Shown here: piece by piece, positions 1 through 64,000 of the stretch | Layout: each line of letters starts with the position of its first letter | Numbering within the stretch: the stretch's first letter is position 1 | Assembly (NCBI GenBank): GCA_023663725.1 | Contig: JAMPGX010000005.1 | Coordinates: forward strand, 77,403 to 141,402 | Reading direction: 5' to 3' | Length of the DNA: 64,000 nt | Source: a bacterium | Lineage (GTDB): Bacteria; Bacillota; Clostridia; Lachnospirales; Lachnospiraceae | Notes under the pieces: generated by a model | Database searches by the model: none | Seen by the model: only the letters and a program-made list of their open reading frames with translations | Told to the model about the DNA's origin: nothing | Position numbers and translations under genes: made by a program

Positions 1-1637
1 AGATCGCCTCTCGGATTGGTATTCACACCGACTCGGATTACCGAATACGGAGCGGCGTACTCTATGTGCTGCAACAGGCGGTGGGGGAGGGACACTGCTA
101 TCTGCCGATGGCAGTTTTGCTGGAGCGCGCTGCTTCCCTGCTGGACGTAGCCAGTGAGTATATTCGTCCGCAGCTGGACAATCTGACCATGGATAAAAAG
201 CTGGTGATCAAGGGGGAGCTGGTCTATGCCGCCAGCTATTATTACGCGGAGCTAAACTGTGCCCATATGCTCTGCAGCCTGGATGTTCCAATGCGGCAGG
301 ATCAGCAACAGATGCAGCGGACACTGGAAGCCATCGCGTCGGAGATAGGGATTCAACTGGACGAGCTGCAGTACCGGGCAGTGCAGGAAGCGATTCAAAA
401 CGGTCTGTTCATCCTCTCGGGAGGTCCGGGTACAGGGAAGACTACCACGATCAATACCATCATACGCTTTTTTGAGCGTGAGGGATATGACATCCTGCTG
501 GCTGCGCCCACAGGCCGAGCGGCCAAGCGCATGACGGAGGCTACGGGTTTTGAGGCCCGTACGATCCACCGGATGCTGGAGCTGAACGGGGCTCTGTCCG
601 ACGAGGATAAAAGGGGCATACGCTTTGAGAGAAACGAAGAGAATCCTCTGGAGGCGGACGTGATCATTATCGACGAGATGTCTATGGTCGATTTGCCCTT
701 GCTTCAGGCCATGCTGAAGGCAATCATGCCGGGAACCCGTCTGATTCTGGTAGGGGATGTGGACCAGTTGCCCAGCGTGGGACCAGGACAGGTGCTACGG
801 GACATCATGCAGGCTCGGGCTTTTCCGATGGTTGTGTTGCAGAAGATCTACCGACAGGCCGGCGAGAGCGATATTGTTGTCAATGCGCATCATATTAACA
901 GGGGAGAGCAGATTGCCCTGGACAACAAGAGCAGGGATTTTTTTCTGCTGGAGCGCAGCGATGTGAACGTCATCTATAAGCATATGATTCAGTTGATCAG
1001 GGAGAAGCTGCCGCCCTATGTCCATGCGACTCCCTATGATATCCAGGTGTTGACTCCCATGCGCAAGGGCAGTCTGGGAGTGGAGACGCTCAATGGAATC
1101 CTGCAGCAGTATCTCAATCCTCCCGACGCAGGCAAACGGGAATATGTCTCAGGGGGGACGATCTATCGCGAAGGTGATAAGGTAATGCAGATTCGCAACA
1201 ATTACCAGCTGGAATGGGAGGTTGTCAGTCGCTACGGCATTCCCGTTGACAAGGGAATGGGTGTGTTTAACGGGGATATGGGGAGGATACTGGAGATTCG
1301 AGAGAGCTGCTCTGAGCTGGTGGTGGAGTTTGACGAGAGCAGGAGAGTAACCTATCCGTTTTCTCTGTTGGAGGAGCTGGAGCTGTCCTATGCCATCACG
1401 ATACACAAATCCCAGGGCAGCGAGTATCCGGCGGTGATCATGCCTCTGCTGACCGGTCCAAGGCTGCTGTTTAACCGCAATCTTCTATATACCGGAGTTA
1501 CTCGGGCAAAGAGCTGTGTGACGATTCTCGGCAGCAGTCGGACTGTTCGGGACATGATTGACAATATCAGTGAGAACCAGCGCTACACTTCGCTGGATCA
1601 GCGGATTGGGGAGGAGCGACCTTGGGGCGCGGAATGA
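1..1637 (+). CDS. recD2: RecD2-like ATP-dependent DNA helicase, 5' end outside the window
   Basis: This is the C-terminal part of a superfamily 1 helicase of the RecD2/RecD-like family, which unwinds DNA 5' to 3' in repair. The frame is open from the first bases, so the start lies upstream; a GTG at 66 is only an internal codon. Counting from that codon, Walker A (GGPGTGKTTT) lies near residue 118, the Walker B-like DEMSMVD near 203, GDVDQLPSVGPG near 227, and the late motifs YAITIHKSQGSEYP and YTGVTRAK near 438-475. The family usually has about 740 residues, so roughly 200 are missing. Its end overlaps the start of comFC, suggesting translational coupling. Confidence 0.93.
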   Translation, partial: IASRIGIHTDSDYRIRSGVLYVLQQAVGEGHCYLPMAVLLERAASLLDVASEYIRPQLDNLTMDKKLVIKGELVYAASYYYAELNCAHMLCSLDVPMRQDQQQMQRTLEAIASEIGIQLDELQYRAVQEAIQNGLFILSGGPGTGKTTTINTIIRFFEREGYDILLAAPTGRAAKRMTEATGFEARTIHRMLELNGALSDEDKRGIRFERNEENPLEADVIIIDEMSMVDLPLLQAMLKAIMPGTRLILVGDVDQLPSVGPGQVLRDIMQARAFPMVVLQKIYRQAGESDIVVNAHHINRGEQIALDNKSRDFFLLERSDVNVIYKHMIQLIREKLPPYVHATPYDIQVLTPMRKGSLGVETLNGILQQYLNPPDAGKREYVSGGTIYREGDKVMQIRNNYQLEWEVVSRYGIPVDKGMGVFNGDMGRILEIRESCSELVVEFDESRRVTYPFSLLEELELSYAITIHKSQGSEYPAVIMPLLTGPRLLFNRNLLYTGVTRAKSCVTILGSSRTVRDMIDNISENQRYTSLDQRIGEERPWGAE

Positions 1638-2359
1638 GGGAAAATATTGGAGGATGGCTGGAGAAAGCCGCGGCATTATTATACCCGCCGGCATGTCCGG
1701 TCTGCAATGAGCTGCTGGGAACAGGCACGCAGAGCATGTGCCCGGACTGTAGAAGGCGCGTGCGCTATCTGTCGGGGCCACTGTGCTGCAAATGCGGTAA
1801 AAAGCTTTCGGAGCGCGAGGCGGAGTACTGCTTAGATTGCAGTCGGGGGCGCCACGTATTCACTGCTGGAAGGGCTCTGTATGAGTACGAGGATGTCGCA
1901 GCCGCCCTCTATCGTTTTAAATATGGCGGATACAGAGAGTATGCGCAATTTTTTGCGGGAGAGCTGGCGCGACAACTGGGGGCCTATATCTGCTCGCTTA
2001 AGCCCGATGGCCTGGTGCCTGTCCCCATGTACCGGGGCAAGCAGCGCCGCAGGGGATACAATCAGGCGGAGCTGCTTGCCCGGGCATTGGGCAGGGAACT
2101 GAGCATTCCGGTGTACACGAATCTGGTGGTCAGAAACAGGAATACCAGGCCTCTGAAGGAATTAAATTCTGAAGAAAGATTAAATAATTTGAAAAGGGCT
2201 TTTAATCTTGCTCAAAATAGTGTAAAATTAAAGACAATTATACTGATAGACGATATTTACACCACCGGAAGCACGATGGATCAGGTGTCCTCAGTGCTTT
2301 TGGCAGGTGGCAGCCGGAAAATCTATTCTATTGTTCTGGCCATTGGAGCTGGAGTATAG
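1622..2359 (+). CDS. comFC: ComFC-family phosphoribosyltransferase-like competence protein
   Basis: ComF-family protein, linked to DNA uptake or processing in competent Firmicutes. The N-terminal third carries cysteine pairs (CPVC, CPDC, CCKC, CLDC) of a zinc-binding region. The C-terminal half ends in a phosphoribosyltransferase signature, IDDIYTTGSTMD, near residue 213. Length (245 residues) is normal. TTG at 1622 has a good GGGGAGG six bases upstream; ATG at 1634 overlaps the helicase stop as ATGA but lacks a well-placed ribosome binding site, so the start is not certain. The region around 2150-2250 is visibly AT-richer than the rest. The next gene is yvyF-like, the same neighbour order as in Bacillus. 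Confidence 0.9.
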   Translation: MGRGMRENIGGWLEKAAALLYPPACPVCNELLGTGTQSMCPDCRRRVRYLSGPLCCKCGKKLSEREAEYCLDCSRGRHVFTAGRALYEYEDVAAALYRFKYGGYREYAQFFAGELARQLGAYICSLKPDGLVPVPMYRGKQRRRGYNQAELLARALGRELSIPVYTNLVVRNRNTRPLKELNSEERLNNLKRAFNLAQNSVKLKTIILIDDIYTTGSTMDQVSSVLLAGGSRKIYSIVLAIGAGV

Positions 2360-2378
2360 GGAAACGGAGGGCGCGGGA

Positions 2379-2789
2379 ATGAATGTCAGGAGTTGTAAGA
2401 TCTGTAAGAGACTGTTTAACTATTTGTCGGGGCCGGCTTATTGCCCTGCATGCAGAGACAAGATGGAGGAGAAGTTTCAGGAGGTCAAAGCTTATATTCA
2501 GGAGAATCCGGGTGTGCATATTCAGGATGTAGCGGAAGCCTGCGATGTGGAGACCGCCCAGATTCGGCAGTGGCTGAGGGAGGAGCGCCTGGAATTGACG
2601 GAGGGATCGCCTCTCATGCTCAGCTGCGACAGCTGCGGCGCACCGATTCGCAGCGGAAGATACTGCGAAAAGTGTAAGGCGAATGTAAGCAATGGATTTA
2701 AGGACATACTAAGGAATAATGCGAAAAAGAGTCCGGACAGCTTCAGAAAAAAGGAAGATCCCGGATCGAGAATGCGTTTTCTGCAATAA
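2379..2789 (+). CDS. yvyF: YvyF-like zinc-ribbon protein (flagellar operon protein family)
   Basis: A small cytoplasmic protein (136 residues) with an N-terminal CKIC...CPAC pair, a central winged-helix-like stretch (VHIQDVAEACDVETAQIRQW) and a C-terminal CDSC...CEKC pair. This matches the YvyF family, which follows comFC and precedes flgM in Bacillus. No flagellar genes are visible here, so a flagellar role is only by family name. ATG at 2379 is chosen over the upstream in-frame ATG at 2307 because GGAGG lies eight bases ahead of it and the conserved family start follows. Confidence 0.8.
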   Translation: MNVRSCKICKRLFNYLSGPAYCPACRDKMEEKFQEVKAYIQENPGVHIQDVAEACDVETAQIRQWLREERLELTEGSPLMLSCDSCGAPIRSGRYCEKCKANVSNGFKDILRNNAKKSPDSFRKKEDPGSRMRFLQ

Positions 2790-2810
2790 AATGAGAAAGG
2801 CAAGTAGTTT

Positions 2811-3197
2811 ATGCTGAATGAGGAACGGGTAATATTGATGACCAAGATGGCCTCCTATGAAGAGGGGGAAGGCAAGAAGAGTATGGCGTTGGGGCGGTAT
2901 TTTCGGGGAGATTATATTTCCCTGCGGCTTTTGCGCGCATTTCTGAGCGCTACTATCGCTTATTTGCTTGGATTTGGCCTGTATATCCTGTATGATTTTG
3001 AGATGCTGTTGGCGGATATTTATAAGATGGATTTGCTTGTATTTGCCCGCAATGTCGTGATATGGTACGCTGTCTTCGTGGTCGCATACTGTGTGCTCAC
3101 ATATATCATCTGCACATATCAGTATGCAAAAGCCAAAAAAAGCCTGAAGTGCTATTATCACAACCTGAAAAAACTTGACAACCTATATCGGCAATGA
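2811..3197 (+). CDS. Unrecognised small membrane protein upstream of the c-di-AMP operon
   Basis: A 128-residue protein that I cannot assign to a family. It has a charged N-terminal segment of about 40 residues, two hydrophobic stretches near residues 42-62 and 78-103 that look like transmembrane helices, and a basic C-terminal tail rich in Lys and Tyr. The ribosome binding site is weak (AAGGCAAG). It lies between yvyF-like and another unknown membrane protein, both on the same strand, so it may belong to a transcription unit leading into cdaA. A function in c-di-AMP or envelope control would be a guess. Confidence 0.65.
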   Translation: MLNEERVILMTKMASYEEGEGKKSMALGRYFRGDYISLRLLRAFLSATIAYLLGFGLYILYDFEMLLADIYKMDLLVFARNVVIWYAVFVVAYCVLTYIICTYQYAKAKKSLKCYYHNLKKLDNLYRQ

Positions 3198-3220
3198 CGC
3201 AAAATATAGAAAAGGTAAGG

Positions 3221-3280
3221 TTTGGAGGGCTTCCTCCAAATACGCATGAGATGGTCCATGGGGCCGTAGCCGACATGCGT
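3221..3280 (+). promoter_or_regulatory. Tandem hairpins in the leader of the gene at 3292
   Basis: Two inverted repeats fill the gap before the next gene. The first, 3221-3240, is a perfect TTTGGAGG/CCTCCAAA stem with a four-base loop. The second, about 3243-3280, is closed by ACGCATG/CATGCGT and can hold an inner GGTCC/GGGCC helix. The GGAGAGG ribosome binding site follows at once. Neither hairpin has a T-tract, so they are not standard terminators. They could be an RNA leader or stability element; no known riboswitch class is recognised. Confidence 0.4.
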
Positions 3281-3291
3281 GGAGAGGTATT

Positions 3292-4410
3292 ATGAGAAGT
3301 TTGTTAGAGATTCGTGAAAAAATCAAATTGCTGTACAGCAGAAATGAATTTATTCTTATGCCCATTCTGAAATTCATGCTGGCTTTTTTGACGATCTGCA
3401 TGGTGAATGGAGAACTGGGCTATATGGGAAAACTGGACAATCTGGGATTGGTATTGATCGTTTCCCTGCTTTGTTCTTTTTTGCCCAACGGTTGCATCGT
3501 CCTGTTTGCTGCGGTATTCAGCCTGATGCATCTGTATGAATTATCGCTTGAGGTGGCGGTGGCTGGACTTGCGATCTACCTGATCATGTTTCTGTTGTTC
3601 TTCAGACTGGACTCCAGGGATTCGGTGATACTGATATTCACCGTTGTGCTGCTGGGGATGAAGATCCCCTATGTAATCCCAGTGGCCGTAGGGCTTTTGT
3701 CCACTCCTGCCGCAGCTGTTCCTGTGGCGTGTGGCACGATAGTGTACAGTATGCTGACCAATATCTCTGACAATGCCACGATCATCAGCGGTATGGGGAC
3801 GGATGAAGCGACGGCCAAGCTGAGGATGGTCATCGACAGCGTTATGGGCAATCGCGCTATGATCGTCATGATCGCCGCCTTTGCAATCACGATTACCGTG
3901 GTTTATCTGATTCGGCGGATGTCCATTGATTATTCCTGGTCTATTGCCATGGTTGCCGGCGTAATAATAGATTTAGTAGTACTGTTGGTGGGAGATCTGA
4001 TATATGACACCAACCTGTCGCTGGGTATGGCGGTGCTGGGCAGCATATTAGCGCTGCTCATCGCCAAGGTTCTGGAGTTTTTCCGTTTCTGCGTGGACTA
4101 CAGCAGAACGGAGAAGGTACAGTATGAGGATGATGAATATTATTATTATGTTAAGGCAGTTCCCAAGATGAATGTATCTGCGGAAGCCAAGACAGTCAAA
4201 CGCATTAACACGCAGCGCCGGCCGATACGCGTACCCGTGGAGGACGACGATATGACGGTTGCGCCTGGACGGGTAAGTCGGAGTGTGGTGACAGAGCGGA
4301 CCGGCGGCAGAAGCATTCGTTCCAGATCCTACCAGCGCGCAGCAGGCAGAAGCGTGACGATCAGCGGTGAAAACGATGACGACGCGATAGAAGACTACGA
4401 CGAGATATAA
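3292..4410 (+). CDS. Unrecognised polytopic membrane protein with charged C-terminal tail
   Basis: A 372-residue protein with about seven or eight hydrophobic helices over residues 20-270, then a hydrophilic cytoplasmic tail of about 100 residues rich in Arg, Asp, Glu and Tyr (YEDDEYYYYVK, and an acidic end near EDYDEI). GGAGAGG sits seven bases before the ATG. It directly precedes cdaA with a 31-base gap and is probably co-transcribed with it. I do not recognise the family. The position suggests an envelope or c-di-AMP role, but nothing in the sequence proves it. The Arg-rich then acidic tail could be a protein interaction segment. Confidence 0.75.
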   Translation: MRSLLEIREKIKLLYSRNEFILMPILKFMLAFLTICMVNGELGYMGKLDNLGLVLIVSLLCSFLPNGCIVLFAAVFSLMHLYELSLEVAVAGLAIYLIMFLLFFRLDSRDSVILIFTVVLLGMKIPYVIPVAVGLLSTPAAAVPVACGTIVYSMLTNISDNATIISGMGTDEATAKLRMVIDSVMGNRAMIVMIAAFAITITVVYLIRRMSIDYSWSIAMVAGVIIDLVVLLVGDLIYDTNLSLGMAVLGSILALLIAKVLEFFRFCVDYSRTEKVQYEDDEYYYYVKAVPKMNVSAEAKTVKRINTQRRPIRVPVEDDDMTVAPGRVSRSVVTERTGGRSIRSRSYQRAAGRSVTISGENDDDAIEDYDEI

Positions 4411-4441
4411 GTAAGGCTGCAAAGGCATAGGTTAGGCAGGC

Positions 4442-5308
4442 ATGGAGACGGTTAGGGAAATCATTGCAAACTTAAGAAGATATGTGCCCAGCATAGAGGT
4501 CGGAGACATTCTGGAGATTATCATTATTGCTTTTCTCCTCTATCACATCATGTTGTGGATTCAGAAAACGAGGGCCTGGACTTTGCTCAAGGGCCTGCTT
4601 GTCATACTGATTTTTTGGGTTGCCGCTTCCTATTTTAAGATGAATACGATTCTGTGGCTTGGGAAGAATGTATTTGGCTTTGCTGTGACGGCAATGATTG
4701 TGGTTCTGCAGCCGGAGCTGCGAAAAGCGCTGGAGGATCTGGGCAATAAGAATCTGATTGCCAATGCGTTGCCATTTGACAATGGCAGAAACACGGACAA
4801 CACATTTACGGAGAAGACGGTGAATGAAATTACCCGCGCCTGCGTGGAGATGAGCAAGGTAAAGACAGGGGCGCTGATCGTCATCGAACAGAAGGAATCG
4901 CTTGCTGAGTATGAGAGAACCGGTATCGACGTGGACGGTCTGGTTACCAGCCAGCTGTTGATCAATATCTTTGAACATAATACGCCGTTGCATGACGGGG
5001 CAGTGATTATTCGGGGAAACAGGATTACCTCAGCGACCTGCTATCTGCCTCAAACAGACAACGGGGATATCAGCAAGGAGGTCGGAACCCGTCACAGAGC
5101 CGGTGTAGGTATCTCCGAAGTCACGGATTCTGTGACGGTGATCGTGTCTGAACAGACTGGAAAGATCAGCATAACGGTGGGAGGCCGGATGGAACGGGGA
5201 TTTGGCGGCGACGAGCTGAAGAAACGTCTGATGGAATTGACCAATCTGACGGAGGACACAGGCAAGAGCAGGCGCAAAAAGAAAGGGAAGGGCAAACAGG
5301 AGGCATGA
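4442..5308 (+). CDS. cdaA: Diadenylate cyclase CdaA
   Basis: Makes c-di-AMP from two ATP at the cytoplasmic face of the membrane. Three hydrophobic helices occupy residues 20-100. The DAC domain follows, with the catalytic DGA motif in PLHDGAVII near residue 182 and RHRAG near 218; both are intact. Length (288) is slightly above the usual 270 because of a Lys-rich C-terminus. The last four bases overlap the start of cdaR as ATGA. The cdaA-cdaR-glmM order is the standard Firmicute arrangement, linking c-di-AMP to potassium balance and cell-wall precursor synthesis. Confidence 0.96.
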   Translation: METVREIIANLRRYVPSIEVGDILEIIIIAFLLYHIMLWIQKTRAWTLLKGLLVILIFWVAASYFKMNTILWLGKNVFGFAVTAMIVVLQPELRKALEDLGNKNLIANALPFDNGRNTDNTFTEKTVNEITRACVEMSKVKTGALIVIEQKESLAEYERTGIDVDGLVTSQLLINIFEHNTPLHDGAVIIRGNRITSATCYLPQTDNGDISKEVGTRHRAGVGISEVTDSVTVIVSEQTGKISITVGGRMERGFGGDELKKRLMELTNLTEDTGKSRRKKKGKGKQEA

Positions 5309-6615
5309 AAGGGAAGATAGGTTCTAAAATACGTTCCATATTTTTCTCTCATTGGCTGCTCAAGCTAATGTCCCTGCTGCTTGCTTTTACGCTATGGTTT
5401 GTCGTAATCAGTACGGACGATCCGGTAGATGAGAGAAGATTTCAGAATATAAGAGTCAATCTGCTCAATACGGAGCTGCTTACAGAGAAGGGGCAGATAT
5501 ATGAGGTCCTGGACAATACGGACGTGCTGCGCACGGTGACCTTTGACGCTCCCAACAGCGTCAGAAGGGAGATACAGAGCAGCGACATTATCGCGGAGGC
5601 GGATCTGACCAATCTGACAGTGACCAATACGGTGGAGATCAAGTTCTCCTGCCCCAAGTACAGCGATCAGGTGCAGAACATTCGGGGTAATATCGAGTAT
5701 GTGAAGCTCAATATCGAGGAGAAGGTTGACAATTGGATCAACATCGAGGTCAATAAAACGGGTGAGGTGGAGGAGGGCTACATGATTGGCACCACCAGCC
5801 TGGACCGGAACAGATTGCACATAGAAGGGCCTAAGAGCGCCATAGACATCATCGACAGAGCCGTGGTCGATGTGGATGTGGCGGGTATTACCAGCAACAG
5901 CACTGCCTCAGGAGAAATCCGTTTGATTGATACCGAGGGAAATGAGGTAAACAGGGCTTCCGTGTCCAAAAATCTGGATATTGTCACAGTGTCCGTAACC
6001 GTATGGAATATCAAGGAAGTTCCTGTCGTATACGGATATACCGGTACGCTCGCAGAGGGTTATGTGGACACAGGCGTGATAGAGTCGTCTGTACAGACTG
6101 TGAAAATAGCCGGCTCTGCCGATAGGCTGGCAAATATTAAGGAGCTGCAGGTGAAGCCAGAGGATATCAATATCACAGGCGCGACCAAGGACTATGAGAC
6201 AGTGGTGCAGCTGAAGGATTATCTGCCTACGGGAATATACTTTGCGGATAAGGATTTTGCCGACACAGCGCGGGTGACTGTTAAGGTTGAACCGGTGGTA
6301 GAGAAGCGGATACTGATTCAGCCGGAGAATATCCAGATCATCAATGTGCCGGAGGATATGGTCTGTGAGATTGTCGGTACCAGCTCATCTCCGCTGATCG
6401 TGAGAGGGTTGAGCGCTTATGTGACCCTGTTGCAGCCGGATACGTTGCAGGGTATGATCGATGTCGGAGAATGGATGAAGGATTCCAATCTGACAGAATT
6501 GTCGGAGGGCGAATACAGCCTGCCGATAACGGTTTCGTTACTGGAGCAGCAGGAATGTGTGGCAATACCAGCTATCACTCTGAGGTTTACCCCTGCGCAG
6601 GAGGATACGGAATAA
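5305..6615 (+). CDS. cdaR: CdaR (YbbR-domain) regulator of CdaA
   Basis: A membrane-anchored extracytoplasmic protein that binds and modulates CdaA. One N-terminal transmembrane helix (about residues 13-33) is followed by roughly four YbbR-like beta repeats of about 80-90 residues; two repeats begin near VDNWINIEVNKTGEVEEGY and KEVPVVYGYTGTLAEGYV. Length (436) fits the family. Its ATG overlaps the cdaA stop by four bases, so the two are translationally coupled. glmM follows after 33 bases. Confidence 0.93.
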   Translation: MKGKIGSKIRSIFFSHWLLKLMSLLLAFTLWFVVISTDDPVDERRFQNIRVNLLNTELLTEKGQIYEVLDNTDVLRTVTFDAPNSVRREIQSSDIIAEADLTNLTVTNTVEIKFSCPKYSDQVQNIRGNIEYVKLNIEEKVDNWINIEVNKTGEVEEGYMIGTTSLDRNRLHIEGPKSAIDIIDRAVVDVDVAGITSNSTASGEIRLIDTEGNEVNRASVSKNLDIVTVSVTVWNIKEVPVVYGYTGTLAEGYVDTGVIESSVQTVKIAGSADRLANIKELQVKPEDINITGATKDYETVVQLKDYLPTGIYFADKDFADTARVTVKVEPVVEKRILIQPENIQIINVPEDMVCEIVGTSSSPLIVRGLSAYVTLLQPDTLQGMIDVGEWMKDSNLTELSEGEYSLPITVSLLEQQECVAIPAITLRFTPAQEDTE

Positions 6616-6648
6616 CAGTAGACAGAGTATTGGAGGATTTGAGAGATT

Positions 6649-7998
6649 ATGGCCAGATTATTTGGAACGGATGGGGTCAGAGGTATTGCGAACGAGGAAC
6701 TCACCCCTCTGTTAGCTATGCAGCTCGGGCAGGCCGGCGCATATGTGTTGACAAAGGAAAAAGAACATAAGCCCACAATTATGGTTGGATGCGATACCCG
6801 AATATCGGGGGATATGCTGGCCAACGCTCTGATGGCGGGAGCCTGTTCCGTAGGTGCAAATTGCGTGTATGTGGGTGTAATCCCTACGCCGGCGGTGGCT
6901 TATCTGACGCAGAAATATAAGGTGGATGCAGGGGTAGTGATCTCCGCCTCTCATAATCCGGTGGAGTTCAATGGCATCAAGTTCTTTGACGGGGATGGCT
7001 ATAAGCTGCCAGACGCGTTGGAGGATGAGATTGAAATGCTGATTGCGTCCCAGATGCAGGGAGTGAAGTTCCCTATTGGCCCAGGTGTGGGCAAGATTAA
7101 GTATCGCACTGATGCCAGGGAGGAATACATTAACCATGCAATCCAGTCGGTGAAGGTGGATATCAGCCGCCTGAAAATCGTTGTGGATTGCGCGGAGGGC
7201 GCCGCCTATTATACCTCGGTGGAGGCGTTGAGAGAGCTGGGCGGCGAGGTGGTTGCCCTACACAATAACCCTGATGGCACGAATATAAATGCGAACTGTG
7301 GTTCTACCCATATGGGTGAGCTGCAGGCCAGAGTGGTATATGAGAAGGCGGATATTGGCCTGGCGTTTGACGGGGATGCGGACCGGCTGTTGGCTGTGGA
7401 CGAAAATGGCAAGATCGTGGACGGCGATCAGATCATGGCTATAGTGGGCAACCATATGAAGAGCCAGGGCAGGCTGAAAAAGGATACTATCGTAGCGACC
7501 GTTATGAGTAATCTGGGCTTTTTCCTGATGGCGGAGAGAGAAGGCCTGCATGTAGAGCAGACCAAGGTGGGTGATCGGTATGTGTTAGAGCGGATGAAGG
7601 AGATCGGCGCCAGTCTGGGCGGAGAGCAGTCGGGACATGTGATCTTCCTGGATGAGAATACCACGGGGGACGGCCTGCTCAGTGCGTTGCACCTGTTACA
7701 GGTGATGGCAGACACAGGGAAGCCGTTGTCGGAGCTGTCACAGATTATGGAGGTTCTTCCACAGGTCATGGTCAATGCCAAGGTAGCTAACCACAAGAAG
7801 GAGCGGTATATGGAATATCCGGAGATTGCTCAGGCCATTGCGGAGTTGGAGGAGAAATTCGCGGGAGAGGGCAGAGTGCTGATCCGACCCTCGGGGACAG
7901 AGCCTCTGGTGCGCGTCATGATCGAGGGAAAGGACTACGAGGCCATACAGACGGAGGCCACAGCTCTGGCGAAGCTGATTCAGGACAGGATGTTCTAA
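6649..7998 (+). CDS. glmM: Phosphoglucosamine mutase
   Basis: Interconverts glucosamine-6-phosphate and glucosamine-1-phosphate, the step before UDP-GlcNAc and peptidoglycan. The N-terminal signature FGTDGVRG is present, the phosphoserine loop is SASHNPVEFNG near residue 102, the metal-binding loop is FDGDADR near 242, and the phosphate-binding loop is RPSGTEPLVRVM near 411. Length 449 is typical. GGAGG lies about 12 bases before the ATG. It is the third gene of the c-di-AMP operon; GlmM is known to interact with CdaA in related bacteria. Confidence 0.97.
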   Translation: MARLFGTDGVRGIANEELTPLLAMQLGQAGAYVLTKEKEHKPTIMVGCDTRISGDMLANALMAGACSVGANCVYVGVIPTPAVAYLTQKYKVDAGVVISASHNPVEFNGIKFFDGDGYKLPDALEDEIEMLIASQMQGVKFPIGPGVGKIKYRTDAREEYINHAIQSVKVDISRLKIVVDCAEGAAYYTSVEALRELGGEVVALHNNPDGTNINANCGSTHMGELQARVVYEKADIGLAFDGDADRLLAVDENGKIVDGDQIMAIVGNHMKSQGRLKKDTIVATVMSNLGFFLMAEREGLHVEQTKVGDRYVLERMKEIGASLGGEQSGHVIFLDENTTGDGLLSALHLLQVMADTGKPLSELSQIMEVLPQVMVNAKVANHKKERYMEYPEIAQAIAELEEKFAGEGRVLIRPSGTEPLVRVMIEGKDYEAIQTEATALAKLIQDRMF

Positions 7999-8019
7999 GA
8001 GTCACTTGTGATTTTCAGT

Positions 8020-8034
8020 ATTCTATGATAGAAT
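8020..8034. promoter_or_regulatory. Perfect palindrome ahead of the HPr gene
   Basis: ATTCTAT-G-ATAGAAT is a perfect 7-1-7 palindrome. It contains TATGAT (8024-8029), which could be a -10 box, although no good -35 lies 17 bases upstream. It could be an operator for the HPr gene 130 bases downstream. No regulator is suggested by the sequence. Confidence 0.4.
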
Positions 8035-8166
8035 GTTATCGGGATATGGACTGCGATGTATCAGGATCGGCGTACAGGTACATAGAAGAGAAGGATACTG
8101 CGGAATACATCCCGATTGATGGGGATAGCAGATTGGGAACGCAATATTATTTTGGAGGTATGGGAT

Positions 8167-8430
8167 ATGGTAAGCCAGAAGGTTACAATTAAGAATCCCA
8201 CAGGTCTGCACTTGAGGCCGGCGGGAATTCTGTGCAAGGAAGCAATGCAGTTTAAGTCGCTGATCACATTTACATTTCGGGACAGCACAGCCAATGCCAA
8301 GAGTGTGCTAAGCGTGTTGGGGGCCTGCGTAAAATGTGGAGATGAGATTGAATTTATCTGCGAGGGGGAAGATGAGCAGGATGCTCTGAAGGCCCTGGTC
8401 AACGCAGTGGAGAGTGGGCTTGGAGAATAG
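8167..8430 (+). CDS. ptsH: HPr-family phosphocarrier protein
   Basis: An 87-residue HPr domain. The active-site histidine lies in NPTGLHLRPAG (His15) and the regulatory serine in NAKSVLSVLG (Ser46), so both the phosphotransferase role and HPr-kinase control are possible. The ATG at 8167 is preferred over one 51 bases upstream because GGAGG sits eight bases before it and the protein then has the normal HPr length. No enzyme I or other PTS gene is in the window, so it may be the general HPr or a second regulatory paralogue. Confidence 0.93.
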   Translation: MVSQKVTIKNPTGLHLRPAGILCKEAMQFKSLITFTFRDSTANAKSVLSVLGACVKCGDEIEFICEGEDEQDALKALVNAVESGLGE

Positions 8431-8844
8431 CCATATATGCTGAAATAGAACAGAGCTGTCGCGACAACTAATTTTTTAGCTGGGCGGCAGCCTTCTTTTG
8501 TTCGGATATTTTAATAAGGGATAGAGCACACGCAACGGAACGCAACAGAAACCGCTCCAAAATGTCAGCGTTGGTTGGTAGACGGAGGAGGTATCTGATC
8601 TTATAATGCAAATAAAGCATACAAATGTGGGAAAAGATAAACTTGACAGAAAAATGGAGCAAATGCCAGGGAACAGATATTGTGTATTCAGAAGCTATGC
8701 AAGAGGTATCCGTCCTTTGACATAGGCATAGCCGCCGAGTCTCGCAAGTGCGTGGCATAAGGAGGAAGTTTGGAAGTACGACTTCCAAATACTGATTGGT
8801 GCAATACCGCAGGCAAAGCCAGCGATATGCGGAAAGGGGAAAAT
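8431..8844. other. Intergenic stretch without a supported gene
   Basis: About 410 bases between the HPr gene and the glycosyltransferase. An ORF runs the other way (about 8468-8950, 160 codons), but it overlaps the glycosyltransferase start, has no ribosome binding site and shows no known motif. A short minus-strand reading near 8695-8770 ends in a peptide with LARLGGY, faintly like a transposase C-terminus, too short to call. The sequence may hold degraded mobile DNA plus the promoter of the next gene. Confidence 0.4.
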
Positions 8845-10017
8845 ATGAAGATTGCATGGTTTTGCATACCGGCTCACGGCCATACCAATCCCACTTTGGG
8901 GTTGGTGCGGGCCATGGCGGACAGAGGACACGAGATATACTATTTCTCATTTGAGATGTTCAGAGAGAAGCTTGAGAGGGCGGGCGCCCGTTTCATCGGG
9001 TGCGACGGCTGCGAGCCGGAGATGGAGGGCGAGGGAGATGCGGACAGAATAGGCAAGGACATGGTATACTCCACAGAATTGCTGGTCAGTTCCACGTTGG
9101 CGCTGGACGGGATGGTGGCGGAAAAAGTCAGGGAGATCAAGCCCGATCTCATCGTATCTGATTCGGTGGCATACTGGGGCAAGCTGACTGCGCTGAAATA
9201 CCACATCCCCTATGTGTCCTCCACCACGACCTTTGCGTTTAACAATGCCTCGGCGAGATATTTCCAGACAAGCTTTAAAGATATGCTGAAGATGATCATG
9301 TCCATGCCCAAGATAAACCGGCAGCTTCAGAGACTTCGTGACAAGGGTTATCCAGTCAAAAACATACTGGAGATCGTTCAGAATGACAACAACACGGATA
9401 CGATTGTATACACATCCGCGTATTTTCAGCCCTGTGCGGAGACATTTTCCGATCGGTACTGTTTTATAGGGCCGTCCGTAAGACCAATTGAACACACCAT
9501 CGAGAAGACAGCGGATACAACGGTCTATATCTCTATGGGAACAGTCGTGAAGAATGAAGCCCTGTATCGTGCCTGCGTCGAAGCGTTGAGGGACACCGGT
9601 TATCAGGTGATCATTTCTCTGGGAAGCAGCGATGTGCATTTTGCCGATCTGCCGGATCAGATCCGGACATACGAGTCCGTTGATCAGATGGCGGCGCTGT
9701 CGATTGCGGATGTGTTTATCACACACTGCGGGATGAATTCGGTATCGGAGGGTCTGCATTATAAGGTGCCGCTGATTCTCTGTCCGCAGACGCCCGAACA
9801 GAGGACCGTCGCGCGCAGAACAGAGGAGCTGGGCGCCGGAATCCTGCTTCGCTCCACAGAGAAGGCGGACATTCTGAATGCGGTTGAGCAAGCTCTGAAA
9901 AATCCGGCATACAGGGAGGCAGCGGGCAAAATATCCGCCAGCTTCAGGCAGAGTGGCGGCGTGGAAAAGGCGGTGGCTTTTCTGGAAAAAAAGGGAGAAA
10001 ATAGCGATGCTGAGTGA
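8845..10017 (+). CDS. Macrolide-type GT1 glycosyltransferase
   Basis: A GT-B fold glycosyltransferase of the MGT/YjiC type (390 residues), which moves a sugar from a nucleotide sugar to a small hydrophobic acceptor such as a macrolide, flavonoid or lipid. The N-terminal acceptor domain starts KIAWFCIPAHGHTNPTLGLV with the usual catalytic-type His (H13 or H15). The C-terminal nucleotide-sugar motif is FITHCGMNSVSEGL...PLILCPQTPEQ near residues 290-320. ATG at 8845 is chosen, with GGGGA just upstream; an upstream in-frame ATG at 8827 lacks a site. The end overlaps the next gene by 11 bases, so the two form an operon. The acceptor is unknown. Confidence 0.88.
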   Translation: MKIAWFCIPAHGHTNPTLGLVRAMADRGHEIYYFSFEMFREKLERAGARFIGCDGCEPEMEGEGDADRIGKDMVYSTELLVSSTLALDGMVAEKVREIKPDLIVSDSVAYWGKLTALKYHIPYVSSTTTFAFNNASARYFQTSFKDMLKMIMSMPKINRQLQRLRDKGYPVKNILEIVQNDNNTDTIVYTSAYFQPCAETFSDRYCFIGPSVRPIEHTIEKTADTTVYISMGTVVKNEALYRACVEALRDTGYQVIISLGSSDVHFADLPDQIRTYESVDQMAALSIADVFITHCGMNSVSEGLHYKVPLILCPQTPEQRTVARRTEELGAGILLRSTEKADILNAVEQALKNPAYREAAGKISASFRQSGGVEKAVAFLEKKGENSDAE

Positions 10018-10438
10018 AAATCTATACAATCTGCGCAAATTGCATAAGCTCTCCCAGGAGCAGGTGGCCGACCGCCTGGGAGTGTCCAGGCAGGCGGTGG
10101 CCAAGTGGGAGACTGGAGAGACGGCTCCGGACATCCACAACTGCGTGGCGCTGGCCCAGTTGTACGATGTGTCGATAGATGAGCTGGTAAACTATGACGG
10201 AGCTGACAGCGGCATGATGGTCCCTCCCAAGGGCAAGCACCTGTTCGGCGTTGTGACTGTGGGGGACAAAGGCCAGATCGTGATCCCTCAGCGGGCCAGG
10301 AAAATTTTTCATCTGCAGGCAGGGGACCGACTGGTAGTATTGGGAGATGAGGCCCAGGGCATCGCCATCGTCAAGGAGGATGATATGCTGTGCCTGATGA
10401 ATGAGGTGCGGCGGGCCCAGCAGGAACAGGGAGACTGA
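10007..10438 (+). CDS. HTH (XRE) - SpoVT/AbrB fusion transcriptional regulator
   Basis: A 143-residue regulator with two DNA-binding modules. Residues 1-65 are an XRE-type HTH (SQEQVADRLGVSRQAVAKWE). Residues 80-125 match the SpoVT/AbrB swapped-hairpin domain (VGDKGQIVIPQRARKIF). The start overlaps the glycosyltransferase stop; GGGAGAA lies ahead of the ATG. It is probably co-transcribed with the transferase and may control it. Its end meets the oppositely oriented gene at 10455 after 16 bases, with no obvious terminator between them. Confidence 0.85.
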   Translation: MLSENLYNLRKLHKLSQEQVADRLGVSRQAVAKWETGETAPDIHNCVALAQLYDVSIDELVNYDGADSGMMVPPKGKHLFGVVTVGDKGQIVIPQRARKIFHLQAGDRLVVLGDEAQGIAIVKEDDMLCLMNEVRRAQQEQGD

Positions 10439-10454
10439 CGCCCGCTTCCGCAGA

Positions 10455-11642
10455 TCAGTTAAAATTCCCATTCCACACAGGCATGCCGGTGAGATAGCGG
10501 CCGTCTATGGCAGGAACGTAATAGGCGCCATAGGTGTTCAGTGGAGAAGAGAGCTCTTTTTCCTCGGGCAGCTCCACATAGAATCGGTAATAGGGCATAA
10601 AATATTCCTCCACCGGATTAGCGCGGTAGATCAATTCCACTTTTCTGATATAATCCGCTCCAGGCATAGTATAGGGCACGCTGGTGATGTAGCTGCCAGA
10701 GCATAAAAGCTCTCTTGCCGCGTCCGCTGTGATGATCGGATAGTCGCCCACCTTTTGCGACAGGTCAGGGCGGTCGATCCAGATCAGGCGCAGCGCTCCG
10801 TCATAACTGCCACAAAATTGTGCCGAATAAAAGTTGTAGTTGATAATCTGATCGATGTCATCGCCAGAGGCATCATAAAAGTAAATCGTGTATGACTGAT
10901 CAATCTCTATGTTATAGTCTCCCCCGCTGATGTTTATCTGCGGATTGTCCATCCCCAGGAGCTGGCTGTATTCCCGCATCAGATATTCTGCCGCCTCTGC
11001 GCAGTCCTCGTACGAGCAGTGAAAAGTATAATGGTATTGATCGGGAAGTACAACTGGCGGATCAAAAGAGACGGAGGCGCGCTGATCCAGACCCACATGG
11101 ATCTCCACACCGTCTGTTAGCGCGACCAACGCCGTGGGGTCGGGGCGGCCATCAACCGCATAGTCATCATATTTTTCAGCGACTGCCAGAGAGGAGGCGT
11201 CCAGTCCCAGCCGTATCGCGATATCCAGTAAAAATTCCCGCATGGCGTCGGTATACTCTTCTCCCGACGTGGTAAAGACAGCCCCGCCTCTCAGCTGATT
11301 TGTGTTTTGATAGACAGGCAGAGCGACAAGCGCCATGTCCTCGTTCCAGGGATTGGCGTTGACCAGCTCGGAGATATCGAAGGCCATAACCCCCTCAAAC
11401 CCCATACCTTCACCTACCTGCGTGTTGACAGGTAACAGAGGCAGTTCGGAGGGATTGTCCGGTGTACGCTGCAATATCATCTGATATCCGGCGTAGGTCA
11501 GCAGAGCCAGACACGCTGCGGTGGCGGCCCATATGCCTGTTTTTCTCAGTTGTCTTTTGCTGCGGCTGCGCAGTTTTCCCGTTTCCTCGATGATGTCGTC
11601 ATCCAGCAGTGCCAATGAGTCGCTGATCTGTTCTTTTTTCAT
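10455..11642 (-). CDS. Probable membrane anti-sigma partner of the adjacent sigma factor
   Basis: A 395-residue single-pass membrane protein. A cytoplasmic N-terminus of about 35 residues precedes one hydrophobic helix (IWAATAACLALLTYAGYQ, about 37-55); the remaining 340 residues should be outside the cell and carry no motif I recognise. Its ATG overlaps the sigma factor stop by four bases, the classic layout of an ECF sigma factor and its anti-sigma factor. There is no zinc-binding HxxxCxxC motif, so the anti-sigma role rests on context and topology. Confidence 0.7.
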   Translation of the reverse strand: MKKEQISDSLALLDDDIIEETGKLRSRSKRQLRKTGIWAATAACLALLTYAGYQMILQRTPDNPSELPLLPVNTQVGEGMGFEGVMAFDISELVNANPWNEDMALVALPVYQNTNQLRGGAVFTTSGEEYTDAMREFLLDIAIRLGLDASSLAVAEKYDDYAVDGRPDPTALVALTDGVEIHVGLDQRASVSFDPPVVLPDQYHYTFHCSYEDCAEAAEYLMREYSQLLGMDNPQINISGGDYNIEIDQSYTIYFYDASGDDIDQIINYNFYSAQFCGSYDGALRLIWIDRPDLSQKVGDYPIITADAARELLCSGSYITSVPYTMPGADYIRKVELIYRANPVEEYFMPYYRFYVELPEEKELSSPLNTYGAYYVPAIDGRYLTGMPVWNGNFN

Positions 11643-12199
11643 AGAAGATATCCCTCCTGTTCCAGATATTTTTTTAAACCCTGCCTGGTGCGGAAGAGCA
11701 GGCTCTTCACGGCAGACTGACTCATGCCATAATAGCCTGCGACTTCCCGCAGGGAGTCCATATAGTAGTATCGCCCCACAAAGGTGTTGCGGGCCTGGGG
11801 CGTCAGCGTGCGCAGATAGGCGCCTATCGCCTCCGCCAGCAGGTGCAGGTCTACGTCCTGTTCGGTGGTATTCCCAGTGCAGACGCAGTCCTCCAGTTCG
11901 GACAGCGACAGCGCATATTCCGAGGCCCGTCTTTTCTCCCGATGGCGGCTGCGAAATCTGTCGATAGAGAGCTGTCTTGTGATCTTGCCCAGATAGGTGG
12001 AGAGGATGGCGGGCTTATGGGGCGGCATGGAGTTCCAGGCCTTCAGATAAGTGTCGTTGACAGCCTCTCTGCTGTCCTCTGTGTCCAGGAGAATATTGTG
12101 GGCGATCTTGGCAAGATAGCGTGCATATTTCTGTTCGGTCTCCCGTATGGCCTGTTCCTCCCGCTGCCAGTACAGAGCGACGATCTCTTCATCCCGCAT
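11639..12199 (-). CDS. RNA polymerase sigma factor, sigma-70 family, ECF-like
   Basis: A 186-residue sigma factor. Region 2 covers about residues 15-85 (ILLDTEDSREAVNDTYLKAW), and region 4 covers about 125-180 with the helix-turn-helix SLREVAGYYGMSQSAVKSLL. Region 3 is missing, as in ECF factors. AGGAGG lies nine bases before the ATG on the minus strand. It is coupled to the downstream membrane protein, which probably restrains it. The signal and regulon are unknown, and no clear autoregulated promoter was identified upstream. Confidence 0.88.
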   Translation of the reverse strand: MRDEEIVALYWQREEQAIRETEQKYARYLAKIAHNILLDTEDSREAVNDTYLKAWNSMPPHKPAILSTYLGKITRQLSIDRFRSRHREKRRASEYALSLSELEDCVCTGNTTEQDVDLHLLAEAIGAYLRTLTPQARNTFVGRYYYMDSLREVAGYYGMSQSAVKSLLFRTRQGLKKYLEQEGYLL

Positions 12200-12461
12200 A
12201 GTCTTCCCCCTCCTTTTTCAGATATTGTTCCTCTTACTATACTCACTAATAATATATCCCGACAAAAATCAGGTTTGGTTTCTATTTATTTTATCATTCT
12301 TCGGACAAAAAAAGCCAAGAAAAATCGGGCGAGAACTAAAAAATACTGTTATACTGTATCTATGATCATGAGATACGGGATATCCCAGGAGGAAAGACCA
12401 GGGGAAAATGGCAGAGAGACTGTGTCTGTCTGAATTCCCACCGTGCCCAAGGAGGTAGTTT

Positions 12462-13325
12462 ATGGAATGGATGGAGGCAATACGGGAGGCCATCAATTAT
12501 ATGGAGACCCATCTTACAGAGGATATCACAGCGAAGGATGTCGCAGAGCATGTATGTATCTCGCCCTTTTATTTTTACAAGGGCTTCAGCATACTGTGCG
12601 GTTACTCTCTGGCAGAGTATATCCGCAATCGCAGGCTGTCGCAGGCGGCGGGGGAACTGGTCGCCAGTGATATCACTGTCACCGAGCTGGCGATGAAGTA
12701 TGGATATGACTCTCCAGACAGCTTTGCGAAGGCTTTTGTCCGGTTCCATGGGGCTGCTCCCTCCGCGGTGCGCAGGGAGCAGGCGCTGGTCAAGACCTTT
12801 GCCCCCCTGAAGCTGACAATATCGTTGAAAGGTGGTTACATGATGGATTATCGAATTGTAAGAAAAGAGAGTTTTTCTGTGCTGGCCAAGTCCCGTGAGT
12901 TCGGATACGAGAATCCCAAGCAGGATGTCCCCGCGTTCTGGGAGGAGTACTACGCCGCAGGCAACGGAAAGCATGTATGTGGTATGTTTGGCATTAATAT
13001 TGATCCACAGATGGGGAATGAAAAGTTTGAGTACCTGATTGCGGATGTGTATAATCCGGCGGTGGATATCCCTCAGGGCTTTGAGGTCAGAACGATTCCG
13101 GCGTATACCTGGGCGGTATTTCCCTGCCGCGGTCCCCTGTCCGTCACAATGCAGGATGTGAATACCAGATTGTTTTCAGAGTGGCTGCCGGCTCAGAAGG
13201 AGTATCGGTGGAGCGCGGGATACTGCGTGGAGATGTATGGCGCGCCCGACAAGTATCCCAAGGGTACGGAGGATGAAAACTATTACGCGGAGATATGGAT
13301 TCCAGTGGAGAAGAATAGAGGGTAG
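12462..13325 (+). CDS. AraC-family regulator with GyrI-like effector domain
   Basis: A 287-residue regulator. The AraC double HTH is N-terminal (about residues 8-106; ITAKDVAEHVCISPFYFYKG and TVTELAMKYGYDSPDSFAKAF). A GyrI/Rob-type effector-binding domain fills 125-287, starting YRIVRKESFSVLAKS. This order is typical of regulators that sense hydrophobic compounds. AAGGAGG precedes the ATG. The gene is divergent from the sigma factor and convergent with the OFA transporter; its target is not evident. Confidence 0.88.
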   Translation: MEWMEAIREAINYMETHLTEDITAKDVAEHVCISPFYFYKGFSILCGYSLAEYIRNRRLSQAAGELVASDITVTELAMKYGYDSPDSFAKAFVRFHGAAPSAVRREQALVKTFAPLKLTISLKGGYMMDYRIVRKESFSVLAKSREFGYENPKQDVPAFWEEYYAAGNGKHVCGMFGINIDPQMGNEKFEYLIADVYNPAVDIPQGFEVRTIPAYTWAVFPCRGPLSVTMQDVNTRLFSEWLPAQKEYRWSAGYCVEMYGAPDKYPKGTEDENYYAEIWIPVEKNRG

Positions 13326-13350
13326 AATGCAGTATCTAATGGAGTATCTA

Positions 13351-13388
13351 TAAAAAGGGCGCCATGGGAGTAGTTTTCCCATGGCGCC
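13351..13388 (-). terminator. Intrinsic terminator of the OFA transporter gene
   Basis: A perfect 12-bp inverted repeat GGCGCCATGGGA/TCCCATGGCGCC with a seven-base loop. On the minus strand it is followed by a T5 tract, so it ends transcription of the transporter, 24 bases past its stop. It also lies after the AraC gene but has no T-tract on that side. Confidence 0.85.
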
Positions 13389-13411
13389 GAATTCATCTAT
13401 AGATCAACAGA

Positions 13412-14725
13412 TCAAGCCGCTTTCTGGTCCCTGGCCTTTTTCTTGCCGCCCACCAGAAAGAAGCTGCACAGCAGAGCGACCACATACAGCACAATCGTCA
13501 CATACAATACAGTCTGATAACCCACCGGATTCACCTTGGTCAGCCCGCCGTGGCCATCGCTGACATCCACAGCCTGTCCCACATGGCCCACGATAAAGCT
13601 GGCCATCTGGTTGCCGGTCAATCCCGCAATAGCCCATGCCGAGAGGGTAATGCCGTGGATGGCGCTGATATTCTGCATCCCATAGTGGTCGGACAGTAAT
13701 GTGGGCACATTGCTGAAGCCGCCGCCGTAGCCTGCGTTTACGACAAACAGCAGCACCAGCACCAGAATCATCAGCAGAGTGCTCTGACCCATATTGGAGA
13801 TGCCCTGTGTTGCGATTACCAGGCCGGTGGCAATGATGGACAGGATGAGCATGATCTTATACACGGTATTTCTGTCCTTCATGGTGTCCGCCCACGCGGA
13901 GAAGCCCAGACGTCCGCCGGCGTTGAACACGGCTGTTATGGAGGACAGTATTCCGGCCATGCCAGCCAGACCGATACACTTGATAATCATTTTCTCCTGG
14001 GAGATCAGCGCCAGGCCGCAGGTAATATTGATGTAGAACATCAGCCAGATACCGATGAAGACAACAGGCTTGGACTTGATTACGTCGATGGCTCTTGCGC
14101 CCTTCTCCTGAGAAGCGGGCTCATGCCAGTCAGCGGGCTTGGCCAGCAGCAGATGTCCGACAAACATCATCACAAAATATACCGCAGCCAGAATCAGGAA
14201 CATTTGCCAGGTGCCCAGAGATTTCTGAAGAGACTGCATGATAGGGCTTGCGATAGCCTTGGCCGCACCGAAGCCGGCCACTGCCAGACCGGTTGCCAGG
14301 CCCTTGCGGTCCTGAAACCACAGCATCAGCGTCTTCACAGGGGACAGATAACCTGTGCCCAGGCCGATACCCATGATGAAGCCATAGCAGATGTAAATGC
14401 CGATCAGTGCCAGCGGGCTGCCCTTGTGCGCACCGCCGTACCAGATGAAGAAGCCGGTGCCTGCCATACCCACAGCAAAACATATCGCGGCAATCAATGA
14501 GGAACGATGGATATCCTTTTCCACCACATTGCCCAGAAAGGCGGCGGACATGCCCAGAAAAAAGATCGCGAAGCTGAATGCCCACTCGGTAGCGCTCTTG
14601 GAGAATCCGATATAGTCGGCGATCTCCTGACTGAAGATGGACCAGCAGTATACCGTACCGATGCTGCAGTGCAGCAGCAGCGCCGGAATAGCGGCTCGAA
14701 TCCATTTGTTTTGAATGTTTTTCAT
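13412..14725 (-). CDS. OFA-family MFS transporter (oxalate/formate antiporter family)
   Basis: A 437-residue, 12-helix major facilitator. The N-terminus begins KNIQNKWIRAAIPALLLHC, and the family landmarks GLGTGYLSPVKTLMLWF and GLATGLAVAGFGAAKAI lie near residues 125-155. Substrates of the wider OFA family include oxalate, formate and other monocarboxylates; the substrate here is not shown. AAAGGGG lies ahead of the ATG on the minus strand. No oxalate decarboxylation genes are nearby, so an oxalate role is unsupported. Confidence 0.9.
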   Translation of the reverse strand: MKNIQNKWIRAAIPALLLHCSIGTVYCWSIFSQEIADYIGFSKSATEWAFSFAIFFLGMSAAFLGNVVEKDIHRSSLIAAICFAVGMAGTGFFIWYGGAHKGSPLALIGIYICYGFIMGIGLGTGYLSPVKTLMLWFQDRKGLATGLAVAGFGAAKAIASPIMQSLQKSLGTWQMFLILAAVYFVMMFVGHLLLAKPADWHEPASQEKGARAIDVIKSKPVVFIGIWLMFYINITCGLALISQEKMIIKCIGLAGMAGILSSITAVFNAGGRLGFSAWADTMKDRNTVYKIMLILSIIATGLVIATQGISNMGQSTLLMILVLVLLFVVNAGYGGGFSNVPTLLSDHYGMQNISAIHGITLSAWAIAGLTGNQMASFIVGHVGQAVDVSDGHGGLTKVNPVGYQTVLYVTIVLYVVALLCSFFLVGGKKKARDQKAA

Positions 14726-14859
14726 ATGTACCCCTTTCTACATGCCGCCGGAAATATCTGCGGCTTTGTATCAAATTCGTTCACCGTTGTTATTCTACTC
14801 CTAAAGCGCTATTTTTTCAATATTTTTTTGGGAAATCTACAATAAATGCAATTGATTTA

Positions 14860-14888
14860 TTGACATTTTGAGTAAAACATTTTAATCT
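14860..14888 (+). promoter_or_regulatory. Candidate promoter of the GH43 gene
   Basis: A perfect TTGACA -35 (14860-14865) is followed after 17 bases by TAATCT (14883-14888), a poor -10. The pair lies about 50 bases before the GH43 start. The weak -10 would fit a promoter needing an activator. Confidence 0.45.
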
Positions 14889-14940
14889 AGAGTAAAGAAG
14901 TCTTTTTGTGGGAATGCAAAACAAGGAGGGTATAAGGGTT

Positions 14941-16527
14941 ATGAAGAACAAATTGTTGGCAGTGGGCTTGAGCGTATGTCTGACGGGAGGACTTGTGGGC
15001 TGCGGCGGACAGCCGATGGGTGCGAGTACACCAGAGGAATCTACGGAGGCCAATAGTCAGACGGATATTGACAATACGGAGGCAGCGCCGGAGCCGGTAG
15101 TTCGCGAGCCGGATTACACAGGCATCGAGACAGCGCCCAATGGGGCGAGAGTATCCGTCCACGATCCGTCCATCAAGGTGTATGACGGCAAATATTATAT
15201 CTATGGCTCGCATATGACAGGGGCGGTCTCGGAGGATATGCATACCTGGAGCTATATTGGGAATGGCTACACCTCGGACAATGCGCTTTTTGAGGACTTA
15301 TTTAATGAGGAGCTGACCATATTTGACTATTCCGGCGATTACGGAAATGGCTCCTATGCGGTGTGGGCGGAGGATGTGATCTACAACGAGGCCATGGGCA
15401 AGTATGTGATGTACTTCTGCACCTCCTCCACATTCATAAAGTCCAACCTGTGCTATGCTACGGCAGACGCGCCGGAAGGCCCCTATGTGTATCAGGGTCC
15501 TCTGCTGTATTCCGGTTTTACAGAGGATGATATCGACCAGACAGATGTCTATGATTATGTGGATGAGGCCTATGCAGCGGACACATATCTGATAGGAAAC
15601 GGTGAGTATAATAATCTGGACTGGCCCAACTGTATCGATCCGGCGCCGTTCTATGACGCGGAAGGGCGACTGTGGATGACTTATGGCTCCTGGTCTGGAG
15701 GTATCTTTATTCTGGAATTGGACCCGCAGACTGGCCTGATCATTCATCCGGAGGCGGACCCGGAGAACGAGGTGGATCCATATTTTGGCAAGCGTCTGTT
15801 GGGCGGCGGCCATCAGTCTATCGAGGGGCCCTATATTCAGTATGACGCCGATACCGGTTACTATTATCTCTATCTGAGCTATGGAGAGTTAATGCGCACC
15901 GGCGGTTATCAGATCAGGGTGCTGCGCAGCGACAAGCCGGATGGAGAGTATGTGGACATGGGCGGGCAGCGTCCTGTGAAGGGTTACAATCACGCATACT
16001 ATGGCCTGAAGCTGTCGGGAAATTACTATCTGCCAAGCTGTAAATATGCTTACATGGCCACCGGCGGCATGTCTACCTTTATTGATACCGATGGCAAGCG
16101 GTATGTGTGCTACCACACCCGTTTTGACAATGGCAACGAATATCATGAGCCCGCGGTAAAACAGATCTTTATGAACGAGGAGGCATGGCCGGTGTTAGCG
16201 CCCTACACGACTACCGGGGAGACCATCTCACAGACAGGATACGACGTGGCTGATCTGGTGGGAGAGTACTATTTTATCAATCAGGGCATGAAGATCGACA
16301 AGGAGATCACCGAGCCGTTGATGATTGACTTCCATGAAGATGGCACCATCACGGGTTCCATTGTGGGCACCTGGAGAGTGACGGAGGGTACGCCCTATGT
16401 GCATATCACATACAATGACCATGAGTACAGCGGTGTGTTCTGCGCTATGAAGGATCAGGCGAGCACAGAGGTGATGACCTTCTCCGCTGTGGGTGTGAAC
16501 GAGAGCATCTGGGGGGTAAAGTATTGA
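14941..16527 (+). CDS. GH43 lipoprotein, arabinanase/arabinofuranosidase-like
   Basis: A secreted glycoside hydrolase anchored as a lipoprotein; the lipobox is LVGC with Cys21. After an acidic linker (to about residue 60), the five-bladed GH43 domain begins at VHDPSIKVYDGKYY, with Asp75 the likely general base. CIDPAPF carries the second Asp, and SIEGPY the likely acid Glu. A C-terminal beta region (about 420-529) resembles that of GH43 arabinan-active enzymes. The start at 14941 has AGGAGGG ten bases upstream and opens directly into the signal peptide. It likely cuts arabinan or arabinoxylan side chains at the cell surface, in keeping with the GH10 enzymes elsewhere in the window. Confidence 0.88.
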   Translation: MKNKLLAVGLSVCLTGGLVGCGGQPMGASTPEESTEANSQTDIDNTEAAPEPVVREPDYTGIETAPNGARVSVHDPSIKVYDGKYYIYGSHMTGAVSEDMHTWSYIGNGYTSDNALFEDLFNEELTIFDYSGDYGNGSYAVWAEDVIYNEAMGKYVMYFCTSSTFIKSNLCYATADAPEGPYVYQGPLLYSGFTEDDIDQTDVYDYVDEAYAADTYLIGNGEYNNLDWPNCIDPAPFYDAEGRLWMTYGSWSGGIFILELDPQTGLIIHPEADPENEVDPYFGKRLLGGGHQSIEGPYIQYDADTGYYYLYLSYGELMRTGGYQIRVLRSDKPDGEYVDMGGQRPVKGYNHAYYGLKLSGNYYLPSCKYAYMATGGMSTFIDTDGKRYVCYHTRFDNGNEYHEPAVKQIFMNEEAWPVLAPYTTTGETISQTGYDVADLVGEYYFINQGMKIDKEITEPLMIDFHEDGTITGSIVGTWRVTEGTPYVHITYNDHEYSGVFCAMKDQASTEVMTFSAVGVNESIWGVKY

Positions 16528-16528
16528 C

Positions 16529-16771
16529 ATGGACAGACGGTATACGAAGACAGACTTGCTTAAGGATGTGTTGTTTACCCTGCTGACAGGGATACTGATG
16601 TATGTCTACTGGGCGTTTGTCTTGATGGTGGCGTCCATCATTCTCGTCAACACCTGGCATGTGACCTGGCAACAGCTGCTATTACTCGCGCTGGGGCTGA
16701 CTGTGGTATCCCTGGCATGTTACACGGTTCATCTGATCAGAAAGAGAAGACGTGAAAGAGAGACAAGATAA
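16529..16771 (+). CDS. Small two-helix membrane protein, unknown
   Basis: An 80-residue protein with two hydrophobic helices (about 14-40 and 48-68) and a very basic C-terminus (RKRRRERETR). It starts one base after the GH43 stop, so it depends on the same message and is probably translationally coupled. I do not recognise the family. Confidence 0.65.
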   Translation: MDRRYTKTDLLKDVLFTLLTGILMYVYWAFVLMVASIILVNTWHVTWQQLLLLALGLTVVSLACYTVHLIRKRRRERETR

Positions 16772-16786
16772 AGGTAAAAGCTTGGG

Positions 16787-16824
16787 AAAAAAGCCTCGCT
16801 GCGGTTCGGCAGAGAGGCTTTTTC
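16787..16824. terminator. Bidirectional intrinsic terminator
   Basis: AAAAAGCCTC and GAGGCTTTTT form the outer stem, with further pairing (CTG/CAG) around a short loop. An A-tract precedes and a T-tract follows, so it can end both the GH43 transcript and the minus-strand gene at 16855. Confidence 0.85.
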
Positions 16825-16854
16825 CATGTACCCTTGTATCATACATTTATGCTT

Positions 16855-17277
16855 TCAGCTATTATAGTGATGTTGGGAGTTGGCTACGGACTCCTGTGCT
16901 TGGCCGGCACTGATTCCTGCATAATACTGTTTCCAGTTGTTTACGACCTCCCGCGCTTGCTCGGCACTGATTCCCGTGATCTGCCGCAACTCCTGCATGG
17001 CAAATACCGTTTCCCGACCCTTGACATATGCGTTTACACGCGCAAAGGCGGATTGAGGGTAATGCACGCCGTTGATGACCACCTCGCCGGGGAATTGCTT
17101 CAGTTCAGGGCGCTTTCGGATTGCCAGCAGGATAAAAACGATACCTGCGACAAACATGGCAACCCCTATGACGATCACAGGACTGGGCCAGAGGGAAATA
17201 GACATTCCCATGACCGGCAGCGACACCATGGTGAGGATGATTCCCAGTGCAAGTTTTGCCTGATTCTTTGTGCTCAT
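16855..17277 (-). CDS. Small membrane protein, unknown
   Basis: About 140 residues with two N-terminal transmembrane helices (about 8-28 and 32-54), then a soluble basic region. The C-terminus contains two related segments, ITGISAEQAREVVNNW and AGISAGQAQESVANSQ, which look like an internal duplication. The second of two adjacent ATGs is chosen because GGAGG lies five bases upstream of it. It follows the gene at 17289 by 11 bases and is probably in its operon. No function can be given. Confidence 0.7.
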   Translation of the reverse strand: MSTKNQAKLALGIILTMVSLPVMGMSISLWPSPVIVIGVAMFVAGIVFILLAIRKRPELKQFPGEVVINGVHYPQSAFARVNAYVKGRETVFAMQELRQITGISAEQAREVVNNWKQYYAGISAGQAQESVANSQHHYNS

Positions 17278-17288
17278 CATACCCTCCG

Positions 17289-17864
17289 TTATTTCTTGAC
17301 TGCGTAGCTCTTGAGCTGAGGAAGCAGGTTGATAAAGCGTTCAACCTCCTGTTCCTGATAGATGCCCAGAGGCGTGTCGGACTTTTCGACACCGAAGCTC
17401 TTGATCACTTTTTCGACTTGGATAATCATCATTTCTCCAGCGATATAAATGTGCATCTTAGTGCCATTGCTGTTTTCGGTGGAGTTCAGTTCGGTCTCGT
17501 TCCAGTCAATGTCTATGCGGTTACGGATGATCAACTCGCCGTCTCTCATCAGGAAGGAGAAGATAATCAGTTCGGTATTGGAAAAAGCCAGTATATACGG
17601 ATAGTAATAATAGGTGTAGCTTCCGCCGCCGCCCTCCTTCTTGGTGTAGTGTCCCACTACATATGAATAATTGGAGAACTGGTCGCCCATCTGTTTCTGC
17701 ATGGCATCCATAACCTTCTTCTTGTCCGCCCCCGTCTCCTTCTGTTGTTTCATGTAGACTGATTTCTTGTGGAGCCCCATAAGGAAGACCACCACTATGC
17801 CTACAAGCACCAGCGCTACAATCACATTTTGCCATACCTCAGGTATAACTGAAGATAGTAACAT
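17289..17864 (-). CDS. Membrane-anchored protein of unknown function
   Basis: A 191-residue protein with one N-terminal transmembrane helix (about 12-31) and a cytoplasmic domain containing a Gly-Tyr-rich loop (KKEGGGGSYTYYYYPY) near residues 75-90. AGGAGG lies seven bases before the ATG on the minus strand. It is transcribed away from the antiporter cluster, ahead of the small membrane gene at 16855. The domain is not one I recognise. Confidence 0.75.
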   Translation of the reverse strand: MLLSSVIPEVWQNVIVALVLVGIVVVFLMGLHKKSVYMKQQKETGADKKKVMDAMQKQMGDQFSNYSYVVGHYTKKEGGGGSYTYYYYPYILAFSNTELIIFSFLMRDGELIIRNRIDIDWNETELNSTENSNGTKMHIYIAGEMMIIQVEKVIKSFGVEKSDTPLGIYQEQEVERFINLLPQLKSYAVKK

Positions 17865-17966
17865 ATTTGATTCCTCCTTTGATTAAATATCTTCGATAAT
17901 ATTATTAAAACTTTTTTGTTTGCAGTTGTCAAGAGGGGCGAAGAGGAATAGACAAATTTATCTGCC

Positions 17967-17995
17967 CATTGACTTTCTACGACAATAGGTATAAT
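17967..17995 (+). promoter_or_regulatory. Candidate promoter of the Mrp-like cluster
   Basis: A perfect TATAAT (17990-17995) lies about 44 bases before the first gene. TTGACT (17969-17974) is 15 bases upstream, shorter than ideal; reading CATTGA as the -35 gives 17 bases but a poorer match. This is the only good -10 in the gap. Confidence 0.6.
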
Positions 17996-18038
17996 ATTAA
18001 GTCGTTTTCAGGAAAAATATAGTACGGGAGAGATGACT

Positions 18039-18497
18039 ATGTTTTTACTTTATTTTATTCTTTGGGTTGTGTTTAACGGGCAGATCACGCTGGAGATCTG
18101 TGTCTTTGGCATTTTGGTGGCGGCGCTGATTTTTGCCTTTGCCTGCAGGTATATGGATTACAGTATGAAAAAGGAGCTGCTGGTCTATCGGAAGCTGGGA
18201 AAGCTTGTGCAGTATGTATTCACCCTGGTGTGGGAGGTTGTCAAAGCCAACCTGGGCACAGTGCATCTGATATTGACCCAGAAGGAGGAGATACAGCCCG
18301 TGTTGGTGAGCTTTCACAGCGATCTGAAGAGCTCCGTCGGACGCACGCTCCTGGCCAATGCCATCACACTGACGCCGGGAACCATCACGGTGACTCTGGA
18401 AAACGGAGATTACACGGTGCATTGTCTGGATGAAAGTCTGGCGGAGGGCATGGACCAAAGCGTGTTCGCGGAGCTGGCCAGGGAGCTGGAACAGTAG
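18039..18497 (+). CDS. mnhE: Mrp antiporter subunit E
   Basis: MnhE/MrpE, a small membrane subunit of the multi-subunit Na+/H+ antiporter. Two hydrophobic helices lie in the first 50 residues, followed by the family stretch VWEVVKANLGTVHLIL and ITLTPGTITVTLENGDYTVH. The second ATG (18039) is preferred over 18033 because GGGAG is eight bases before it. It is the first gene of a run of ten same-strand genes with small gaps or overlaps. Confidence 0.92.
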   Translation: MFLLYFILWVVFNGQITLEICVFGILVAALIFAFACRYMDYSMKKELLVYRKLGKLVQYVFTLVWEVVKANLGTVHLILTQKEEIQPVLVSFHSDLKSSVGRTLLANAITLTPGTITVTLENGDYTVHCLDESLAEGMDQSVFAELARELEQ

Positions 18498-18552
18498 GTG
18501 GATTGAACCGCGGCAACGCTGTGGGAATATCCCGCGGCAGAAGGAGGTAAGT

Positions 18553-18909
18553 GTGGGCGGAGAGGTGTCGGGGCTGGAACAGGCCTATGAGATTCTTTTT
18601 GTGGGGGCGCTGATATTTCTGGCGATTATGGTGGTGCTGTGCCTGATTCGCGCCATTATCGGGCCGCGAATCGCGGACCGCGTGGTGGCTGTGAATATGA
18701 TGGGCACGATGGTAATGGTGATCATCGCTATTCTGGCGCTGCTTCTGGAGGAGGGATACCTGGTGGATATCTGCATTCTGTATGCGATGATCAGCTTTTT
18801 GGCTGTTATTATATTAACTAAGGTATATATGGGTGTCTATATGGAGTGGAAGCAGCATGGAAGCGCTGAGGGCAGCAGGATTGCCAACGCGGACCGGAAG
18901 GAGGATTGA
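18553..18909 (+). CDS. mnhF: Mrp antiporter subunit F
   Basis: MnhF/MrpF, about 118 residues with three hydrophobic helices; the conserved core IGPRIADRVVAVN lies near residue 36. The start is taken as GTG at 18553, with AAGGAGG five bases upstream. The longer frame from 18430 would overlap mnhE and has an Arg/Trp-rich, non-family N-terminus, so it is rejected. Confidence 0.9.
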   Translation: MGGEVSGLEQAYEILFVGALIFLAIMVVLCLIRAIIGPRIADRVVAVNMMGTMVMVIIAILALLLEEGYLVDICILYAMISFLAVIILTKVYMGVYMEWKQHGSAEGSRIANADRKED

Positions 18910-18915
18910 CAGATT

Positions 18916-19311
18916 ATGGCAGTACTGGAATGGGTACGTTTTCTGGCCGGAGCTGTATTTTTGCTGATTGGCCTGAGCATATTTGTCATAGAGATGATCG
19001 GCGTGTTTCGTTTTCGCTATGTGTTGAATCGTATGCATGCGGCCGCGATGGGGGATACGCTGGGAATCGGAAGCTGTCTGCTGGGGCTGATCATTATCAG
19101 CGGGTGGAATTTTACCTCCTTTAAGCTATTGTTGGTGATCCTGTTTTTGTGGCTGTCATCTCCCACCTCCTCGCATCTGATCGCCCGGCTGGAGGTAACT
19201 ACGGATGAGGAGCCGCAGAAGCATTACCGCAGGTTGAGGCTGCGCGATGGCCATGTGGAGGAAGTGGGCAAAGAGCCTGAAAAAGAACAGAATGGAGGAC
19301 AGCGCTCATGA
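18916..19311 (+). CDS. mnhG: Mrp antiporter subunit G
   Basis: MnhG/MrpG, 131 residues with three hydrophobic helices and the conserved stretch RMHAAAMGDTLGIGS near residue 40. The C-terminal tail is charged. It starts six bases after mnhF, and its last four bases overlap the next gene (ATGA), so translation is coupled. Confidence 0.92.
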   Translation: MAVLEWVRFLAGAVFLLIGLSIFVIEMIGVFRFRYVLNRMHAAAMGDTLGIGSCLLGLIIISGWNFTSFKLLLVILFLWLSSPTSSHLIARLEVTTDEEPQKHYRRLRLRDGHVEEVGKEPEKEQNGGQRS

Positions 19312-19604
19312 CGGTATTTACCTGCATATTATTTCTGTTTCTGATCGTGTGCGCGGTTGCGGCCAGCCTCTCGAAGAGCCTGCTGAACACGGTGCTGATC
19401 TTTATGAGCTATAGCCTTGTCATGTCCATCGTCTGGATTATATTGCAATCTCCTGATCTGGCCATCACGGAGGCGGCGGTGGGAGCCGGAGTAACCACGA
19501 TCCTGTTCGTGTTGACGCTGAAGAAGATTCACGCGATCATGAAGGAGGACGAGGGCGATGAGATGGAGGAGGAGCTGGAGTATCGAAGGAGGCGCAAATC
19601 ATGA
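19308..19604 (+). CDS. DUF4040/MbhD-like antiporter subunit
   Basis: A 98-residue, three-helix protein. The segment SPDLAITEAAVGAGVTTILF matches the DUF4040/MbhD domain, which in standard MrpA is part of the C-terminal extension of the large subunit. Here it is a separate gene, as in Mbh-type hydrogenases and related antiporters. It overlaps both neighbours by four bases. Confidence 0.88.
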   Translation: MTVFTCILFLFLIVCAVAASLSKSLLNTVLIFMSYSLVMSIVWIILQSPDLAITEAAVGAGVTTILFVLTLKKIHAIMKEDEGDEMEEELEYRRRRKS

Positions 19605-20572
19605 GCAAGAAGGTGCCTCAGGAACAATATGAAAAGACGATTTCCTACAGGCTGAAGACCTGGCTGGAGGGCAGCAGGGATCTGTATACAGGCAATCTGG
19701 AGATGAAACCGCAGAAATCTTGCGAGGAGAGTGAGGCTGTCAGCCGTCAGTATCGCGAGGAGGGCAGAAGAATGCGCGCCCGCGCGTATGACACGGAGCA
19801 CAACAGGGAGATGCTTTTCTTTAAAAAGATTTATCGCGTATTCAGTCTGCTGTTCTGTGTCTTCCTGGTGTCTATGCTGCTGATTGGCGTGGCCGATCTG
19901 CCTCCGTTTGGCGAGGCGGACAATCCGGTCAACAATGAGGTGTCGCAGAGATATATTGAGAAGGGATTGCAGGAGACAGGGGCTGTGAACCTTGTCACCG
20001 GCATGATACTGGATTACAGGGCCTTTGACACTCTGGGAGAGTCCCATGTGCTCTTTATCGCCACATGCACGGTGTTGATTCTGCTGCGCGCGGACCGCCG
20101 GCAGGATAAGAGCGTCGCAGAGGTGGCGGAGGCCAATGATCGGGACTACGAGCCGAAGAATGATGTGATATTGCAGACGGCGGCCAGACTCCTGGTGCCA
20201 TTTATCATTATCTTTGGCATCTACATTATACTATGCGGTCATCTGGGGCCCGGGGGTGGCTTCTCCGGCGGAGCGGTGATTGGCGCGGGGCTGATCTTGT
20301 ATGTCAGCGCCTTCGGATTTGCCAGGACGGAGAGGTTCTTTACCGCCAAAACCTACAGGCGTATGAGCTTTGGCGCGCTGGCCTGTTATTGCCTGTCCAA
20401 GACCTATTCCTTCTACACGGGGGCCAATCATATCGAGAGTGTGATTCCGCTGGGTACTCCCGGGGCCATCCTGAGCAGCGGCTTGATTCTGCTGCTCAAT
20501 ATCTGCGTGGGTGTGGTGGTGGCGGGCACCATGTACACCTTCTACGCCATGTTTCGGAAGGGGGGCTATTAG
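19601..20572 (+). CDS. mnhB: MbhE-MnhB fusion antiporter subunit
   Basis: A 323-residue membrane protein joining two modules. Residues 1-70 are a charged cytoplasmic extension of no known family. Residues 75-165 resemble MbhE (the end of canonical MrpA), with VTGMILDYRAFDTLGESHV. Residues 190-320 are MnhB, with LGPGGGFSGGAVIGAGLIL near 226. In Mrp systems the MbhE part is normally fused to MrpA, so this is an alternative way of splitting the complex. It overlaps the previous gene by four bases; mnhC follows one base after. Confidence 0.9.
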   Translation: MSKKVPQEQYEKTISYRLKTWLEGSRDLYTGNLEMKPQKSCEESEAVSRQYREEGRRMRARAYDTEHNREMLFFKKIYRVFSLLFCVFLVSMLLIGVADLPPFGEADNPVNNEVSQRYIEKGLQETGAVNLVTGMILDYRAFDTLGESHVLFIATCTVLILLRADRRQDKSVAEVAEANDRDYEPKNDVILQTAARLLVPFIIIFGIYIILCGHLGPGGGFSGGAVIGAGLILYVSAFGFARTERFFTAKTYRRMSFGALACYCLSKTYSFYTGANHIESVIPLGTPGAILSSGLILLLNICVGVVVAGTMYTFYAMFRKGGY

Positions 20573-20573
20573 C

Positions 20574-20951
20574 ATGAATCTCGGCAATCTGATTCACAAT
20601 TATGGCGAGGCTGTGGCTATGATCCTCTTTGGCATTGGCTTTTCCAACCTGCTGCTGCAAAAGAACCTGATCAAGAAGATCATCGGCCTGAATATCATGG
20701 ATACGGCGACCTATCTGTTTCTGGCCTTAAAGGGATATATCGAGGGACGCAAAGCGCCGGTGGTGGTGGACGGCGTTCAGAGTATGGAGGCCTATGTGAA
20801 CCCGATTCCCAGTGGATTGGTACTCACGGGCATCGTGGTGTCCGTGTCGGTGACGGCGCTGATGCTCTCGCTGACGATTCGTCTGTACCGGCGATATCAC
20901 ACGCTCGATCTGGACGAGATCTCCACCCTGCTGAAAAAGGAGGAAAAGTGA
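20574..20951 (+). CDS. mnhC: Mrp antiporter subunit C (NuoK-like)
   Basis: A 125-residue, three-helix NuoK/MrpC-type subunit. Landmarks are GFSNLLLQKNLIKKIIGLNIM near residue 23 and NPIPSGLVLTGIVVSVSVTA near 76. The ATG at 20574 follows the previous stop by one base and is chosen over a longer frame inside mnhB. The stop overlaps the next start as TGATG. Confidence 0.93.
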   Translation: MNLGNLIHNYGEAVAMILFGIGFSNLLLQKNLIKKIIGLNIMDTATYLFLALKGYIEGRKAPVVVDGVQSMEAYVNPIPSGLVLTGIVVSVSVTALMLSLTIRLYRRYHTLDLDEISTLLKKEEK

Positions 20952-22456
20952 TGGACTTTATCCGTAATTTTCCTTTTTTCTCCATTGTTCTATCCCTCTT
21001 TTCCGGCCCTCTGTCCTCCATCCTGGGAACAAAATGGGCCAGAAGGGTGAATACCCTTGTCATTGTCCTGTGCGGGCTCATGTCGGGGGCAGTGCTCTGG
21101 TATGTGTGCCATACGGGGGAGGCCTTTGTCTATACAATGGGACATTTTCCCGCTCCCTGGGGCAATGAGATACGGGCGGGAATACTGGAGGCTCTGATGG
21201 CAGAAGTCTTCTGCGTCATCATGCTGCTGTGCATGATGGGAGGGATCCGCGAGAGGGAGATGGAGATACAGGAGTCCAAGCAGAATTTGTATTATATCAT
21301 GATTGATCTGCTGTTGTGCTCTCTGCTGGCGCTGATCTACACCAACGACCTGTTCACAGCCTATGTGTTTGTGGAGATCAACACGATTGCCGCCTGCGGT
21401 CTGATCATGATCAGACAGAACGGGCGCACCATCGAGGCGGCAACCCGCTATATGATTATGAGCCTGCTGGGTTCGGGCCTGTTGCTGCTGGGTCTGTGTT
21501 TCCTGTATGACCTGACCGGACATCTGCTGATGAACAATATTCAGGCTGCCGTTCACGCTCTGGTGGCAAGCGGACAGTATCAGACGCCGCTGCTGGTGTC
21601 AATCTGCCTGATGTGTGTGGGCCTGGCGATCAAGAGCGCGCTGTTTCCCTTTCACACCTGGCTGCCGGACGCCTACGGATACTCCACCGTGTCCTCCGCG
21701 GCGATATTGTCCTCTCTGGTGTCCAAGGGCTATATCTTTCTGCTGGTCAAAATATTCTACCGCGTGATCGGTTTTGATGTGTTCAGCGGCAGCAAGGTGA
21801 TCCATGTGCTGTTTGTATTTGGCATAGCGGGAATGATCATGGGCTCTGTCGACGCGATAAGGGAAAGCGACATCCGCCGCATGATCGCCTACTCCTCTGT
21901 GGCTCAGATCGGCTATATTTATATGGGCTTTGGCCTGGGCACGATGGCTGGAGTGATCGCCAGCATCTATCATGTGATCTGCCATGCGGCAACCAAGTCC
22001 CTGTTGTTTGTGGCGGCCTCCGGCATCACGGATGTGTCCAACGGCAGCAGCAACTTCATGGATCTGGACGGCGCCGGCTATCGGAATAAGCTGGCGGGAG
22101 TCGCGTTTACCGTCGGATCGCTGTCAATGGTGGGTGTGCCCATGTTTGCGGGCTTTATCTCCAAGCTGTTCTTCTCCCAGGCGGCGGTGGGACACAATGT
22201 GAAGATGCTGCCGACGCTGATTGCGCTGGCGATCAGTACAGTTCTGAACGCCGTGTATTTTATGAAGACAGTGATCCGCATTTATTCCTCCAGACGGGGA
22301 AAAGAGCGGCCGGAGGGCTATGAGGATATCACGGTGAGACAGCAGCCGGTGAAGGCGGTGGCGATGATCCTGTTCATCCTGCTCAATATTGTGCTGGGGT
22401 TGAACTCAGAACCGATCGTAAAATTGATTGAACAGGGATTGGGGATGTTCTCCTGA
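20951..22456 (+). CDS. Large antiporter-like subunit 1 (MrpD/NuoN family)
   Basis: A 501-residue proton-conducting membrane subunit with about 14 hydrophobic helices. The charged channel residues of the family are kept: a Glu in the helix YVFVEINTIAACG (TM5-like), a Lys in GLAIKSALFPFHTWLPDAYG (TM7-like), and a Lys in AGFISKLFF (TM12-like). ATG at 20951 shares one base with the mnhC stop; GGAGG is seven bases upstream. It is the first of four such subunits in a row. Confidence 0.92.
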   Translation: MDFIRNFPFFSIVLSLFSGPLSSILGTKWARRVNTLVIVLCGLMSGAVLWYVCHTGEAFVYTMGHFPAPWGNEIRAGILEALMAEVFCVIMLLCMMGGIREREMEIQESKQNLYYIMIDLLLCSLLALIYTNDLFTAYVFVEINTIAACGLIMIRQNGRTIEAATRYMIMSLLGSGLLLLGLCFLYDLTGHLLMNNIQAAVHALVASGQYQTPLLVSICLMCVGLAIKSALFPFHTWLPDAYGYSTVSSAAILSSLVSKGYIFLLVKIFYRVIGFDVFSGSKVIHVLFVFGIAGMIMGSVDAIRESDIRRMIAYSSVAQIGYIYMGFGLGTMAGVIASIYHVICHAATKSLLFVAASGITDVSNGSSNFMDLDGAGYRNKLAGVAFTVGSLSMVGVPMFAGFISKLFFSQAAVGHNVKMLPTLIALAISTVLNAVYFMKTVIRIYSSRRGKERPEGYEDITVRQQPVKAVAMILFILLNIVLGLNSEPIVKLIEQGLGMFS

Positions 22457-22502
22457 ATATACGTGACAATATGCTGCAAACAGCAGCAGCGGAAAGGAAG
22501 CT

Positions 22503-24011
22503 ATGAGCGATCTGTGGATATTGAGCCCTGCCCTGACAGCGCTGGGCATTGGAGCCATCCTGGTGATATGGTCATTCGTAAAATATGAGATGCCGGCCGA
22601 GGAGAGAGATGCAGAAAAAAGGCCTCTGATGTACGTTCTGTACATCGGAGGGCTGTTGGTGTCGGCAAGCCTGGCAATGTGCGCTGTCTGGAGCGGTGAC
22701 AGGAGCGTCATATTATTTCATCTGATGAGGGATGTCCCCATCTTTTTTCAGATCGACTCCGTGGGCAGATGGTTTGTAACCCTGGTCACGGCGGTATGGG
22801 TTCTGGCAGGCATATACAGTGTGGCCTACATGCGGCGTGAGGGTGGAGAAAAAAGGTTCTTTGGGCTGTACCTGCTGGTTTATGGGGTACTGGTGTGTCT
22901 TGATTTTGCAGGTAATCTGGTGACCATGTACCTGTTTTACGAGCTGGTGACAATAGCGTCATTCCCACTTGTGATGCACAATGGCACCCGTGAGGCGATC
23001 ATGGCGGCGCTGAAATATCTGTTCTATTCTCTGTGCGGCGCCTACATGGGACTGTTTGGCATCTATTTTCTATACCGATACTGCGGCGGCGCGGCCTTCG
23101 CGCCAGGCGGAATTCTGAGCTCGCAGCTGACAGGCGCACAGGGAGGAATACTGCCGGTGGCGATATTCCTGATGCTGGTGGGCTTCGGAGCCAAGGCGGG
23201 AATGTTCCCCCTGCACGCATGGCTGCCCGCCGCCCATCCCGTGGCGCCCAGCCCCGCGTCCGCAGTGCTCTCCGGCGTCATCGTGAAATCCGGCGTCCTG
23301 GCCATCATACGTGTAGTCTACTATGTTGTGGGACCTGATTACCTGAGAGGCACCTGGGTACAATACGCATGGATGGCCCTGACTCTGGCCACAGTGTTCA
23401 TGGGCTCTCTGCTGGCCTATCGCGAGCCGGTGCTGAAAAAACGCCTGGCCTACTCCACCGTGAGCCAGCTCTCCTATATCCTGTTCGGCCTGGCGAGCCT
23501 CTCCCCCACGGCCTTTACCGGAGCACTGCTGCACGTCGCCTTCCACGGCCTGGTCAAGAGCGGCCTGTTCCTGACCGCGGGAGTCTTTCTCTCCTGCTGC
23601 GGCAAAAGCCGCGTGGACGAGCTCACCGGCATAGGGCGCAGAATGCCCGCGACGCTGTGGGGATATACCCTGCTCGCCCTGTCGCTGATCGGGATTCCCC
23701 CCGCCTGCGGCTTTGTGAGCAAATGGTATCTGGCGCAGGGAGCGCTGGAGGCGAACATCGGCGCCTGGGCCTATACCGGCATCGCAATCCTGCTCCTCAG
23801 CGCCCTGCTCACTGCCGGCTACCTGCTCCCCATCACCATGAAAGGCTTCTTCCCCGGAGACTCCACCCCGCCCGACGAAGCCCGCACCGAACCGCCCCTA
23901 GCCATGCGTATCCCCCTGCTCCTCCTGGCCGCCCTGTCCCTGCTCCTGGGCCTCCTGCCAGTCCCCCTGACAGAGTACGCCCAAAGCATAGCCGCCGCAG
24001 TACTGCGCTAG
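22503..24011 (+). CDS. Large antiporter-like subunit 2
   Basis: A 502-residue homologue of MrpA/MrpD/NuoL-M-N. The key residues are again present: Glu in YLFYELVTIASFP, Lys in GFGAKAGMFPLHAWLP, and Lys in CGFVSKWYLAQG. The last 400 bases are strikingly C-rich in third positions compared with neighbouring genes. AAAGGAAG precedes the ATG. A 312-base gap holding a palindromic element separates it from the next subunit, so downstream genes may be expressed differently. Confidence 0.91.
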   Translation: MSDLWILSPALTALGIGAILVIWSFVKYEMPAEERDAEKRPLMYVLYIGGLLVSASLAMCAVWSGDRSVILFHLMRDVPIFFQIDSVGRWFVTLVTAVWVLAGIYSVAYMRREGGEKRFFGLYLLVYGVLVCLDFAGNLVTMYLFYELVTIASFPLVMHNGTREAIMAALKYLFYSLCGAYMGLFGIYFLYRYCGGAAFAPGGILSSQLTGAQGGILPVAIFLMLVGFGAKAGMFPLHAWLPAAHPVAPSPASAVLSGVIVKSGVLAIIRVVYYVVGPDYLRGTWVQYAWMALTLATVFMGSLLAYREPVLKKRLAYSTVSQLSYILFGLASLSPTAFTGALLHVAFHGLVKSGLFLTAGVFLSCCGKSRVDELTGIGRRMPATLWGYTLLALSLIGIPPACGFVSKWYLAQGALEANIGAWAYTGIAILLLSALLTAGYLLPITMKGFFPGDSTPPDEARTEPPLAMRIPLLLLAALSLLLGLLPVPLTEYAQSIAAAVLR

Positions 24012-24108
24012 GGTATTTTACCACCTGCAGTAGTTGCCCACTATTGTATGAGATATCCTGTTTTAATTAATGAATATTTTTAATTCATGAACAATAGATG
24101 TTTGGATG

Positions 24109-24283
24109 TTTGCCAGTACCGAATTGTGTAGCTTATATATTCCATAAGCAGGCTCTTGAAAAACGTCAGTACTTAGCGAGGTTTGCCGAATTTATTCGGC
24201 ACGAGCTTAGTACTGCTACGTTTTTCACGAAGCGAGAGCGTGCCTGTGTTGGAATATATAAGCTGCACAATGACCCTGGCAAA
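24109..24283. repeat. Palindromic element, copy 1
   Basis: The gap between antiporter subunits 2 and 3 contains a roughly 175-bp imperfect palindrome. Its 21-bp inner arms (TTGTGTAGCTTATATATTCC and the matching TGGAATATATAAGCTGCACA) pair at 20 of 21 positions. Inside lie the blocks CATAAGCAGGCTCTT and GAAGCGAGAGCGTGCCTGTG, then a distal hairpin with AAAAACGTCAGTAC opposite GTACTGCTACGTTTTT and a TGCCGAAT/ATTCGGCA tip. The outer ends are TTTGCCAG and CTGGCAAA. The same element, inverted, is at 29760-29921. It has no coding capacity. It could be a nonautonomous mobile repeat or a structured RNA. Confidence 0.75.
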
Positions 24284-24323
24284 GCAACTAATCTTTACCA
24301 ATCGACAATGAAGGAGAAATAAC

Positions 24324-25805
24324 ATGCACATAGCAATCATGATCACGGTAGTGCTACTGCCGGTTCTGGGCGGCATCCTGATCCCGATGCTCCCCTTCCG
24401 CAACAGAAGAGAGATGCTCTGGTATATCGAGGCACTGGTGCTGATTAACTCCCTGCTGGTCATAACCATGCTGTTCTTCCAGCCGCAGGATGCCTTTGTG
24501 CTGTTCCGCTTTACCGGCGACCTGCGAGTCAGCTTCCATATGGACGGCATGGGCCGGATATTCGCGGGCCTGGTGGCCGTGCTGTGGCCCCTGGCCGTTC
24601 TGTACTCCTTCGAATATACGGAAAACGACCCCAAGGAGAAAAGCTTTTACCTGTTCTATGTGATCACCTATGGAGTTACATTGGGCGTCGCCATGGCGGA
24701 CAATATTCTGACCATGTACTTCTTCTTTGAGATGATGAGCCTGGTGACCCTGCCGCTGATCCTGCACACCCGCACCCGTGAGGCGGTGCTGGCCAGCCGC
24801 AGTTACCTCTACTATATGATCGGCGGCGCCGCGTTCGCCTTTATCGGCATGATCTTTATTCTCTCTTATGGAAGCTCCTCCGCCTTCGTGTCGGGGGGAG
24901 TGCTGGATCTGGAGAAAATAGGGGATAAGATCAATATGATGCTCTTTGTGTATGTGCTGTGCTTTCTGGGCTTTGGCGTCAAGACGGCCATCTGGCCATT
25001 TTCCGGATGGCTGCCGAGGGCGGGCGTGGCTCCCACGCCGGTTACGGCCCTGCTTCACGCGGTGGCGGTGGTCAATACCGGCGCTTTCGCCACGATGCGC
25101 ATCACCTATTACAGCTTTGGCACCGGATTGCTGAGGGGCACATGGGCGCAGGGCGTCGTGATGCTGCTGGTGATCTTCACTATCGTGTACGGCTGTAGTC
25201 GAGCGCTGAAGGAGACTCATCTGAAGAGACGCCTGGCCTGGTCCACCGTCAGCAATATGTCCTATATCCTGTTTGGCGTGACGCTGATGACTCCGCTGGG
25301 GCTGGCGGCAGCGCTGTGCCATATGCTGTTTCATTCTTTTATGAAGATATGTTCCTTTTTCTGCGCGGGAGCCGTGATACAGAGGACGAACCGCACCTAT
25401 GTCCATGAGCTGGACGGCCTGGGCAGAAAGATGCCCAGGGTGTTTGCGATCTTCACTGTCAGCGGTATGGCGCTGATGGGAGTGCCGGGGTTGGCCGGAT
25501 TCATCAGCAAATGGCAGCTGGCCCAGGCTGCGGCAGCGGACGACAATCCCCTGGCCTGGGTGGGCGTGGGCGCGCTATTGGTGTCGGCGCTGCTCACAGC
25601 CATCTATATGCTGACGATCTCGGTGAGAGCCTTTTTCCCAGGGAGGGACTTCGATTACCACACCGTCTCTGATGTGAGGGAGCCGGGCTGGAAGATGCTT
25701 GTGCCGCTGCTGATATTCGTGGTGGTGATTCTGGTCTTCGGGTTGCACTCTCAGCCCTTTACCGAGGCGATAGGAGAGGTGGCGGCTGCGATGCCGACGC
25801 AGTAG
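24324..25805 (+). CDS. Large antiporter-like subunit 3
   Basis: A 493-residue homologue of the two preceding subunits. Conserved charges: Glu in YFFFEMMSLVTLP, Lys in GFGVKTAIWPFSGWLPRAG, Lys in AGFISKWQLAQA. GGAG lies before the ATG. About 14 helices are expected. It is clearly diverged from subunits 1 and 2, so the set arose by old duplication rather than recent copying. An 17-base gap leads to subunit 4. Confidence 0.91.
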   Translation: MHIAIMITVVLLPVLGGILIPMLPFRNRREMLWYIEALVLINSLLVITMLFFQPQDAFVLFRFTGDLRVSFHMDGMGRIFAGLVAVLWPLAVLYSFEYTENDPKEKSFYLFYVITYGVTLGVAMADNILTMYFFFEMMSLVTLPLILHTRTREAVLASRSYLYYMIGGAAFAFIGMIFILSYGSSSAFVSGGVLDLEKIGDKINMMLFVYVLCFLGFGVKTAIWPFSGWLPRAGVAPTPVTALLHAVAVVNTGAFATMRITYYSFGTGLLRGTWAQGVVMLLVIFTIVYGCSRALKETHLKRRLAWSTVSNMSYILFGVTLMTPLGLAAALCHMLFHSFMKICSFFCAGAVIQRTNRTYVHELDGLGRKMPRVFAIFTVSGMALMGVPGLAGFISKWQLAQAAAADDNPLAWVGVGALLVSALLTAIYMLTISVRAFFPGRDFDYHTVSDVREPGWKMLVPLLIFVVVILVFGLHSQPFTEAIGEVAAAMPTQ

Positions 25806-25822
25806 AGAGGAGGGAAAGCGAT

Positions 25823-27886
25823 ATGTTGTGGCCAAATATCAGCCTGCCTGTTTTGGTGTTTATGCCCTTTGTTGTGGGAATTCTGGCATATGCGCTGAGG
25901 AAAAAGAATATCGCCGCAGTCTGCGGGACGGTCGCGGAGCTTCTGACAGTGCTCGCGCTGGCGGGAATCCTCTATTGGCAGTCCCGCGTCATGCCGCTGC
26001 ATCTGTATGAGACATCGGAGGCATATCTGGAGTGCGCTCTGCCTGCGGTCTGCGGCTTTGGCCTGCACTTTCGCCTTGACGGTCTGCGGCTGGTGCTGAC
26101 GCTGACCGCGGCGTTCATGTGGACTATGGCGGCGTTAGTTTCCGGGCAGTATTTTGCCGGACACAGGCATACGGGACGTTTCTACCTGTTTCTGATGTGG
26201 ACCCAGGGAGCCACGATGGGAGTCTTTCTGTCCGCGGACCTGATGACCACCTTTGTTTTCTTTGAAATCATGTCCTTCACCTCCTATGTGTGGGTAGCGC
26301 AGGAGGAGAACGCTCCCTCTCTGCGGGCGGCGCAGACCTATCTGGCGGTCGCGGTCATCGGCGGAATGGTGATGCTGATGGGCATCTTTCTGCTGTATCA
26401 TGAGCTGGGCACACTGGAGATCGCCGGACTTGCGACGGCCGCCCAGAGCCGTGAGGACAAAAGGCTCCTCTACGCGGCGGGAGGGTGTATGCTGGTTGGC
26501 TTTGGCGCCAAGGCGGGAGCTTTTCCCCTGCATATCTGGCTGCCCAAGGCTCATCCGGTGGCTCCGGCGCCTGCCTCGGCTCTGCTGTCCGGCATTCTGA
26601 CCAAGACGGGCATCTTTGGGATATTGATTCTGAGCAGTCAGCTCTTTGCGCGTGATGGCGTCTTTGGAATGCTGATCCTGACGTTGGCGGTCATCACCAT
26701 GCTGCTGGGAGCTGTGCTGGCGGTATTTTCCATTGACCTGAAGCGTACTCTGGCCTGCTCCTCCGTGTCCCAGATCGGCTTCATCCTGGTGGGAATCGGT
26801 ATGCAGAATCTGCTGGGGGAGGAAAATGCGCTGGCGGTGCACGGGACGTTGCTGCACATGGTGAACCACTCCCTGATCAAGTTGGCGCTGTTTCTGGCGG
26901 CGGGAGTCATATACCTCAACACCCACGCGTTGGATCTGAACACGATTCGGGGATATGGGCGCAGAAAACCGTTGCTTGGGGGAATATTCCTCACAGGGGC
27001 GCTGGCAGTCGGCGGCGTTCCCCTGTTTGCGGGCTACGTCAGCAAGACGCTGCTCCATGAGAGTATTGTGGAATACCCAGGCGGCTGGCTGTTTACGCTG
27101 GTGGAATGGATTTTCCTGCTGTCAGGGGGATTGACGGTGGCCTATATGACGAAGCTCTTTGTGGCAATCTTCGTGAAAAAAAATGAGGACGAGACCAGGC
27201 AGGCGGCCTATGACGAGAACAAGCCCTACATGAATCGCACGACGGGTTTTGCCCTGACGCTCAGCGCCGCAGTGCTGCTGCTCTGGGGACTGACACCGCG
27301 TCTGACCATGGACCGCGTTGCCGGACTGGGACGGAGCTTCATGGGCCTTAGTCATGCAGGTGAAGCGGTGGCCTATTACAGCTGGGGCAATCTGGCCGGA
27401 GCGATGGTCTCCCTCGGCATCGGAGCCGCGGTGTACCTGGTGTTCCTCAGGCGTCCCGCGTCCGCGCGCTATGTGAATCGCTGGCCCGCCTGGATGGATC
27501 TGGAGGAACTGGTCTACCGCCCCCTGATATTCTCTCTGCTGCCTCTGATATGCGGCATCGTATGCCGTGTCATGGACAGCGCTGTGGACCTGCTGGTAGT
27601 GCTGCTGCGTAAGACCTTGTATCGGGACAGCCCGCTTCCCCGCGAGCTGCCGGAGGGCAATGTGTTCACCGCCGCCGCAGGCCATGTGCTGAACGGCGTC
27701 CAGTGGCTGGGCAACCACCTCTGGAAACGCAGATTCCGCACCCATCGGGAGTATGTGCATCTGCTGGCCATGAAACGTCTGCAGTTCAAGGAGGAGGGCT
27801 TTATCATTCGCCGCAGCCTGTCCTTCGGCCTGTTGCTGTTCTGCCTGGGGCTGGGTCTGACACTGGTATACATCCTGTTGATGTAG
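25823..27886 (+). CDS. Large antiporter-like subunit 4 (NuoL/MrpA-like, long form)
   Basis: The longest of the four (687 residues), resembling NuoL/MrpA/HyfB-type proteins. The core keeps Glu in VFFEIMSFTSYVW, Lys in GFGAKAGAFPLHIWLPKAHP, and Lys in AGYVSKTLLHES. A C-terminal extension of about 180 residues ends in one more hydrophobic helix (FGLLLFCLGLGLTLVYILLM), like the lateral-helix tails of NuoL-type subunits, but without the MbhD/MbhE domains of MrpA, which are encoded separately here. AGGAGGG precedes the ATG. It closes the cluster. Confidence 0.91.
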   Translation: MLWPNISLPVLVFMPFVVGILAYALRKKNIAAVCGTVAELLTVLALAGILYWQSRVMPLHLYETSEAYLECALPAVCGFGLHFRLDGLRLVLTLTAAFMWTMAALVSGQYFAGHRHTGRFYLFLMWTQGATMGVFLSADLMTTFVFFEIMSFTSYVWVAQEENAPSLRAAQTYLAVAVIGGMVMLMGIFLLYHELGTLEIAGLATAAQSREDKRLLYAAGGCMLVGFGAKAGAFPLHIWLPKAHPVAPAPASALLSGILTKTGIFGILILSSQLFARDGVFGMLILTLAVITMLLGAVLAVFSIDLKRTLACSSVSQIGFILVGIGMQNLLGEENALAVHGTLLHMVNHSLIKLALFLAAGVIYLNTHALDLNTIRGYGRRKPLLGGIFLTGALAVGGVPLFAGYVSKTLLHESIVEYPGGWLFTLVEWIFLLSGGLTVAYMTKLFVAIFVKKNEDETRQAAYDENKPYMNRTTGFALTLSAAVLLLWGLTPRLTMDRVAGLGRSFMGLSHAGEAVAYYSWGNLAGAMVSLGIGAAVYLVFLRRPASARYVNRWPAWMDLEELVYRPLIFSLLPLICGIVCRVMDSAVDLLVVLLRKTLYRDSPLPRELPEGNVFTAAAGHVLNGVQWLGNHLWKRRFRTHREYVHLLAMKRLQFKEEGFIIRRSLSFGLLLFCLGLGLTLVYILLM

Positions 27887-27948
27887 GGAGGCTGAAATAT
27901 CCCATACCCTGGTTATCCAGTGAAAATGTGACTTTTGTGTTAAAAAGG

Positions 27949-27977
27949 TTTACTTTTTAAAGAAAAAAAGGTATGAT
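27949..27977 (+). promoter_or_regulatory. Promoter of pepF
   Basis: TTTACT (27949-27954) and TATGAT (27972-27977) are separated by 17 bases, and the start codon is about 50 bases downstream. A sigma-A type promoter, so pepF is probably transcribed independently of the antiporter genes. Confidence 0.65.
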
Positions 27978-28027
27978 ATTGATTTAGAGCAGTCTGCCTG
28001 TCAGCGGGCGACGAGAGGAGAACGCAT

Positions 28028-29698
28028 ATGAAATTCAGTGAGATGCCTTATGAGCGTGTTGATTTTGATCAAGTGGGAAAAGAGCTGTCCGGATTGATCG
28101 GAGAGCTGGAGGCCGCGAAGAGCGGAGAGGAGCAGTTTGCCGTACACCAGCGCTACTATGCGCTCACCGATCATGTGCAGACGCTCATGACGATCGGCAA
28201 CATCCGCCACGACGTCAACACGGTGGATGAATTCTATGAAAAAGAACGCAAATACTATGACGAGATGAGTCCGGTGTACCAGAATCAGGTGCTGGCGTAC
28301 ATGCAGAAGCTCTATGCCTCGCCCTATCGAGATTACCTGGAGAGCAAGATTGGCCCAGTGGCCTTCAAGAATATGGAAGTGGCCATGAAAGCCTTTGACG
28401 AGAGGGTCATCACTCTGGCGCAGGAGGAGAACGCGCTGACTACCGAGTATGACAAGCTGATTGCCAGCGCAAAAATCCAATTTGACGGCAAGGAGCTCAA
28501 CCTGTCCTTGCTGCGCCCCTATCTGGTCAGCTCCGACAGGGAGGTCCGCCGACAGGCATGGCAGAAGAAGTCGGAATTCTTTATGGAAAATGCAGACAAG
28601 CTGGACGAGATCTATGACAAGCTGGTGAAGAACCGCACCGCTCAGGCGCGGGCCATGGGCTATGAGAACTATCTGGAGCTGGGCTACTACCGCATGGGAC
28701 GCAACTGCTATGGGCAGAGGGAGGTGGAGAGCTTCCGCAGGCAGGTCAAGCAGTATTTCGTGCCTTTTGCGGAGAAGCTGCACGAGCGCCGCAGAAAGCG
28801 CCTGGGCCTTGACAGGCTGAGCTATATCGACAGCGCCGTGTATTTCCCGCAGGGCAATCCCGCTCCCACGGGTACGCCGGAGGAGATCATGGCGGCCGGA
28901 CAGAGGATGTACAGGGAGTTGTCCGCGGAGACCGGCGAATTCTTTGACTTCATGATGGAGAACGAGCTCTTTGATGTGCTGGGCCGCAAGAATAAGCGGG
29001 CCGGCGGCTATATGACCTATATGCCCGACTACCGCTCCCCCTTCATCTTCGCCAATTTTAACGGCACCAGCGGGGATGTGGACGTGGTCACCCATGAGTG
29101 CGGACATGCCTTCCAGGGCTATCTGTCCGGACAGGACCCCATCCGCGAACATTCGGACATCGGCATGGAGACCGCGGAGATTCACTCCATGTCCATGGAG
29201 TTTATGACGGAGAACTGGATGGAGCTGTTCTTTGGCGACAGGAAGCAGGACTATATCGACATGCATCTGGAGGATTCCGCGATCTTCATCCCCTACGGAT
29301 GTATGGTGGACGAGTTCCAGCATATTGTCTATGAGCATCCGGAGATGACGCCGGCGCAGCGCCATGAGGCATGGCTGAAGCTGGAGGCGGAGTACAGGCC
29401 TCATATGGATTATGAGGACGATCCGTTCTTTGGCAAGGGCGGCCTGTGGCAGCAACAGCTGCATATCTACAATGCGCCCCTGTACTATATCGACTACTGC
29501 CTGGCTCAGACCTGCGCGCTGCAGTACAAGACCTGGAAAGACAGAGATTTCCAGGAGGCATGGACCTCCTACCTGAAGCTCTGCCGACTTTCCGCCAGCG
29601 ATTTCTTTACAAAGATGATCCCCGCAGTAGGATTGGAATCTCCCTTCGACGAAGGATGCGTTCAACACTTGGTAGAGAAGCTGGAGAAGTCACTGTAA
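28028..29698 (+). CDS. pepF: Oligoendopeptidase F-type M3 metallopeptidase
   Basis: A 556-residue cytoplasmic zinc peptidase of the M3 family, which cleaves short peptides. The zinc motif HECGHAFQGY is near residue 357, with the third ligand expected in the downstream Glu-rich helix (GMETAEIHSMSMEF). No signal peptide is present. GAGGAG lies ahead of the ATG. A long reverse-strand ORF mirrors the gene but is only its codon-bias shadow. Confidence 0.93.
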   Translation: MKFSEMPYERVDFDQVGKELSGLIGELEAAKSGEEQFAVHQRYYALTDHVQTLMTIGNIRHDVNTVDEFYEKERKYYDEMSPVYQNQVLAYMQKLYASPYRDYLESKIGPVAFKNMEVAMKAFDERVITLAQEENALTTEYDKLIASAKIQFDGKELNLSLLRPYLVSSDREVRRQAWQKKSEFFMENADKLDEIYDKLVKNRTAQARAMGYENYLELGYYRMGRNCYGQREVESFRRQVKQYFVPFAEKLHERRRKRLGLDRLSYIDSAVYFPQGNPAPTGTPEEIMAAGQRMYRELSAETGEFFDFMMENELFDVLGRKNKRAGGYMTYMPDYRSPFIFANFNGTSGDVDVVTHECGHAFQGYLSGQDPIREHSDIGMETAEIHSMSMEFMTENWMELFFGDRKQDYIDMHLEDSAIFIPYGCMVDEFQHIVYEHPEMTPAQRHEAWLKLEAEYRPHMDYEDDPFFGKGGLWQQQLHIYNAPLYYIDYCLAQTCALQYKTWKDRDFQEAWTSYLKLCRLSASDFFTKMIPAVGLESPFDEGCVQHLVEKLEKSL

Positions 29699-29759
29699 GC
29701 AATGCACGTAATTCAAGTAATGTAGAAATAGAGTAGGCATTTACTAAACCTGATTACTA

Positions 29760-29921
29760 TGCTAGTGTCATTGTGTACATTGTATATTCCAACACAGGCA
29801 CGCTCTCGCTTCGTTCTCACTGTAGCGGTACATAAGATGCCAAAGAACGGCATCTAAGTACCGACAGTTCGAAAGAGCCTGCTTATGGAATATACAATAT
29901 ACACAATTCGGTACTGGCAAA
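29760..29921. repeat. Palindromic element, copy 2, inverted relative to copy 1
   Basis: About 162 bases in the gap after pepF. Reverse-complemented, it aligns with copy 1: TTTGCCAGTACCGAATTGTG, CCATAAGCAGGCTCTT and GAAGCGAGAGCGTGCCTG are the same. Yet the arms (TTGTGTACATTGTATATTCC with its partner) and the distal hairpin (CGGTACTTAGATGCC with GGCATCTTATGTACCG) differ in sequence while still pairing. Such paired changes mean the fold, not the sequence, is kept in the stems. No ORF is present. It separates pepF from the gene at 29981. Confidence 0.75.
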
Positions 29922-29980
29922 GGATAGTTTTATTATTGTCTAAGTAGTATTACAAGGATATCAAGGAGAGGAACAGGGAA

Positions 29981-31558
29981 ATGTCAAAAAGTAACAATCA
30001 GAATGAAGCGTCCGGGCAGGAGTCCAAGGTCATGACTAAGTATGACCGCAAGATGCAGGCCTATCAGGAGCAGCAGAAAAAAGAAAAGGCGAAAAAGGTG
30101 AGCGGCAACCTATTAGGCATTGTTGTAGTGGTGATTGTTGCGGCTTTAGTGCTTTCTTTTCCCATCAAGAATTATCTGGCGGTGAACGGCGCTTATATCA
30201 CGGTGGGCGGTGAGAAGATCACGAAGGTGGAATTTGATTATCACTATGCCATGGCCAAGACGAGTTTTCTGGCTCAGAGAGGCTATTATCTGTCCATGAT
30301 GGGGATTGATGCAAATACGGTTGACAATCAGATGTATTCCGGAGATATGACCTTCAGGGATTACTTTGAGCAGCAGGCTGTGAACAACATCCGGCATATC
30401 AAGGCTATGAAAGCAGAAGCGCAGGCGGCGGGATTTTCATACGATACGGATGAAAAGTATGCGGAGACAATTGCGGATCTCAAGGAGAGGGCCGCGGAGA
30501 ACAGCATGACTTTCAACAAGTATATCAAGAGTATGCTGGGAAGCTATGCCACCGAATCCCGTCTGGAGAACGTGATTCGGGAGGGACTCTTCACCACGGC
30601 TTATTTTGAGCATGTGGCGGATGGCTCTGAGCCCACAGATGAGGAGATAGACGGCTACTATGAGGAGCACAAGAACGATTATGACGCGGTAGATTACTAT
30701 TTGACCACCGTGGAAGCACAGCTTCCCACAGCCGCTCCGGACGGCAGCGCCACGCTGGACGCCGATGGCAATGAGGTGGCTTATCAGCCGACAGAGGAGG
30801 AGATAGCCGCAGCCATGGAGGTGGCCAATCAGGAGGCACAGGACGCGTTGGCAACGGTCGCAGCGGAGGATAATTTCCAGGAGGCGAAGAGCTATAACAG
30901 TGTCAATTCCCTTCTGAGGACCTGGATATTTGATGAAGCCAGGGTGGAGGGTGACACCACAGTGGTGGAGGATACTACCAATCACAGCTATCTGGTTGCC
31001 AGCTTTGGCCGCAGGTATCGGGTGGAGACTCCCACGGTGGATGTTCGGGCGATTACCAGCAGCACGGTGGATGCGCAGAGCGTGTTGGAGGAGTGGCAGG
31101 GCGGTGCCGCCACGGAGGAGAGTTTTATTGAACTGTGTAAAAAGTATGATGAGTCCGGTGTCGAGGACGGCTTATACGAGGGCATCGGGAATTCCGGTCT
31201 GGGCGAGGATATTGACGCATGGCTGTCGGATGCGGGCCGCAGTGCCGGAGATACCGCCGCTTTCACGCTGGAGGGGGGCACGAACTATGTGTTCTATTAT
31301 CTGGGCACGAACGATCCGGTGTGGAAGCTGTCGATTCAAAGTCTGCTGCTCAACCAGAATATGATGGACTATCTGGAGCGGATCAGCGAGGATATAACAG
31401 TTGAGGACCCCAAGGGCAGGCTGAACTATCTGAAGATAGAGGCGGCAGCGTCCGAGGAGGCGGAGAATCAGGAAGAAGCCTCTGACACCTCAGAGGAGGG
31501 AAGCTCGGAGGAGGAGAGTCCAGAGGAGGAGAGTCCGCAGGGGGATACAGATCAGTAA
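29981..31558 (+). CDS. Membrane-anchored SurA/PrsA-like foldase candidate
   Basis: A 525-residue protein with a 40-residue basic cytoplasmic start, one transmembrane helix (about 43-64) and a large extracytoplasmic part. Residues 75-230 resemble the SurA-N/trigger-type chaperone module, with ITKVEFDYHYAMAK and a long helical region. A parvulin-like region may lie at about 340-460, but the signature is degenerate. The last 35 residues are almost all Glu, Ser and Pro. It probably helps secreted proteins fold, fitting an organism with many secreted hydrolases; catalytic isomerase activity is uncertain. Confidence 0.7.
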   Translation: MSKSNNQNEASGQESKVMTKYDRKMQAYQEQQKKEKAKKVSGNLLGIVVVVIVAALVLSFPIKNYLAVNGAYITVGGEKITKVEFDYHYAMAKTSFLAQRGYYLSMMGIDANTVDNQMYSGDMTFRDYFEQQAVNNIRHIKAMKAEAQAAGFSYDTDEKYAETIADLKERAAENSMTFNKYIKSMLGSYATESRLENVIREGLFTTAYFEHVADGSEPTDEEIDGYYEEHKNDYDAVDYYLTTVEAQLPTAAPDGSATLDADGNEVAYQPTEEEIAAAMEVANQEAQDALATVAAEDNFQEAKSYNSVNSLLRTWIFDEARVEGDTTVVEDTTNHSYLVASFGRRYRVETPTVDVRAITSSTVDAQSVLEEWQGGAATEESFIELCKKYDESGVEDGLYEGIGNSGLGEDIDAWLSDAGRSAGDTAAFTLEGGTNYVFYYLGTNDPVWKLSIQSLLLNQNMMDYLERISEDITVEDPKGRLNYLKIEAAASEEAENQEEASDTSEEGSSEEESPEEESPQGDTDQ

Positions 31559-31611
31559 AAGAGATTGCGGGAAGGGATTCCCTGCAAGACAATCAGTCAG
31601 GATGACAATAA

Positions 31612-31647
31612 GGTCAGCGGCAGTGGGTGTTCCTCTGTCGCTGATGC
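31612..31647 (+). other. Hairpin between the foldase-like gene and cca
   Basis: TCAGCG and CGCTGA, with additional GCAG/CTG pairing, close a loop of about ten bases. Only a short GGTTTTG follows, so it is a weak terminator at best. A smaller GCGGGAA/TTCCCTGC hairpin lies upstream at about 31567-31586. Confidence 0.35.
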
Positions 31648-31677
31648 CGGTTTTGCAAAACTCTCTGGGAGAACGAA

Positions 31678-33012
31678 ATGATCATAAATTTGCCGGAAAA
31701 AGTCAAATATATCATAGAGGAGATCACCGGCGCGGGCTATGAGGCTTACGCGGTGGGCGGCTGCATTCGGGACAGTATTCTGGGGCGGGAACCCAATGAC
31801 TGGGATATCACTACTTCAGCCAGGCCGCAGCAGGTAAAAGAGCTGTTTCGCCGCACGATAGATACCGGTATTGCCCACGGCACTGTGACGGTGATGCTGG
31901 ACAAGGAGGGCTATGAGGTAACCACCTACCGCATTGACGGGGAATACGAGGATCACCGACATCCCCGCAATGTGCAATTCACTTCTCGGCTGGTGGAGGA
32001 CCTGCGGCGCAGGGACTTTACCATCAATGCGATGGCCTACAATGATACCGCAGGGCTTGTGGATGCCTTTGACGGCATGGGGGATATCGAGCGGGGAGTC
32101 ATTCGCTGTGTGGGCTGCGCCAGAGACCGCTTTGGGGAGGATGCTCTGCGGATGCTGCGTGCCATCCGCTTCTCCGCGCAGTTGGGCTATGACATTGAGG
32201 AGGAGACCGGCCAGGCGATCAGGGAGTTGGCTCCCAGCCTGTCGGCGATCAGTGCGGAACGGATTCAGACAGAGCTCGTGAAGCTGTTGATCTCCCCTCA
32301 CCCCGATTATTTGCGTCAGGCTTACGAGCTGGGTGTGACTGCCGTGGTGTTGCCGGAGCTGGACCGCTGTATGGAGACGCCTCAGAAGCATCCTCATCAC
32401 TGTTACACGGTGGGCGAGCATATTCTGCACAGCCTTGGGCATGTGCCAGCCGAGAAAGAGCTGCGCCTGGCCATGCTGCTGCATGATATAGGCAAGCCCC
32501 GAACATTGGAGGTGGACCAGGAAGGAATCACACATTTCTATGGGCATCCCTCCGCGAGCGCTAAGATGTCGCAGGAGATTCTGCGGAGGCTGAGATTCGA
32601 TAATGACACAATTGTCACGGTGTGCCGTCTGGTGGAATATCACGACTATGGAAATAACGTAGAGCCTGCTCCGGCAACGGTCCGCCGCGCCATGAACAGG
32701 ATAGGTGGAGAATTGTTTCCCAGACTATTGCAGGTTAAGCGCGCGGATATCATGGCGCAGAGCGATTACCGGCGCGAAGCTAAGCTGGAGCTGGTGGATG
32801 CCTGGGAGAGAGAGTATCAGGATATTGTTAAACAGGGGCAGTGCGTCTCGCTGAAGGACCTGGCAGTGAGCGGCAGGGATCTGGTTGCCGCAGGCATGCT
32901 GCCAGGCCGTGAGCTGGGTGAGCTGCTTCAGCGGATGCTGATGCATGTGCTGGAATTCCCAGATGATAATACCAGGGAAAAGCTGTTCGAGATTTTTTTG
33001 AAAGTAACATAA
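31678..33012 (+). CDS. cca: CCA tRNA nucleotidyltransferase with HD domain
   Basis: Adds or repairs the 3' CCA of tRNAs, which matters here because neither tRNA gene in the window encodes CCA. The class II nucleotidyltransferase head is AYAVGGCIRDSIL...NDWDITT near residues 22-45; the RNA-binding region RRRDFTINAMAYN follows near 110. A C-terminal HD domain (MLLHDIGKPRT near 265) may give phosphatase or phosphodiesterase activity. Length (444) fits the HD-containing family. GGGAGAA lies before the ATG. Confidence 0.93.
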   Translation: MIINLPEKVKYIIEEITGAGYEAYAVGGCIRDSILGREPNDWDITTSARPQQVKELFRRTIDTGIAHGTVTVMLDKEGYEVTTYRIDGEYEDHRHPRNVQFTSRLVEDLRRRDFTINAMAYNDTAGLVDAFDGMGDIERGVIRCVGCARDRFGEDALRMLRAIRFSAQLGYDIEEETGQAIRELAPSLSAISAERIQTELVKLLISPHPDYLRQAYELGVTAVVLPELDRCMETPQKHPHHCYTVGEHILHSLGHVPAEKELRLAMLLHDIGKPRTLEVDQEGITHFYGHPSASAKMSQEILRRLRFDNDTIVTVCRLVEYHDYGNNVEPAPATVRRAMNRIGGELFPRLLQVKRADIMAQSDYRREAKLELVDAWEREYQDIVKQGQCVSLKDLAVSGRDLVAAGMLPGRELGELLQRMLMHVLEFPDDNTREKLFEIFLKVT

Positions 33013-33089
33013 GTTTTCAGGGCCTTTCATAAGATAGGATAGGGCCGAGCGGGAATGCTTCGGACCAAATTTTATGGGAGGTAAGGGAC

Positions 33090-34070
33090 GTGAATGATAG
33101 AGCTGTGGCTTTGCTGGAACAGTATGATGTTGAGATTCTTCGGACGAGAAAGGGCCGGGGAGTAATCCTGTGTGACACGGATAAGGGTCTGCTGGTATTT
33201 AAGGAATATGAAGGCAATGAGGCCAAGCTGGTTCTGCTAACCAGGCTGTTATCCCAGATCAGGGATCAGGGAAAGGTGTCGGCGGAGGAACTGCTTCCCA
33301 CCCGTGAGGGCGCGCTCTGTGTCAGGGAAAATGATGGGACGGCTTATATTCTCAAGACCTGTAAGGAGGGTCGTGAGTGCAATATGTATGACAAGGGCGA
33401 GTGCTGTGAGGCTGTCAGGGCGCTGGCCTGGATGCATCAGTGTATGGTGATTCCTCCGCAGGAGGAGCCTGCAGCGATGCAGCAATTCTCACCGTTGCAG
33501 GAGTATGAGAGACATAATCGGGAATTTATCAAGGTCCAGCGCTACCTGCGCAGGAAAAGTCAGAAGACTCTATTCGAGTACAGTCTGCTGGGCTGCTTTG
33601 AATATTTTATCGAGCAGGCTCGGGAGGTGACGGAGGGCTGGCGCGCATATGAGGAGCGCATGCCCAGGGAGCAGGGAGAGTATGCGTATTGCCATGGGGA
33701 CTATCAGTATCACAATATCCTCTACAGCGCGCAGGGAATGTATATCATGAATTTTGAGAGGTGCGTAAGGGACAGACAGATCAGAGACTTGTATCTGTTG
33801 ATGCGCAAGATGTTGGAGAAGACGAACTGGCCTGCGGCTCTGGGGCAGGAGCTGCTGACAGCATATGGTAGGATAACCCCCATCAGCGCATATGCGTATA
33901 TTGATCTGTATTACCGTCTGGCATATCCGGAGAAATTCTGGAAGATTGTGAATTTTTACTATAATTCCGGCAAGGCCTGGATTCCGCAGCGCAATCAGGA
34001 GAAGCTGGATAAGTTGCTGGCTCAGGAACAGCAGAAAAAGTATTTTCTGGAGAGTGTATTTCGATTGTAG
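33090..34070 (+). CDS. cotS: CotS-family spore-coat kinase-like protein
   Basis: A 326-residue protein of the CotS/YutH family, aminoglycoside-kinase-like fold proteins found in the spore coat. The catalytic-loop-like YCHGDYQYHNILY is near residue 199, and the following NFERCVRDRQIRDL replaces the usual DFG-type Asp region. It starts with GTG, with GGAGG eight bases before. In sporulating cells its expression is probably sporulation specific, but no sigma-E or sigma-K promoter was firmly identified. Confidence 0.85.
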   Translation: MNDRAVALLEQYDVEILRTRKGRGVILCDTDKGLLVFKEYEGNEAKLVLLTRLLSQIRDQGKVSAEELLPTREGALCVRENDGTAYILKTCKEGRECNMYDKGECCEAVRALAWMHQCMVIPPQEEPAAMQQFSPLQEYERHNREFIKVQRYLRRKSQKTLFEYSLLGCFEYFIEQAREVTEGWRAYEERMPREQGEYAYCHGDYQYHNILYSAQGMYIMNFERCVRDRQIRDLYLLMRKMLEKTNWPAALGQELLTAYGRITPISAYAYIDLYYRLAYPEKFWKIVNFYYNSGKAWIPQRNQEKLDKLLAQEQQKKYFLESVFRL

Positions 34071-34145
34071 ATAAGCTGCTCTCTCGATCAGATACGAGGA
34101 AGTAGCGCCACAGGATTATTCTGTGACAGGTAAAGAGAGGTAGAG

Positions 34146-35513
34146 ATGGGCGAAGGACGAAAGAGAGTAATCACAGGTATACTGATGGTGGCGGGCTTGG
34201 CGATATTTGCGGCGGCTTGCGGGCGGCAGGGCGGCAGCCCGACAAGGCCCCCCGCCTCGCCGACTCCCGACAGCAGGCAGCAGGGAACGGGCTTCGTGGT
34301 GGCTGGACCTCACAGCTATGATTCGGCGGATACTGCGGTTCTGATCAAGAAAGACGGCAAGGAGGGAACTGTAACGCTGCTGAATCTGAACGTAGGCAGG
34401 ACTTATACGCTGTCCGTGGAGGGCACCAGCTATTTATATGATAAGTACGGGGAGGCGGTATCGCTGGAACAGATTGTGCCAGGGGATATCGTGGATGTCA
34501 CCTTTCTGCGTTCCAAGAAGAGACTGAACACCATGCAGCTCAGCCCCTCCTCATGGGTCAATGCCTCCGCCTCCCGCTATGAGATTGATTTGAAGCGGCG
34601 GGAGGTTACGATTGGCGAGGATGTGTACAAGCTGACGAAGGATACTATTTATCTGTCCGAGGGCATGCGGATCGAGGCCATGGACCTCAATCCGGCGGAT
34701 GTGTTGACCTTTAAGGGACTTGGCAGCAGTATCCTGAGCATCAATGTGGAGCAGGGACATGGCTATCTGCGCTTGCAGAATGATGAGAACTTTATCGGTG
34801 GGTTCATGGAGATCGGCCAGTCCACGATACGCCGGATAGAGGAGGACATGCTGCTCACGGTGCCGGAGGGGAGCTACCAGGTGAACATCAGTAAGCGGGG
34901 TGGAGGCGGTACCAAGCAGGTGACAATCCGTCGGGGGGAGGAGACCGCCCTGGACATCGGTGATCTGGAGGTGCCGGAGGTCCAGTATGGCACGGTGCTG
35001 TTCACTCTGAATCCCTCGCAGGCAAAGCTGTATATTGACGGTGAAAAGGTGGATCCGTCGGAGCCAGTCAGTTTGGAATACGGCATTCATCAATTGATTG
35101 TCAAATCTAACGGATACAAGACTACTACCACCTACATTCGGGTTGCGCAGCCCTCGGGCGGCCTGGATATCACGCTGGACGCGGTTGATGACGACGATGA
35201 CAGTGACGATCAGGAGAAGAAGGACAAGCTTGCGCAGTACAAGGTGTTTGTGGATGCGCCGGAGAACGCGGAGGTATATCTGGACGGCAACTATATGGGA
35301 ATTGCTCCCATGAGTTTTACTAAGACCGACGGCAGCCATATTATCACTCTGCGTCGCAGTGGATATGAGACGCGCAGTTACACGGTATCCATCGACAGTG
35401 AATATAAGGATATCACCTACTCGTTTGCAGAATTGATTCCGGGCAGCAGTGGCGAGAGTGCATCCGCTACGCCGTCACCAACGCCGCAGCCAACGTCAAC
35501 GCCTGCGCCATAA
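34146..35513 (+). CDS. PEGA-domain lipoprotein
   Basis: A 455-residue surface protein. The signal ends in FAAACG with Cys25 as a possible lipidation site. After a Pro-rich linker comes a beta-rich region (50-230) without known motifs, then two PEGA domains near residues 280-345 and 365-430 (KLYIDGEKVDPSEPVSLEYG and EVYLDGNYMGIAPMSF), separated by a stretch of acidic residues. A Pro-Thr-Ser tail ends the protein. PEGA domains are thought to bind surface or wall components. Its neighbour CotS raises a sporulation link, but this is inference. Confidence 0.82.
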   Translation: MGEGRKRVITGILMVAGLAIFAAACGRQGGSPTRPPASPTPDSRQQGTGFVVAGPHSYDSADTAVLIKKDGKEGTVTLLNLNVGRTYTLSVEGTSYLYDKYGEAVSLEQIVPGDIVDVTFLRSKKRLNTMQLSPSSWVNASASRYEIDLKRREVTIGEDVYKLTKDTIYLSEGMRIEAMDLNPADVLTFKGLGSSILSINVEQGHGYLRLQNDENFIGGFMEIGQSTIRRIEEDMLLTVPEGSYQVNISKRGGGGTKQVTIRRGEETALDIGDLEVPEVQYGTVLFTLNPSQAKLYIDGEKVDPSEPVSLEYGIHQLIVKSNGYKTTTTYIRVAQPSGGLDITLDAVDDDDDSDDQEKKDKLAQYKVFVDAPENAEVYLDGNYMGIAPMSFTKTDGSHIITLRRSGYETRSYTVSIDSEYKDITYSFAELIPGSSGESASATPSPTPQPTSTPAP

Positions 35514-35565
35514 TGTTACCAGGACTCGCTAATTTGCATGGAATCACAGTTTTTGTGAAAAAGCC

Positions 35566-35594
35566 TTGACAAACCCTGCAAAAGCGGATATAAA
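35566..35594 (+). promoter_or_regulatory. Promoter of the HU gene
   Basis: A perfect TTGACA (35566-35571) and TATAAA (35589-35594) with a 17-base spacer, about 73 bases before the HU start. Strong sigma-A promoter, as expected for an abundant protein. Confidence 0.85.
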
Positions 35595-35666
35595 TATATG
35601 TAGACGTTTCGCATATGAAGAATCTGTCAAAAATAACAGTATACTCAATAGAGGAGGAGTTACACC

Positions 35667-35942
35667 ATGAACAAAACAGAATTAGTTGCAGCTATGGCTG
35701 ATCAGGCAGGTCTGTCCAAGAAGGATGCAGAGAAGGCTTTAAAGGCTTTTACCGATGTTGTTGAAGCAGAATTGAAGAAGGGTGGCAAGGTACAGCTGGT
35801 AGGCTTTGGTACTTTTGAGGTGTCTGAGAGAAGCGCCAGAGAGGGCAGAAATCCCCAGAGCGGTAAGCCTATGAAGATCGCTGCTTCCAAGGCTCCCAAG
35901 TTTAAGGCTGGCAAGGCTTTGAAGGATTCTTTAAACAAGTAG
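35667..35942 (+). CDS. hup: HU-family DNA-binding protein
   Basis: A 91-residue histone-like protein that bends and compacts DNA. It starts MNKTELVAAMADQAGLSKKD; the DNA-binding arm signature GFGTFEVSERSAREGRNPQ is near residue 46. AGGAGG is well placed before the ATG. It has its own strong promoter and a terminator just after, so it is a single-gene unit. Confidence 0.97.
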   Translation: MNKTELVAAMADQAGLSKKDAEKALKAFTDVVEAELKKGGKVQLVGFGTFEVSERSAREGRNPQSGKPMKIAASKAPKFKAGKALKDSLNK

Positions 35943-35954
35943 GATAAAACAGGT

Positions 35955-35983
35955 AAGAGAGCCTAGCGATAGGTTCTCTTTTC
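35955..35983 (+). terminator. Intrinsic terminator of the HU gene
   Basis: AAGAGAGCCTA and TAGGTTCTCTT form an 11-pair stem (one G-U) with a GCGA loop and a following T-rich run. It lies 12 bases after the HU stop. Confidence 0.85.
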
Positions 35984-36013
35984 ATTTAGTGTGGAAATGA
36001 GGTTATAACAATT

Positions 36014-36253
36014 ATGAGACTTGACAAATATCTGAAGGTTTCTCGGCTGATCAAACGCCGTACCGTGGCGAATGAGGCCTGCGACGCCGGCAGGGTGACA
36101 ATTAACGGCAAGCCTGCCAAGGCTTCCTCCACAGTCAAGGCAGGGGATATCCTTGTGATTTCCTTTGGCAACAAGGAGGTGAAGGTGGAGGTGTTGGATG
36201 TGCAGGAGACAGTCAGAAAGGAAGAGGCCAAGGAGTTGTTCCGATACCTGTAA
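36014..36253 (+). CDS. rqcP: S4-domain protein RqcP (YabO/Hsp15-like)
   Basis: A 79-residue S4 RNA-binding protein, MRLDKYLKVSRLIKRRTVAN at its start. In Bacillus the homologue YabO/RqcP works with RqcH on stalled 50S subunits to add alanine tails to nascent chains. It opens the conserved order yabO-yabP-yabQ-divIC. The size matches the minimal S4 form. Confidence 0.92.
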   Translation: MRLDKYLKVSRLIKRRTVANEACDAGRVTINGKPAKASSTVKAGDILVISFGNKEVKVEVLDVQETVRKEEAKELFRYL

Positions 36254-36325
36254 TGCCCCTCGGGTCATATCTCGTTCCTCCATTTCATATATTTAAAAGG
36301 AATTAGAGATGGGAGGGACGGCCCT

Positions 36326-36619
36326 ATGGAAGACTTGAATACAGCTGGCGGACGGGCGCACAAGGTGTCCATGACCAATCGCCGGACATGTGTTATGACG
36401 GGCGTGAATGACGTGTTATCCTTTGACGTGCATGAGATTCTGTTGGAGACGGAGCAGGGGATGCTGATGATCAAAGGACAGGAACTACATGTGAGCAGGC
36501 TGATGCTGGATAAGGGCGAGGTGGATATAGATGGCAGGATTGACAGCTTCACCTACTCGGATGTGGCGGGCGGCGTTTCGGGTAAGTCGCAGTCGCTGCT
36601 CTCCCGACTGTTTCGGTAG
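36326..36619 (+). CDS. yabP: Sporulation protein YabP
   Basis: A 97-residue YabP-family protein. The conserved core (NRRTCVMTGVNDVLSFDVHE and LHVSRLMLDKGEVDIDGRI) is intact. YabP is needed for spore formation, being made in the mother cell in Bacillus. GGGAGGG lies ahead of the ATG. yabQ begins 17 bases later, so they form a unit. Confidence 0.9.
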   Translation: MEDLNTAGGRAHKVSMTNRRTCVMTGVNDVLSFDVHEILLETEQGMLMIKGQELHVSRLMLDKGEVDIDGRIDSFTYSDVAGGVSGKSQSLLSRLFR

Positions 36620-36636
36620 AGGCGGAGGAGCGGAAG

Positions 36637-37101
36637 ATGTCAGAGGAGAACATATTTCTGCTGTATGCCATTGCCTCGGGAATCTTTATCACCTTCATTT
36701 ATGATATCCTGCGGATTCTAAGGCGGGCAGTGCCCCATGGAGGCTTTCTGATCTCTCTGGAGGACCTGGTATTCTGGGTCTATTGCGCAATACATATCTT
36801 TCAATTGATGCACAGGGAGAGCAACGGGAGTCTGCGGTGGTTTGCAGTGATGGGCGCCTTGGCGGGGATGCTGCTCTATAAGAAGACTGTCAGCAGCCTG
36901 TTGGTGCGTTATGCATCGATGATTCTGGGCTATGTGATCAACCTGCTCCTCCGTCTGCTGGGTTTTTGCCTGCGTCCTGTCGCCAAAGCGGGTCATGCGG
37001 CGCGCGGCGCCGTGAGGCGACTGCGAAAAAGAGCATGGTCATCCTGCAAAAATAGGTTGAAAAAAACAAAAAGATCACTTAGAATGAGATTAAAGAAGTA
37101 A
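36637..37101 (+). CDS. yabQ: Spore cortex protein YabQ
   Basis: A 154-residue membrane protein with about four helices in the first 115 residues, and a very basic C-terminal tail (KKTKRSLRMRLKK). The family is required for spore cortex formation; FIYDILRILRRAVPH near residue 20 is typical. The stop shares a base with the next ATG (TAATG). Confidence 0.88.
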   Translation: MSEENIFLLYAIASGIFITFIYDILRILRRAVPHGGFLISLEDLVFWVYCAIHIFQLMHRESNGSLRWFAVMGALAGMLLYKKTVSSLLVRYASMILGYVINLLLRLLGFCLRPVAKAGHAARGAVRRLRKRAWSSCKNRLKKTKRSLRMRLKK

Positions 37102-37451
37102 TGAGGCATCGATTCAGGGAGAGAGCGATGGCGGAGAGAAGAGGCAGAAGAAGGAAAGCGGTATACCGTAAAAAAGTGCAGAACAGATTCAGTATGTTTC
37201 TGGTGATGCTGGCGCTGCTGATGATCCTGGTGGCCGTGTATGCCAGCAGCATCAAGCTGCAGGGCAGACTGGATGACCTGCAGGCCCAGTCTGCGGCCCT
37301 GCAGGTTCAGATCGACGCCGAGAGGCAGCGCGAGCAGGAGATAGAGCTTTTGCGCAAGCGTTCTCAGACCAAGGAATATTATGAAGAGATTGCCAAGGAA
37401 AAGCTGGGGCTGGTCAATCCGGATGAGATTGTATTTAAATCCAGAGATTGA
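37101..37451 (+). CDS. divIC: Septum formation initiator DivIC/FtsB family
   Basis: A 116-residue bitopic cell-division protein. A very basic N-terminus, one transmembrane helix (about 33-52) and a coiled coil (55-95) with LQAQSAALQVQIDAERQRE, then the conserved end YYEEIAKEKLGLVNPDEI. In related bacteria it joins FtsL and DivIB at the septum. The first ATG couples to yabQ; an ATG at 37128 with AGGGAGAG upstream is an equally good alternative start. Confidence 0.92.
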   Translation: MRHRFRERAMAERRGRRRKAVYRKKVQNRFSMFLVMLALLMILVAVYASSIKLQGRLDDLQAQSAALQVQIDAERQREQEIELLRKRSQTKEYYEEIAKEKLGLVNPDEIVFKSRD

Positions 37452-37482
37452 TACGTGCCTGGTCGAGCGGATAGGAGTGTGT

Positions 37483-39510
37483 ATGAGGAGAGGAACAAAA
37501 AAAGCGGTAGTGGCAGGGTTGGCGGCAGGGCTGCTGGCAGCGGGGGGCGTCGGTGTGGGCTCCTGTCTGGCGGCGCAGTCCTCGGCCAACCTGATTCGAT
37601 GTCCTGATTTTGCGGAGGGAGAAGATATCTCGGCGTGGTCCAGAGATCAGGGCGGGGCGACGATCACCGCGGAGTCAGGAACAGAGTCCATCTATGGGGA
37701 TGTTGTGACCTACGGCAAGATTACAGACAGAAGCTCCAACTATGAATGCTTTTCACAGGATGTGACAGATCTGGTGGAGAAGGACAGGGATTATGCGTAC
37801 AGCTTCTATGTGATGCTTGACGCGGACGATTACGCGGGAGCTCCGGCCGCGCAGCGCACGGTGGAGATATCTCCCTATATTACGGCGGACGGCAGTACCA
37901 CATACAGCCAGGGATGCAGCGGTACCGTGAGTCAGGTGTTGGAGCCGGGCGTATGGACGCAGTTTACAGGGACGTATACCCCCTCGTGGTCCGGCAACAT
38001 GGAAGAGGTCGTGATCCGGATTCTGGAGCAGGGAACTAATTACGGGCAGGGTGAAGGTGTGAAGGGGACTTATTATATGACAGGTATGGAACTAAGGATG
38101 CAGGGGGAGAAGGAGACCGTCATTCAGATGGACGTGCCTCGGTTGCGGGAGGCTGTGCCTCAGGATATGGGCGAGGATTTTATTATTGGGACCTCCATCG
38201 TCAACTCTGATCTGAAAGATGTGGATACGATGGCGCTGGTGACCAGGCATTTTAATGCCATTACCCTGGGCAACGAGTTGAAGCCGGATGCCATGTTTGG
38301 CTACAGCAATGACCGTTGTCCCGGAACCGAGACCGTGGAGCTCAATGGCGGGGAGCTGACGGTGCCAAAGCTGGATTACAGTCGGGCGGAGAGGACTCTG
38401 GACGCTATATATGACTGGAATCAGAGCCATCCGGAGGAGATCATCAAGGTGCGCGGTCATGTGCTGGTGTGGCATTCCCAGACGCCACAGTGGTGGTTCC
38501 ATGAGGACTATGACGTCGATAAGCCATATGCTGATGTCGAGACCATGAACCGTCGGCTGGAGTGGTATATTAAGACCATGGCGGAGCATTTTACCGGCGA
38601 GGACAGCAAATATCACGGGATGTTCTACGGCTGGGACGTGGTCAATGAGGCTGTCAGCGACGGGTCGCCCCGTTACCGCAACGCGACGGAGAACAGCAGC
38701 TGGTGGGCCGTTTACCAGAGCAATGAGTTTATTATCAACGCGTTCCGTTATGCCAATCAGTATATGGATCCTGAGGTGGAGCTTTACTACAATGACTATA
38801 ACGAGTGGTTTACCAACAAGAGATTGGGAATCGAGCAGCTATTGAGGGATGTGCAGGAGGCGGAGGGTACCCGCATCGACGGTATGGGCATGCAGGGCCA
38901 TTATCAGACAACCGCGACTCCCACTATGCAGGAATTTGCCACTGCCGCCAGAGCTTACGCGGCAATTGTGGGTCAGGTTCAGGTCACCGAGCTGGATATG
39001 AAAGCCAGCAGCGGGTACGATGGCACGGAGGATACCAGAGAGGAAGAGTTTGCTATCCAGGGTAGACGTTACAGGGAGTTATATGACACTGTGAAAGCCC
39101 TGCGTGAGGAGGGCGTGAATGTCACCAACATCACCCTGTGGGGCGTGGTGGACAAGAATTCATGGCTTCAGACCTTCAACGCTGTGGGTGGGGCGGCCGA
39201 CGGCAAACAGAGGCAGTGCCCGCTGCTGTTTGATGATGATTACATGGTGAAGCCGGCGTTCTGGGCATTTGCTGACAGCAGCAAGCTGGAACCGCCCGCG
39301 GAGGAAGTTCCGGAGGAGAGTGTGGAGGAGTCCGCAGTGGAGAGCGCGGAGAATCCGGTTATGGAGGAGTCCCCCAGCCCGCAGGAGCCCGTCGCGGAGA
39401 AGCAGGGTAAGCCATATGTTGTCATCGGCGCGGTGTGCGGCGCGCTGGCGGCTGCAATCGTGGGAGGCATACTGGTAAACCGGAGGAACAAAAAGAAGAA
39501 AGATCAATAA
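37483..39510 (+). CDS. Cell-surface GH10 xylanase with CBM4/9-like domain and C-terminal membrane anchor
   Basis: A 675-residue secreted endo-xylanase. A signal peptide (about 1-31) is followed by a CBM4/9-like carbohydrate-binding module (32-205; NLIRCPDFAEGEDISAWSRD). The GH10 barrel spans about 220-590: GHVLVWHSQTPQWWF, the acid/base Glu in WDVVNEAV, the NDYN motif, and the nucleophile Glu in VQVTELDM. Then comes a Glu/Pro-rich stalk and a last hydrophobic helix ending RRNKKKKDQ, a stop-transfer anchor with no LPXTG. ATG at 37483 is chosen because AGGAG precedes it. It sits between divIC and spoIIE, genes adjacent in many sporeformers except for yabR. Confidence 0.92.
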   Translation: MRRGTKKAVVAGLAAGLLAAGGVGVGSCLAAQSSANLIRCPDFAEGEDISAWSRDQGGATITAESGTESIYGDVVTYGKITDRSSNYECFSQDVTDLVEKDRDYAYSFYVMLDADDYAGAPAAQRTVEISPYITADGSTTYSQGCSGTVSQVLEPGVWTQFTGTYTPSWSGNMEEVVIRILEQGTNYGQGEGVKGTYYMTGMELRMQGEKETVIQMDVPRLREAVPQDMGEDFIIGTSIVNSDLKDVDTMALVTRHFNAITLGNELKPDAMFGYSNDRCPGTETVELNGGELTVPKLDYSRAERTLDAIYDWNQSHPEEIIKVRGHVLVWHSQTPQWWFHEDYDVDKPYADVETMNRRLEWYIKTMAEHFTGEDSKYHGMFYGWDVVNEAVSDGSPRYRNATENSSWWAVYQSNEFIINAFRYANQYMDPEVELYYNDYNEWFTNKRLGIEQLLRDVQEAEGTRIDGMGMQGHYQTTATPTMQEFATAARAYAAIVGQVQVTELDMKASSGYDGTEDTREEEFAIQGRRYRELYDTVKALREEGVNVTNITLWGVVDKNSWLQTFNAVGGAADGKQRQCPLLFDDDYMVKPAFWAFADSSKLEPPAEEVPEESVEESAVESAENPVMEESPSPQEPVAEKQGKPYVVIGAVCGALAAAIVGGILVNRRNKKKKDQ

Positions 39511-39512
39511 AG

Positions 39513-39580
39513 TTTGTCAACGAAAATAGAGAAAAGTGATCCATATTTTGACAAAAAGTATGGATCACTTTTTGTATACT
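39513..39580 (+). promoter_or_regulatory. Spo0A-type promoter of spoIIE
   Basis: TTGACA (39548-39553) and TATACT (39575-39580) are 21 bases apart, too far for a normal sigma-A promoter but the known spacing of the Spo0A-activated spoIIE promoter in Bacillus. TTTGACAAA (39547-39555) is, on the other strand, a perfect Spo0A box (TTTGTCAAA). A second box-like TTTGTCAAC lies at 39513-39521. Together these predict Spo0A control. Confidence 0.65.
39532..39573 (+). terminator. Hairpin with T-tract after the xylanase gene
   Basis: AAAAGTGATCCATA and TATGGATCACTTTT are a perfect 14-bp inverted repeat with a 13-base loop, 21 bases after the xylanase stop. It can terminate the xylanase message. The loop holds the -35 and Spo0A box of the next promoter, so the two signals overlap. 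Confidence 0.7.
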
Positions 39581-39643
39581 TTTGAATGCCGCGTAGTTGA
39601 AGCGATCTGTGGCAGACAAAAGTATAGGGGAGCAGGTGATCTT

Positions 39644-40921
39644 ATGTTGACAACAGCAGGCAGAGAGAGACAGGAACAGCTGAGTATGATGCTGTCGGAC
39701 TATGGAAGGGGAAGGCTTCTGGCATATGCGGACAGCTTCCGTGAGTTGTCCAGAAGCTATCGGGGCGCGAACCCATACAGGCAGCGGGAGTGGACGGAGG
39801 GCACATCCCGACAACAGGTGTTGGAGGCGCAGAGCTTGTGGGAAAATCGGCAGATGCTCTGCGACAATCTGAATGAGATGTCTCAGATCATGGCCAAAAT
39901 AGCAGGGGAGGTATTTCAGCTGAGTCCCCTCCCTCTGCGGGAGGAAAAATTAATTATTCGTGCTCTGAAGCAGGAGGGAATCACTGTGCGGGAGCTTTTT
40001 TATATGGAACAGCCAAGGCAGTGCGATTGCGAGGAGACAGAGGATGACAGGAAAATGGCGGGAGCCGCACTGGGACTGCATATGCAGTCCCAGCGGATGG
40101 TGGGACACAGCAGCCAGGAGATCGCGGACATGCTGTCTGTGCTGCTGGGACGGCGTCTGATTGTATCTGTGACCAGCCCCAGGCAGATTGAAGGCAGGGA
40201 AGGCATTTACCTGTTTGTGGAGGAGCCGCGCTTCGTCATGCTGTCAGGCAGCGCCCGCGCGGTGAAGGAGAGTGAAACCGTCTCGGGAGATAACTATTCA
40301 ATCGTGCAGTCTGACAGGGGTTGGACGACAGTGCTGTTGTCTGATGGCATGGGCTGTGGAGAGGAGGCCAGCGCGGACAGCAGTCAGGTGTTGGAGATGA
40401 TGGAGAGAATGCTGGAAGCGGGTTTTGAGACGGATATGGCAGTGAGCCTGGTCAACAGCGCGCTGATGGCGACAGGCAATATATCGGGCAGGCGCAATAT
40501 GTCCACTCTGGACATCTGTAGCCTGAATCTGTATCAGGGTATGTGTGTATTTCGCAAAATTGGGGGCGCCGCCTCCTTCTTAAAGAGTAACAGTTATGTG
40601 GAGCAGATCAGTCTTCCGGGGCTGCCCTTGGGTATATTACCCACGGGGGCTCAGGAGGACGCGCAGGGAGCGCTGTGTCAGAGTGTGAGTCGCGAGCTGA
40701 TAGACAACGATTATATCATCATGGTGTCAGACGGGGTGTTGGATGCGCTGCGGCACAACGGATACGAGAACGCCATGATTCAATATCTGGAGAGCATGCG
40801 GGAGCAGCATCCGGAGGAGATGGCCGGTAATCTGCTGCAGTATGTGCTGCGATGCAGTCAGGGACGAATTGTGGATGATATGACAATACTTGTGCTGGGC
40901 GTGTTTGACAGTCACCGATGA
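39644..40921 (+). CDS. spoIIE: SpoIIE-like PP2C phosphatase lacking the membrane domain
   Basis: SpoIIE dephosphorylates SpoIIAA and so releases sigma-F in the forespore. This 425-residue protein keeps a central helical region and the PP2C domain (about 200-425): LLSDGMGCGEEASADS, NMSTLDICSLNLYQG, IMVSDGVLDAL and VDDMTILVLGV, which include the metal-binding Asp residues. It lacks the roughly 300-residue ten-helix membrane domain of Bacillus SpoIIE. The ATG at 39644 has AGGTGAT just upstream; the longer frame from 39536 starts inside the hairpin. It lies before tilS, as in Bacillus. Confidence 0.88.
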   Translation: MLTTAGRERQEQLSMMLSDYGRGRLLAYADSFRELSRSYRGANPYRQREWTEGTSRQQVLEAQSLWENRQMLCDNLNEMSQIMAKIAGEVFQLSPLPLREEKLIIRALKQEGITVRELFYMEQPRQCDCEETEDDRKMAGAALGLHMQSQRMVGHSSQEIADMLSVLLGRRLIVSVTSPRQIEGREGIYLFVEEPRFVMLSGSARAVKESETVSGDNYSIVQSDRGWTTVLLSDGMGCGEEASADSSQVLEMMERMLEAGFETDMAVSLVNSALMATGNISGRRNMSTLDICSLNLYQGMCVFRKIGGAASFLKSNSYVEQISLPGLPLGILPTGAQEDAQGALCQSVSRELIDNDYIIMVSDGVLDALRHNGYENAMIQYLESMREQHPEEMAGNLLQYVLRCSQGRIVDDMTILVLGVFDSHR

Positions 40922-40963
40922 GAAAGCATTGACTTTTGGCGGCAAAGTGGCTATCATAGGAAT

Positions 40964-42385
40964 ATGGAAAAGCAATTCAGTGATCTGGAACAGCGTGTCC
41001 TGGCATATTGCGGAGTATATCGGCTCTTTGAACCGGGTGACGGAGTGGTGCTGGGCGTATCGGGAGGGGCGGACTCCGTTTGCCTCTTATTTATGTTACA
41101 CAGACTTCGCGAGGAGCTTGGGATAAAGCTCTATGTGGTACATGTCAATCATGGTCTTCGACCGGAGGCAGGCGGGGATGCCGATTATGTGGAACAGCTG
41201 TGTAGGGAGCTGGATATCCCCTTTTCCCTGGTGGAGGCGGATGTGCAGGCCATTGCCGGTGAGCGGGGGTGCTCTACTGAGGAAGCGGGCCGACAGGTGC
41301 GCTATGAGTCGTTTGAGAGGGAAATGCGGCGGTGGAAGGCTCAGAAGATCGCGGTAGCGCATCATGCGGGGGACAGAGCGGAAACCATGCTGTTTCATCT
41401 GTTTAGAGGAACAGGTCTGGTCGGGCTGGGCAGTATTCAGCCAATGCGGGGATCGGTAGTGCGTCCCCTGCTGGAGCTGGAGCGCAGCGATATAGAGACA
41501 TATTTGAATAATATGCGGGTTTCCTATCGTCACGACAGCACCAATGATACGGATGCCTATGCCCGCAACCGCATTCGTCATCATATCCTGCCCTATGCGG
41601 AACGGGAAATCTGCAGAGGCGCCGCGGCTCATCTGTGTCATGCAGCGGATATTTTCAGTGAAATTGAAGACTATATGGAAGAACAGATCCGAGCTGCGGG
41701 AGAATTGTGCGTGACGAGGAGAAACGGAGGTCTGGATATCTGCTGCGCGACTTTTGCCGCCCTACATCCGGCTCTGCAGAAGGGTCTGCTGCTCGCTCTG
41801 CTCAGGGAGCTCTCTCCGGCCCACAGAGATATGGGGGCGCGGCAGGTAGAGCAGGTGTTGGACCTGTGTGTACGGCAGGGAAACAGGGAGCTCTCACTGC
41901 CTCAGGGCATTTGCGCCGGTCGCTGCTATGAGTATGTGACATTGGAGCGACTTGAGGAACGGGAGTCAGCGCCGATGGCATTCTGCCAGCAGATACGGAT
42001 ACCGGGTGCACCGGGAGAGAGTGTTTCTTTCCAGGTGTGGGGAGGCGTGCTGCAGCTGCAGCGCATGGAAAACAAAAAAAATGTGAATCTTTTGGGAAAT
42101 CCATATACGAAATGGATGGATTGTGATAAAATAGAGGAACTATTGGAGTGGAGGACCAGGAGAACGGGAGATTATCTGGAGATTCGCACTTCGTCTGGCT
42201 ACGGTCGCAAGCTGCTCAAGAACCTGTTTATCGATGAAAAACTTCCTGTCAGGGAGCGGGACCGGATCCCTCTGCTGACCCAGGGCAGTCACATCCTCTG
42301 GGTGGCAGGAGGGCGCATCAGTGAGCGGTGCCGGATACACGATGGGACAAGACAGATTGTGCGGATAGAATACAGAAGAGCTTAA
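40964..42385 (+). CDS. tilS: tRNA(Ile)-lysidine synthetase
   Basis: Converts the wobble C34 of the AUA-reading tRNA-Ile to lysidine, an essential step. The PP-loop SGGADSVCLL is near residue 34; HHAGDRAETMLFHLFRGTG near 126 and NDTDAYARNRIRH near 184 are family motifs. The C-terminal TilS domains (about 360-473) are complete, with RKLLKNLFIDEKLPVRERD. hpt follows after ten bases, the usual tilS-hpt-ftsH order. Confidence 0.95.
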   Translation: MEKQFSDLEQRVLAYCGVYRLFEPGDGVVLGVSGGADSVCLLFMLHRLREELGIKLYVVHVNHGLRPEAGGDADYVEQLCRELDIPFSLVEADVQAIAGERGCSTEEAGRQVRYESFEREMRRWKAQKIAVAHHAGDRAETMLFHLFRGTGLVGLGSIQPMRGSVVRPLLELERSDIETYLNNMRVSYRHDSTNDTDAYARNRIRHHILPYAEREICRGAAAHLCHAADIFSEIEDYMEEQIRAAGELCVTRRNGGLDICCATFAALHPALQKGLLLALLRELSPAHRDMGARQVEQVLDLCVRQGNRELSLPQGICAGRCYEYVTLERLEERESAPMAFCQQIRIPGAPGESVSFQVWGGVLQLQRMENKKNVNLLGNPYTKWMDCDKIEELLEWRTRRTGDYLEIRTSSGYGRKLLKNLFIDEKLPVRERDRIPLLTQGSHILWVAGGRISERCRIHDGTRQIVRIEYRRA

Positions 42386-42395
42386 GGAGGAAAAT

Positions 42396-42923
42396 ATGGC
42401 GGAACATGTGGAGATACTGATACCGGAGGCGGAGGTAGATGCCCGCATCCAGGAAATTGGCGAGCAGATCAGCAGAGATTACGAAGGCAGACAGGTGCAT
42501 CTGGTATGCGTATTGAAGGGCGGGAGCTTCTTCATGTGTGAGTTGGCCAAGCGCATCAGCGTTCCGGTATCGCTTGATTTCATGTCCGTGTCCAGCTACG
42601 GTAAGGATACCAAATCCAGCGGAGTGGTCAGGATTGTCAAGGATCTGGACGAATCCCTCAAGGGCAAGGATGTGCTGGTGGTGGAGGATATCGTGGATTC
42701 GGGCAGGACTCTGAGCTACCTGCTGGAGATGTTGCGGGACCGTGGTCCCAGTTCTCTGCGGCTGTGCACTCTGCTTGACAAGCCGGACCGCAGAGTTGTG
42801 GATGTGCATGTAGACTATACCGGCTTTCAGATTCCAGATAAGTTCGTGGTGGGTTATGGTCTTGACTATGACCAGAAATACCGGAATCTGCCCTATATTG
42901 GCGTTGTACAACTTGAGAGCTAA
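42396..42923 (+). CDS. hpt: Hypoxanthine phosphoribosyltransferase
   Basis: Salvages hypoxanthine and guanine to IMP and GMP using PRPP. The 175-residue protein carries the PRPP loop VLVVEDIVDSGRTLSYL near residue 90 and the early VCVLKGGSFF near 38. AAGGAGG precedes the ATG. It lies between tilS and ftsH. Confidence 0.96.
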   Translation: MAEHVEILIPEAEVDARIQEIGEQISRDYEGRQVHLVCVLKGGSFFMCELAKRISVPVSLDFMSVSSYGKDTKSSGVVRIVKDLDESLKGKDVLVVEDIVDSGRTLSYLLEMLRDRGPSSLRLCTLLDKPDRRVVDVHVDYTGFQIPDKFVVGYGLDYDQKYRNLPYIGVVQLES

Positions 42924-43073
42924 ACCGACGAACGTTAAGCTACTCCGATTTCTGTCCGTCGCATGTCTGTGCGTCAGGAAAGAGAGGTACGTGAGTATAA
43001 CAAGACCGTCTTCGCTGTGAGAATACGAAATGTGCCGGCGAAGGCAGAGAGGCTTTTTATCAGGAGGCGTCCA

Positions 43074-44891
43074 TTGAAACAAAACAGATATTTCAGCTCA
43101 TATATATTGTTAATTGCGTTTTTGCTGCTCATGCTGGCAATCATATCCCTGTTGAGAAAGCAGGACAATAACTACACACAGGCCCAGTTTATCAACGACC
43201 TGGACGGCGGGGCGGTCAAAGAGATTATCATAACTCCCAATCGGGAGGCTCCCACCGGTTATGCCAAGGTAGTGATCGGGGATGTGGTAAAAGAACTCTA
43301 TGCCACGGATATTCGAGAGGTGGAGGCTATCGCCCGAGAGCATGGATATGAGCCTGTGGTTGAAGATATAGAGAGGGAAAGTATATTTCTGACTACCATA
43401 TTGCCGCTGCTGATTATCGTGGCTATGTTCATCTTTTTCTTTATGATGATGAATGCCCAGAACGCGGGCGGCGGCAACAGCAAGATGATGAACTTTGGAA
43501 GGCATCGGGCGGTGAGGCTCTTTGCCGGAGAGAATAAGACGGACTTTGGCATGGTGGCCGGCCTCAAGGAGGAAAAAGAGGAGCTGGAGGAGATCGTTGA
43601 CTTCCTGCGCAATCCTTCCAAATATACCCGCTTGGGCGCCCGTATTCCCAAGGGTGTTCTGCTGGAGGGACCTCCCGGCACAGGCAAGACCCTGCTGGGC
43701 AAGGCCGTGGCAGGCGAGGCGGGAGTCCCCTTTTTCAGTATTTCGGGGTCAGACTTTGTGGAGATGTTCGTGGGCGTAGGCGCCAGCCGCGTGAGAGATT
43801 TGTTTGCCGATGCCAAGAGGAATGCTCCCTGTATCGTCTTTATCGATGAGATTGACGCAGTGGCACGCAGGCGCGGCACAGGTATGGGCGGCGGTCATGA
43901 TGAGAGAGAGCAGACACTCAACCAGCTACTGGTGGAGATGGACGGTTTTGGCGTCAACGAGGGCATTATCGTCATGGCAGCCACCAACCGCGTGGATATA
44001 TTGGACCCCGCAATACTCAGGCCGGGGCGCTTTGACCGCAAGGTGGCTGTGGGACGGCCTGACGTGCGGGGCAGGGAAGAGATACTGAAGGTGCATGCCC
44101 GAAATAAAGCGCTGGCGGAGGATGTGGATCTGGAGCGTGTGGCGCAGACCACAGCGGGCTTTTCCGGCGCAGATCTGGAGAATCTGATGAATGAAGCCGC
44201 GATCAACGCCGCCAAGAAGGACAGGGCCTATGTGCAGCAGGCGGATATAGAGGCCGCTTTCGTCAAGGTGGGTATCGGAGCGGAGAAGAAGAGCCGCATC
44301 ATCTCGGACAAAGAGAAAAAGATTACCGCATACCACGAGGCCGGTCATGCGATCCTGTTTCATGTGCTGCCGGATGTGGGACCGGTCCACACGGTGTCCA
44401 TCATTCCCACCGGTCTGGGAGCGGCGGGTTACACGATGCCCTTGCCGGAGAAGGACGAGATGTTCCTGACCAGGGGAAAGATGATGCAGGATATTATGGT
44501 TTCCCTGGGAGGCCGTATCGCTGAGGAGATCATCTTCAAGGATATCACGACAGGCGCCTCCAGCGATATCAAGAAGGCAACCAAGGAGGCCCGCCGGATG
44601 GTGACCCGCTACGGCATGTCGGATCACATCGGTGTGATCTGCTATGACGATGACGACGACGAGGTGTTTATCGGCAGAGACCTGGCCCATGCCAAGAGTC
44701 ACAGCGAGGCCATTTCTGGAGAGATTGACAGAGAGGTTAAGGCCATTATTGACGAGTGCTATGCCAAGGCAAAGGAACTGATTATGAAGCATGAGGGAGT
44801 CCTGCACAGGTGCGCAGAGCTGCTTTTGGAGAAGGAAAAGATAGGGCAGGAGGAGTTCGAGGCTCTGTTTCAGGCAGTTGAATTGGTATAA
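43074..44891 (+). CDS. ftsH: ATP-dependent zinc metalloprotease FtsH
   Basis: Membrane AAA+ protease that removes damaged membrane and regulatory proteins. From a TTG at 43074 (AGGAGG upstream) it has 605 residues, the normal length: two helices (about 9-27 and 105-127), Walker [14 protein letters not shown], Walker [10 protein letters not shown], the second region of homology [20 protein letters not shown], and zinc motif HEAGH. The frame extends upstream to an ATG at 42963, but that start has no ribosome binding site and adds 37 unusual basic residues. Confidence 0.95.
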
Positions 44892-45040
44892 ATGCACAAA
44901 AACAGGTATGCGAATTTGTTATATTTGTGAAAAATGAGTCTATGCAAAATAGAAGGGGCATGGTATTATAATATGCGTAACCCCCCAATACATTATATAG
45001 TTTTTTGCTATACCCCATAAGTAAGAAATACCTTCTCTGA

Positions 45041-45094
45041 AAAAGGGACTGTAAAAATGGAGTAATCCAACTCCGTCTTCACAGTTCCTTTTTC
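45041..45094 (+). terminator. Terminator downstream of ftsH
   Basis: AAAGGGACTGT and ACAGTTCCTTT pair outside, GGAGT/ACTCC inside, followed by TTTTT. About 150 bases after the ftsH stop. The preceding 44892-45040 stretch is AT-rich and shows no gene. Confidence 0.75.
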
Positions 45095-45190
45095 GTTTAT
45101 GTCAACAACTTTGTCCCTTGTGAATTGCGCAGGGAGGTGTCATACTATATATAATTATAGTGAAAGAAAATATTTGGAGAATTAAAAACA

Positions 45191-45283
45191 GGTGAAGTTG
45201 CGAAGGTGCTTGAGAGCAAATTTCATGAGGTTTTTTACGAATGAAATTTGTCTCTCCCAGGGATGCGCCGAAGGAACTTCACC
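45191..45283. repeat. Solitary 93-bp palindromic element
   Basis: An imperfect palindrome: GGTGAAGTT/AACTTCACC at the ends, GGTGC/GCGCC next, then GAGAGCAAATTTCAT facing ATGAAATTTGTCTCTC around a 14-base loop. It is not coding: an upstream frame from 45192 runs through it into the next gene but is a palindrome artefact. The rest of the 435-base gap between ftsH and the next gene holds only the terminator. It resembles a small transposon-like repeat or a structured RNA leader for the downstream gene. Confidence 0.55.
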
Positions 45284-45326
45284 CTTTAGAGCTATCGCGC
45301 AGCGATTAAAAATAGGAGGGAAAGAT

Positions 45327-45626
45327 ATGAGGAATAGGGTTGTACGTGTAGCATGCGCTGTAATGCTTTCGGCATTGATGACGGTCACAGCGGCGATTCC
45401 GGTGCTGGCAGCTTGCGGTAACAGTCACACGATTGTTAATGGCGAGGTCCATAAGGTATATACATACGCCGACGCAAATAAGCATCGGGTTGAAGAAACA
45501 ACTACGGGTAGATGTACTGCGTGTGGAGAAGAGGTTAGTATCAAAAATACTTATGACCGTGCGCACACTCCTGATGCCAATGGGGTATGCACAGAGTGCC
45601 GTTATCAGGTGTGGCATCGTCCCTGA
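45327..45626 (+). CDS. Small secreted protein with two cysteine pairs
   Basis: A 99-residue protein with a signal peptide (about 1-29, ending IPVLAA-C) and two Cys pairs, RCTACGEE and GVCTECRY, that could bind a metal. AGGAGGG lies before ATG 45327; the upstream in-frame start at 45192 lies in the palindrome. A terminator follows, so it is a single-gene unit. Family unknown. Confidence 0.7.
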   Translation: MRNRVVRVACAVMLSALMTVTAAIPVLAACGNSHTIVNGEVHKVYTYADANKHRVEETTTGRCTACGEEVSIKNTYDRAHTPDANGVCTECRYQVWHRP

Positions 45627-45659
45627 GGTTTGCGGATGCAATATACACATAGCCAGGGG

Positions 45660-45686
45660 CCGGAAGGGTATATCCTTCCGGTTTTT
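45660..45686 (+). terminator. Intrinsic terminator
   Basis: CCGGAAGG and CCTTCCGG form a perfect eight-base stem with a six-base loop and a T5 tract, 33 bases after the stop of the small secreted protein. Confidence 0.85.
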
Positions 45687-45713
45687 GGTATGGGCAGGAT
45701 GGAGGGAATGGCG

Positions 45714-47123
45714 ATGAGAGGGATGAGGCGATGGAATCGGTGGAAGCGCACAGCTACAATGGCAGTACTTGTATCTGCGCTGATTCTGGCGGGATGTGGC
45801 AGGGAGACGCCTGGGAGCGGGGAGGAGACGGTTGGGAGCACAGGGGAAGCCCCAGATCAGACAGTGTCTGCGGAAGTGCAGGGATCGGAAGCGGATAAAC
45901 AGGAGGCGGAGAGAAGCTTTCAATATGATGCGATCAGACTGTACGGCGGAGTAGGGGGACTGCCGCCCGTCATAGGGGAGGAACAGGCTGTGGCGGAGGG
46001 CAGGACCGTTGTGACGCTGCAGACATCCTGGGTGAACGCTTGGCTGAAATATTCAGTCGCGGGATTCAACCGGCAGAGCGAGGAGTACTTCATCAAGATT
46101 GATCGGGACGGTGATGAGGATCGGCTATCCGTGGAGCTCATGGCGGGGAGGGGACCGGACATCATTGGCGGGGATATGCTTGAAGCCGGTGAGAGCATCC
46201 TGAAGAAAGGGGTGGTGGTGGATCTGGCGTCAGGGCTGGACGCCATGGGGATCACGGACGAGGATTACTTCCCGTCCGTGCGCGCGCTGCGTATGGGCGA
46301 AGGGGTATATGGGATATGTCCCTTCGCCAGTCCAACGGGGCTCTGGATACGGGAATCGGTGCTGGGCAGCAGGGAAAAGCCGGATATCGAGACCCTGGTG
46401 GAGAAGCTCTACACCTACCCGGATCAGGAGGCGGTGTGGTGGACCAATGCAAAGCCCGAGTTTATACTGGAGCATCTGCTGTCCGGCTCGCAAGACCTGT
46501 GGGGGATGATCGACTGGGAGAGCGGGACATGTGATTTCTCAGGGGAATTGTTTGCCAAGATTCTGGAAGTGACGAAGCGCTATGCGGATCCGGACGGAAA
46601 GGGGGATCTTGAAAAAAACATCGTATTTTTCTATACTCCCACAAATGATTCGCCCAAGGAGCTGGAAAATGAGGGGAAGGTGATTATAGATTTTCTCTTT
46701 GACGATGGGAACTATCCCTATTATGATACTGGGCTGAATGTGTTGATGCTGAACGCGAATTCGCAGCATCTGGAGGGAGCCTGGAAGTTCGTGGAATATC
46801 TCTTGGGTGAGGACGGGCAGGGCTATGCCACAAGTATGATGGGCACGTCAGCCAACAGGGAGATGGCCAGGAGCTTTGCGGCATATGAGCTAAAAATGCT
46901 TGAGGAGGGAAGGATGGAGACCACGGCCGATATCACGCCGGAGGCATTCGAGGAACTCTTCGCCTATGCGGACCGGGCGCGTTATGTTCCCCTGCGCACC
47001 AAGGATATCCTTAAAATCATATATGAGGAAGCCCAGACCTTCTGCAGCGGAGGCAAGTCGCTGGAGGAGGTGCGCAGTGTCATTCAGAACAGGGTGCAGC
47101 TATATATCAGTGAGACGATGTGA
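45714..47123 (+). CDS. Extracellular sugar-binding lipoprotein (ABC transporter type), orphan
   Basis: A 469-residue solute-binding protein of family 1 type. The lipobox is LAGC with Cys28; an acidic linker follows to about residue 75, then the periplasmic-binding fold with GRGPDIIGGDML near 150 and NSQHLEGAWKFVEYLL near 350. ATG 45714 is chosen because GGAGGG lies seven bases before it. No permease or ATPase gene is adjacent, so it must use a distant transporter or act as a sensor. Its neighbour, a GH13 enzyme without signal peptide, suggests malto-oligosaccharide uptake, but that is inference. Confidence 0.85.
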   Translation: MRGMRRWNRWKRTATMAVLVSALILAGCGRETPGSGEETVGSTGEAPDQTVSAEVQGSEADKQEAERSFQYDAIRLYGGVGGLPPVIGEEQAVAEGRTVVTLQTSWVNAWLKYSVAGFNRQSEEYFIKIDRDGDEDRLSVELMAGRGPDIIGGDMLEAGESILKKGVVVDLASGLDAMGITDEDYFPSVRALRMGEGVYGICPFASPTGLWIRESVLGSREKPDIETLVEKLYTYPDQEAVWWTNAKPEFILEHLLSGSQDLWGMIDWESGTCDFSGELFAKILEVTKRYADPDGKGDLEKNIVFFYTPTNDSPKELENEGKVIIDFLFDDGNYPYYDTGLNVLMLNANSQHLEGAWKFVEYLLGEDGQGYATSMMGTSANREMARSFAAYELKMLEEGRMETTADITPEAFEELFAYADRARYVPLRTKDILKIIYEEAQTFCSGGKSLEEVRSVIQNRVQLYISETM

Positions 47124-47184
47124 CTCTGTAGAGTCAACAACCTGTATAAAATAATAGAATGGAGGAAATACCTACAAAAGTATC

Positions 47185-47200
47185 CGGTACTATAGTACCG
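47185..47200. promoter_or_regulatory. Perfect 16-bp palindrome upstream of the GH13 gene
   Basis: CGGTACTATAGTACCG is fully self-complementary and ends 16 bases before the -35 box. This position suits an activator or repressor operator. Another perfect inverted repeat, TGACTCTGTAGAGTCA, overlaps the previous stop codon at 47121-47136. Confidence 0.5.
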
Positions 47201-47216
47201 AAAAAGACCCCAATAC

Positions 47217-47245
47217 TTGCATAAAAGCGTAGAATCTATTAAAAT
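47217..47245 (+). promoter_or_regulatory. Promoter of the GH13 gene
   Basis: TTGCAT (47217-47222) and TAAAAT (47240-47245) with exactly 17 bases between, about 73 bases before the start codon. Confidence 0.7.
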
Positions 47246-47317
47246 AGAAATGATATTCAATCAACAAGATTGATGCTATATCATAGGTTAGCCTGTGATA
47301 TGCGGAAAGAGGGTAGC

Positions 47318-49417
47318 ATGGATATCGATCACATACGCAAAGTGGAAGAGAAACAGCTATATATGGCGACAATGCGGCCTGTCTTCAACAAAAGAGGTCT
47401 TTATTCCGATACCACGGAGGACTATGTATCTCCGATGGAGCCAGCGCCGTATGACAAGGTAACGATACGATTTAGGACAGCAACACACAATGTGGACCGA
47501 GTGTTTTTTGTCAGCAAGGGCCAGCGTTATCTGATGAATCGGGTGGAATCAGATGGGCTTTTTGACTATTACGCTCATGAGGTTCAACTGGATAATGAGA
47601 AGCTCACCTATCACTTTGAGGTGGTGGCTGGAAAAATATTTGGTATCTATGACGTGAGGGGACTGGCCAGGGATGTCAATGAATACTATGACTTTGTGAT
47701 ACTGCCTGGATTTAAGACGCCGAAGTGGGCTAAGGGCGCGGTTATGTATCAGATCTATGTGGATCGGTTTTGTAACGGGGATCCCTCCAACGATGTCCTG
47801 ACGGATGAATACTGTTATATCGGGGAGCATGTAAACCGCGTGGAGGACTGGAGCCGTTATCCGGCTCAGATGGATGTGAGGGCATTCTATGGCGGCGATC
47901 TGCAGGGCGTGCTGGATAAGATGGACTATCTGCAGGAGCTGGGCATAGAGGTGATCTATTTTAATCCCCTCTTTGTATCCCCGTCCAACCATAAATATGA
48001 TATTCAGGACTATGACTATATTGATCCTCATTTTGGCCGTATTGTCAGCGACGAAGGCAATCTGCTGGTTCCCGGTGACAAGGACAACAGCCATGCGAGC
48101 AGGTATATTGACCGTGTGACGAACAAGGCCAATCTGGAGGCAAGCAACCAGATGTTTATTCAGGTGGTGGAGGAGGCGCACCGTCGGGGTATGCGCGTTA
48201 TTCTGGACGGCGTATTCAACCACTGTGGCTCTTTTAACAAGTGGATGGACCGAGAGAGGATATATGAGCATGCGCCGGGATATGAGAAGGGGGCCTATGT
48301 GTCTGAATCCAGTCCCTATAGAGATTATTTCGCCTTTAGTAGCAACAGCTGGCCTTACAATAAGGATTATGACGGCTGGTGGGGGCATGACACTCTGCCC
48401 AAGCTGAATTATGAAGGCTCCAGAGCCCTGTATGATTATGTCCTGCAGGTTGCTGCGAAATGGGTATCCGCTCCCTATAACGCGGATGGCTGGCGTCTGG
48501 ACGTGGCAGCGGATCTTGGACACAGTCCCGAATTCAATCACCGCTTCTGGCAGGATTTTCGTCGGGTCGTCAAGGAGGCCAACCCGGAGGCAATCATTCT
48601 GGCAGAGCACTATGGAAATACCAGGGAGTGGCTGCAGGGCAACGAGTGGGATACGGTCATGAACTATGATGCCTTTATGGAGCCAATTACCTGGTTCTTG
48701 ACGGGTATGGAGAAGCACAGCGATGACTTTCGGGAGGATCTGTTGGGGAATGCGGACAGCTTCTGGGGAGCCATGAGGCATCACAGCTCCAATCTGACGA
48801 TGCCCAGTTGGCAGGTGGCCATGAATGAGCTGTCTAACCATGATCATTCCCGTTTTCTCACCCGTACCAATCACAAGGTGGGGCGAATCAGCACTCTGGG
48901 TCCGGAGGCGGCCAATCAGGGGATAAATAAAGCTGTATTTCGCATTGCGGTGGTGATGCAGATGACATGGGTCGGCGCACCCACGATCTACTATGGAGAT
49001 GAGGCGGGGCTGTGCGGTTTTACGGACCCTGACAACAGAAGGACCTATCCATGGGGTAATGAGGACCATGAGATGATCGATTTCCACAAGAAGATCATAG
49101 GAGTACACAAGAGCCAGCAGGAGTTAAAGACGGGATCGATAAAGTATATTGATTCGGATTATAACTATCTGGCCTACGGCAGATTCACGCGGCAGGGGCA
49201 AAGTGTGATCCTGATCAACAACAACAAGACGGAGCTGGAGAAAGAGGTTACAGTCTGGGAGGCCAACATTCCTCGCACCGGCGCTATGCTGCAGCTGATA
49301 CAGACCTCGGAGGAGGGCTATTCCACAGAGCCCAGGGAATATGAGATTTATGCTGGCAAGATCAGGATCGTGTTGCCTGCATTTTCAGCGGTTATCCTGA
49401 AATACAGGAAATTATGA
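47318..49417 (+). CDS. GH13 neopullulanase/maltogenic amylase-type glycosidase
   Basis: A 700-residue enzyme with no signal peptide, so cytoplasmic. An N-terminal CBM34-like beta domain (residues 25-130) leads to the catalytic barrel from KGAVMYQIYVDRFCNGD. The catalytic Asp is in GWRLDVAADLG near 392, the acid Glu in IILAEHYG near 429, and NHDHSR holds the third Asp near 508. A C-terminal beta domain ends the protein. It likely hydrolyses maltodextrins or pullulan fragments after uptake. AAAGAGGG lies before the ATG; the upstream frame start at 47270 is unsupported. Confidence 0.93.
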   Translation: MDIDHIRKVEEKQLYMATMRPVFNKRGLYSDTTEDYVSPMEPAPYDKVTIRFRTATHNVDRVFFVSKGQRYLMNRVESDGLFDYYAHEVQLDNEKLTYHFEVVAGKIFGIYDVRGLARDVNEYYDFVILPGFKTPKWAKGAVMYQIYVDRFCNGDPSNDVLTDEYCYIGEHVNRVEDWSRYPAQMDVRAFYGGDLQGVLDKMDYLQELGIEVIYFNPLFVSPSNHKYDIQDYDYIDPHFGRIVSDEGNLLVPGDKDNSHASRYIDRVTNKANLEASNQMFIQVVEEAHRRGMRVILDGVFNHCGSFNKWMDRERIYEHAPGYEKGAYVSESSPYRDYFAFSSNSWPYNKDYDGWWGHDTLPKLNYEGSRALYDYVLQVAAKWVSAPYNADGWRLDVAADLGHSPEFNHRFWQDFRRVVKEANPEAIILAEHYGNTREWLQGNEWDTVMNYDAFMEPITWFLTGMEKHSDDFREDLLGNADSFWGAMRHHSSNLTMPSWQVAMNELSNHDHSRFLTRTNHKVGRISTLGPEAANQGINKAVFRIAVVMQMTWVGAPTIYYGDEAGLCGFTDPDNRRTYPWGNEDHEMIDFHKKIIGVHKSQQELKTGSIKYIDSDYNYLAYGRFTRQGQSVILINNNKTELEKEVTVWEANIPRTGAMLQLIQTSEEGYSTEPREYEIYAGKIRIVLPAFSAVILKYRKL

Positions 49418-49495
49418 CGCGGCTTTTATTGCCGGGCGGGTGGGTGCTGCTTTTCACACGGTGGCCAGCAGGCGCGATTGCCTCTCAAAATATGG

Positions 49496-49524
49496 TTGCA
49501 TTTTAAGGGGACATATGCTACAAT
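49496..49524 (+). promoter_or_regulatory. Promoter of the tRNA pair
   Basis: TTGCAT (49496-49501) and TACAAT (49519-49524) with a 17-base spacer, about 31 bases before the mature tRNA-Tyr. Confidence 0.75.
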
Positions 49525-49555
49525 AGCTTAGGTCAGAGTAGCGGTATCTGCTTAT

Positions 49556-49637
49556 GGATGGATTCCCGAGTGGCCAAAGGGGACAGACTGTAAATCTGCT
49601 GCAAATTGCTTCGGTGGTTCGAATCCACCTCCATCCA
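49556..49637 (+). tRNA. tRNA-Tyr (GTA)
   Basis: Acceptor arms GGATGGA and TCCATCC pair; the anticodon loop CTGTAAA gives GTA; a long variable arm and GGTTCGAATCC T-arm follow. The discriminator is A and CCA is not encoded. Confidence 0.95.
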
Positions 49638-49708
49638 GTTGCATTTCCTGATGTGGAGGTGCATAGTATATAGGGCAGGCGAATAGTATGGCCTGTCATA
49701 AGGCGTCG

Positions 49709-49792
49709 GCTGGTGTGGCGGAATAGGCAGACGCAAGGGACTTAAAATCCCTCGGTGGCAACACCGTGCCGGTTCAAGTCCGGCCACCAGCA
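49709..49792 (+). tRNA. tRNA-Leu (TAA)
   Basis: Acceptor arms GCTGGTG and CACCAGC pair; the anticodon loop CTTAAAA gives TAA. The variable arm CTCGGTGGCAACACCGTG forms the type II stem, and GGTTCAAGTCC the T-arm. Discriminator A, no encoded CCA. It is in the same transcript as tRNA-Tyr. Confidence 0.95.
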
Positions 49793-49801
49793 GTCATTTA
49801 G

Positions 49802-49840
49802 GGGACCCGTATTAGTTGATAAACTGGTGCGGGTTCTTTG
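49802..49840 (+). terminator. Likely terminator of the tRNA operon
   Basis: GGACCCG and CGGGTTC (one G-U pair) around a 20-base AT-rich loop, followed by TTTGGTT. It begins ten bases after tRNA-Leu and lies before the GH10 ribosome binding site. Confidence 0.6.
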
Positions 49841-49879
49841 GTTATATAGAAAAAGGCATAGCGGAAAGGAGATTCAGCG

Positions 49880-51259
49880 ATGAATAGAAGGGGAAAGGCA
49901 AAAAAGATGCTTCTGGTAATGTTTGGCGTCTGTCTGGCGCTGGCTGTGTCAGGCTGTGGCACTGAGGAGGCAGTTCGCAATGCGGATGGAAACGCAGTGA
50001 CACAGGAGTCGGATACACAGGAAGAGGTGGATATCCGCGATGATGCGGCTCCCTCGGAGGAGTCTGGTCTGGAGGAGTCTGTACCGGAGGAGGCACTGAC
50101 GGAGGAGGAGCTCTACTGGCGGGAGGTGCTCGCGGAGTTCGAGGACAGCGACTATGACCTGACAGCCGCCCTGACAGAGCCGGCTCTGAAGGATCTGTGC
50201 GGCAAGTATTTTACCCTGGGCGTGGGCATTAACGGCAGCACGCTTGAGAATCAGACGTTGAATATGCCGGAGTATATGGCGGTTGTGAGAAAGCATTTTA
50301 ACAGCTGCACGATGACAAATCTGATGAAGAGCGCATATATCCTTGATCAGCAGGGCTCTCAGCAGAGCGCGCAGGAGGGGGATGGCAGTCCTGTTTTATC
50401 CTATGAGTGTATTGACCCCACGCTGGAATGGTGTCAGGCCAACGGTATGCGGATGCGGGGGCATACGCTGGTATGGCATGCTCAGGCTCCGGATTGGTTT
50501 TTCCGGCAGGGATACGACAATGAGGGGGAATATGTGGATCGGGAGACCATGCTCTCACGCATGGAGAGCTATATCTGTCAGCTGATGACCCATGTGCAGG
50601 ACAATTATCCCGGCGTCGTGTACTGCTGGGATGTAGTGAATGAGGCAGTGGACCCTGACAAGGGCGACAGGGACAGTTCATTCCTCTGTCGCATGGAGAA
50701 TGACGGCGCGCCCAATCCCTGGTATGTCACCATAGGGGAGGATTATGTGGAAATGGCTTTCACATATGCCCGCAAATACGCCGCGCAGGATGTCAAGCTG
50801 TTCTACAATGACTTCAATACGTTCCAGACACCCAAAAGGGATGCGATCTATAATCTTTGCCAGTCGTTGAAGGAGAAAGGGCTCATAGACGGTATCGGTA
50901 TGCAGGGGTACTGGGGAGTGGATTATCCTAACGACGGCGCATTGGAGCTGGCTATCCGCAAGTTCGCGGAGCTGGAGCTGGAGCTTCATATTACGGAATT
51001 GTCTGTGGGAGTCAGCGAGGAGAACGAGAAGAGCTTTACTGAGCAGGGACAGCGGTATGGCGCCATCTTCATGTTGCTGGAAAAGCTGGACAAGGAGGGG
51101 GGCGGCTGTGCCGACATTACCAATGTAACTTTTTTTGGCCTGATCGATCACTATCGCGAGGGAGACACGACCAACTCTCGGCTGTTTGACTCCGATTACC
51201 AACCCAAACTCGCGTTTACCAGGGTGAAGAATATGCTCAAGACAGTGTATGAGCAGTGA
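49880..51259 (+). CDS. GH10 lipoprotein, divergent xylanase
   Basis: A 459-residue lipoprotein (lipobox VSGC, Cys26). An acidic Glu-rich linker leads to the GH10 barrel from about residue 110. GHTLVWHAQAPDWFF, the acid/base Glu in WDVVNEAVD, NDFNTF, GMQGYWG and the nucleophile Glu in ELHITELSVG are all present, so it should be active. The first substrate loop is changed: the family's ENEMKW-type motif reads TNLMKS here. No extra carbohydrate-binding domain is seen. It is the second GH10 in the window and differs from the first in anchoring and domain layout. Confidence 0.9.
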   Translation: MNRRGKAKKMLLVMFGVCLALAVSGCGTEEAVRNADGNAVTQESDTQEEVDIRDDAAPSEESGLEESVPEEALTEEELYWREVLAEFEDSDYDLTAALTEPALKDLCGKYFTLGVGINGSTLENQTLNMPEYMAVVRKHFNSCTMTNLMKSAYILDQQGSQQSAQEGDGSPVLSYECIDPTLEWCQANGMRMRGHTLVWHAQAPDWFFRQGYDNEGEYVDRETMLSRMESYICQLMTHVQDNYPGVVYCWDVVNEAVDPDKGDRDSSFLCRMENDGAPNPWYVTIGEDYVEMAFTYARKYAAQDVKLFYNDFNTFQTPKRDAIYNLCQSLKEKGLIDGIGMQGYWGVDYPNDGALELAIRKFAELELELHITELSVGVSEENEKSFTEQGQRYGAIFMLLEKLDKEGGGCADITNVTFFGLIDHYREGDTTNSRLFDSDYQPKLAFTRVKNMLKTVYEQ

Positions 51260-51449
51260 TGATACCCGCAAGCTGTTTTTGTGGGCGGCGGGCGCATGAA
51301 TTTTCCTGATTCTGTATGAAATGGTATGTTTTCGGTTATATTGAGAACAGAGCAATATCGTTCATCTCAGTGGCGCTGGCATGTCGGGAATGTCCCGTTA
51401 TGCCCAGCGCAGGCAGGGGTAGCGGGATATCAATCAGGAGGAGACAGAC

Positions 51450-51989
51450 ATGAGCAACAAGTACGCAGGCACACAGACGGAGGATAATTTGAAAGCCGCT
51501 TTTGCGGGGGAATCGCAGGCCTATACCAAGTATACCCACTTTGCGTCCTCAGCCAGAAAAGAGGGCTACCAACAGATCGCGGCCATCTTTCAGGAGACGG
51601 CAAACAACGAGAAGGAACACGCCAAGCTCTGGCTGGAGGCGCTGCAGGACATCGGCAGTGCTGCAAACAATCTGGCGGTGGCAGCGGACGGTGAGAATTT
51701 TGAGTGGACGGAGATGTACGACGAATTCGCCAAGACAGCGGAGAAGGAAGGCTTTCCCGAACTGGCGGCCAAATTCCGGCTGGTGGCGGATGTGGAGAAG
51801 CATCACGAGGAGAGATACCGCGCGCTGCTGGAGAATGTGGAGACGGCGACCGTGTTTGAAAAGAGCGAGGTCAAGGTGTGGGTATGCCGCAACTGCGGAC
51901 ATATCGTGGTGGGCACCAGCGCGCCGGAGGTGTGTCCGGTATGTCTTCATCCCAAGGCTTATTTCGAGATCTATGCGGAGAACTATTAA
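51450..51989 (+). CDS. rbr: Rubrerythrin
   Basis: A 179-residue peroxide-scavenging protein of anaerobes. The ferritin-like diiron domain carries the Glu motifs [12 protein letters not shown] and [13 protein letters not shown], then [11 protein letters not shown]. The C-terminal rubredoxin-like domain has VCRNCGHI and VCPVCLHP, holding one FeS4-type iron. AGGAGGAG is ahead of the ATG. Confidence 0.97.
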
Positions 51990-52012
51990 GGAGCGGCAAC
52001 ACGCTCCTTTTT
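51988..52012 (+). terminator. Intrinsic terminator of rubrerythrin
   Basis: AGGAGCG and CGCTCCT with a six-base loop and a TTTTT tail; the stem begins within the stop codon. Confidence 0.88.
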
Positions 52013-52161
52013 GGGTGAGGAAACAGGGAAGCGCAATCGCAATGTTACATAAAGCACGGGGAATGCGGTTTCTTTTTGCATTGATATGGGGTAGAATAGT
52101 ATTACAGACAGAACAATAGAATTGTTGTCTGAAACCGGATGGATATTATGAGGGCTCAGAG

Positions 52162-52761
52162 ATGACAACTGGTGAAAAGATAGCCATGCTTCGCAAGGGG
52201 AAAAACATAACGCAGGAGCAGCTGGCGGAGATATTGGGAGTGTCGCGCCAATCCGTGTCCCGCTGGGAGATGGATCAGGCTTTTCCTGAGACGGAGAAGC
52301 TGATACGGCTGGCCGGCCTGTTCTCCTGCAGCATCGATTTTTTGCTCAGTCAGGCGCTGGACGCAAGGAAACAGATAGAGGACCGGATATCGGCGGATGC
52401 CTGTGTGGAATTTATCCGGCAGTGCGGATATTTCTTTTTGGCGACATCTGTGGGAGACTGCCCCAGGCTGAGGCCCTTTGGCATGATCTGTACGGATGGA
52501 GAGCTGCTGTATCTCGTCACAGACAAACGAAAGAGCGTCTATTCTGACCTGAAACAGAATGCCAGAGTCGAGCTTGCCAGCTATAACCTGGCAACCCGAA
52601 AGTGGATTCGCATCAGCGGAAGCGCAGGGGAAGACGACACATGCGCCTCCCGCGAGCTGGCTCTGTCGGCATACCCTGTGCTGAAACATAAATACCCTGA
52701 GGAGCAGGAGATGTTTTTGGCTGTCTATCAGATACATATTGAGGCCGTGAGCATCAACTGA
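52162..52761 (+). CDS. XRE HTH - pyridoxamine-oxidase-fold fusion protein
   Basis: A 199-residue protein. Residues 1-65 are an XRE-type HTH (TQEQLAEILGVSRQSVSRWE). Residues 75-199 resemble the split-barrel flavin-binding fold of pyridoxamine 5'-phosphate oxidase-like proteins (FLATSVGDCPRLRPFGMIC). It may be a flavin- or redox-sensing repressor. The next gene encodes a stand-alone protein of the same fold, a natural target. Confidence 0.82.
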   Translation: MTTGEKIAMLRKGKNITQEQLAEILGVSRQSVSRWEMDQAFPETEKLIRLAGLFSCSIDFLLSQALDARKQIEDRISADACVEFIRQCGYFFLATSVGDCPRLRPFGMICTDGELLYLVTDKRKSVYSDLKQNARVELASYNLATRKWIRISGSAGEDDTCASRELALSAYPVLKHKYPEEQEMFLAVYQIHIEAVSIN

Positions 52762-52796
52762 AGAGCGAAAAGACAAAACAAACGGAGGAAAACATC

Positions 52797-53225
52797 ATGG
52801 AAAAACTTTCAAAGGAAGTGGCTGCGATATTGACAGAGTGGTTCGGACAGGACACCGTCATCTCTCTGGCTACGATGGAGGACGGCAGGCCCAGTGTGCG
52901 CAGAGTCAATGGCTACTATGAGGATGGCGCATTCTATGTGATCACCTATGGACTGTCCGCCAAGATGCGGCAGATTGCGGTAAATCCCACTGTCGCAGTC
53001 TGTGGGGACTGGTTCTCCGCCCATGGGGAGGCCGTGAATCTGGGGTATTTTGGCAAGGCGGAGAACGCTGGGATCGCGGGTAAGCTGCGCAGGGCATTTG
53101 CCGCCTGGATTGACAATGGACACAACAATTTTGAGGACGAAAACACCTGTATTCTGTGTATACGTCTGACCGACGGCATTCTGCTCTGCCATGGGACGAG
53201 GTATGAGATAGATTTTGGCAGCTAA
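52797..53225 (+). CDS. Pyridoxamine 5'-phosphate oxidase-fold protein
   Basis: A 142-residue FMN-binding split-barrel protein (VISLATMEDGRPSVRRVNGYY near residue 20; KMRQIAVNPTVAVCGDWF near 58). Such proteins reduce or bind flavins or heme; the substrate is unknown. GGAGG precedes the ATG. It follows the HTH fusion gene by 35 bases and is probably in its operon. Confidence 0.83.
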   Translation: MEKLSKEVAAILTEWFGQDTVISLATMEDGRPSVRRVNGYYEDGAFYVITYGLSAKMRQIAVNPTVAVCGDWFSAHGEAVNLGYFGKAENAGIAGKLRRAFAAWIDNGHNNFEDENTCILCIRLTDGILLCHGTRYEIDFGS

Positions 53226-53272
53226 ACAGTCAGCACAGGCATTTTCCTGTTTGAAATGGGCATTCTAAGCCT

Positions 53273-53818
53273 ATGGAAAAGAACAGAGAAAATGTGAGAA
53301 AAGTTGATTTTTATGTGCTCCTCTTTTTCCTGCTGGCTTTTGTGGGATGGCTGTGGGAGGTGGGACTCTTTCTGGTGACCAGACAGAGTCTGGTCAACCG
53401 GGGAGTCTACTATGGGCCCTATCTGCCGATCTACGGGGTGGGCGGGCTTGCGCTGTGGTTTCTGCTCCGAAGACTGCATCGAAGGCCCTTTGTGACGTTC
53501 GTGCTGTCGGCGGCGATCTGCTCGGCGCTTGAGTATGGCGCCAGCGTTATGCTGGAGTGGAAGTGGGGGATGCGATGGTGGGACTACAGCGGGTATCTCC
53601 TGAATCTGAATGGGCGCATCTGCCTGCTGGGGGCCGTCTGCTTCGGCCTGGGCGGAATGCTGCTGAACTGTTATCTGCTGCCGTACTATATGAGGCTGTA
53701 CCACCGGATTGCTCCCAAATGGAGATTGATTCTGTGCGGCGTATTGCTGAGCGTGTTTGTTCTGGATATCACATACTGCGCTGTGCGGCCTCATGTGGGA
53801 AGTGGCATCTCCTGGTAG
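53273..53818 (+). CDS. CmpB-type putative ABC-transporter membrane protein
   Basis: A 181-residue membrane protein with about five helices. AFVGWLWEVGLFLVTRQSLVNR and GPYLPIYGVGGLAL match the CmpB family (putative type IV ABC transporter permeases), whose real function is not settled. No ATPase lies nearby. A fragment of a second copy is found at about 59415-59455. Confidence 0.82.
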   Translation: MEKNRENVRKVDFYVLLFFLLAFVGWLWEVGLFLVTRQSLVNRGVYYGPYLPIYGVGGLALWFLLRRLHRRPFVTFVLSAAICSALEYGASVMLEWKWGMRWWDYSGYLLNLNGRICLLGAVCFGLGGMLLNCYLLPYYMRLYHRIAPKWRLILCGVLLSVFVLDITYCAVRPHVGSGISW

Positions 53819-53828
53819 AAATACCTCC

Positions 53829-53865
53829 GCTGCACGACGGCTCTTTTCTTTTGCCGTCGTACAGC
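53829..53865. terminator. Hairpin between convergent genes
   Basis: GCTGCACGACGGC and GCCGTCGTACAGC pair with one mismatch around an 11-base pyrimidine-rich loop. It separates a plus-strand from a minus-strand gene. It has no downstream T-tract, so termination efficiency is uncertain. Confidence 0.5.
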
Positions 53866-53885
53866 AGATTAAGGCAAGCGCATTT

Positions 53886-54599
53886 CTATTTAGTGATTTC
53901 TGACCTTGTGCCGTTAGCTTCAAGCAAACAAATTTCACAAGGGGATAGTTTCATGTTTTTGGTAGACAAGCTATCTGCAAGTTCAGTAGACTTGTCTATG
54001 AGCATTGTTTTGACATCGCCGTCTGTTATTTCAGTTTCGCTTAGTCCATTCAAGTAATTCTGCATTTCTTCTTTATAAGTCAGCAGCGCTTTATCTCTCT
54101 CTGCTACCGATACAAGTTCCGGATTGTCGATGGAGTAAGCGATATAAGACTCAACAAAACAGTTAAATTCATATACGGGTTCCCCAGCCTCGTCCAAATA
54201 GTCACAAAGCCCACTCTGTTTTGACATTGGTACAAAGAGAGTAAATTCTTCTCCCATATGCTCGCAGTATAATTCATGAGACGAAAAGGTTATTGTGGTT
54301 GTGAAAAATTCATAGTTTTCGTCATCAGAGGATATGGTGTTGCTCACATCAGCTACTGCGGCGAGAAGCTCTGTCAGTTCATCAGGTGTCGGTGCAAGCG
54401 TCGCGTTAAAATCGGCTATACTCTGCTCCCCGTAACTCTTGGTCTTGTATGCAATCAGCTTTTCATATGCAGCAGACGCAGTAGCATTGTTTTGTTCGGG
54501 CGAAGAATTTTGCCAAGCCAAACTTGTTTGGCTTGCGCATCCCGTTAGCGCACTTACCATTAAGAGGGCGGCAAAGATGATGGGTAAACATTTTTTCAT
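53886..54599 (-). CDS. Lipoprotein linked to the adjacent two-component system
   Basis: A 237-residue lipoprotein (lipobox LTGC, Cys21) with no recognised domain; it is rich in Glu, Ser and Thr. It is transcribed in the same direction as the response regulator and kinase genes, after a 115-base gap holding its own promoter. That promoter shares a repeat operator with the regulator's promoter, so it is a probable target. The gene and the two after it are more AT-rich than the surrounding genes, which suggests transfer. Confidence 0.7.
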   Translation of the reverse strand: MKKCLPIIFAALLMVSALTGCASQTSLAWQNSSPEQNNATASAAYEKLIAYKTKSYGEQSIADFNATLAPTPDELTELLAAVADVSNTISSDDENYEFFTTTITFSSHELYCEHMGEEFTLFVPMSKQSGLCDYLDEAGEPVYEFNCFVESYIAYSIDNPELVSVAERDKALLTYKEEMQNYLNGLSETEITDGDVKTMLIDKSTELADSLSTKNMKLSPCEICLLEANGTRSEITK

Positions 54600-54651
54600 A
54601 GTAGAATCTCCTTTCTGTGAACAACGGTTTTTGATTTCCGGGTACAGTTAA

Positions 54652-54684
54652 AGAATACCGTCCTAACTTGAATCTACTTTGAAT
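54652..54684 (-). promoter_or_regulatory. Regulated promoter of the lipoprotein gene
   Basis: Read on the minus strand: two direct repeats ATTCAAAGTAG and ATTCAAGTTAG, period 11 bases, then 10 bases to TATTCT as the -10. The repeats replace the -35 box, as for OmpR/PhoB-type activators. Confidence 0.6.
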
Positions 54685-54714
54685 GGAATATGTTTTTTGT
54701 GTGAAATATAATTG

Positions 54715-56118
54715 CTAAAACCGTACGGAAACGATAACACCTTGAATCGTATTAGCGATCTTAATTTTCGCGCCATGCAAATCAAGAATTTTTTTTACAA
54801 TATACAATCCTAAACCTGTGCCGCCTGTATGCCTGTTTCTTGACTGGTCTACCCTGTAAAATGGTTCAAACAGTTTGGAAATAGCTTCGTCGGGGATATG
54901 TGCGCCTGTATTCTCAATCGTAAGGGTGGTTGTTTCCGTTTCTTTCCATAACTTTATCAATACTTGACTTCCGGCTCCCGAATATGCCGCCGCATTTCCC
55001 AAAAGATTATCCAATGCTTTTTGAAGTAGCTGCATATCGCCTAAAATAGTAATCTCCGGAGATATGGATTGGCTGGCCGTCAAATTCTTTTGCATAAATA
55101 AATCTTCAAACGCTGTAACGCGGTCATTTATGAGATTGCTAAGATTAAAATTGCTTTTTTGGCAAGTATAACCCGTAGTATTTAATCGGGATATTGTTAA
55201 AAGCTCCTGTACCATTTTCCCTAAAGTGTCTGTAATTTCCAAAGACTGTGCAAGATATGTTTCCCTATCTTTATAGCGTCCCACTTGATAGAGCATACCT
55301 TGAAGCTGTCCCTGGATAATAGTGATGGGCGTTTTCAATTCATGGGAAGCTGCTGCAAAAAATTCTACCCTCTGTTTTTCAAGCCGCCTTTCCATGTCAA
55401 TATCAGCTTGTAACTTTTGATTGGCTTCCTGCAATTCCGAAAGAGCCATCTCCAATTTTCGGGAGAGTGTATTTAGGCTGTCAGACAACACGCCTATCTC
55501 ATCAGTGCGTCCGGCAGAACAAAATCCGCTGAAATCCATATCTGCCATTTGCTTTGAAAGTTTACTCACTTTTTTAATAGGCGCAGTCATATACCATGAA
55601 TAGAAAAAGGCTGAAATGATAGAACCTGACAATACAACAAGGCAAAGCACGGGGAGCGTTCCCTGTATCGCTTCCTCTGTCTGGGTATGTTTTGCAGTAT
55701 TCCTTGTCACCAATAACGTATAAATCGAATCGCTGTCAGCAAATGAAGCGGTGTAGGGTTTTGTTTTTTCTTTCTTTTCATAGTCTGTAATCTGCCCACC
55801 GACAAGCTGGTTAATATCATGTAAGCTCACTTCCTGTCCGTCGGACTGAAAGAAATGCAGCTCAAATTCATTTTCGTATTGTTCCTCTATCCAGTCGGAC
55901 TCAGCTTCAAGGAATAGATAAGCGTATTCCTTTTCGGTTCTCGAAAATTCATCCGGCAAAAAGCTAAGCTCCAAATCGACATCTTCTATATCATATTGAT
56001 AGTTTTTGGGGGCTGCCTGTAAAATGAAGCGATATGTCGTAAAACAGCACACCGCTATCAACAACAATGTCAGCAAAAAAACTTTAACAGATAATCGGCT
56101 TTTAATCCTCTCTATCAA
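54715..56118 (-). CDS. Sensor histidine kinase
   Basis: A 467-residue membrane kinase. Two helices (about 10-31 and 150-176) flank a 115-residue extracellular sensor domain. A HAMP segment follows, then the H-box SHELKTPITIIQG near 260, N-box DNLLGNAAAYS, G-box HTGGTGLGLYIVKKIL. All catalytic boxes are intact. It overlaps the response regulator by 17 bases. The signal is unknown; antimicrobial peptide or envelope stress would be usual for this type. Confidence 0.93.
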   Translation of the reverse strand: MIERIKSRLSVKVFLLTLLLIAVCCFTTYRFILQAAPKNYQYDIEDVDLELSFLPDEFSRTEKEYAYLFLEAESDWIEEQYENEFELHFFQSDGQEVSLHDINQLVGGQITDYEKKEKTKPYTASFADSDSIYTLLVTRNTAKHTQTEEAIQGTLPVLCLVVLSGSIISAFFYSWYMTAPIKKVSKLSKQMADMDFSGFCSAGRTDEIGVLSDSLNTLSRKLEMALSELQEANQKLQADIDMERRLEKQRVEFFAAASHELKTPITIIQGQLQGMLYQVGRYKDRETYLAQSLEITDTLGKMVQELLTISRLNTTGYTCQKSNFNLSNLINDRVTAFEDLFMQKNLTASQSISPEITILGDMQLLQKALDNLLGNAAAYSGAGSQVLIKLWKETETTTLTIENTGAHIPDEAISKLFEPFYRVDQSRNRHTGGTGLGLYIVKKILDLHGAKIKIANTIQGVIVSVRF

Positions 56119-56773
56119 TTCTATATCCCACCCCTCTGATTGTTTCTATATAGTCAGCGGTTCCAAGTTTTTTCCGCAGATTCTTTATATGCGTGTCGAT
56201 AATTCGTTCTTCTCCGAAAAACTCATACTTCCAAAGTGTCTGTAATAAATTCTGCCGTGTCAGAATCCTGCCCTTGTGGGTCAGCAGTTCTCGCAGTATT
56301 TCAAATTCGCGGGGCGTTAAATCTATGCGTTGTTCCCTGATATAAACCTTATACCCCTCTAAGTCCAGTGTTAAATCCTTATACGCAAAAGTCTGCGGCA
56401 TACATTTAAGCTTTGATGAACGGCGTAGGACAGCGGCAATTTTCCTGAGCAGTACAGGCATGGAAAAAGGCTTTGTGATATAATCGTCAGCCTGCAGGTC
56501 CAAGCCTTTAAGCTGGTTTCCCTCGTCATCCAATGCCGTAAGCATAATGATAGGCACATCTGATTTTTGCCGGATAACTTCACAAACGCCAAAACCGTCA
56601 ATTTTGGGAAGCATAATATCAAGCAGTATCAAATCAAAGCTCTGTTCAGAATACCTCGCAAGGGCTTCCACACCGTCAGCCGCCAGTATAACGCTATGCC
56701 CTGCTTCCTGTATAAAGTCGTGCAGCAATGCCGATATAGATGGATCGTCCTCAACAATTAAGATTTTACTCAT
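56102..56773 (-). CDS. OmpR/PhoB-family response regulator
   Basis: A 223-residue regulator. The receiver has the acidic pair EDD at 8-10, the phosphorylation Asp in LILLDIMLPKIDG near 53, and Lys in ADDYITKPFS near 103. The winged-helix output domain (about 130-223) has LTPREFEILRELLTHKGRIL. AGGAGG precedes the ATG on the minus strand. It is the first gene of the unit and has a repeat element in its own promoter. Confidence 0.95.
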   Translation of the reverse strand: MSKILIVEDDPSISALLHDFIQEAGHSVILAADGVEALARYSEQSFDLILLDIMLPKIDGFGVCEVIRQKSDVPIIMLTALDDEGNQLKGLDLQADDYITKPFSMPVLLRKIAAVLRRSSKLKCMPQTFAYKDLTLDLEGYKVYIREQRIDLTPREFEILRELLTHKGRILTRQNLLQTLWKYEFFGEERIIDTHIKNLRKKLGTADYIETIRGVGYRIDRED

Positions 56774-56793
56774 AGCGCACCTCCTAGCCGTAA

Positions 56794-56834
56794 TTGTAGC
56801 AGAGTAATTTGAATCTATTGTGTAGATTTGAATT
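56794..56834 (-). promoter_or_regulatory. Autoregulated promoter of the response regulator gene
   Basis: Read on the minus strand: TAGATTCAAATTA, then 10 bases from ATTCAA to a TACAAT -10, the same layout as the lipoprotein promoter. A second ATTCAAAT lies 19 bases further upstream. This suggests autoregulation by the response regulator. Confidence 0.55.
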
Positions 56835-57015
56835 TTCCGTCTATAATTATATTTGGTAAGTCATATAAACACAAGGCTTCTTCTGCGCACAGGTGGAAAT
56901 ATTTTGGCTGACTATTGAATTATGCTCTCGCACATCGTTATTGACGTGGCAGAGGGATTCGAGTATATTGGTAAGAAAAGAACGCGCGCTGAGGCACGCA
57001 GAGGTGGGGAATAAA

Positions 57016-58698
57016 ATGGAGCAGATAAAAAGGGTGTTGGCCCATTGGAACATAACAGATTTTTTGATTGCAGAGCAATACCATGAGCAGACGGAGCGAA
57101 TTTTGTGCCACATAGAAACGGCGGGAAGGACATATTTTCTAAGGGGGATTCCACAGGAAAAAGGGGAGGAGACAGTCAAGGGCAATGTGCTTGCCCATGA
57201 ATATCTGGGGAATCAGCGGCGCATGGCGCCGGCCATCTATCCCACACGGGAGGGACATAACTATCTGGCCGACGGCGGCCACTGGTTTTACCTGACGGAA
57301 TATATTGCCGGAAAGAACCTGGAGGAGAATGAGGCGGACGAATATGCGCTGGGACAATTGGCTGCAAGGCTCCATGAGCTGAAGGGATATGCGCATCCAT
57401 CCGCCCTGAATCCGGATAAGTCCCGCTTTTACAGTTGGTTCGCAGATAAGCCCTTCAAGGAGCAGTTCGACCGGATTCTGGACGAACTGCCGGATTTCTC
57501 CGGACAGGAGCAGTGCCTGATCCACTCGGACTTAGGTCCGCACAACGCCATGCGCAGGGACAGTGGGGAAGTGGTGCTCATCGATCTGGACGATGCGGGA
57601 ATCGGACCGAAATATCTGGATCTGGGATGGGCGTTCATCATGCAGTTTGTGGATTTTGATCATCAGACGGAAAAGATGCGATACCATTTTGATCTTGCGC
57701 TGGCCTTTCTGCGGGGATACTGCGGGGAGAGGAAGCTTTCCCGACATGAATATGATATGATCTGGCAGGGCGCTGTTTTTATGCACATCTCCTATATGCA
57801 GACTTACGGCCCTGATGCGGTGTACTCCCTGTGGAAAATCCTGCTGTTTGGAATGGCGCAGCGGGAAGAGCTGTGGGAAAAATGGAGAAATAACGGAAAA
57901 GAGGCGCTTATGAAACCGAAGATGATTTTAACAGATCTCGACAAAACCCTGCTTCGCTCCGACGGCAGTATCTCCTCGCGTACAAAGAAGGTCCTGAAAA
58001 AGTGCCAGGATCTCGGCATTCTGGTTGTGATTGCCACTGCCCGATATTGGATAGGGGCGGAACGTTATATAGACGAAATCCAGCCGGATTATGAGATCAC
58101 GACGGACGGGACGCTGATTCACCGGCGGGGAGAGCAGATATACAGTCGCAGCATGGACGAAGACAGCGCAGACCGGATCATACGAGATATCATGAAACAC
58201 AATCCCCAGACAGAGATAACAGTGGCAGCAGGGAGGCAGGTTTTTTGGAACAGCGATCACATAGCGGAGTCCGAAAAACTGCACAAGGCAGTTTACTGTG
58301 ATTTTAGAAAGCCTCTGTTCCAGGCGGTGAACAAGATTGTAGTAGAGCTTTCAGACAGGAGAATAGCGGAGGAAATTGCAGACAGAAATCACTGCCGCCT
58401 GCAATGCTATAGGGGAGAAAACTGGTATGCCTTTCTGCCAGAGAAATCCGGCAAGATACAGGCCATTACGGAACTGGCGGGACTGTTGCATATCGCTCTG
58501 AGCGATATTGTCTCTTTTGGCGATGATGCAAATGATGTGGAGATGCTTGAGATTTGCGGCACGGGAGTTGCGGTGTCCAACGCTGTCACGGAGGCTCGAA
58601 GGGCTGCGGACTGCGTCACGCTGTCAAACGATGAGGACGGAGTGGCAGACTGGATTGAGAAGAATATACTTCATGAGAAGGACAGTCCAAACAGGTGA
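57016..58698 (+). CDS. Aminoglycoside-kinase-like and Cof-type HAD phosphatase fusion
   Basis: A 560-residue two-domain protein. Residues 1-295 resemble the APH/choline kinase fold, with catalytic CLIHSDLGPHNAM near 172 and IDLDDAG near 194. Residues 300-560 are a HAD-IIB (Cof) phosphatase: LTDLDKTLLRSD near 304 and FGDDANDVEML near 502. No stop separates them, but AAGAGG and an ATG at 57910 could also start the phosphatase alone. ATG 57016 is chosen; upstream codons to 56893 show no ribosome binding site. Substrate unknown. Confidence 0.8.
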   Translation: MEQIKRVLAHWNITDFLIAEQYHEQTERILCHIETAGRTYFLRGIPQEKGEETVKGNVLAHEYLGNQRRMAPAIYPTREGHNYLADGGHWFYLTEYIAGKNLEENEADEYALGQLAARLHELKGYAHPSALNPDKSRFYSWFADKPFKEQFDRILDELPDFSGQEQCLIHSDLGPHNAMRRDSGEVVLIDLDDAGIGPKYLDLGWAFIMQFVDFDHQTEKMRYHFDLALAFLRGYCGERKLSRHEYDMIWQGAVFMHISYMQTYGPDAVYSLWKILLFGMAQREELWEKWRNNGKEALMKPKMILTDLDKTLLRSDGSISSRTKKVLKKCQDLGILVVIATARYWIGAERYIDEIQPDYEITTDGTLIHRRGEQIYSRSMDEDSADRIIRDIMKHNPQTEITVAAGRQVFWNSDHIAESEKLHKAVYCDFRKPLFQAVNKIVVELSDRRIAEEIADRNHCRLQCYRGENWYAFLPEKSGKIQAITELAGLLHIALSDIVSFGDDANDVEMLEICGTGVAVSNAVTEARRAADCVTLSNDEDGVADWIEKNILHEKDSPNR

Positions 58699-58810
58699 TT
58701 CCAAAACACGTTATATGTTCATTGCGGTATATTGTCCCTGACCACAACGCTCTTTTTGGAAGAGTCTCCCACGCGTGTTAAGGAACGAACATTAATTTAA
58801 TAAAAATCTG

Positions 58811-58840
58811 TTGATAAGCTAATACTAAATACCGTATAAT
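58811..58840 (+). promoter_or_regulatory. Promoter of the toxin-antitoxin pair
   Basis: TTGATA (58811-58816) and a perfect TATAAT (58835-58840) with an 18-base spacer, 29 bases before the antitoxin start. Confidence 0.75.
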
Positions 58841-58869
58841 AAAGATATCAACTGAAAGGAAGTGGTATT

Positions 58870-59040
58870 ATGGCACTTGCAGTGCAGACAATCAGAAATC
58901 AGGAGATCTCAAAAACAGAATATTCTGAAAAAGCCGCCATAGGCGCGTTATATGACGAACTCTCCAAAGGAATAGACAGTATGAAAAAAGGCGATGTTTA
59001 TACAATTAATGAAGCTTGGGAGGAAATTGATAAAATATAA
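58870..59040 (+). CDS. Antitoxin of a ParE/RelE-type toxin-antitoxin pair
   Basis: A 56-residue ORF, too short for ordinary gene finders. It begins MALAVQTIRNQEIS and ends EAWEEIDKI; residues 12-50 look like a helical antitoxin. AAGGAAG lies ahead of the ATG, and a promoter lies just upstream. Its stop shares a base with the toxin start (TAATG). The order antitoxin then toxin and tight coupling are typical. The N-terminus probably binds the operator. Confidence 0.75.
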   Translation: MALAVQTIRNQEISKTEYSEKAAIGALYDELSKGIDSMKKGDVYTINEAWEEIDKI

Positions 59041-59381
59041 TGCCTGGAAAACCAAAGAAATATAAAATCGTAATATCCAGAGACGCACTTTGGGATATTA
59101 AATCAACTAAAAAGTATATTCTCGAAACATTTAAATATCGAGAATATGCAGAAAATTTTTCAAAGAAGATAAAGAAGGCTATTAAGGAACTGGATTCTTT
59201 CCCCCAAGGCTATGAAGCTACGGGATATGTGATTGAGGGATTAAGCATTTATTTCAAACCCTACAGTACATATTTAATTTTTTTCGTTGTGGAAAATTCT
59301 ACTATTACGGTAATCCGAGTTTTAAAAGACCGTATGTATTGGCAATCCATTATTAAGAAAATGCAGAAAATTAACAGATAG
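59040..59381 (+). CDS. ParE/RelE-family toxin
   Basis: A 113-residue basic protein of the ParE/RelE fold: KIVISRDALWDIKSTKKYI near residue 9, FPQGYEATG near 54, and the last strand TVIRVLKDRMYWQSII near 90. RelE-type toxins cut mRNA on the ribosome, ParE-type toxins block gyrase; the sequence does not decide which. It overlaps the antitoxin by one base. Confidence 0.82.
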   Translation: MPGKPKKYKIVISRDALWDIKSTKKYILETFKYREYAENFSKKIKKAIKELDSFPQGYEATGYVIEGLSIYFKPYSTYLIFFVVENSTITVIRVLKDRMYWQSIIKKMQKINR

Positions 59382-59404
59382 ATTTACTTTAATCCTCTCA
59401 TTTT

Positions 59405-59720
59405 GGTGATGCACTGGTGGAATTATAGCGGGTATCTCCTGAATTTGAACGGGTGCTGAGGCACACAGATGTGGGGAATAGAATGGAGCAGATATAAAGG
59501 GCGCTGTCTTTATGCACATCTCCAATATGCAGACATATGGCCCTGGTGCGGTATCTTCGAGTAATCAAGTCTATATTCACTTTAGGAAATTCTGCGTATT
59601 TCTACATTTTATCGTAAACCACATAATGAGTCGGTTATACCGTTCCTTTGGATTTGTTGAAACCGGAGAAATGGACGGAAACGGTAATATGCAGTGCTCA
59701 ACGCTGTCATGGAGGTGAAA
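59405..59720 (+). pseudogene. Mosaic of gene fragments
   Basis: No intact gene. Four short segments match genes upstream, in the same order: 59415-59455 matches 53576-53616 (CmpB gene); 59455-59503 matches 56988-57036 (start of the kinase-HAD gene); 59499-59557 matches 57768-57826 (its middle); 59690-59715 matches 58569-58594 (its HAD end). Between the last two, about 59629-59682 encodes RLYRSFGFVETGEMDGNG, the end of a GNAT acetyltransferase. The remnants suggest a duplicated block cut down by deletions. The last fragment supplies the GGAGG of the next gene. Confidence 0.7.
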
Positions 59721-59722
59721 AA

Positions 59723-60487
59723 GTGGGAAATTGTAGGTTGCTTTTATTTGATCTGGACGGAACATTACTCCGCAGCGATAAGACGATATCACAGGCGACG
59801 CGAAGAGCGTTACAGGAATGTCGGGAGAGAGGGATGCTGATTGGCGTGTCTACATCACGAGGGGAACAAAATGCATTGTCTTTCATAGAGGAATTGCAGC
59901 CGGATATATTGATTGCGAGCGGTGGGGCAATGGTAAAATATCATGGCGAATGTATATATAAGGCTGAGTTTTCCAGAGAGGAGACAAGGCGGATGATCGC
60001 ATCTGCAAGAGAAGTATGCGGTATGGACTGCGAGATAACGGTTGATACCGTAGATTCCCATTATTGGAATTACAAGATTGATCCGAGGAAACAGGATCAT
60101 AGCTGGGGGGACAGTATCTATACGGATTTCACGGATTTTGAAGAAGCTTCCCTGAAAATATGTGTGGAGATATCTGAGGACAGTCAGGCAGCGCGGCTCA
60201 GGGAGATGTTGGATTGGTGCGATTGCATCCGTTTTTCGGATGGATATTGGTATAAGTTTACCCCCAAAACGGCAACAAAAGAACAGGCGGTTCAAGTGGT
60301 GTGCTCTGTATGCGGAATCAGCGCAAAGGAGATCACAGCCTTTGGAGATGATCTGGCGGATATTGGTATGCTTCAACTGTGTGGGACCGGCATCGCCATG
60401 GGAAACGCTGTCAGCGCGGTCAAGGAGCAGGCGGATTTGGTGATCGGGGGTAATGACGAGGACGGGATAGCAGAATATTTGGCTTGA
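59723..60487 (+). CDS. Cof-type HAD-IIB phosphatase
   Basis: A 254-residue phosphatase, substrate unknown. Motif I LLLFDLDGTLLRSD begins at residue 5, motif IV FGDDLADIGML is near 207. It starts with GTG at 59723, with GGAGGTGA upstream; the longer frame from 59648 runs through the fragment mosaic and is rejected. It is related to the HAD half of the fusion at 57016 (both share CGTG and NDEDG near their ends) but is not a recent copy. Confidence 0.88.
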   Translation: MGNCRLLLFDLDGTLLRSDKTISQATRRALQECRERGMLIGVSTSRGEQNALSFIEELQPDILIASGGAMVKYHGECIYKAEFSREETRRMIASAREVCGMDCEITVDTVDSHYWNYKIDPRKQDHSWGDSIYTDFTDFEEASLKICVEISEDSQAARLREMLDWCDCIRFSDGYWYKFTPKTATKEQAVQVVCSVCGISAKEITAFGDDLADIGMLQLCGTGIAMGNAVSAVKEQADLVIGGNDEDGIAEYLA

Positions 60488-60514
60488 CGGGGAATCAAGC
60501 AAGGGGGAGCAGGG

Positions 60515-61246
60515 ATGGGAGGCAGAAGCAGGCAAAAGAGGCCCAAGGAAAACAGGTTTTTGAAATGGATAAGATCGCTGATTCCACAGTATGCGACGAA
60601 CAGGCAAGTTTTAGGCTTTCTGAATATCAGCACATGGATAAAGTTTCCGAAAAAATTCATACTTCGTCATCATGACGGGAATTTGAGAAAATTGGTTGCG
60701 GCGAGTCAGCAGGGAGCGTTCTATCAACAGGGTACATATATCGAAAACCAGAGTGAATGGAAGGCGATAGAGTTTGGAATGACAGATATGGCATATGCCG
60801 GATGCGAAATCATGGCGACGTATAATGCAAGGCTTTCTCTGGGGGAAGAGATGACTGCAAAAGAGATGGCGGAGCTGATTCAATCTTTTGAGAGGCGCGG
60901 AGCTGTTCTGGGCGGAATATTTGGGACGGCTCCCACGGCGATCTATCGCTATTTTCGCGATAACGGATACCGCGTCGGCATGATGACCGGCATGTTGGAA
61001 GACGAGATCAATGCGTTTGGAGAAGGGTACGGCACAGCTATCATCACTTTTTTTAATAACCGGAACGATATCATGTCCCAGGTGCATACGGTCAACGTTT
61101 CTAAGCGGCAGGGAGGATTTGTGTGCCATAATGCATGGCTGGATGCGGCGGGGGAAAACACATGCGGCAGTCTGGCTGAGGCAGTCAGAAGGGTTTCCAA
61201 TGGAAACGCCAAATTAATCAGTATCATAGGGATTGATTCAAAATAG
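60515..61246 (+). CDS. Unrecognised protein, possible C39/papain-like cysteine peptidase fold
   Basis: A 243-residue protein. A basic N-terminus of about 55 residues is followed by a region with GCEIMATYNARLSLG near 94 and GGFVCHNAW near 200. A Cys early and a His near the end, with a Gly-rich loop between, is the usual spacing of papain-like and C39 folds, but the match is only suggestive. GGGGGAG precedes the ATG. It starts 27 bases after the HAD gene. No signal peptide. Confidence 0.6.
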   Translation: MGGRSRQKRPKENRFLKWIRSLIPQYATNRQVLGFLNISTWIKFPKKFILRHHDGNLRKLVAASQQGAFYQQGTYIENQSEWKAIEFGMTDMAYAGCEIMATYNARLSLGEEMTAKEMAELIQSFERRGAVLGGIFGTAPTAIYRYFRDNGYRVGMMTGMLEDEINAFGEGYGTAIITFFNNRNDIMSQVHTVNVSKRQGGFVCHNAWLDAAGENTCGSLAEAVRRVSNGNAKLISIIGIDSK

Positions 61247-61257
61247 GGAGTGATCGG

Positions 61258-61530
61258 ATGCCGCTGGAAAAACTACTGGATCAGAGAAACAAGGCACTAC
61301 AGAAGAAGATAAGCTTGGAGATGGAGCGCGTCAGAGACGGACAGAGCAGTAAGGATATGGGGCAACTGCAAACAATATTAGAGGAGCTTCGAAGCAGTAG
61401 TGAAAAGAGAACAGCAGAGTTATGTTATCCCCGTATTATTATTGATTCCTGGGATTACTTAGACAAATTAGGCATCGAGTTAATGGAACTGGCGGAATTA
61501 TATGGAATGGTGAAAGGGCCTGCGCAATAG
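61258..61530 (+). CDS. Small unknown protein, helical
   Basis: 90 residues, nearly all predicted helical and charged; the C-terminal half contains DSWDYLDKLGIELMELAELY. AGGGAG lies before the ATG. It begins 11 bases after the previous gene and is probably co-transcribed. No family recognised; small size and setting would fit an immunity or antitoxin-type protein. Confidence 0.6.
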   Translation: MPLEKLLDQRNKALQKKISLEMERVRDGQSSKDMGQLQTILEELRSSSEKRTAELCYPRIIIDSWDYLDKLGIELMELAELYGMVKGPAQ

Positions 61531-61545
61531 GAAAATGTAAGCAAA

Positions 61546-61827
61546 ATGAAAGCAGATTTCTTTAATAAGATGAAAAATATGTTACTTCGAGCATTTCCGA
61601 CAGGGATAAATGAAGAATACTACAGGATATTGATTTATCTGTTGTATGATGATATGTGTGATGAAAATTTGGCATTAGTGATGTCGCAAGTCACTGACCG
61701 ACCTGTGGAAATAGTAGCAAACGATATTTATAAAATCAATCAGGTTGCACTCGATAAAAAAGTAATTCAAGAGGTGGAACAACAATTAAATACATTTGGA
61801 TTTGAGGAGTGGAAAAAGGGCGATTAG
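61546..61827 (+). CDS. Small DUF3349-like protein
   Basis: A 93-residue protein. RAFPTGINEEYYRILIYLLYD, DENLALVM and a C-terminal GFEEW resemble DUF3349, a family mainly known from actinobacteria and of unknown function; the match is by eye. The base composition is AT-rich, and the gap to the preceding gene is 15 bases. Confidence 0.55.
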   Translation: MKADFFNKMKNMLLRAFPTGINEEYYRILIYLLYDDMCDENLALVMSQVTDRPVEIVANDIYKINQVALDKKVIQEVEQQLNTFGFEEWKKGD

Positions 61828-61842
61828 AATCTTGGAGGGAAG

Positions 61843-62223
61843 ATGAGACAGATCATCGATCAGTGGGAACTGCTGTGTAAGGAATGCTTTGCGGCGTGGT
61901 TTATCATGAATAATTTTCCGAAGGGATTGGATGTTTTTAGAGACTGTTCTCTGGCGGACAAAAAAGCAGAGGTAGACGTGCCGGAATATATTCAGAATCG
62001 CATTATGAACAATAGAACCGCTAAAACGGATGAACTGAGATATACCCCGCCGGTTCCCTGGGTGCAATATAATGACTGGCCGGTTTGCTGTGATGATTTC
62101 ATGCAGTATATGGGCGAATGGCAACAGAAAGATTTCATTGCACATTCATTGGACGGAAATGGAGTAAAATTGCTGGAACAACTGCTTGAGCAGGATACCA
62201 GAAAGCAAGTGGACGACATTTAG
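61843..62223 (+). CDS. CbrC-like protein, shortened by an amber codon
   Basis: A 126-residue ORF. PVPWVQYNDWPVCCDDFMQY near residue 70 looks like the C-terminal part of CbrC-family proteins, which bind metal through Cys. The TAG at 62221 ends the frame before the expected second Cys motif, which follows in the same frame (62224-62316). It is therefore probably a truncated gene, or one read through. Cellular role unknown. Confidence 0.55.
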   Translation: MRQIIDQWELLCKECFAAWFIMNNFPKGLDVFRDCSLADKKAEVDVPEYIQNRIMNNRTAKTDELRYTPPVPWVQYNDWPVCCDDFMQYMGEWQQKDFIAHSLDGNGVKLLEQLLEQDTRKQVDDI

Positions 62224-62316
62224 GTTCTATGGGAGGTTGTGGGCTATGATACCGTCGCCTATATCTTTAAATGTCAGATATGTGGGAAAATTGTGGCGGT
62301 GTGCCAAAGCTATTAA
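62224..62316 (+). pseudogene. In-frame C-terminal remnant of the CbrC-like gene
   Basis: After the TAG, the same frame continues for 30 codons as a plausible domain end, with GYDTVAYIFKCQICGKIVAV, a CxxC pair typical of the CbrC C-terminus, then TAA. No start codon or ribosome binding site of its own. This is what marks 62221 as a recent nonsense change. Confidence 0.55.
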
Positions 62317-62492
62317 AAATTTTCCCGTGATATCATCAGCTTTCTGTGGGTATTTTATAACTGTTCAAGTATGCTTCCAATGTCACTGTTGATACATGAT
62401 CAATGTGACTTATCTGCAGGAAGCGGATATGGTGGTCTATAATTGTTAGCAGGAAACGCAAGTATTTTACTTCGCAAATGGGAGGATGAAAT

Positions 62493-63281
62493 ATGTATCA
62501 GCATCATAAGGAGTCGTTAGAAAATATGATAAAATATTTTGAAGGCAGAGAGGAGGTGACTGCGGTCATTTTTGGCGGCTCTGTGGCAAAGGGCTGTGAA
62601 CGTGCTGATTCAGACTTAGACGCCATGGTTGTGATTACGGATGAGGCGTATGAGAAGAGGCAGCAGGAGAATAGAACGGCTGAGACAATAGAAGGATACT
62701 GCACATATGAGGGCGGTTACTTTGATATTAAGTATATGACGAAGCAATTCCTGAAGGATGTGGCGGAGAGGGGAAGCGAACCGGCGAGAAATGCCTTTGT
62801 CAAGGCGGTTGTGCTATTCACCAAAGACAGTGAAATACCGCTTCTGGTATCTCGGATACCGATCTTTCAAAAGGGTGAAAAGGACGAAAAGATGTTATCC
62901 TTCTATGCCGATTTCTGGTTGAATTATTATTATTTTCTCAAGGGTTGTTCTGCCTCCGGCTATATGAGGCTTCATGCGGTAAATGAGGTGATTTACAGCA
63001 TATACAGAATGACGCTGCAGGAACATGAGGTTCTTTTTCCCAGCAACAGGAGGCTGGAGGAGTTTGTCAGCAATCTGTCAGAGGATACGGCGAGGCTGGC
63101 TGCGCTGGGGAAGACCGTCGCAGAGACTCTGGATATGAAGGCGCTGGATGAATTTGTCTCCTGCTTTATGAGTTTGACGAAGTATGAGATACCGACGGAT
63201 ATAGGGAGCATTCTATCAAGATATACGGTTGATTTTGAGCAATGGTGGAGAGTGCCCAGGCCTAATATTAACGAGTGGTGA
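62493..63281 (+). CDS. MNT-type nucleotidyltransferase-domain protein
   Basis: A 262-residue protein whose N-terminus carries the polymerase-beta nucleotidyltransferase motif: FGGSVAKGCERADSDLDAMV near residue 27, with the two Asp needed for catalysis. The C-terminal 160 residues are helical (YADFWLNYYYFLKG), resembling a substrate-binding half as in streptomycin or kanamycin adenylyltransferases. GGGAGGA precedes the ATG. It could modify an antibiotic or a protein; there is no direct evidence. The 176 bases before it hold no gene. Confidence 0.8.
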   Translation: MYQHHKESLENMIKYFEGREEVTAVIFGGSVAKGCERADSDLDAMVVITDEAYEKRQQENRTAETIEGYCTYEGGYFDIKYMTKQFLKDVAERGSEPARNAFVKAVVLFTKDSEIPLLVSRIPIFQKGEKDEKMLSFYADFWLNYYYFLKGCSASGYMRLHAVNEVIYSIYRMTLQEHEVLFPSNRRLEEFVSNLSEDTARLAALGKTVAETLDMKALDEFVSCFMSLTKYEIPTDIGSILSRYTVDFEQWWRVPRPNINEW

Positions 63282-63299
63282 GCAAAGTAGGGCAGGGGT

Positions 63300-63482
63300 A
63301 TGATGTGCGGGAGTGAATTCCTTAAATCAAGTTCCAAAATGATGGCGTTGTGTCCGGAATGCGCACACATTTTATATGGCTATCCGAATTGTAATCATCT
63401 CTTTAAAAACGGAAGATGTATCCACTGCCATTGGGATGGTAGCAGAAGTGAATACATAAAGTGGCTCATGAGCGATAGTTGA
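63300..63482 (+). CDS. Small Cys-rich zinc-ribbon protein
   Basis: A 60-residue protein with CPECAHILYGYPNCNHLF and RCIHCHWDG, six Cys/His positions able to bind zinc. AGGGGT lies ahead of the ATG. No known partner. It lies between the nucleotidyltransferase and another unknown gene. Confidence 0.55.
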   Translation: MMCGSEFLKSSSKMMALCPECAHILYGYPNCNHLFKNGRCIHCHWDGSRSEYIKWLMSDS

Positions 63483-63568
63483 TATCCTGAGCGAAAAGGT
63501 AAAATCGGTAAGGTGACGGCATACTCAAAAAATCAGGCGGCGGCAAAGCGAGAAAGGAGAATGCGAAT

Positions 63569-63934
63569 ATGCTTGAGCAGAAAGTAAAATATCAATTCTG
63601 TGAAGTGATTGATCAACTCAGAAAAATCTATTTTGAGCAGGGGGAGCAGGCTTTGTATCAGGATGGCGACTGGTGCGTATATGTCCTGGAAGAAGACATA
63701 TTTCCGAAGCTTGATACGGAGTGCTATATTGACGAATATCCGGAAGTAACAGATGACGATGAGGAAATATATCCCAGCTTTATTATAGACAGCGGCTACG
63801 AGTTAGTCTACACTGGCGAAATGCTGCAGGACGTTATTGTTTCTGCACTGAACAGAAAGAAAAACGCCTCCAATGAGGAGCTTTTGGCGGCAATTGATTA
63901 CTATGATGAATATGATACGTTTATGGAGATATAA
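63569..63934 (+). CDS. Unknown acidic protein
   Basis: A 121-residue, very acidic protein, with EVTDDDEEIYPSF near residue 60 and YYDEYDTFMEI at its end. AAAGGAGA precedes the ATG. No family recognised. Acidic small proteins in this kind of neighbourhood are often immunity or antitoxin-like, but that is speculation. Confidence 0.6.
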   Translation: MLEQKVKYQFCEVIDQLRKIYFEQGEQALYQDGDWCVYVLEEDIFPKLDTECYIDEYPEVTDDDEEIYPSFIIDSGYELVYTGEMLQDVIVSALNRKKNASNEELLAAIDYYDEYDTFMEI

Positions 63935-64000
63935 ACGCATTTTTGCTCCGTCGCGCGGATATTTATGGAGGATACCATGCCGTGAAAGCGAAAAGTCAGG

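What the first reader, a model, noticed from the sequence alone, without database searches (positions are those of the whole stretch)
24109..24283. Palindromic element whose stems covary between two copies
Copy 1 (24109-24283) and inverted copy 2 (29760-29921) share outer ends and the blocks CATAAGCAGGCTCTT and GAAGCGAGAGCGTGCCTG. Their stems have different sequences that still pair: AGCTTATATA in copy 1 against ACATTGTATA in copy 2, each matched by its own partner at 20 of 21 positions. The distal hairpins likewise change on both sides. Paired change across copies argues for selection on a folded RNA or DNA form. I cannot match it to a named family. It might be a transposase-dependent repeat or a noncoding RNA class.
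Basis: partly seen in the sequence, partly recalled or inferred. Interest (0 to 1): 0.75.

Follow-up and report, generated by a model that had tools for sequence, protein, structure and literature searches.

The report
Mobile hairpin elements with conserved RNA
The two palindromes are copies of a small mobile DNA element, present about a hundred times in this gut bacterium, whose core folds as a conserved RNA that recurs in many related bacteria but matches no RNA family in the library we searched.

Summary
The two window copies belong to a family with 108 matches in this genome (a lower bound). Copies with well-kept ends are 151-245 bp long, end in TAGRCRWTTGCRAAAC-like inverted repeats, and are often flanked by target duplications, commonest 11 bp (29 of 90 copies, shuffled mean 0.88). 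A transposase gene, best matched by IS1182, lies beside the same 16-bp end. So these are non-autonomous transposons.

The core also behaves as an RNA: long P1; P2 with a 2-nt bulge and often a CGAG/CGAG motif; tiny P3 with a GNRA loop. Base pairs covary within this genome (30 of 53 pairs, 92 copies), within the genus (33 of 37) and mostly across genera (34 of 37). G.U outnumbers A.C 302 to 34 in this genome, but only 60 to 51 in the genus alignment. The core occurs in 127 of 299 sampled genomes of the family, with several kinds of ends, and reaches no Rfam 15 threshold.

Function is unproven. I favour an RNA that serves the element; a cis mRNA role and a single-stranded-DNA hairpin remain open.

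The parts
24095..24308 (+). Copy 1, whole mobile unit with decayed terminal repeats (boundaries set by eye against the family)
   Evidence: Family alignment with flanks; ends and target duplications of other copies; sequence. No target duplication recognisable here.
24109..24283 (+). Copy 1, structured core matched by covariance model R1 (201.2 bits)
24123..24144 (+). Copy 1, 5' arm of outer stem P1
   Evidence: 21 Watson-Crick pairs plus 1 G.U of 22 with 24250-24271
24250..24271 (+). Copy 1, 3' arm of outer stem P1
24158..24226 (+). Copy 1, P2 hairpin with 2-nt bulge and CGAG (24177-24180) / CGAG (24202-24205), read as tandem G.A pairs
   Evidence: the G.A pairing is inferred from sequence
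24232..24239 (+). Copy 1, P3 mini-hairpin GC-GAGA-GC with GNRA tetraloop
29734..29942 (-). Copy 2, whole mobile unit; its ends match the terminal repeat with 2 and 3 mismatches
   Evidence: not significant on its own; position relative to the core as in the family
29758..29921 (-). Copy 2, structured core, short-apical subtype (176.3 bits)
29802..29809 (-). Copy 2, P3 mini-hairpin with GNRA tetraloop
   Evidence: Sequence

Best explanation
These are non-autonomous, MITE-like transposons that carry a conserved structured RNA. Shown: dispersed copies with terminal repeats and target duplications; a transposase gene (best match IS1182) beside the same end sequence; a core whose + strand folds as a branched RNA structure under pair-preserving constraint; the same core in many genera of the family with different outer ends. 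Inferred: the transposase moves the element in trans, and the RNA, read from the element's own + strand, works for the element, for example as a protein-bound RNA needed for its spread or persistence. No partner protein is known. Identity (mobile element plus RNA-type constraint) about 0.9; proposed role of the RNA about 0.35-0.4.
For: Mobility: 108 matches, about 30 per Mb; end pattern 115 times in the genome against 2 for the reversed control (this counts ends of every element that shares them); at the copies, an end with at most 1 mismatch at 58 of 108 (5') and 73 of 108 (3'), against 0.8% of 1834 control stretches; target duplications in 29 of 90 copies against a shuffled mean of 0.88; a 485-aa transposase gene with TAGGCGTTTGCGAAAC 125 bp from its start; same ends and a 12-bp duplication, by eye, in another genus (G271). 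RNA: covariation; G.U 302 against A.C 34 cells in 92 copies, 16 against 3 columns in 36 copies; + strand folds better in 83 of 101, 53 of 63 and 40 of 47; GNRA at P3 in 98 of 101 better copies here. Among 18 mutually closest copy pairs one-sided changes keep the pair 27 times and break it 10 times. Core in 127 of 299 genomes of the family. No significant sense preference for single copies between co-directional genes: 19 sense, 14 antisense; 7 and 13 in 20 loci of other genera (counted by hand).
Against: No expression data and no partner protein. In the genus alignment A3, G.U and A.C are nearly equal (60 against 51). Copies are related, so the counts are not independent. Position is not symmetric: the 3' end of the model lies 48-60 nt before a start codon in 24 of 66 cases, the 5' end in 7 of 54, which fits a cis role; over all copies the downstream gene runs with the element in 66 and against it in 33 cases. 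The IS is read from two contig ends that share 55 bases, not from one intact copy. No neighbour in 20 genes examined suggests a partner.
Confidence: 0.47

Rival explanations
1. A cis-acting mRNA element: the hairpin is co-transcribed with neighbouring genes and controls processing, stability or translation, as reported for ERIC and NEMIS/Correia repeats.
For: The 3' end of the model lies 48-60 nt before a mechanically called start codon in 24 of 66 cases, the 5' end in 7 of 54; downstream gene co-directional 66 to 33 over all copies; by eye some copies sit inside operons (pgk-tpiA in L111, fabG-fabF in L112; flanks). PMC2229807 (passages) reports mRNA effects of such repeats.
Against: No significant orientation preference where orientation can be judged: 36 to 23 over all copies between co-directional genes (P 0.12), 19 to 14 for single copies and 11 of 17 in divergent gaps, 7 to 13 elsewhere (by hand).
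Confidence: 0.25
2. A single-stranded DNA hairpin: a transposase or recombinase recognises the folded top strand, as for IS200/IS605 ends, attC sites or REP/RAYT systems (recalled).
For: Near-complete palindrome, one-strand polarity, conserved bulge; in G169 the arms run outwards with no other end seen.
Against: P3 loops follow the RNA GNRA rule, including the purine at position 3; ends and duplications in this genome look like DDE transposition. Y1 and RAYT genes were not searched for.
Confidence: 0.18
3. A DNA palindrome whose arms are kept complementary by template-switch repair, without selection on a fold.
For: Outer arms turn over fast yet stay paired: among copy pairs with core identity above 0.9, arm identity is below 0.6 in 20 of 55 (G169), 27 of 78 (G351) and 4 of 8 (G149).
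Against: Does not predict G.U far above A.C in this genome, GNRA loops, or the strand difference in folding energy. In G134, G628 and G032 no such copy pair was seen (0 of 36, 0 of 28, 0 of 15).
Confidence: 0.07
4. An ordinary MITE whose internal hairpin has no role.
For: Terminal repeats, target duplications and a candidate transposase.
Against: By eye the same core is carried with at least four kinds of ends, and it covaries across genera.
Confidence: 0.03

Closest known systems
ERIC/IRU and NEMIS/Correia repeats (bacterial MITEs with hairpin transcripts)
   Same: About 100-200 bp, intergenic, terminal repeats and target duplications, transcripts with long stem-loops (PMC2229807, passages)
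   Different: Here the core has a branched fold with a GNRA loop, covaries across genera and is carried with several kinds of ends
RUP of Streptococcus pneumoniae
   Same: A MITE of similar copy number (108) that shares its ends with an IS of the same genome (PMC2229807, passages)
   Different: RUP is 107 bp, inserts at TA and is linked to IS630-Spn1; here duplications are mostly 9-14 bp and the candidate transposase is IS1182-like. PMC2229807 reports no further structure/function signature for RUP
REP / BIME with RAYT
   Same: Many dispersed palindromes, in BIMEs in alternating orientations (PMC2817692, listing and start of abstract only)
   Different: Units here are longer, branched and flanked by target duplications; RAYT not tested
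Transposon-borne RNAs such as HEARO/omega RNA and IS110 bridge RNA (recalled)
   Same: Structured RNA carried by a mobile element, sometimes without its protein gene
   Different: No Rfam family reached threshold on an element; none of 20 neighbouring genes looked like a partner

Membership tests
MITE (non-autonomous transposon) | Terminal inverted repeats | tested here: met
   End with at most 1 mismatch at 58 of 108 (5') and 73 of 108 (3') copies, control 0.8% of 1834 stretches; at 3 mismatches 98 and 99 of 108, but the control is then 35%
MITE (non-autonomous transposon) | Target-site duplication | tested here: met
   29 of 90 copies with both ends located, shuffled mean 0.88, maximum 4 in 200 shuffles; 21 of 42 with well-kept ends. 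Not at the window copies
MITE (non-autonomous transposon) | Same ends as an autonomous element in the genome | tested here: met
   Transposase gene and one end in L066, other end in L055; the two contigs share 55 bases. No single intact copy seen
MITE (non-autonomous transposon) | Mobilised in trans by that transposase | not testable with these tools
   Needs an experiment
IS1182 family (candidate transposase) | Score above the curated cut-off | tested here: not met
   78 bits, cut-off 270 (NF033551); called IS1182-like only
ISLre2 family (first guess) | PF06782 gene carrying these ends | tested here: not met
   No match in this genome (the tool warns that absence is not shown by that call alone); matches in 12 of 61 genus genomes, whose 13 loci gave only scattered pattern hits and no convincing pair of such ends around the gene
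Any Rfam 15 family | Score at or above the gathering threshold | tested here: not met
   Window: two tRNAs only. Copy 1 at E up to 10: one sub-threshold microRNA model, E 0.037. Ten relative loci at E up to 5: 12 hits, none above threshold; the lowest E over an element is 8.4e-6 for a microRNA model (39.4 of 245 bits)
ERIC/NEMIS-like cis mRNA element | Effect on neighbouring transcripts | not testable with these tools
   Orientation and position data are mixed
REP/RAYT | RAYT (Y1) transposase partner | not tested
   No search made

The most novel reading that the evidence does not exclude
A large, unrecognised class of trans-acting structured RNA in Lachnospiraceae that spreads by riding different transposon families and has a dedicated RNA-binding partner not yet identified: an RNA module shared by several DNA transposons, often arranged as divergent pairs of two non-identical RNAs.
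Probability: 0.28. Interest if true: 0.92.

Novelty: new variant of a known kind. Interest (0 to 1): 0.77.

Why it matters
Bacterial MITEs are often seen as passive leftovers of insertion sequences. Here elements with ordinary transposon ends carry a core with the hallmarks of a functional RNA, and that core recurs in 126 of 298 sampled genera of a major gut family. If the RNA works in mobility, it would link DDE-type transposition to a structured RNA. If it works for the host, it is an abundant regulator that Rfam 15 does not list. Either way it is testable, because copies are many and the structure model is precise.

Tried and rejected
ISLre2 as the mobilising family: rejected. Rfam: nothing above threshold on an element (at L110 a truncated tmRNA lies beside the element, 40.7 of 47 bits). 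Viral contigs: 0 exact matches to one pattern. Partner gene beside the element: 20 neighbours from 20 loci, 18 with a Pfam match, diverse (aldo/keto reductase twice, one sigma factor, the rest single), none a transposase. The contig end L054 was first taken for an autonomous IS; it looks like a short repeat interrupted by another multi-copy sequence. Idea that an insertion copies one flank into an inverted arm: neither shown nor excluded; arms in G149 and G169 are imperfect and partly grade into one another by eye.

Results against my reading: G.U 60 to A.C 51 in alignment A3; one of five covariation measures on the 36-copy set was reached by 9 of 500 shuffles (on the 92-copy set 0 of 500 for all five); the position asymmetry.

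Rows left out: A1 has 36 of the 41 full copies found first (5 chimeric or insertion-bearing ones left out); A3 has 45 of 63 relatives plus 7 own copies (near-duplicates and long-insert copies left out); A4 has the 93 matches at E up to 1e-30 (92 distinct).

Literature: searches gave listings with the start of abstracts (two listed no paper); none of the papers listed describes this element as far as those texts show. PMC2229807 and PMC2864571 were read as passages.

Full report
Observation. Both palindromes are there. Covariance model R1, built from 36 copies of this genome, places them at 24109-24283 (+) and 29758-29921 (-) with 201.2 and 176.3 bits. In each, the 22-bp outer stem has 21 Watson-Crick pairs and 1 G.U; between them 9 pairs change on both sides and 3 on one. 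Copy 1 folds at -89.3 kcal/mol against a best of -80.9 in 300 random stretches of 175 nt; the whole copy 2 unit (209 nt) folds at -80.1, so energy alone does not single it out.

How many. BLAST gave 52 matches with 40 of 117 candidates scored. R1 gave 148 matches at E up to 0.01 with 150 of 909 candidates scored. Forty were the reverse strand of another match, leaving 108 copies, about 30 per Mb; 101 of these score at least 90 bits. More may exist, as not all candidates were scored.

Mobile unit. TAGRCRWTTGCRAAAC occurs 115 times in the genome at one mismatch or less, against 2 for the reversed control. At the copies an end with at most one mismatch lies at 58 of 108 (5') and 73 of 108 (3'), against 0.8% of 1834 control stretches; at three mismatches the counts are 98 and 99, but 35% of controls match too. 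Of 90 copies with both ends located at three mismatches, 29 have a flanking direct repeat of 8-14 bp (one mismatch and small shifts allowed), against a mean of 0.88 and a maximum of 4 in 200 shuffles. Of 42 with ends at one mismatch, 21 have one; 11 bp is commonest, and these 42 units are 151-245 bp, median 220. The window copies have decayed ends and no recognisable duplication.

Candidate transposase. At the start of contig C44 (L066) a 485-aa gene on the minus strand begins at base 1524, and TAGGCGTTTGCGAAAC lies 125 bp beyond that start. The other end, TAGGTAATTGCGAAAC, lies near the start of contig C33 (L055); the two contigs share 55 bases. The protein has a DUF772 domain (4.4e-11) and its best NCBIfam match is IS1182 at 78 bits, below the cut-off of 270. 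A short repeat of about 143 bp has the same ends (L059, L060).

RNA fold. The core is P1; P2 with a two-base bulge; an apical part that holds CGAG/CGAG in 33 of 52 sequences; and P3, two pairs closing a GNRA loop. Covariation, as pairs with both-sided change and percent of cells paired: this genome, 36 copies, 23 of 53 and 98.9% (shuffled 91.5, slid 24-50); 92 copies fitted to R1, 30 of 53 and 98.6% (shuffled 91.5, slid 24-53); genus, 52 sequences aligned by MAFFT, 33 of 37 and 89.0% (shuffled 72.7, slid 34-45); 47 hits from 38 loci, of which 33 are in other genera, 4 in this genus and 1 in another class, fitted to R2, 34 of 37 and 94.0% (shuffled 67.7, slid 33-44). Fitted alignments lean towards the structure. 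One measure was reached by 9 of 500 shuffles; none was.

GNRA. Of 83 distinct hits in relatives, 63 matched a GNRA pattern at P3; of the other 20, 16 were reverse-strand self matches, 3 were cut by a stretch end and 1 was broken. In this genome 98 of the 101 better copies have it. Of the 47 hits, 43 contain the strict pattern and two more fit by eye.

Strand. A DNA palindrome without strand-specific constraint should show G.T and A.C equally. In 92 copies of this genome there are 302 G.U and 34 A.C cells; in the 36-copy set 16 columns favour G.U and 3 favour A.C. The + strand folds better in 83 of 101 copies, 53 of 63 relatives and 40 of 47 further hits. Against this, the genus alignment shows 60 to 51, where 13 A.C cells come from one column and 10 from another that short-apical rows do not fit; the R2-fitted set shows 44 to 22. 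Copies are related, so these counts are not independent.

Constraint between close copies. In 18 mutually closest copy pairs (1-4 differing base pairs each), one-sided changes keep pairing 27 times and break it 10 times. For transitions alone it is 27 to 6, leaving out one change between two unpaired states; no constraint predicts about 1 to 1 by my reasoning. Paired columns showed 47 changes in 106 columns, unpaired ones 85 in 62.

Beyond this genome. BLAST found matches in 15 of 61 genomes, all in the genus; 24 genomes of other families had none. With core model R2, 127 of 299 genomes of the family (126 of 298 genera), 69 of 392 of the order (all in the family) and 5 of 398 of the phylum matched at E up to 1e-4. 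One of the last five, G1044, is in another class; its sequence shows the same motifs by eye. These searches used stricter filters. An exact pattern gave 13 loci in Lachnospiraceae metagenome assemblies, 10 of them from roe deer, and a shorter one none in viral contigs.

Different ends, same core. By eye: G271 has the ends of this genome and one copy a 12-bp duplication; most of ten G628 copies, whose cores are identical, end in TACTTTATTGTTT; G027 has GGGTTTGC-type outer ends; part of G032 has GTTTAGAAATGG-type ends; in G169 the P1 arms run outwards with no other end seen. Arms turn over faster than the core. Among copy pairs with core identity above 0.9, arm identity is below 0.6 in 20 of 55 (G169), 27 of 78 (G351) and 4 of 8 (G149), but in 0 of 36 (G134), 0 of 28 (G628) and 0 of 15 (G032). 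Within-copy arm complementarity was at least 0.67 in all 62 copies examined; random 24-mers have median 0.29 and 95th percentile 0.62.

Position and orientation. Genes were called mechanically. Sixteen of 108 copies overlap a reading frame of more than 600 bp; for the others no such overlap was seen. The downstream gene runs with the element in 66 and against it in 33 cases; between co-directional genes 36 are sense and 23 antisense (P 0.12). For single copies it is 19 to 14, and in divergent gaps the 3' end is nearer in 11 of 17. In 20 loci of other genera, counted by hand, it is 7 to 13. Yet the 3' end of the model lies 48-60 nt before a start in 24 of 66 cases and the 5' end in 7 of 54. So there is no clear sense preference, but a positional asymmetry that a cis role could explain. 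Neighbours in 20 loci were diverse; two had no Pfam match.

Pairs. Copies within 1.5 kb in this genome are minus-plus 16 times, plus-plus 6, minus-minus 2, plus-minus 0. Eight pairs in G017, G022 and G027 are minus-plus; in G027 the members are mostly of two distinct types by eye. Of nine loci with two hits, seven are minus-plus, one minus-minus (L234) and one plus-minus (L260). I cannot explain this.

Mechanism. Shown: transposon-like dispersal and RNA-type constraint, strand-specific in this genome. Inferred: movement in trans by the IS1182-like transposase, and a role of the RNA for the element, perhaps bound to a protein. Rivals: a cis mRNA element, a single-stranded DNA hairpin, arm correction by template switching.

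Known relatives. ERIC, NEMIS and RUP are the nearest kind (PMC2229807, passages). The element meets the MITE features that could be tested. No Rfam family reaches threshold. The literature listings showed nothing that describes it; the library lacks most subscription papers.

Noticed in passing
G000 close pairs, e.g. L008 1495-1669 (-) and 1946-2109 (+); L136 and L141 in G027: Close pairs of the element are nearly always divergent (minus then plus, 16 to 0 against plus-minus in this genome); in G027 the members are mostly of two distinct types. Exceptions elsewhere: L260 (plus-minus), L234 (minus-minus). Unexplained.
   Followed up: partly
L059 681-823, L060 835-977, L061 532 onwards: A second, shorter repeat (about 143 bp) with the same terminal repeats, in several copies, sometimes beside the structured element.
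   Followed up: partly
L054 622-676; also at ends of contigs C5, C15, C17, C20, C22, near the start of C31 and inside C45: A different multi-copy sequence (GTGAAAAAAGTCCCC...) marks several contig ends and interrupts one of the short repeats; probably another insertion sequence.
   Followed up: no
L008 1495-1669 (-): A chimeric copy: the 5' arm of P2 is of one subtype and the 3' arm of the other, so part of P2 is mismatched. Suggests recombination between copies.
   Followed up: no
L003 500-1166: Two membrane-protein-like reading frames, perhaps one interrupted gene, lie between two copies of the element, followed by a degraded third copy.
   Followed up: no
window 19601-27886: A run of genes that by eye look like subunits of a cation/proton antiporter or complex I-like system; copy 1 sits between two of them. 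Not searched.
   Followed up: no
window 49556-49637 and 49709-49792: Two nearby tRNA matches, the only Rfam matches above threshold in the window.
   Followed up: no
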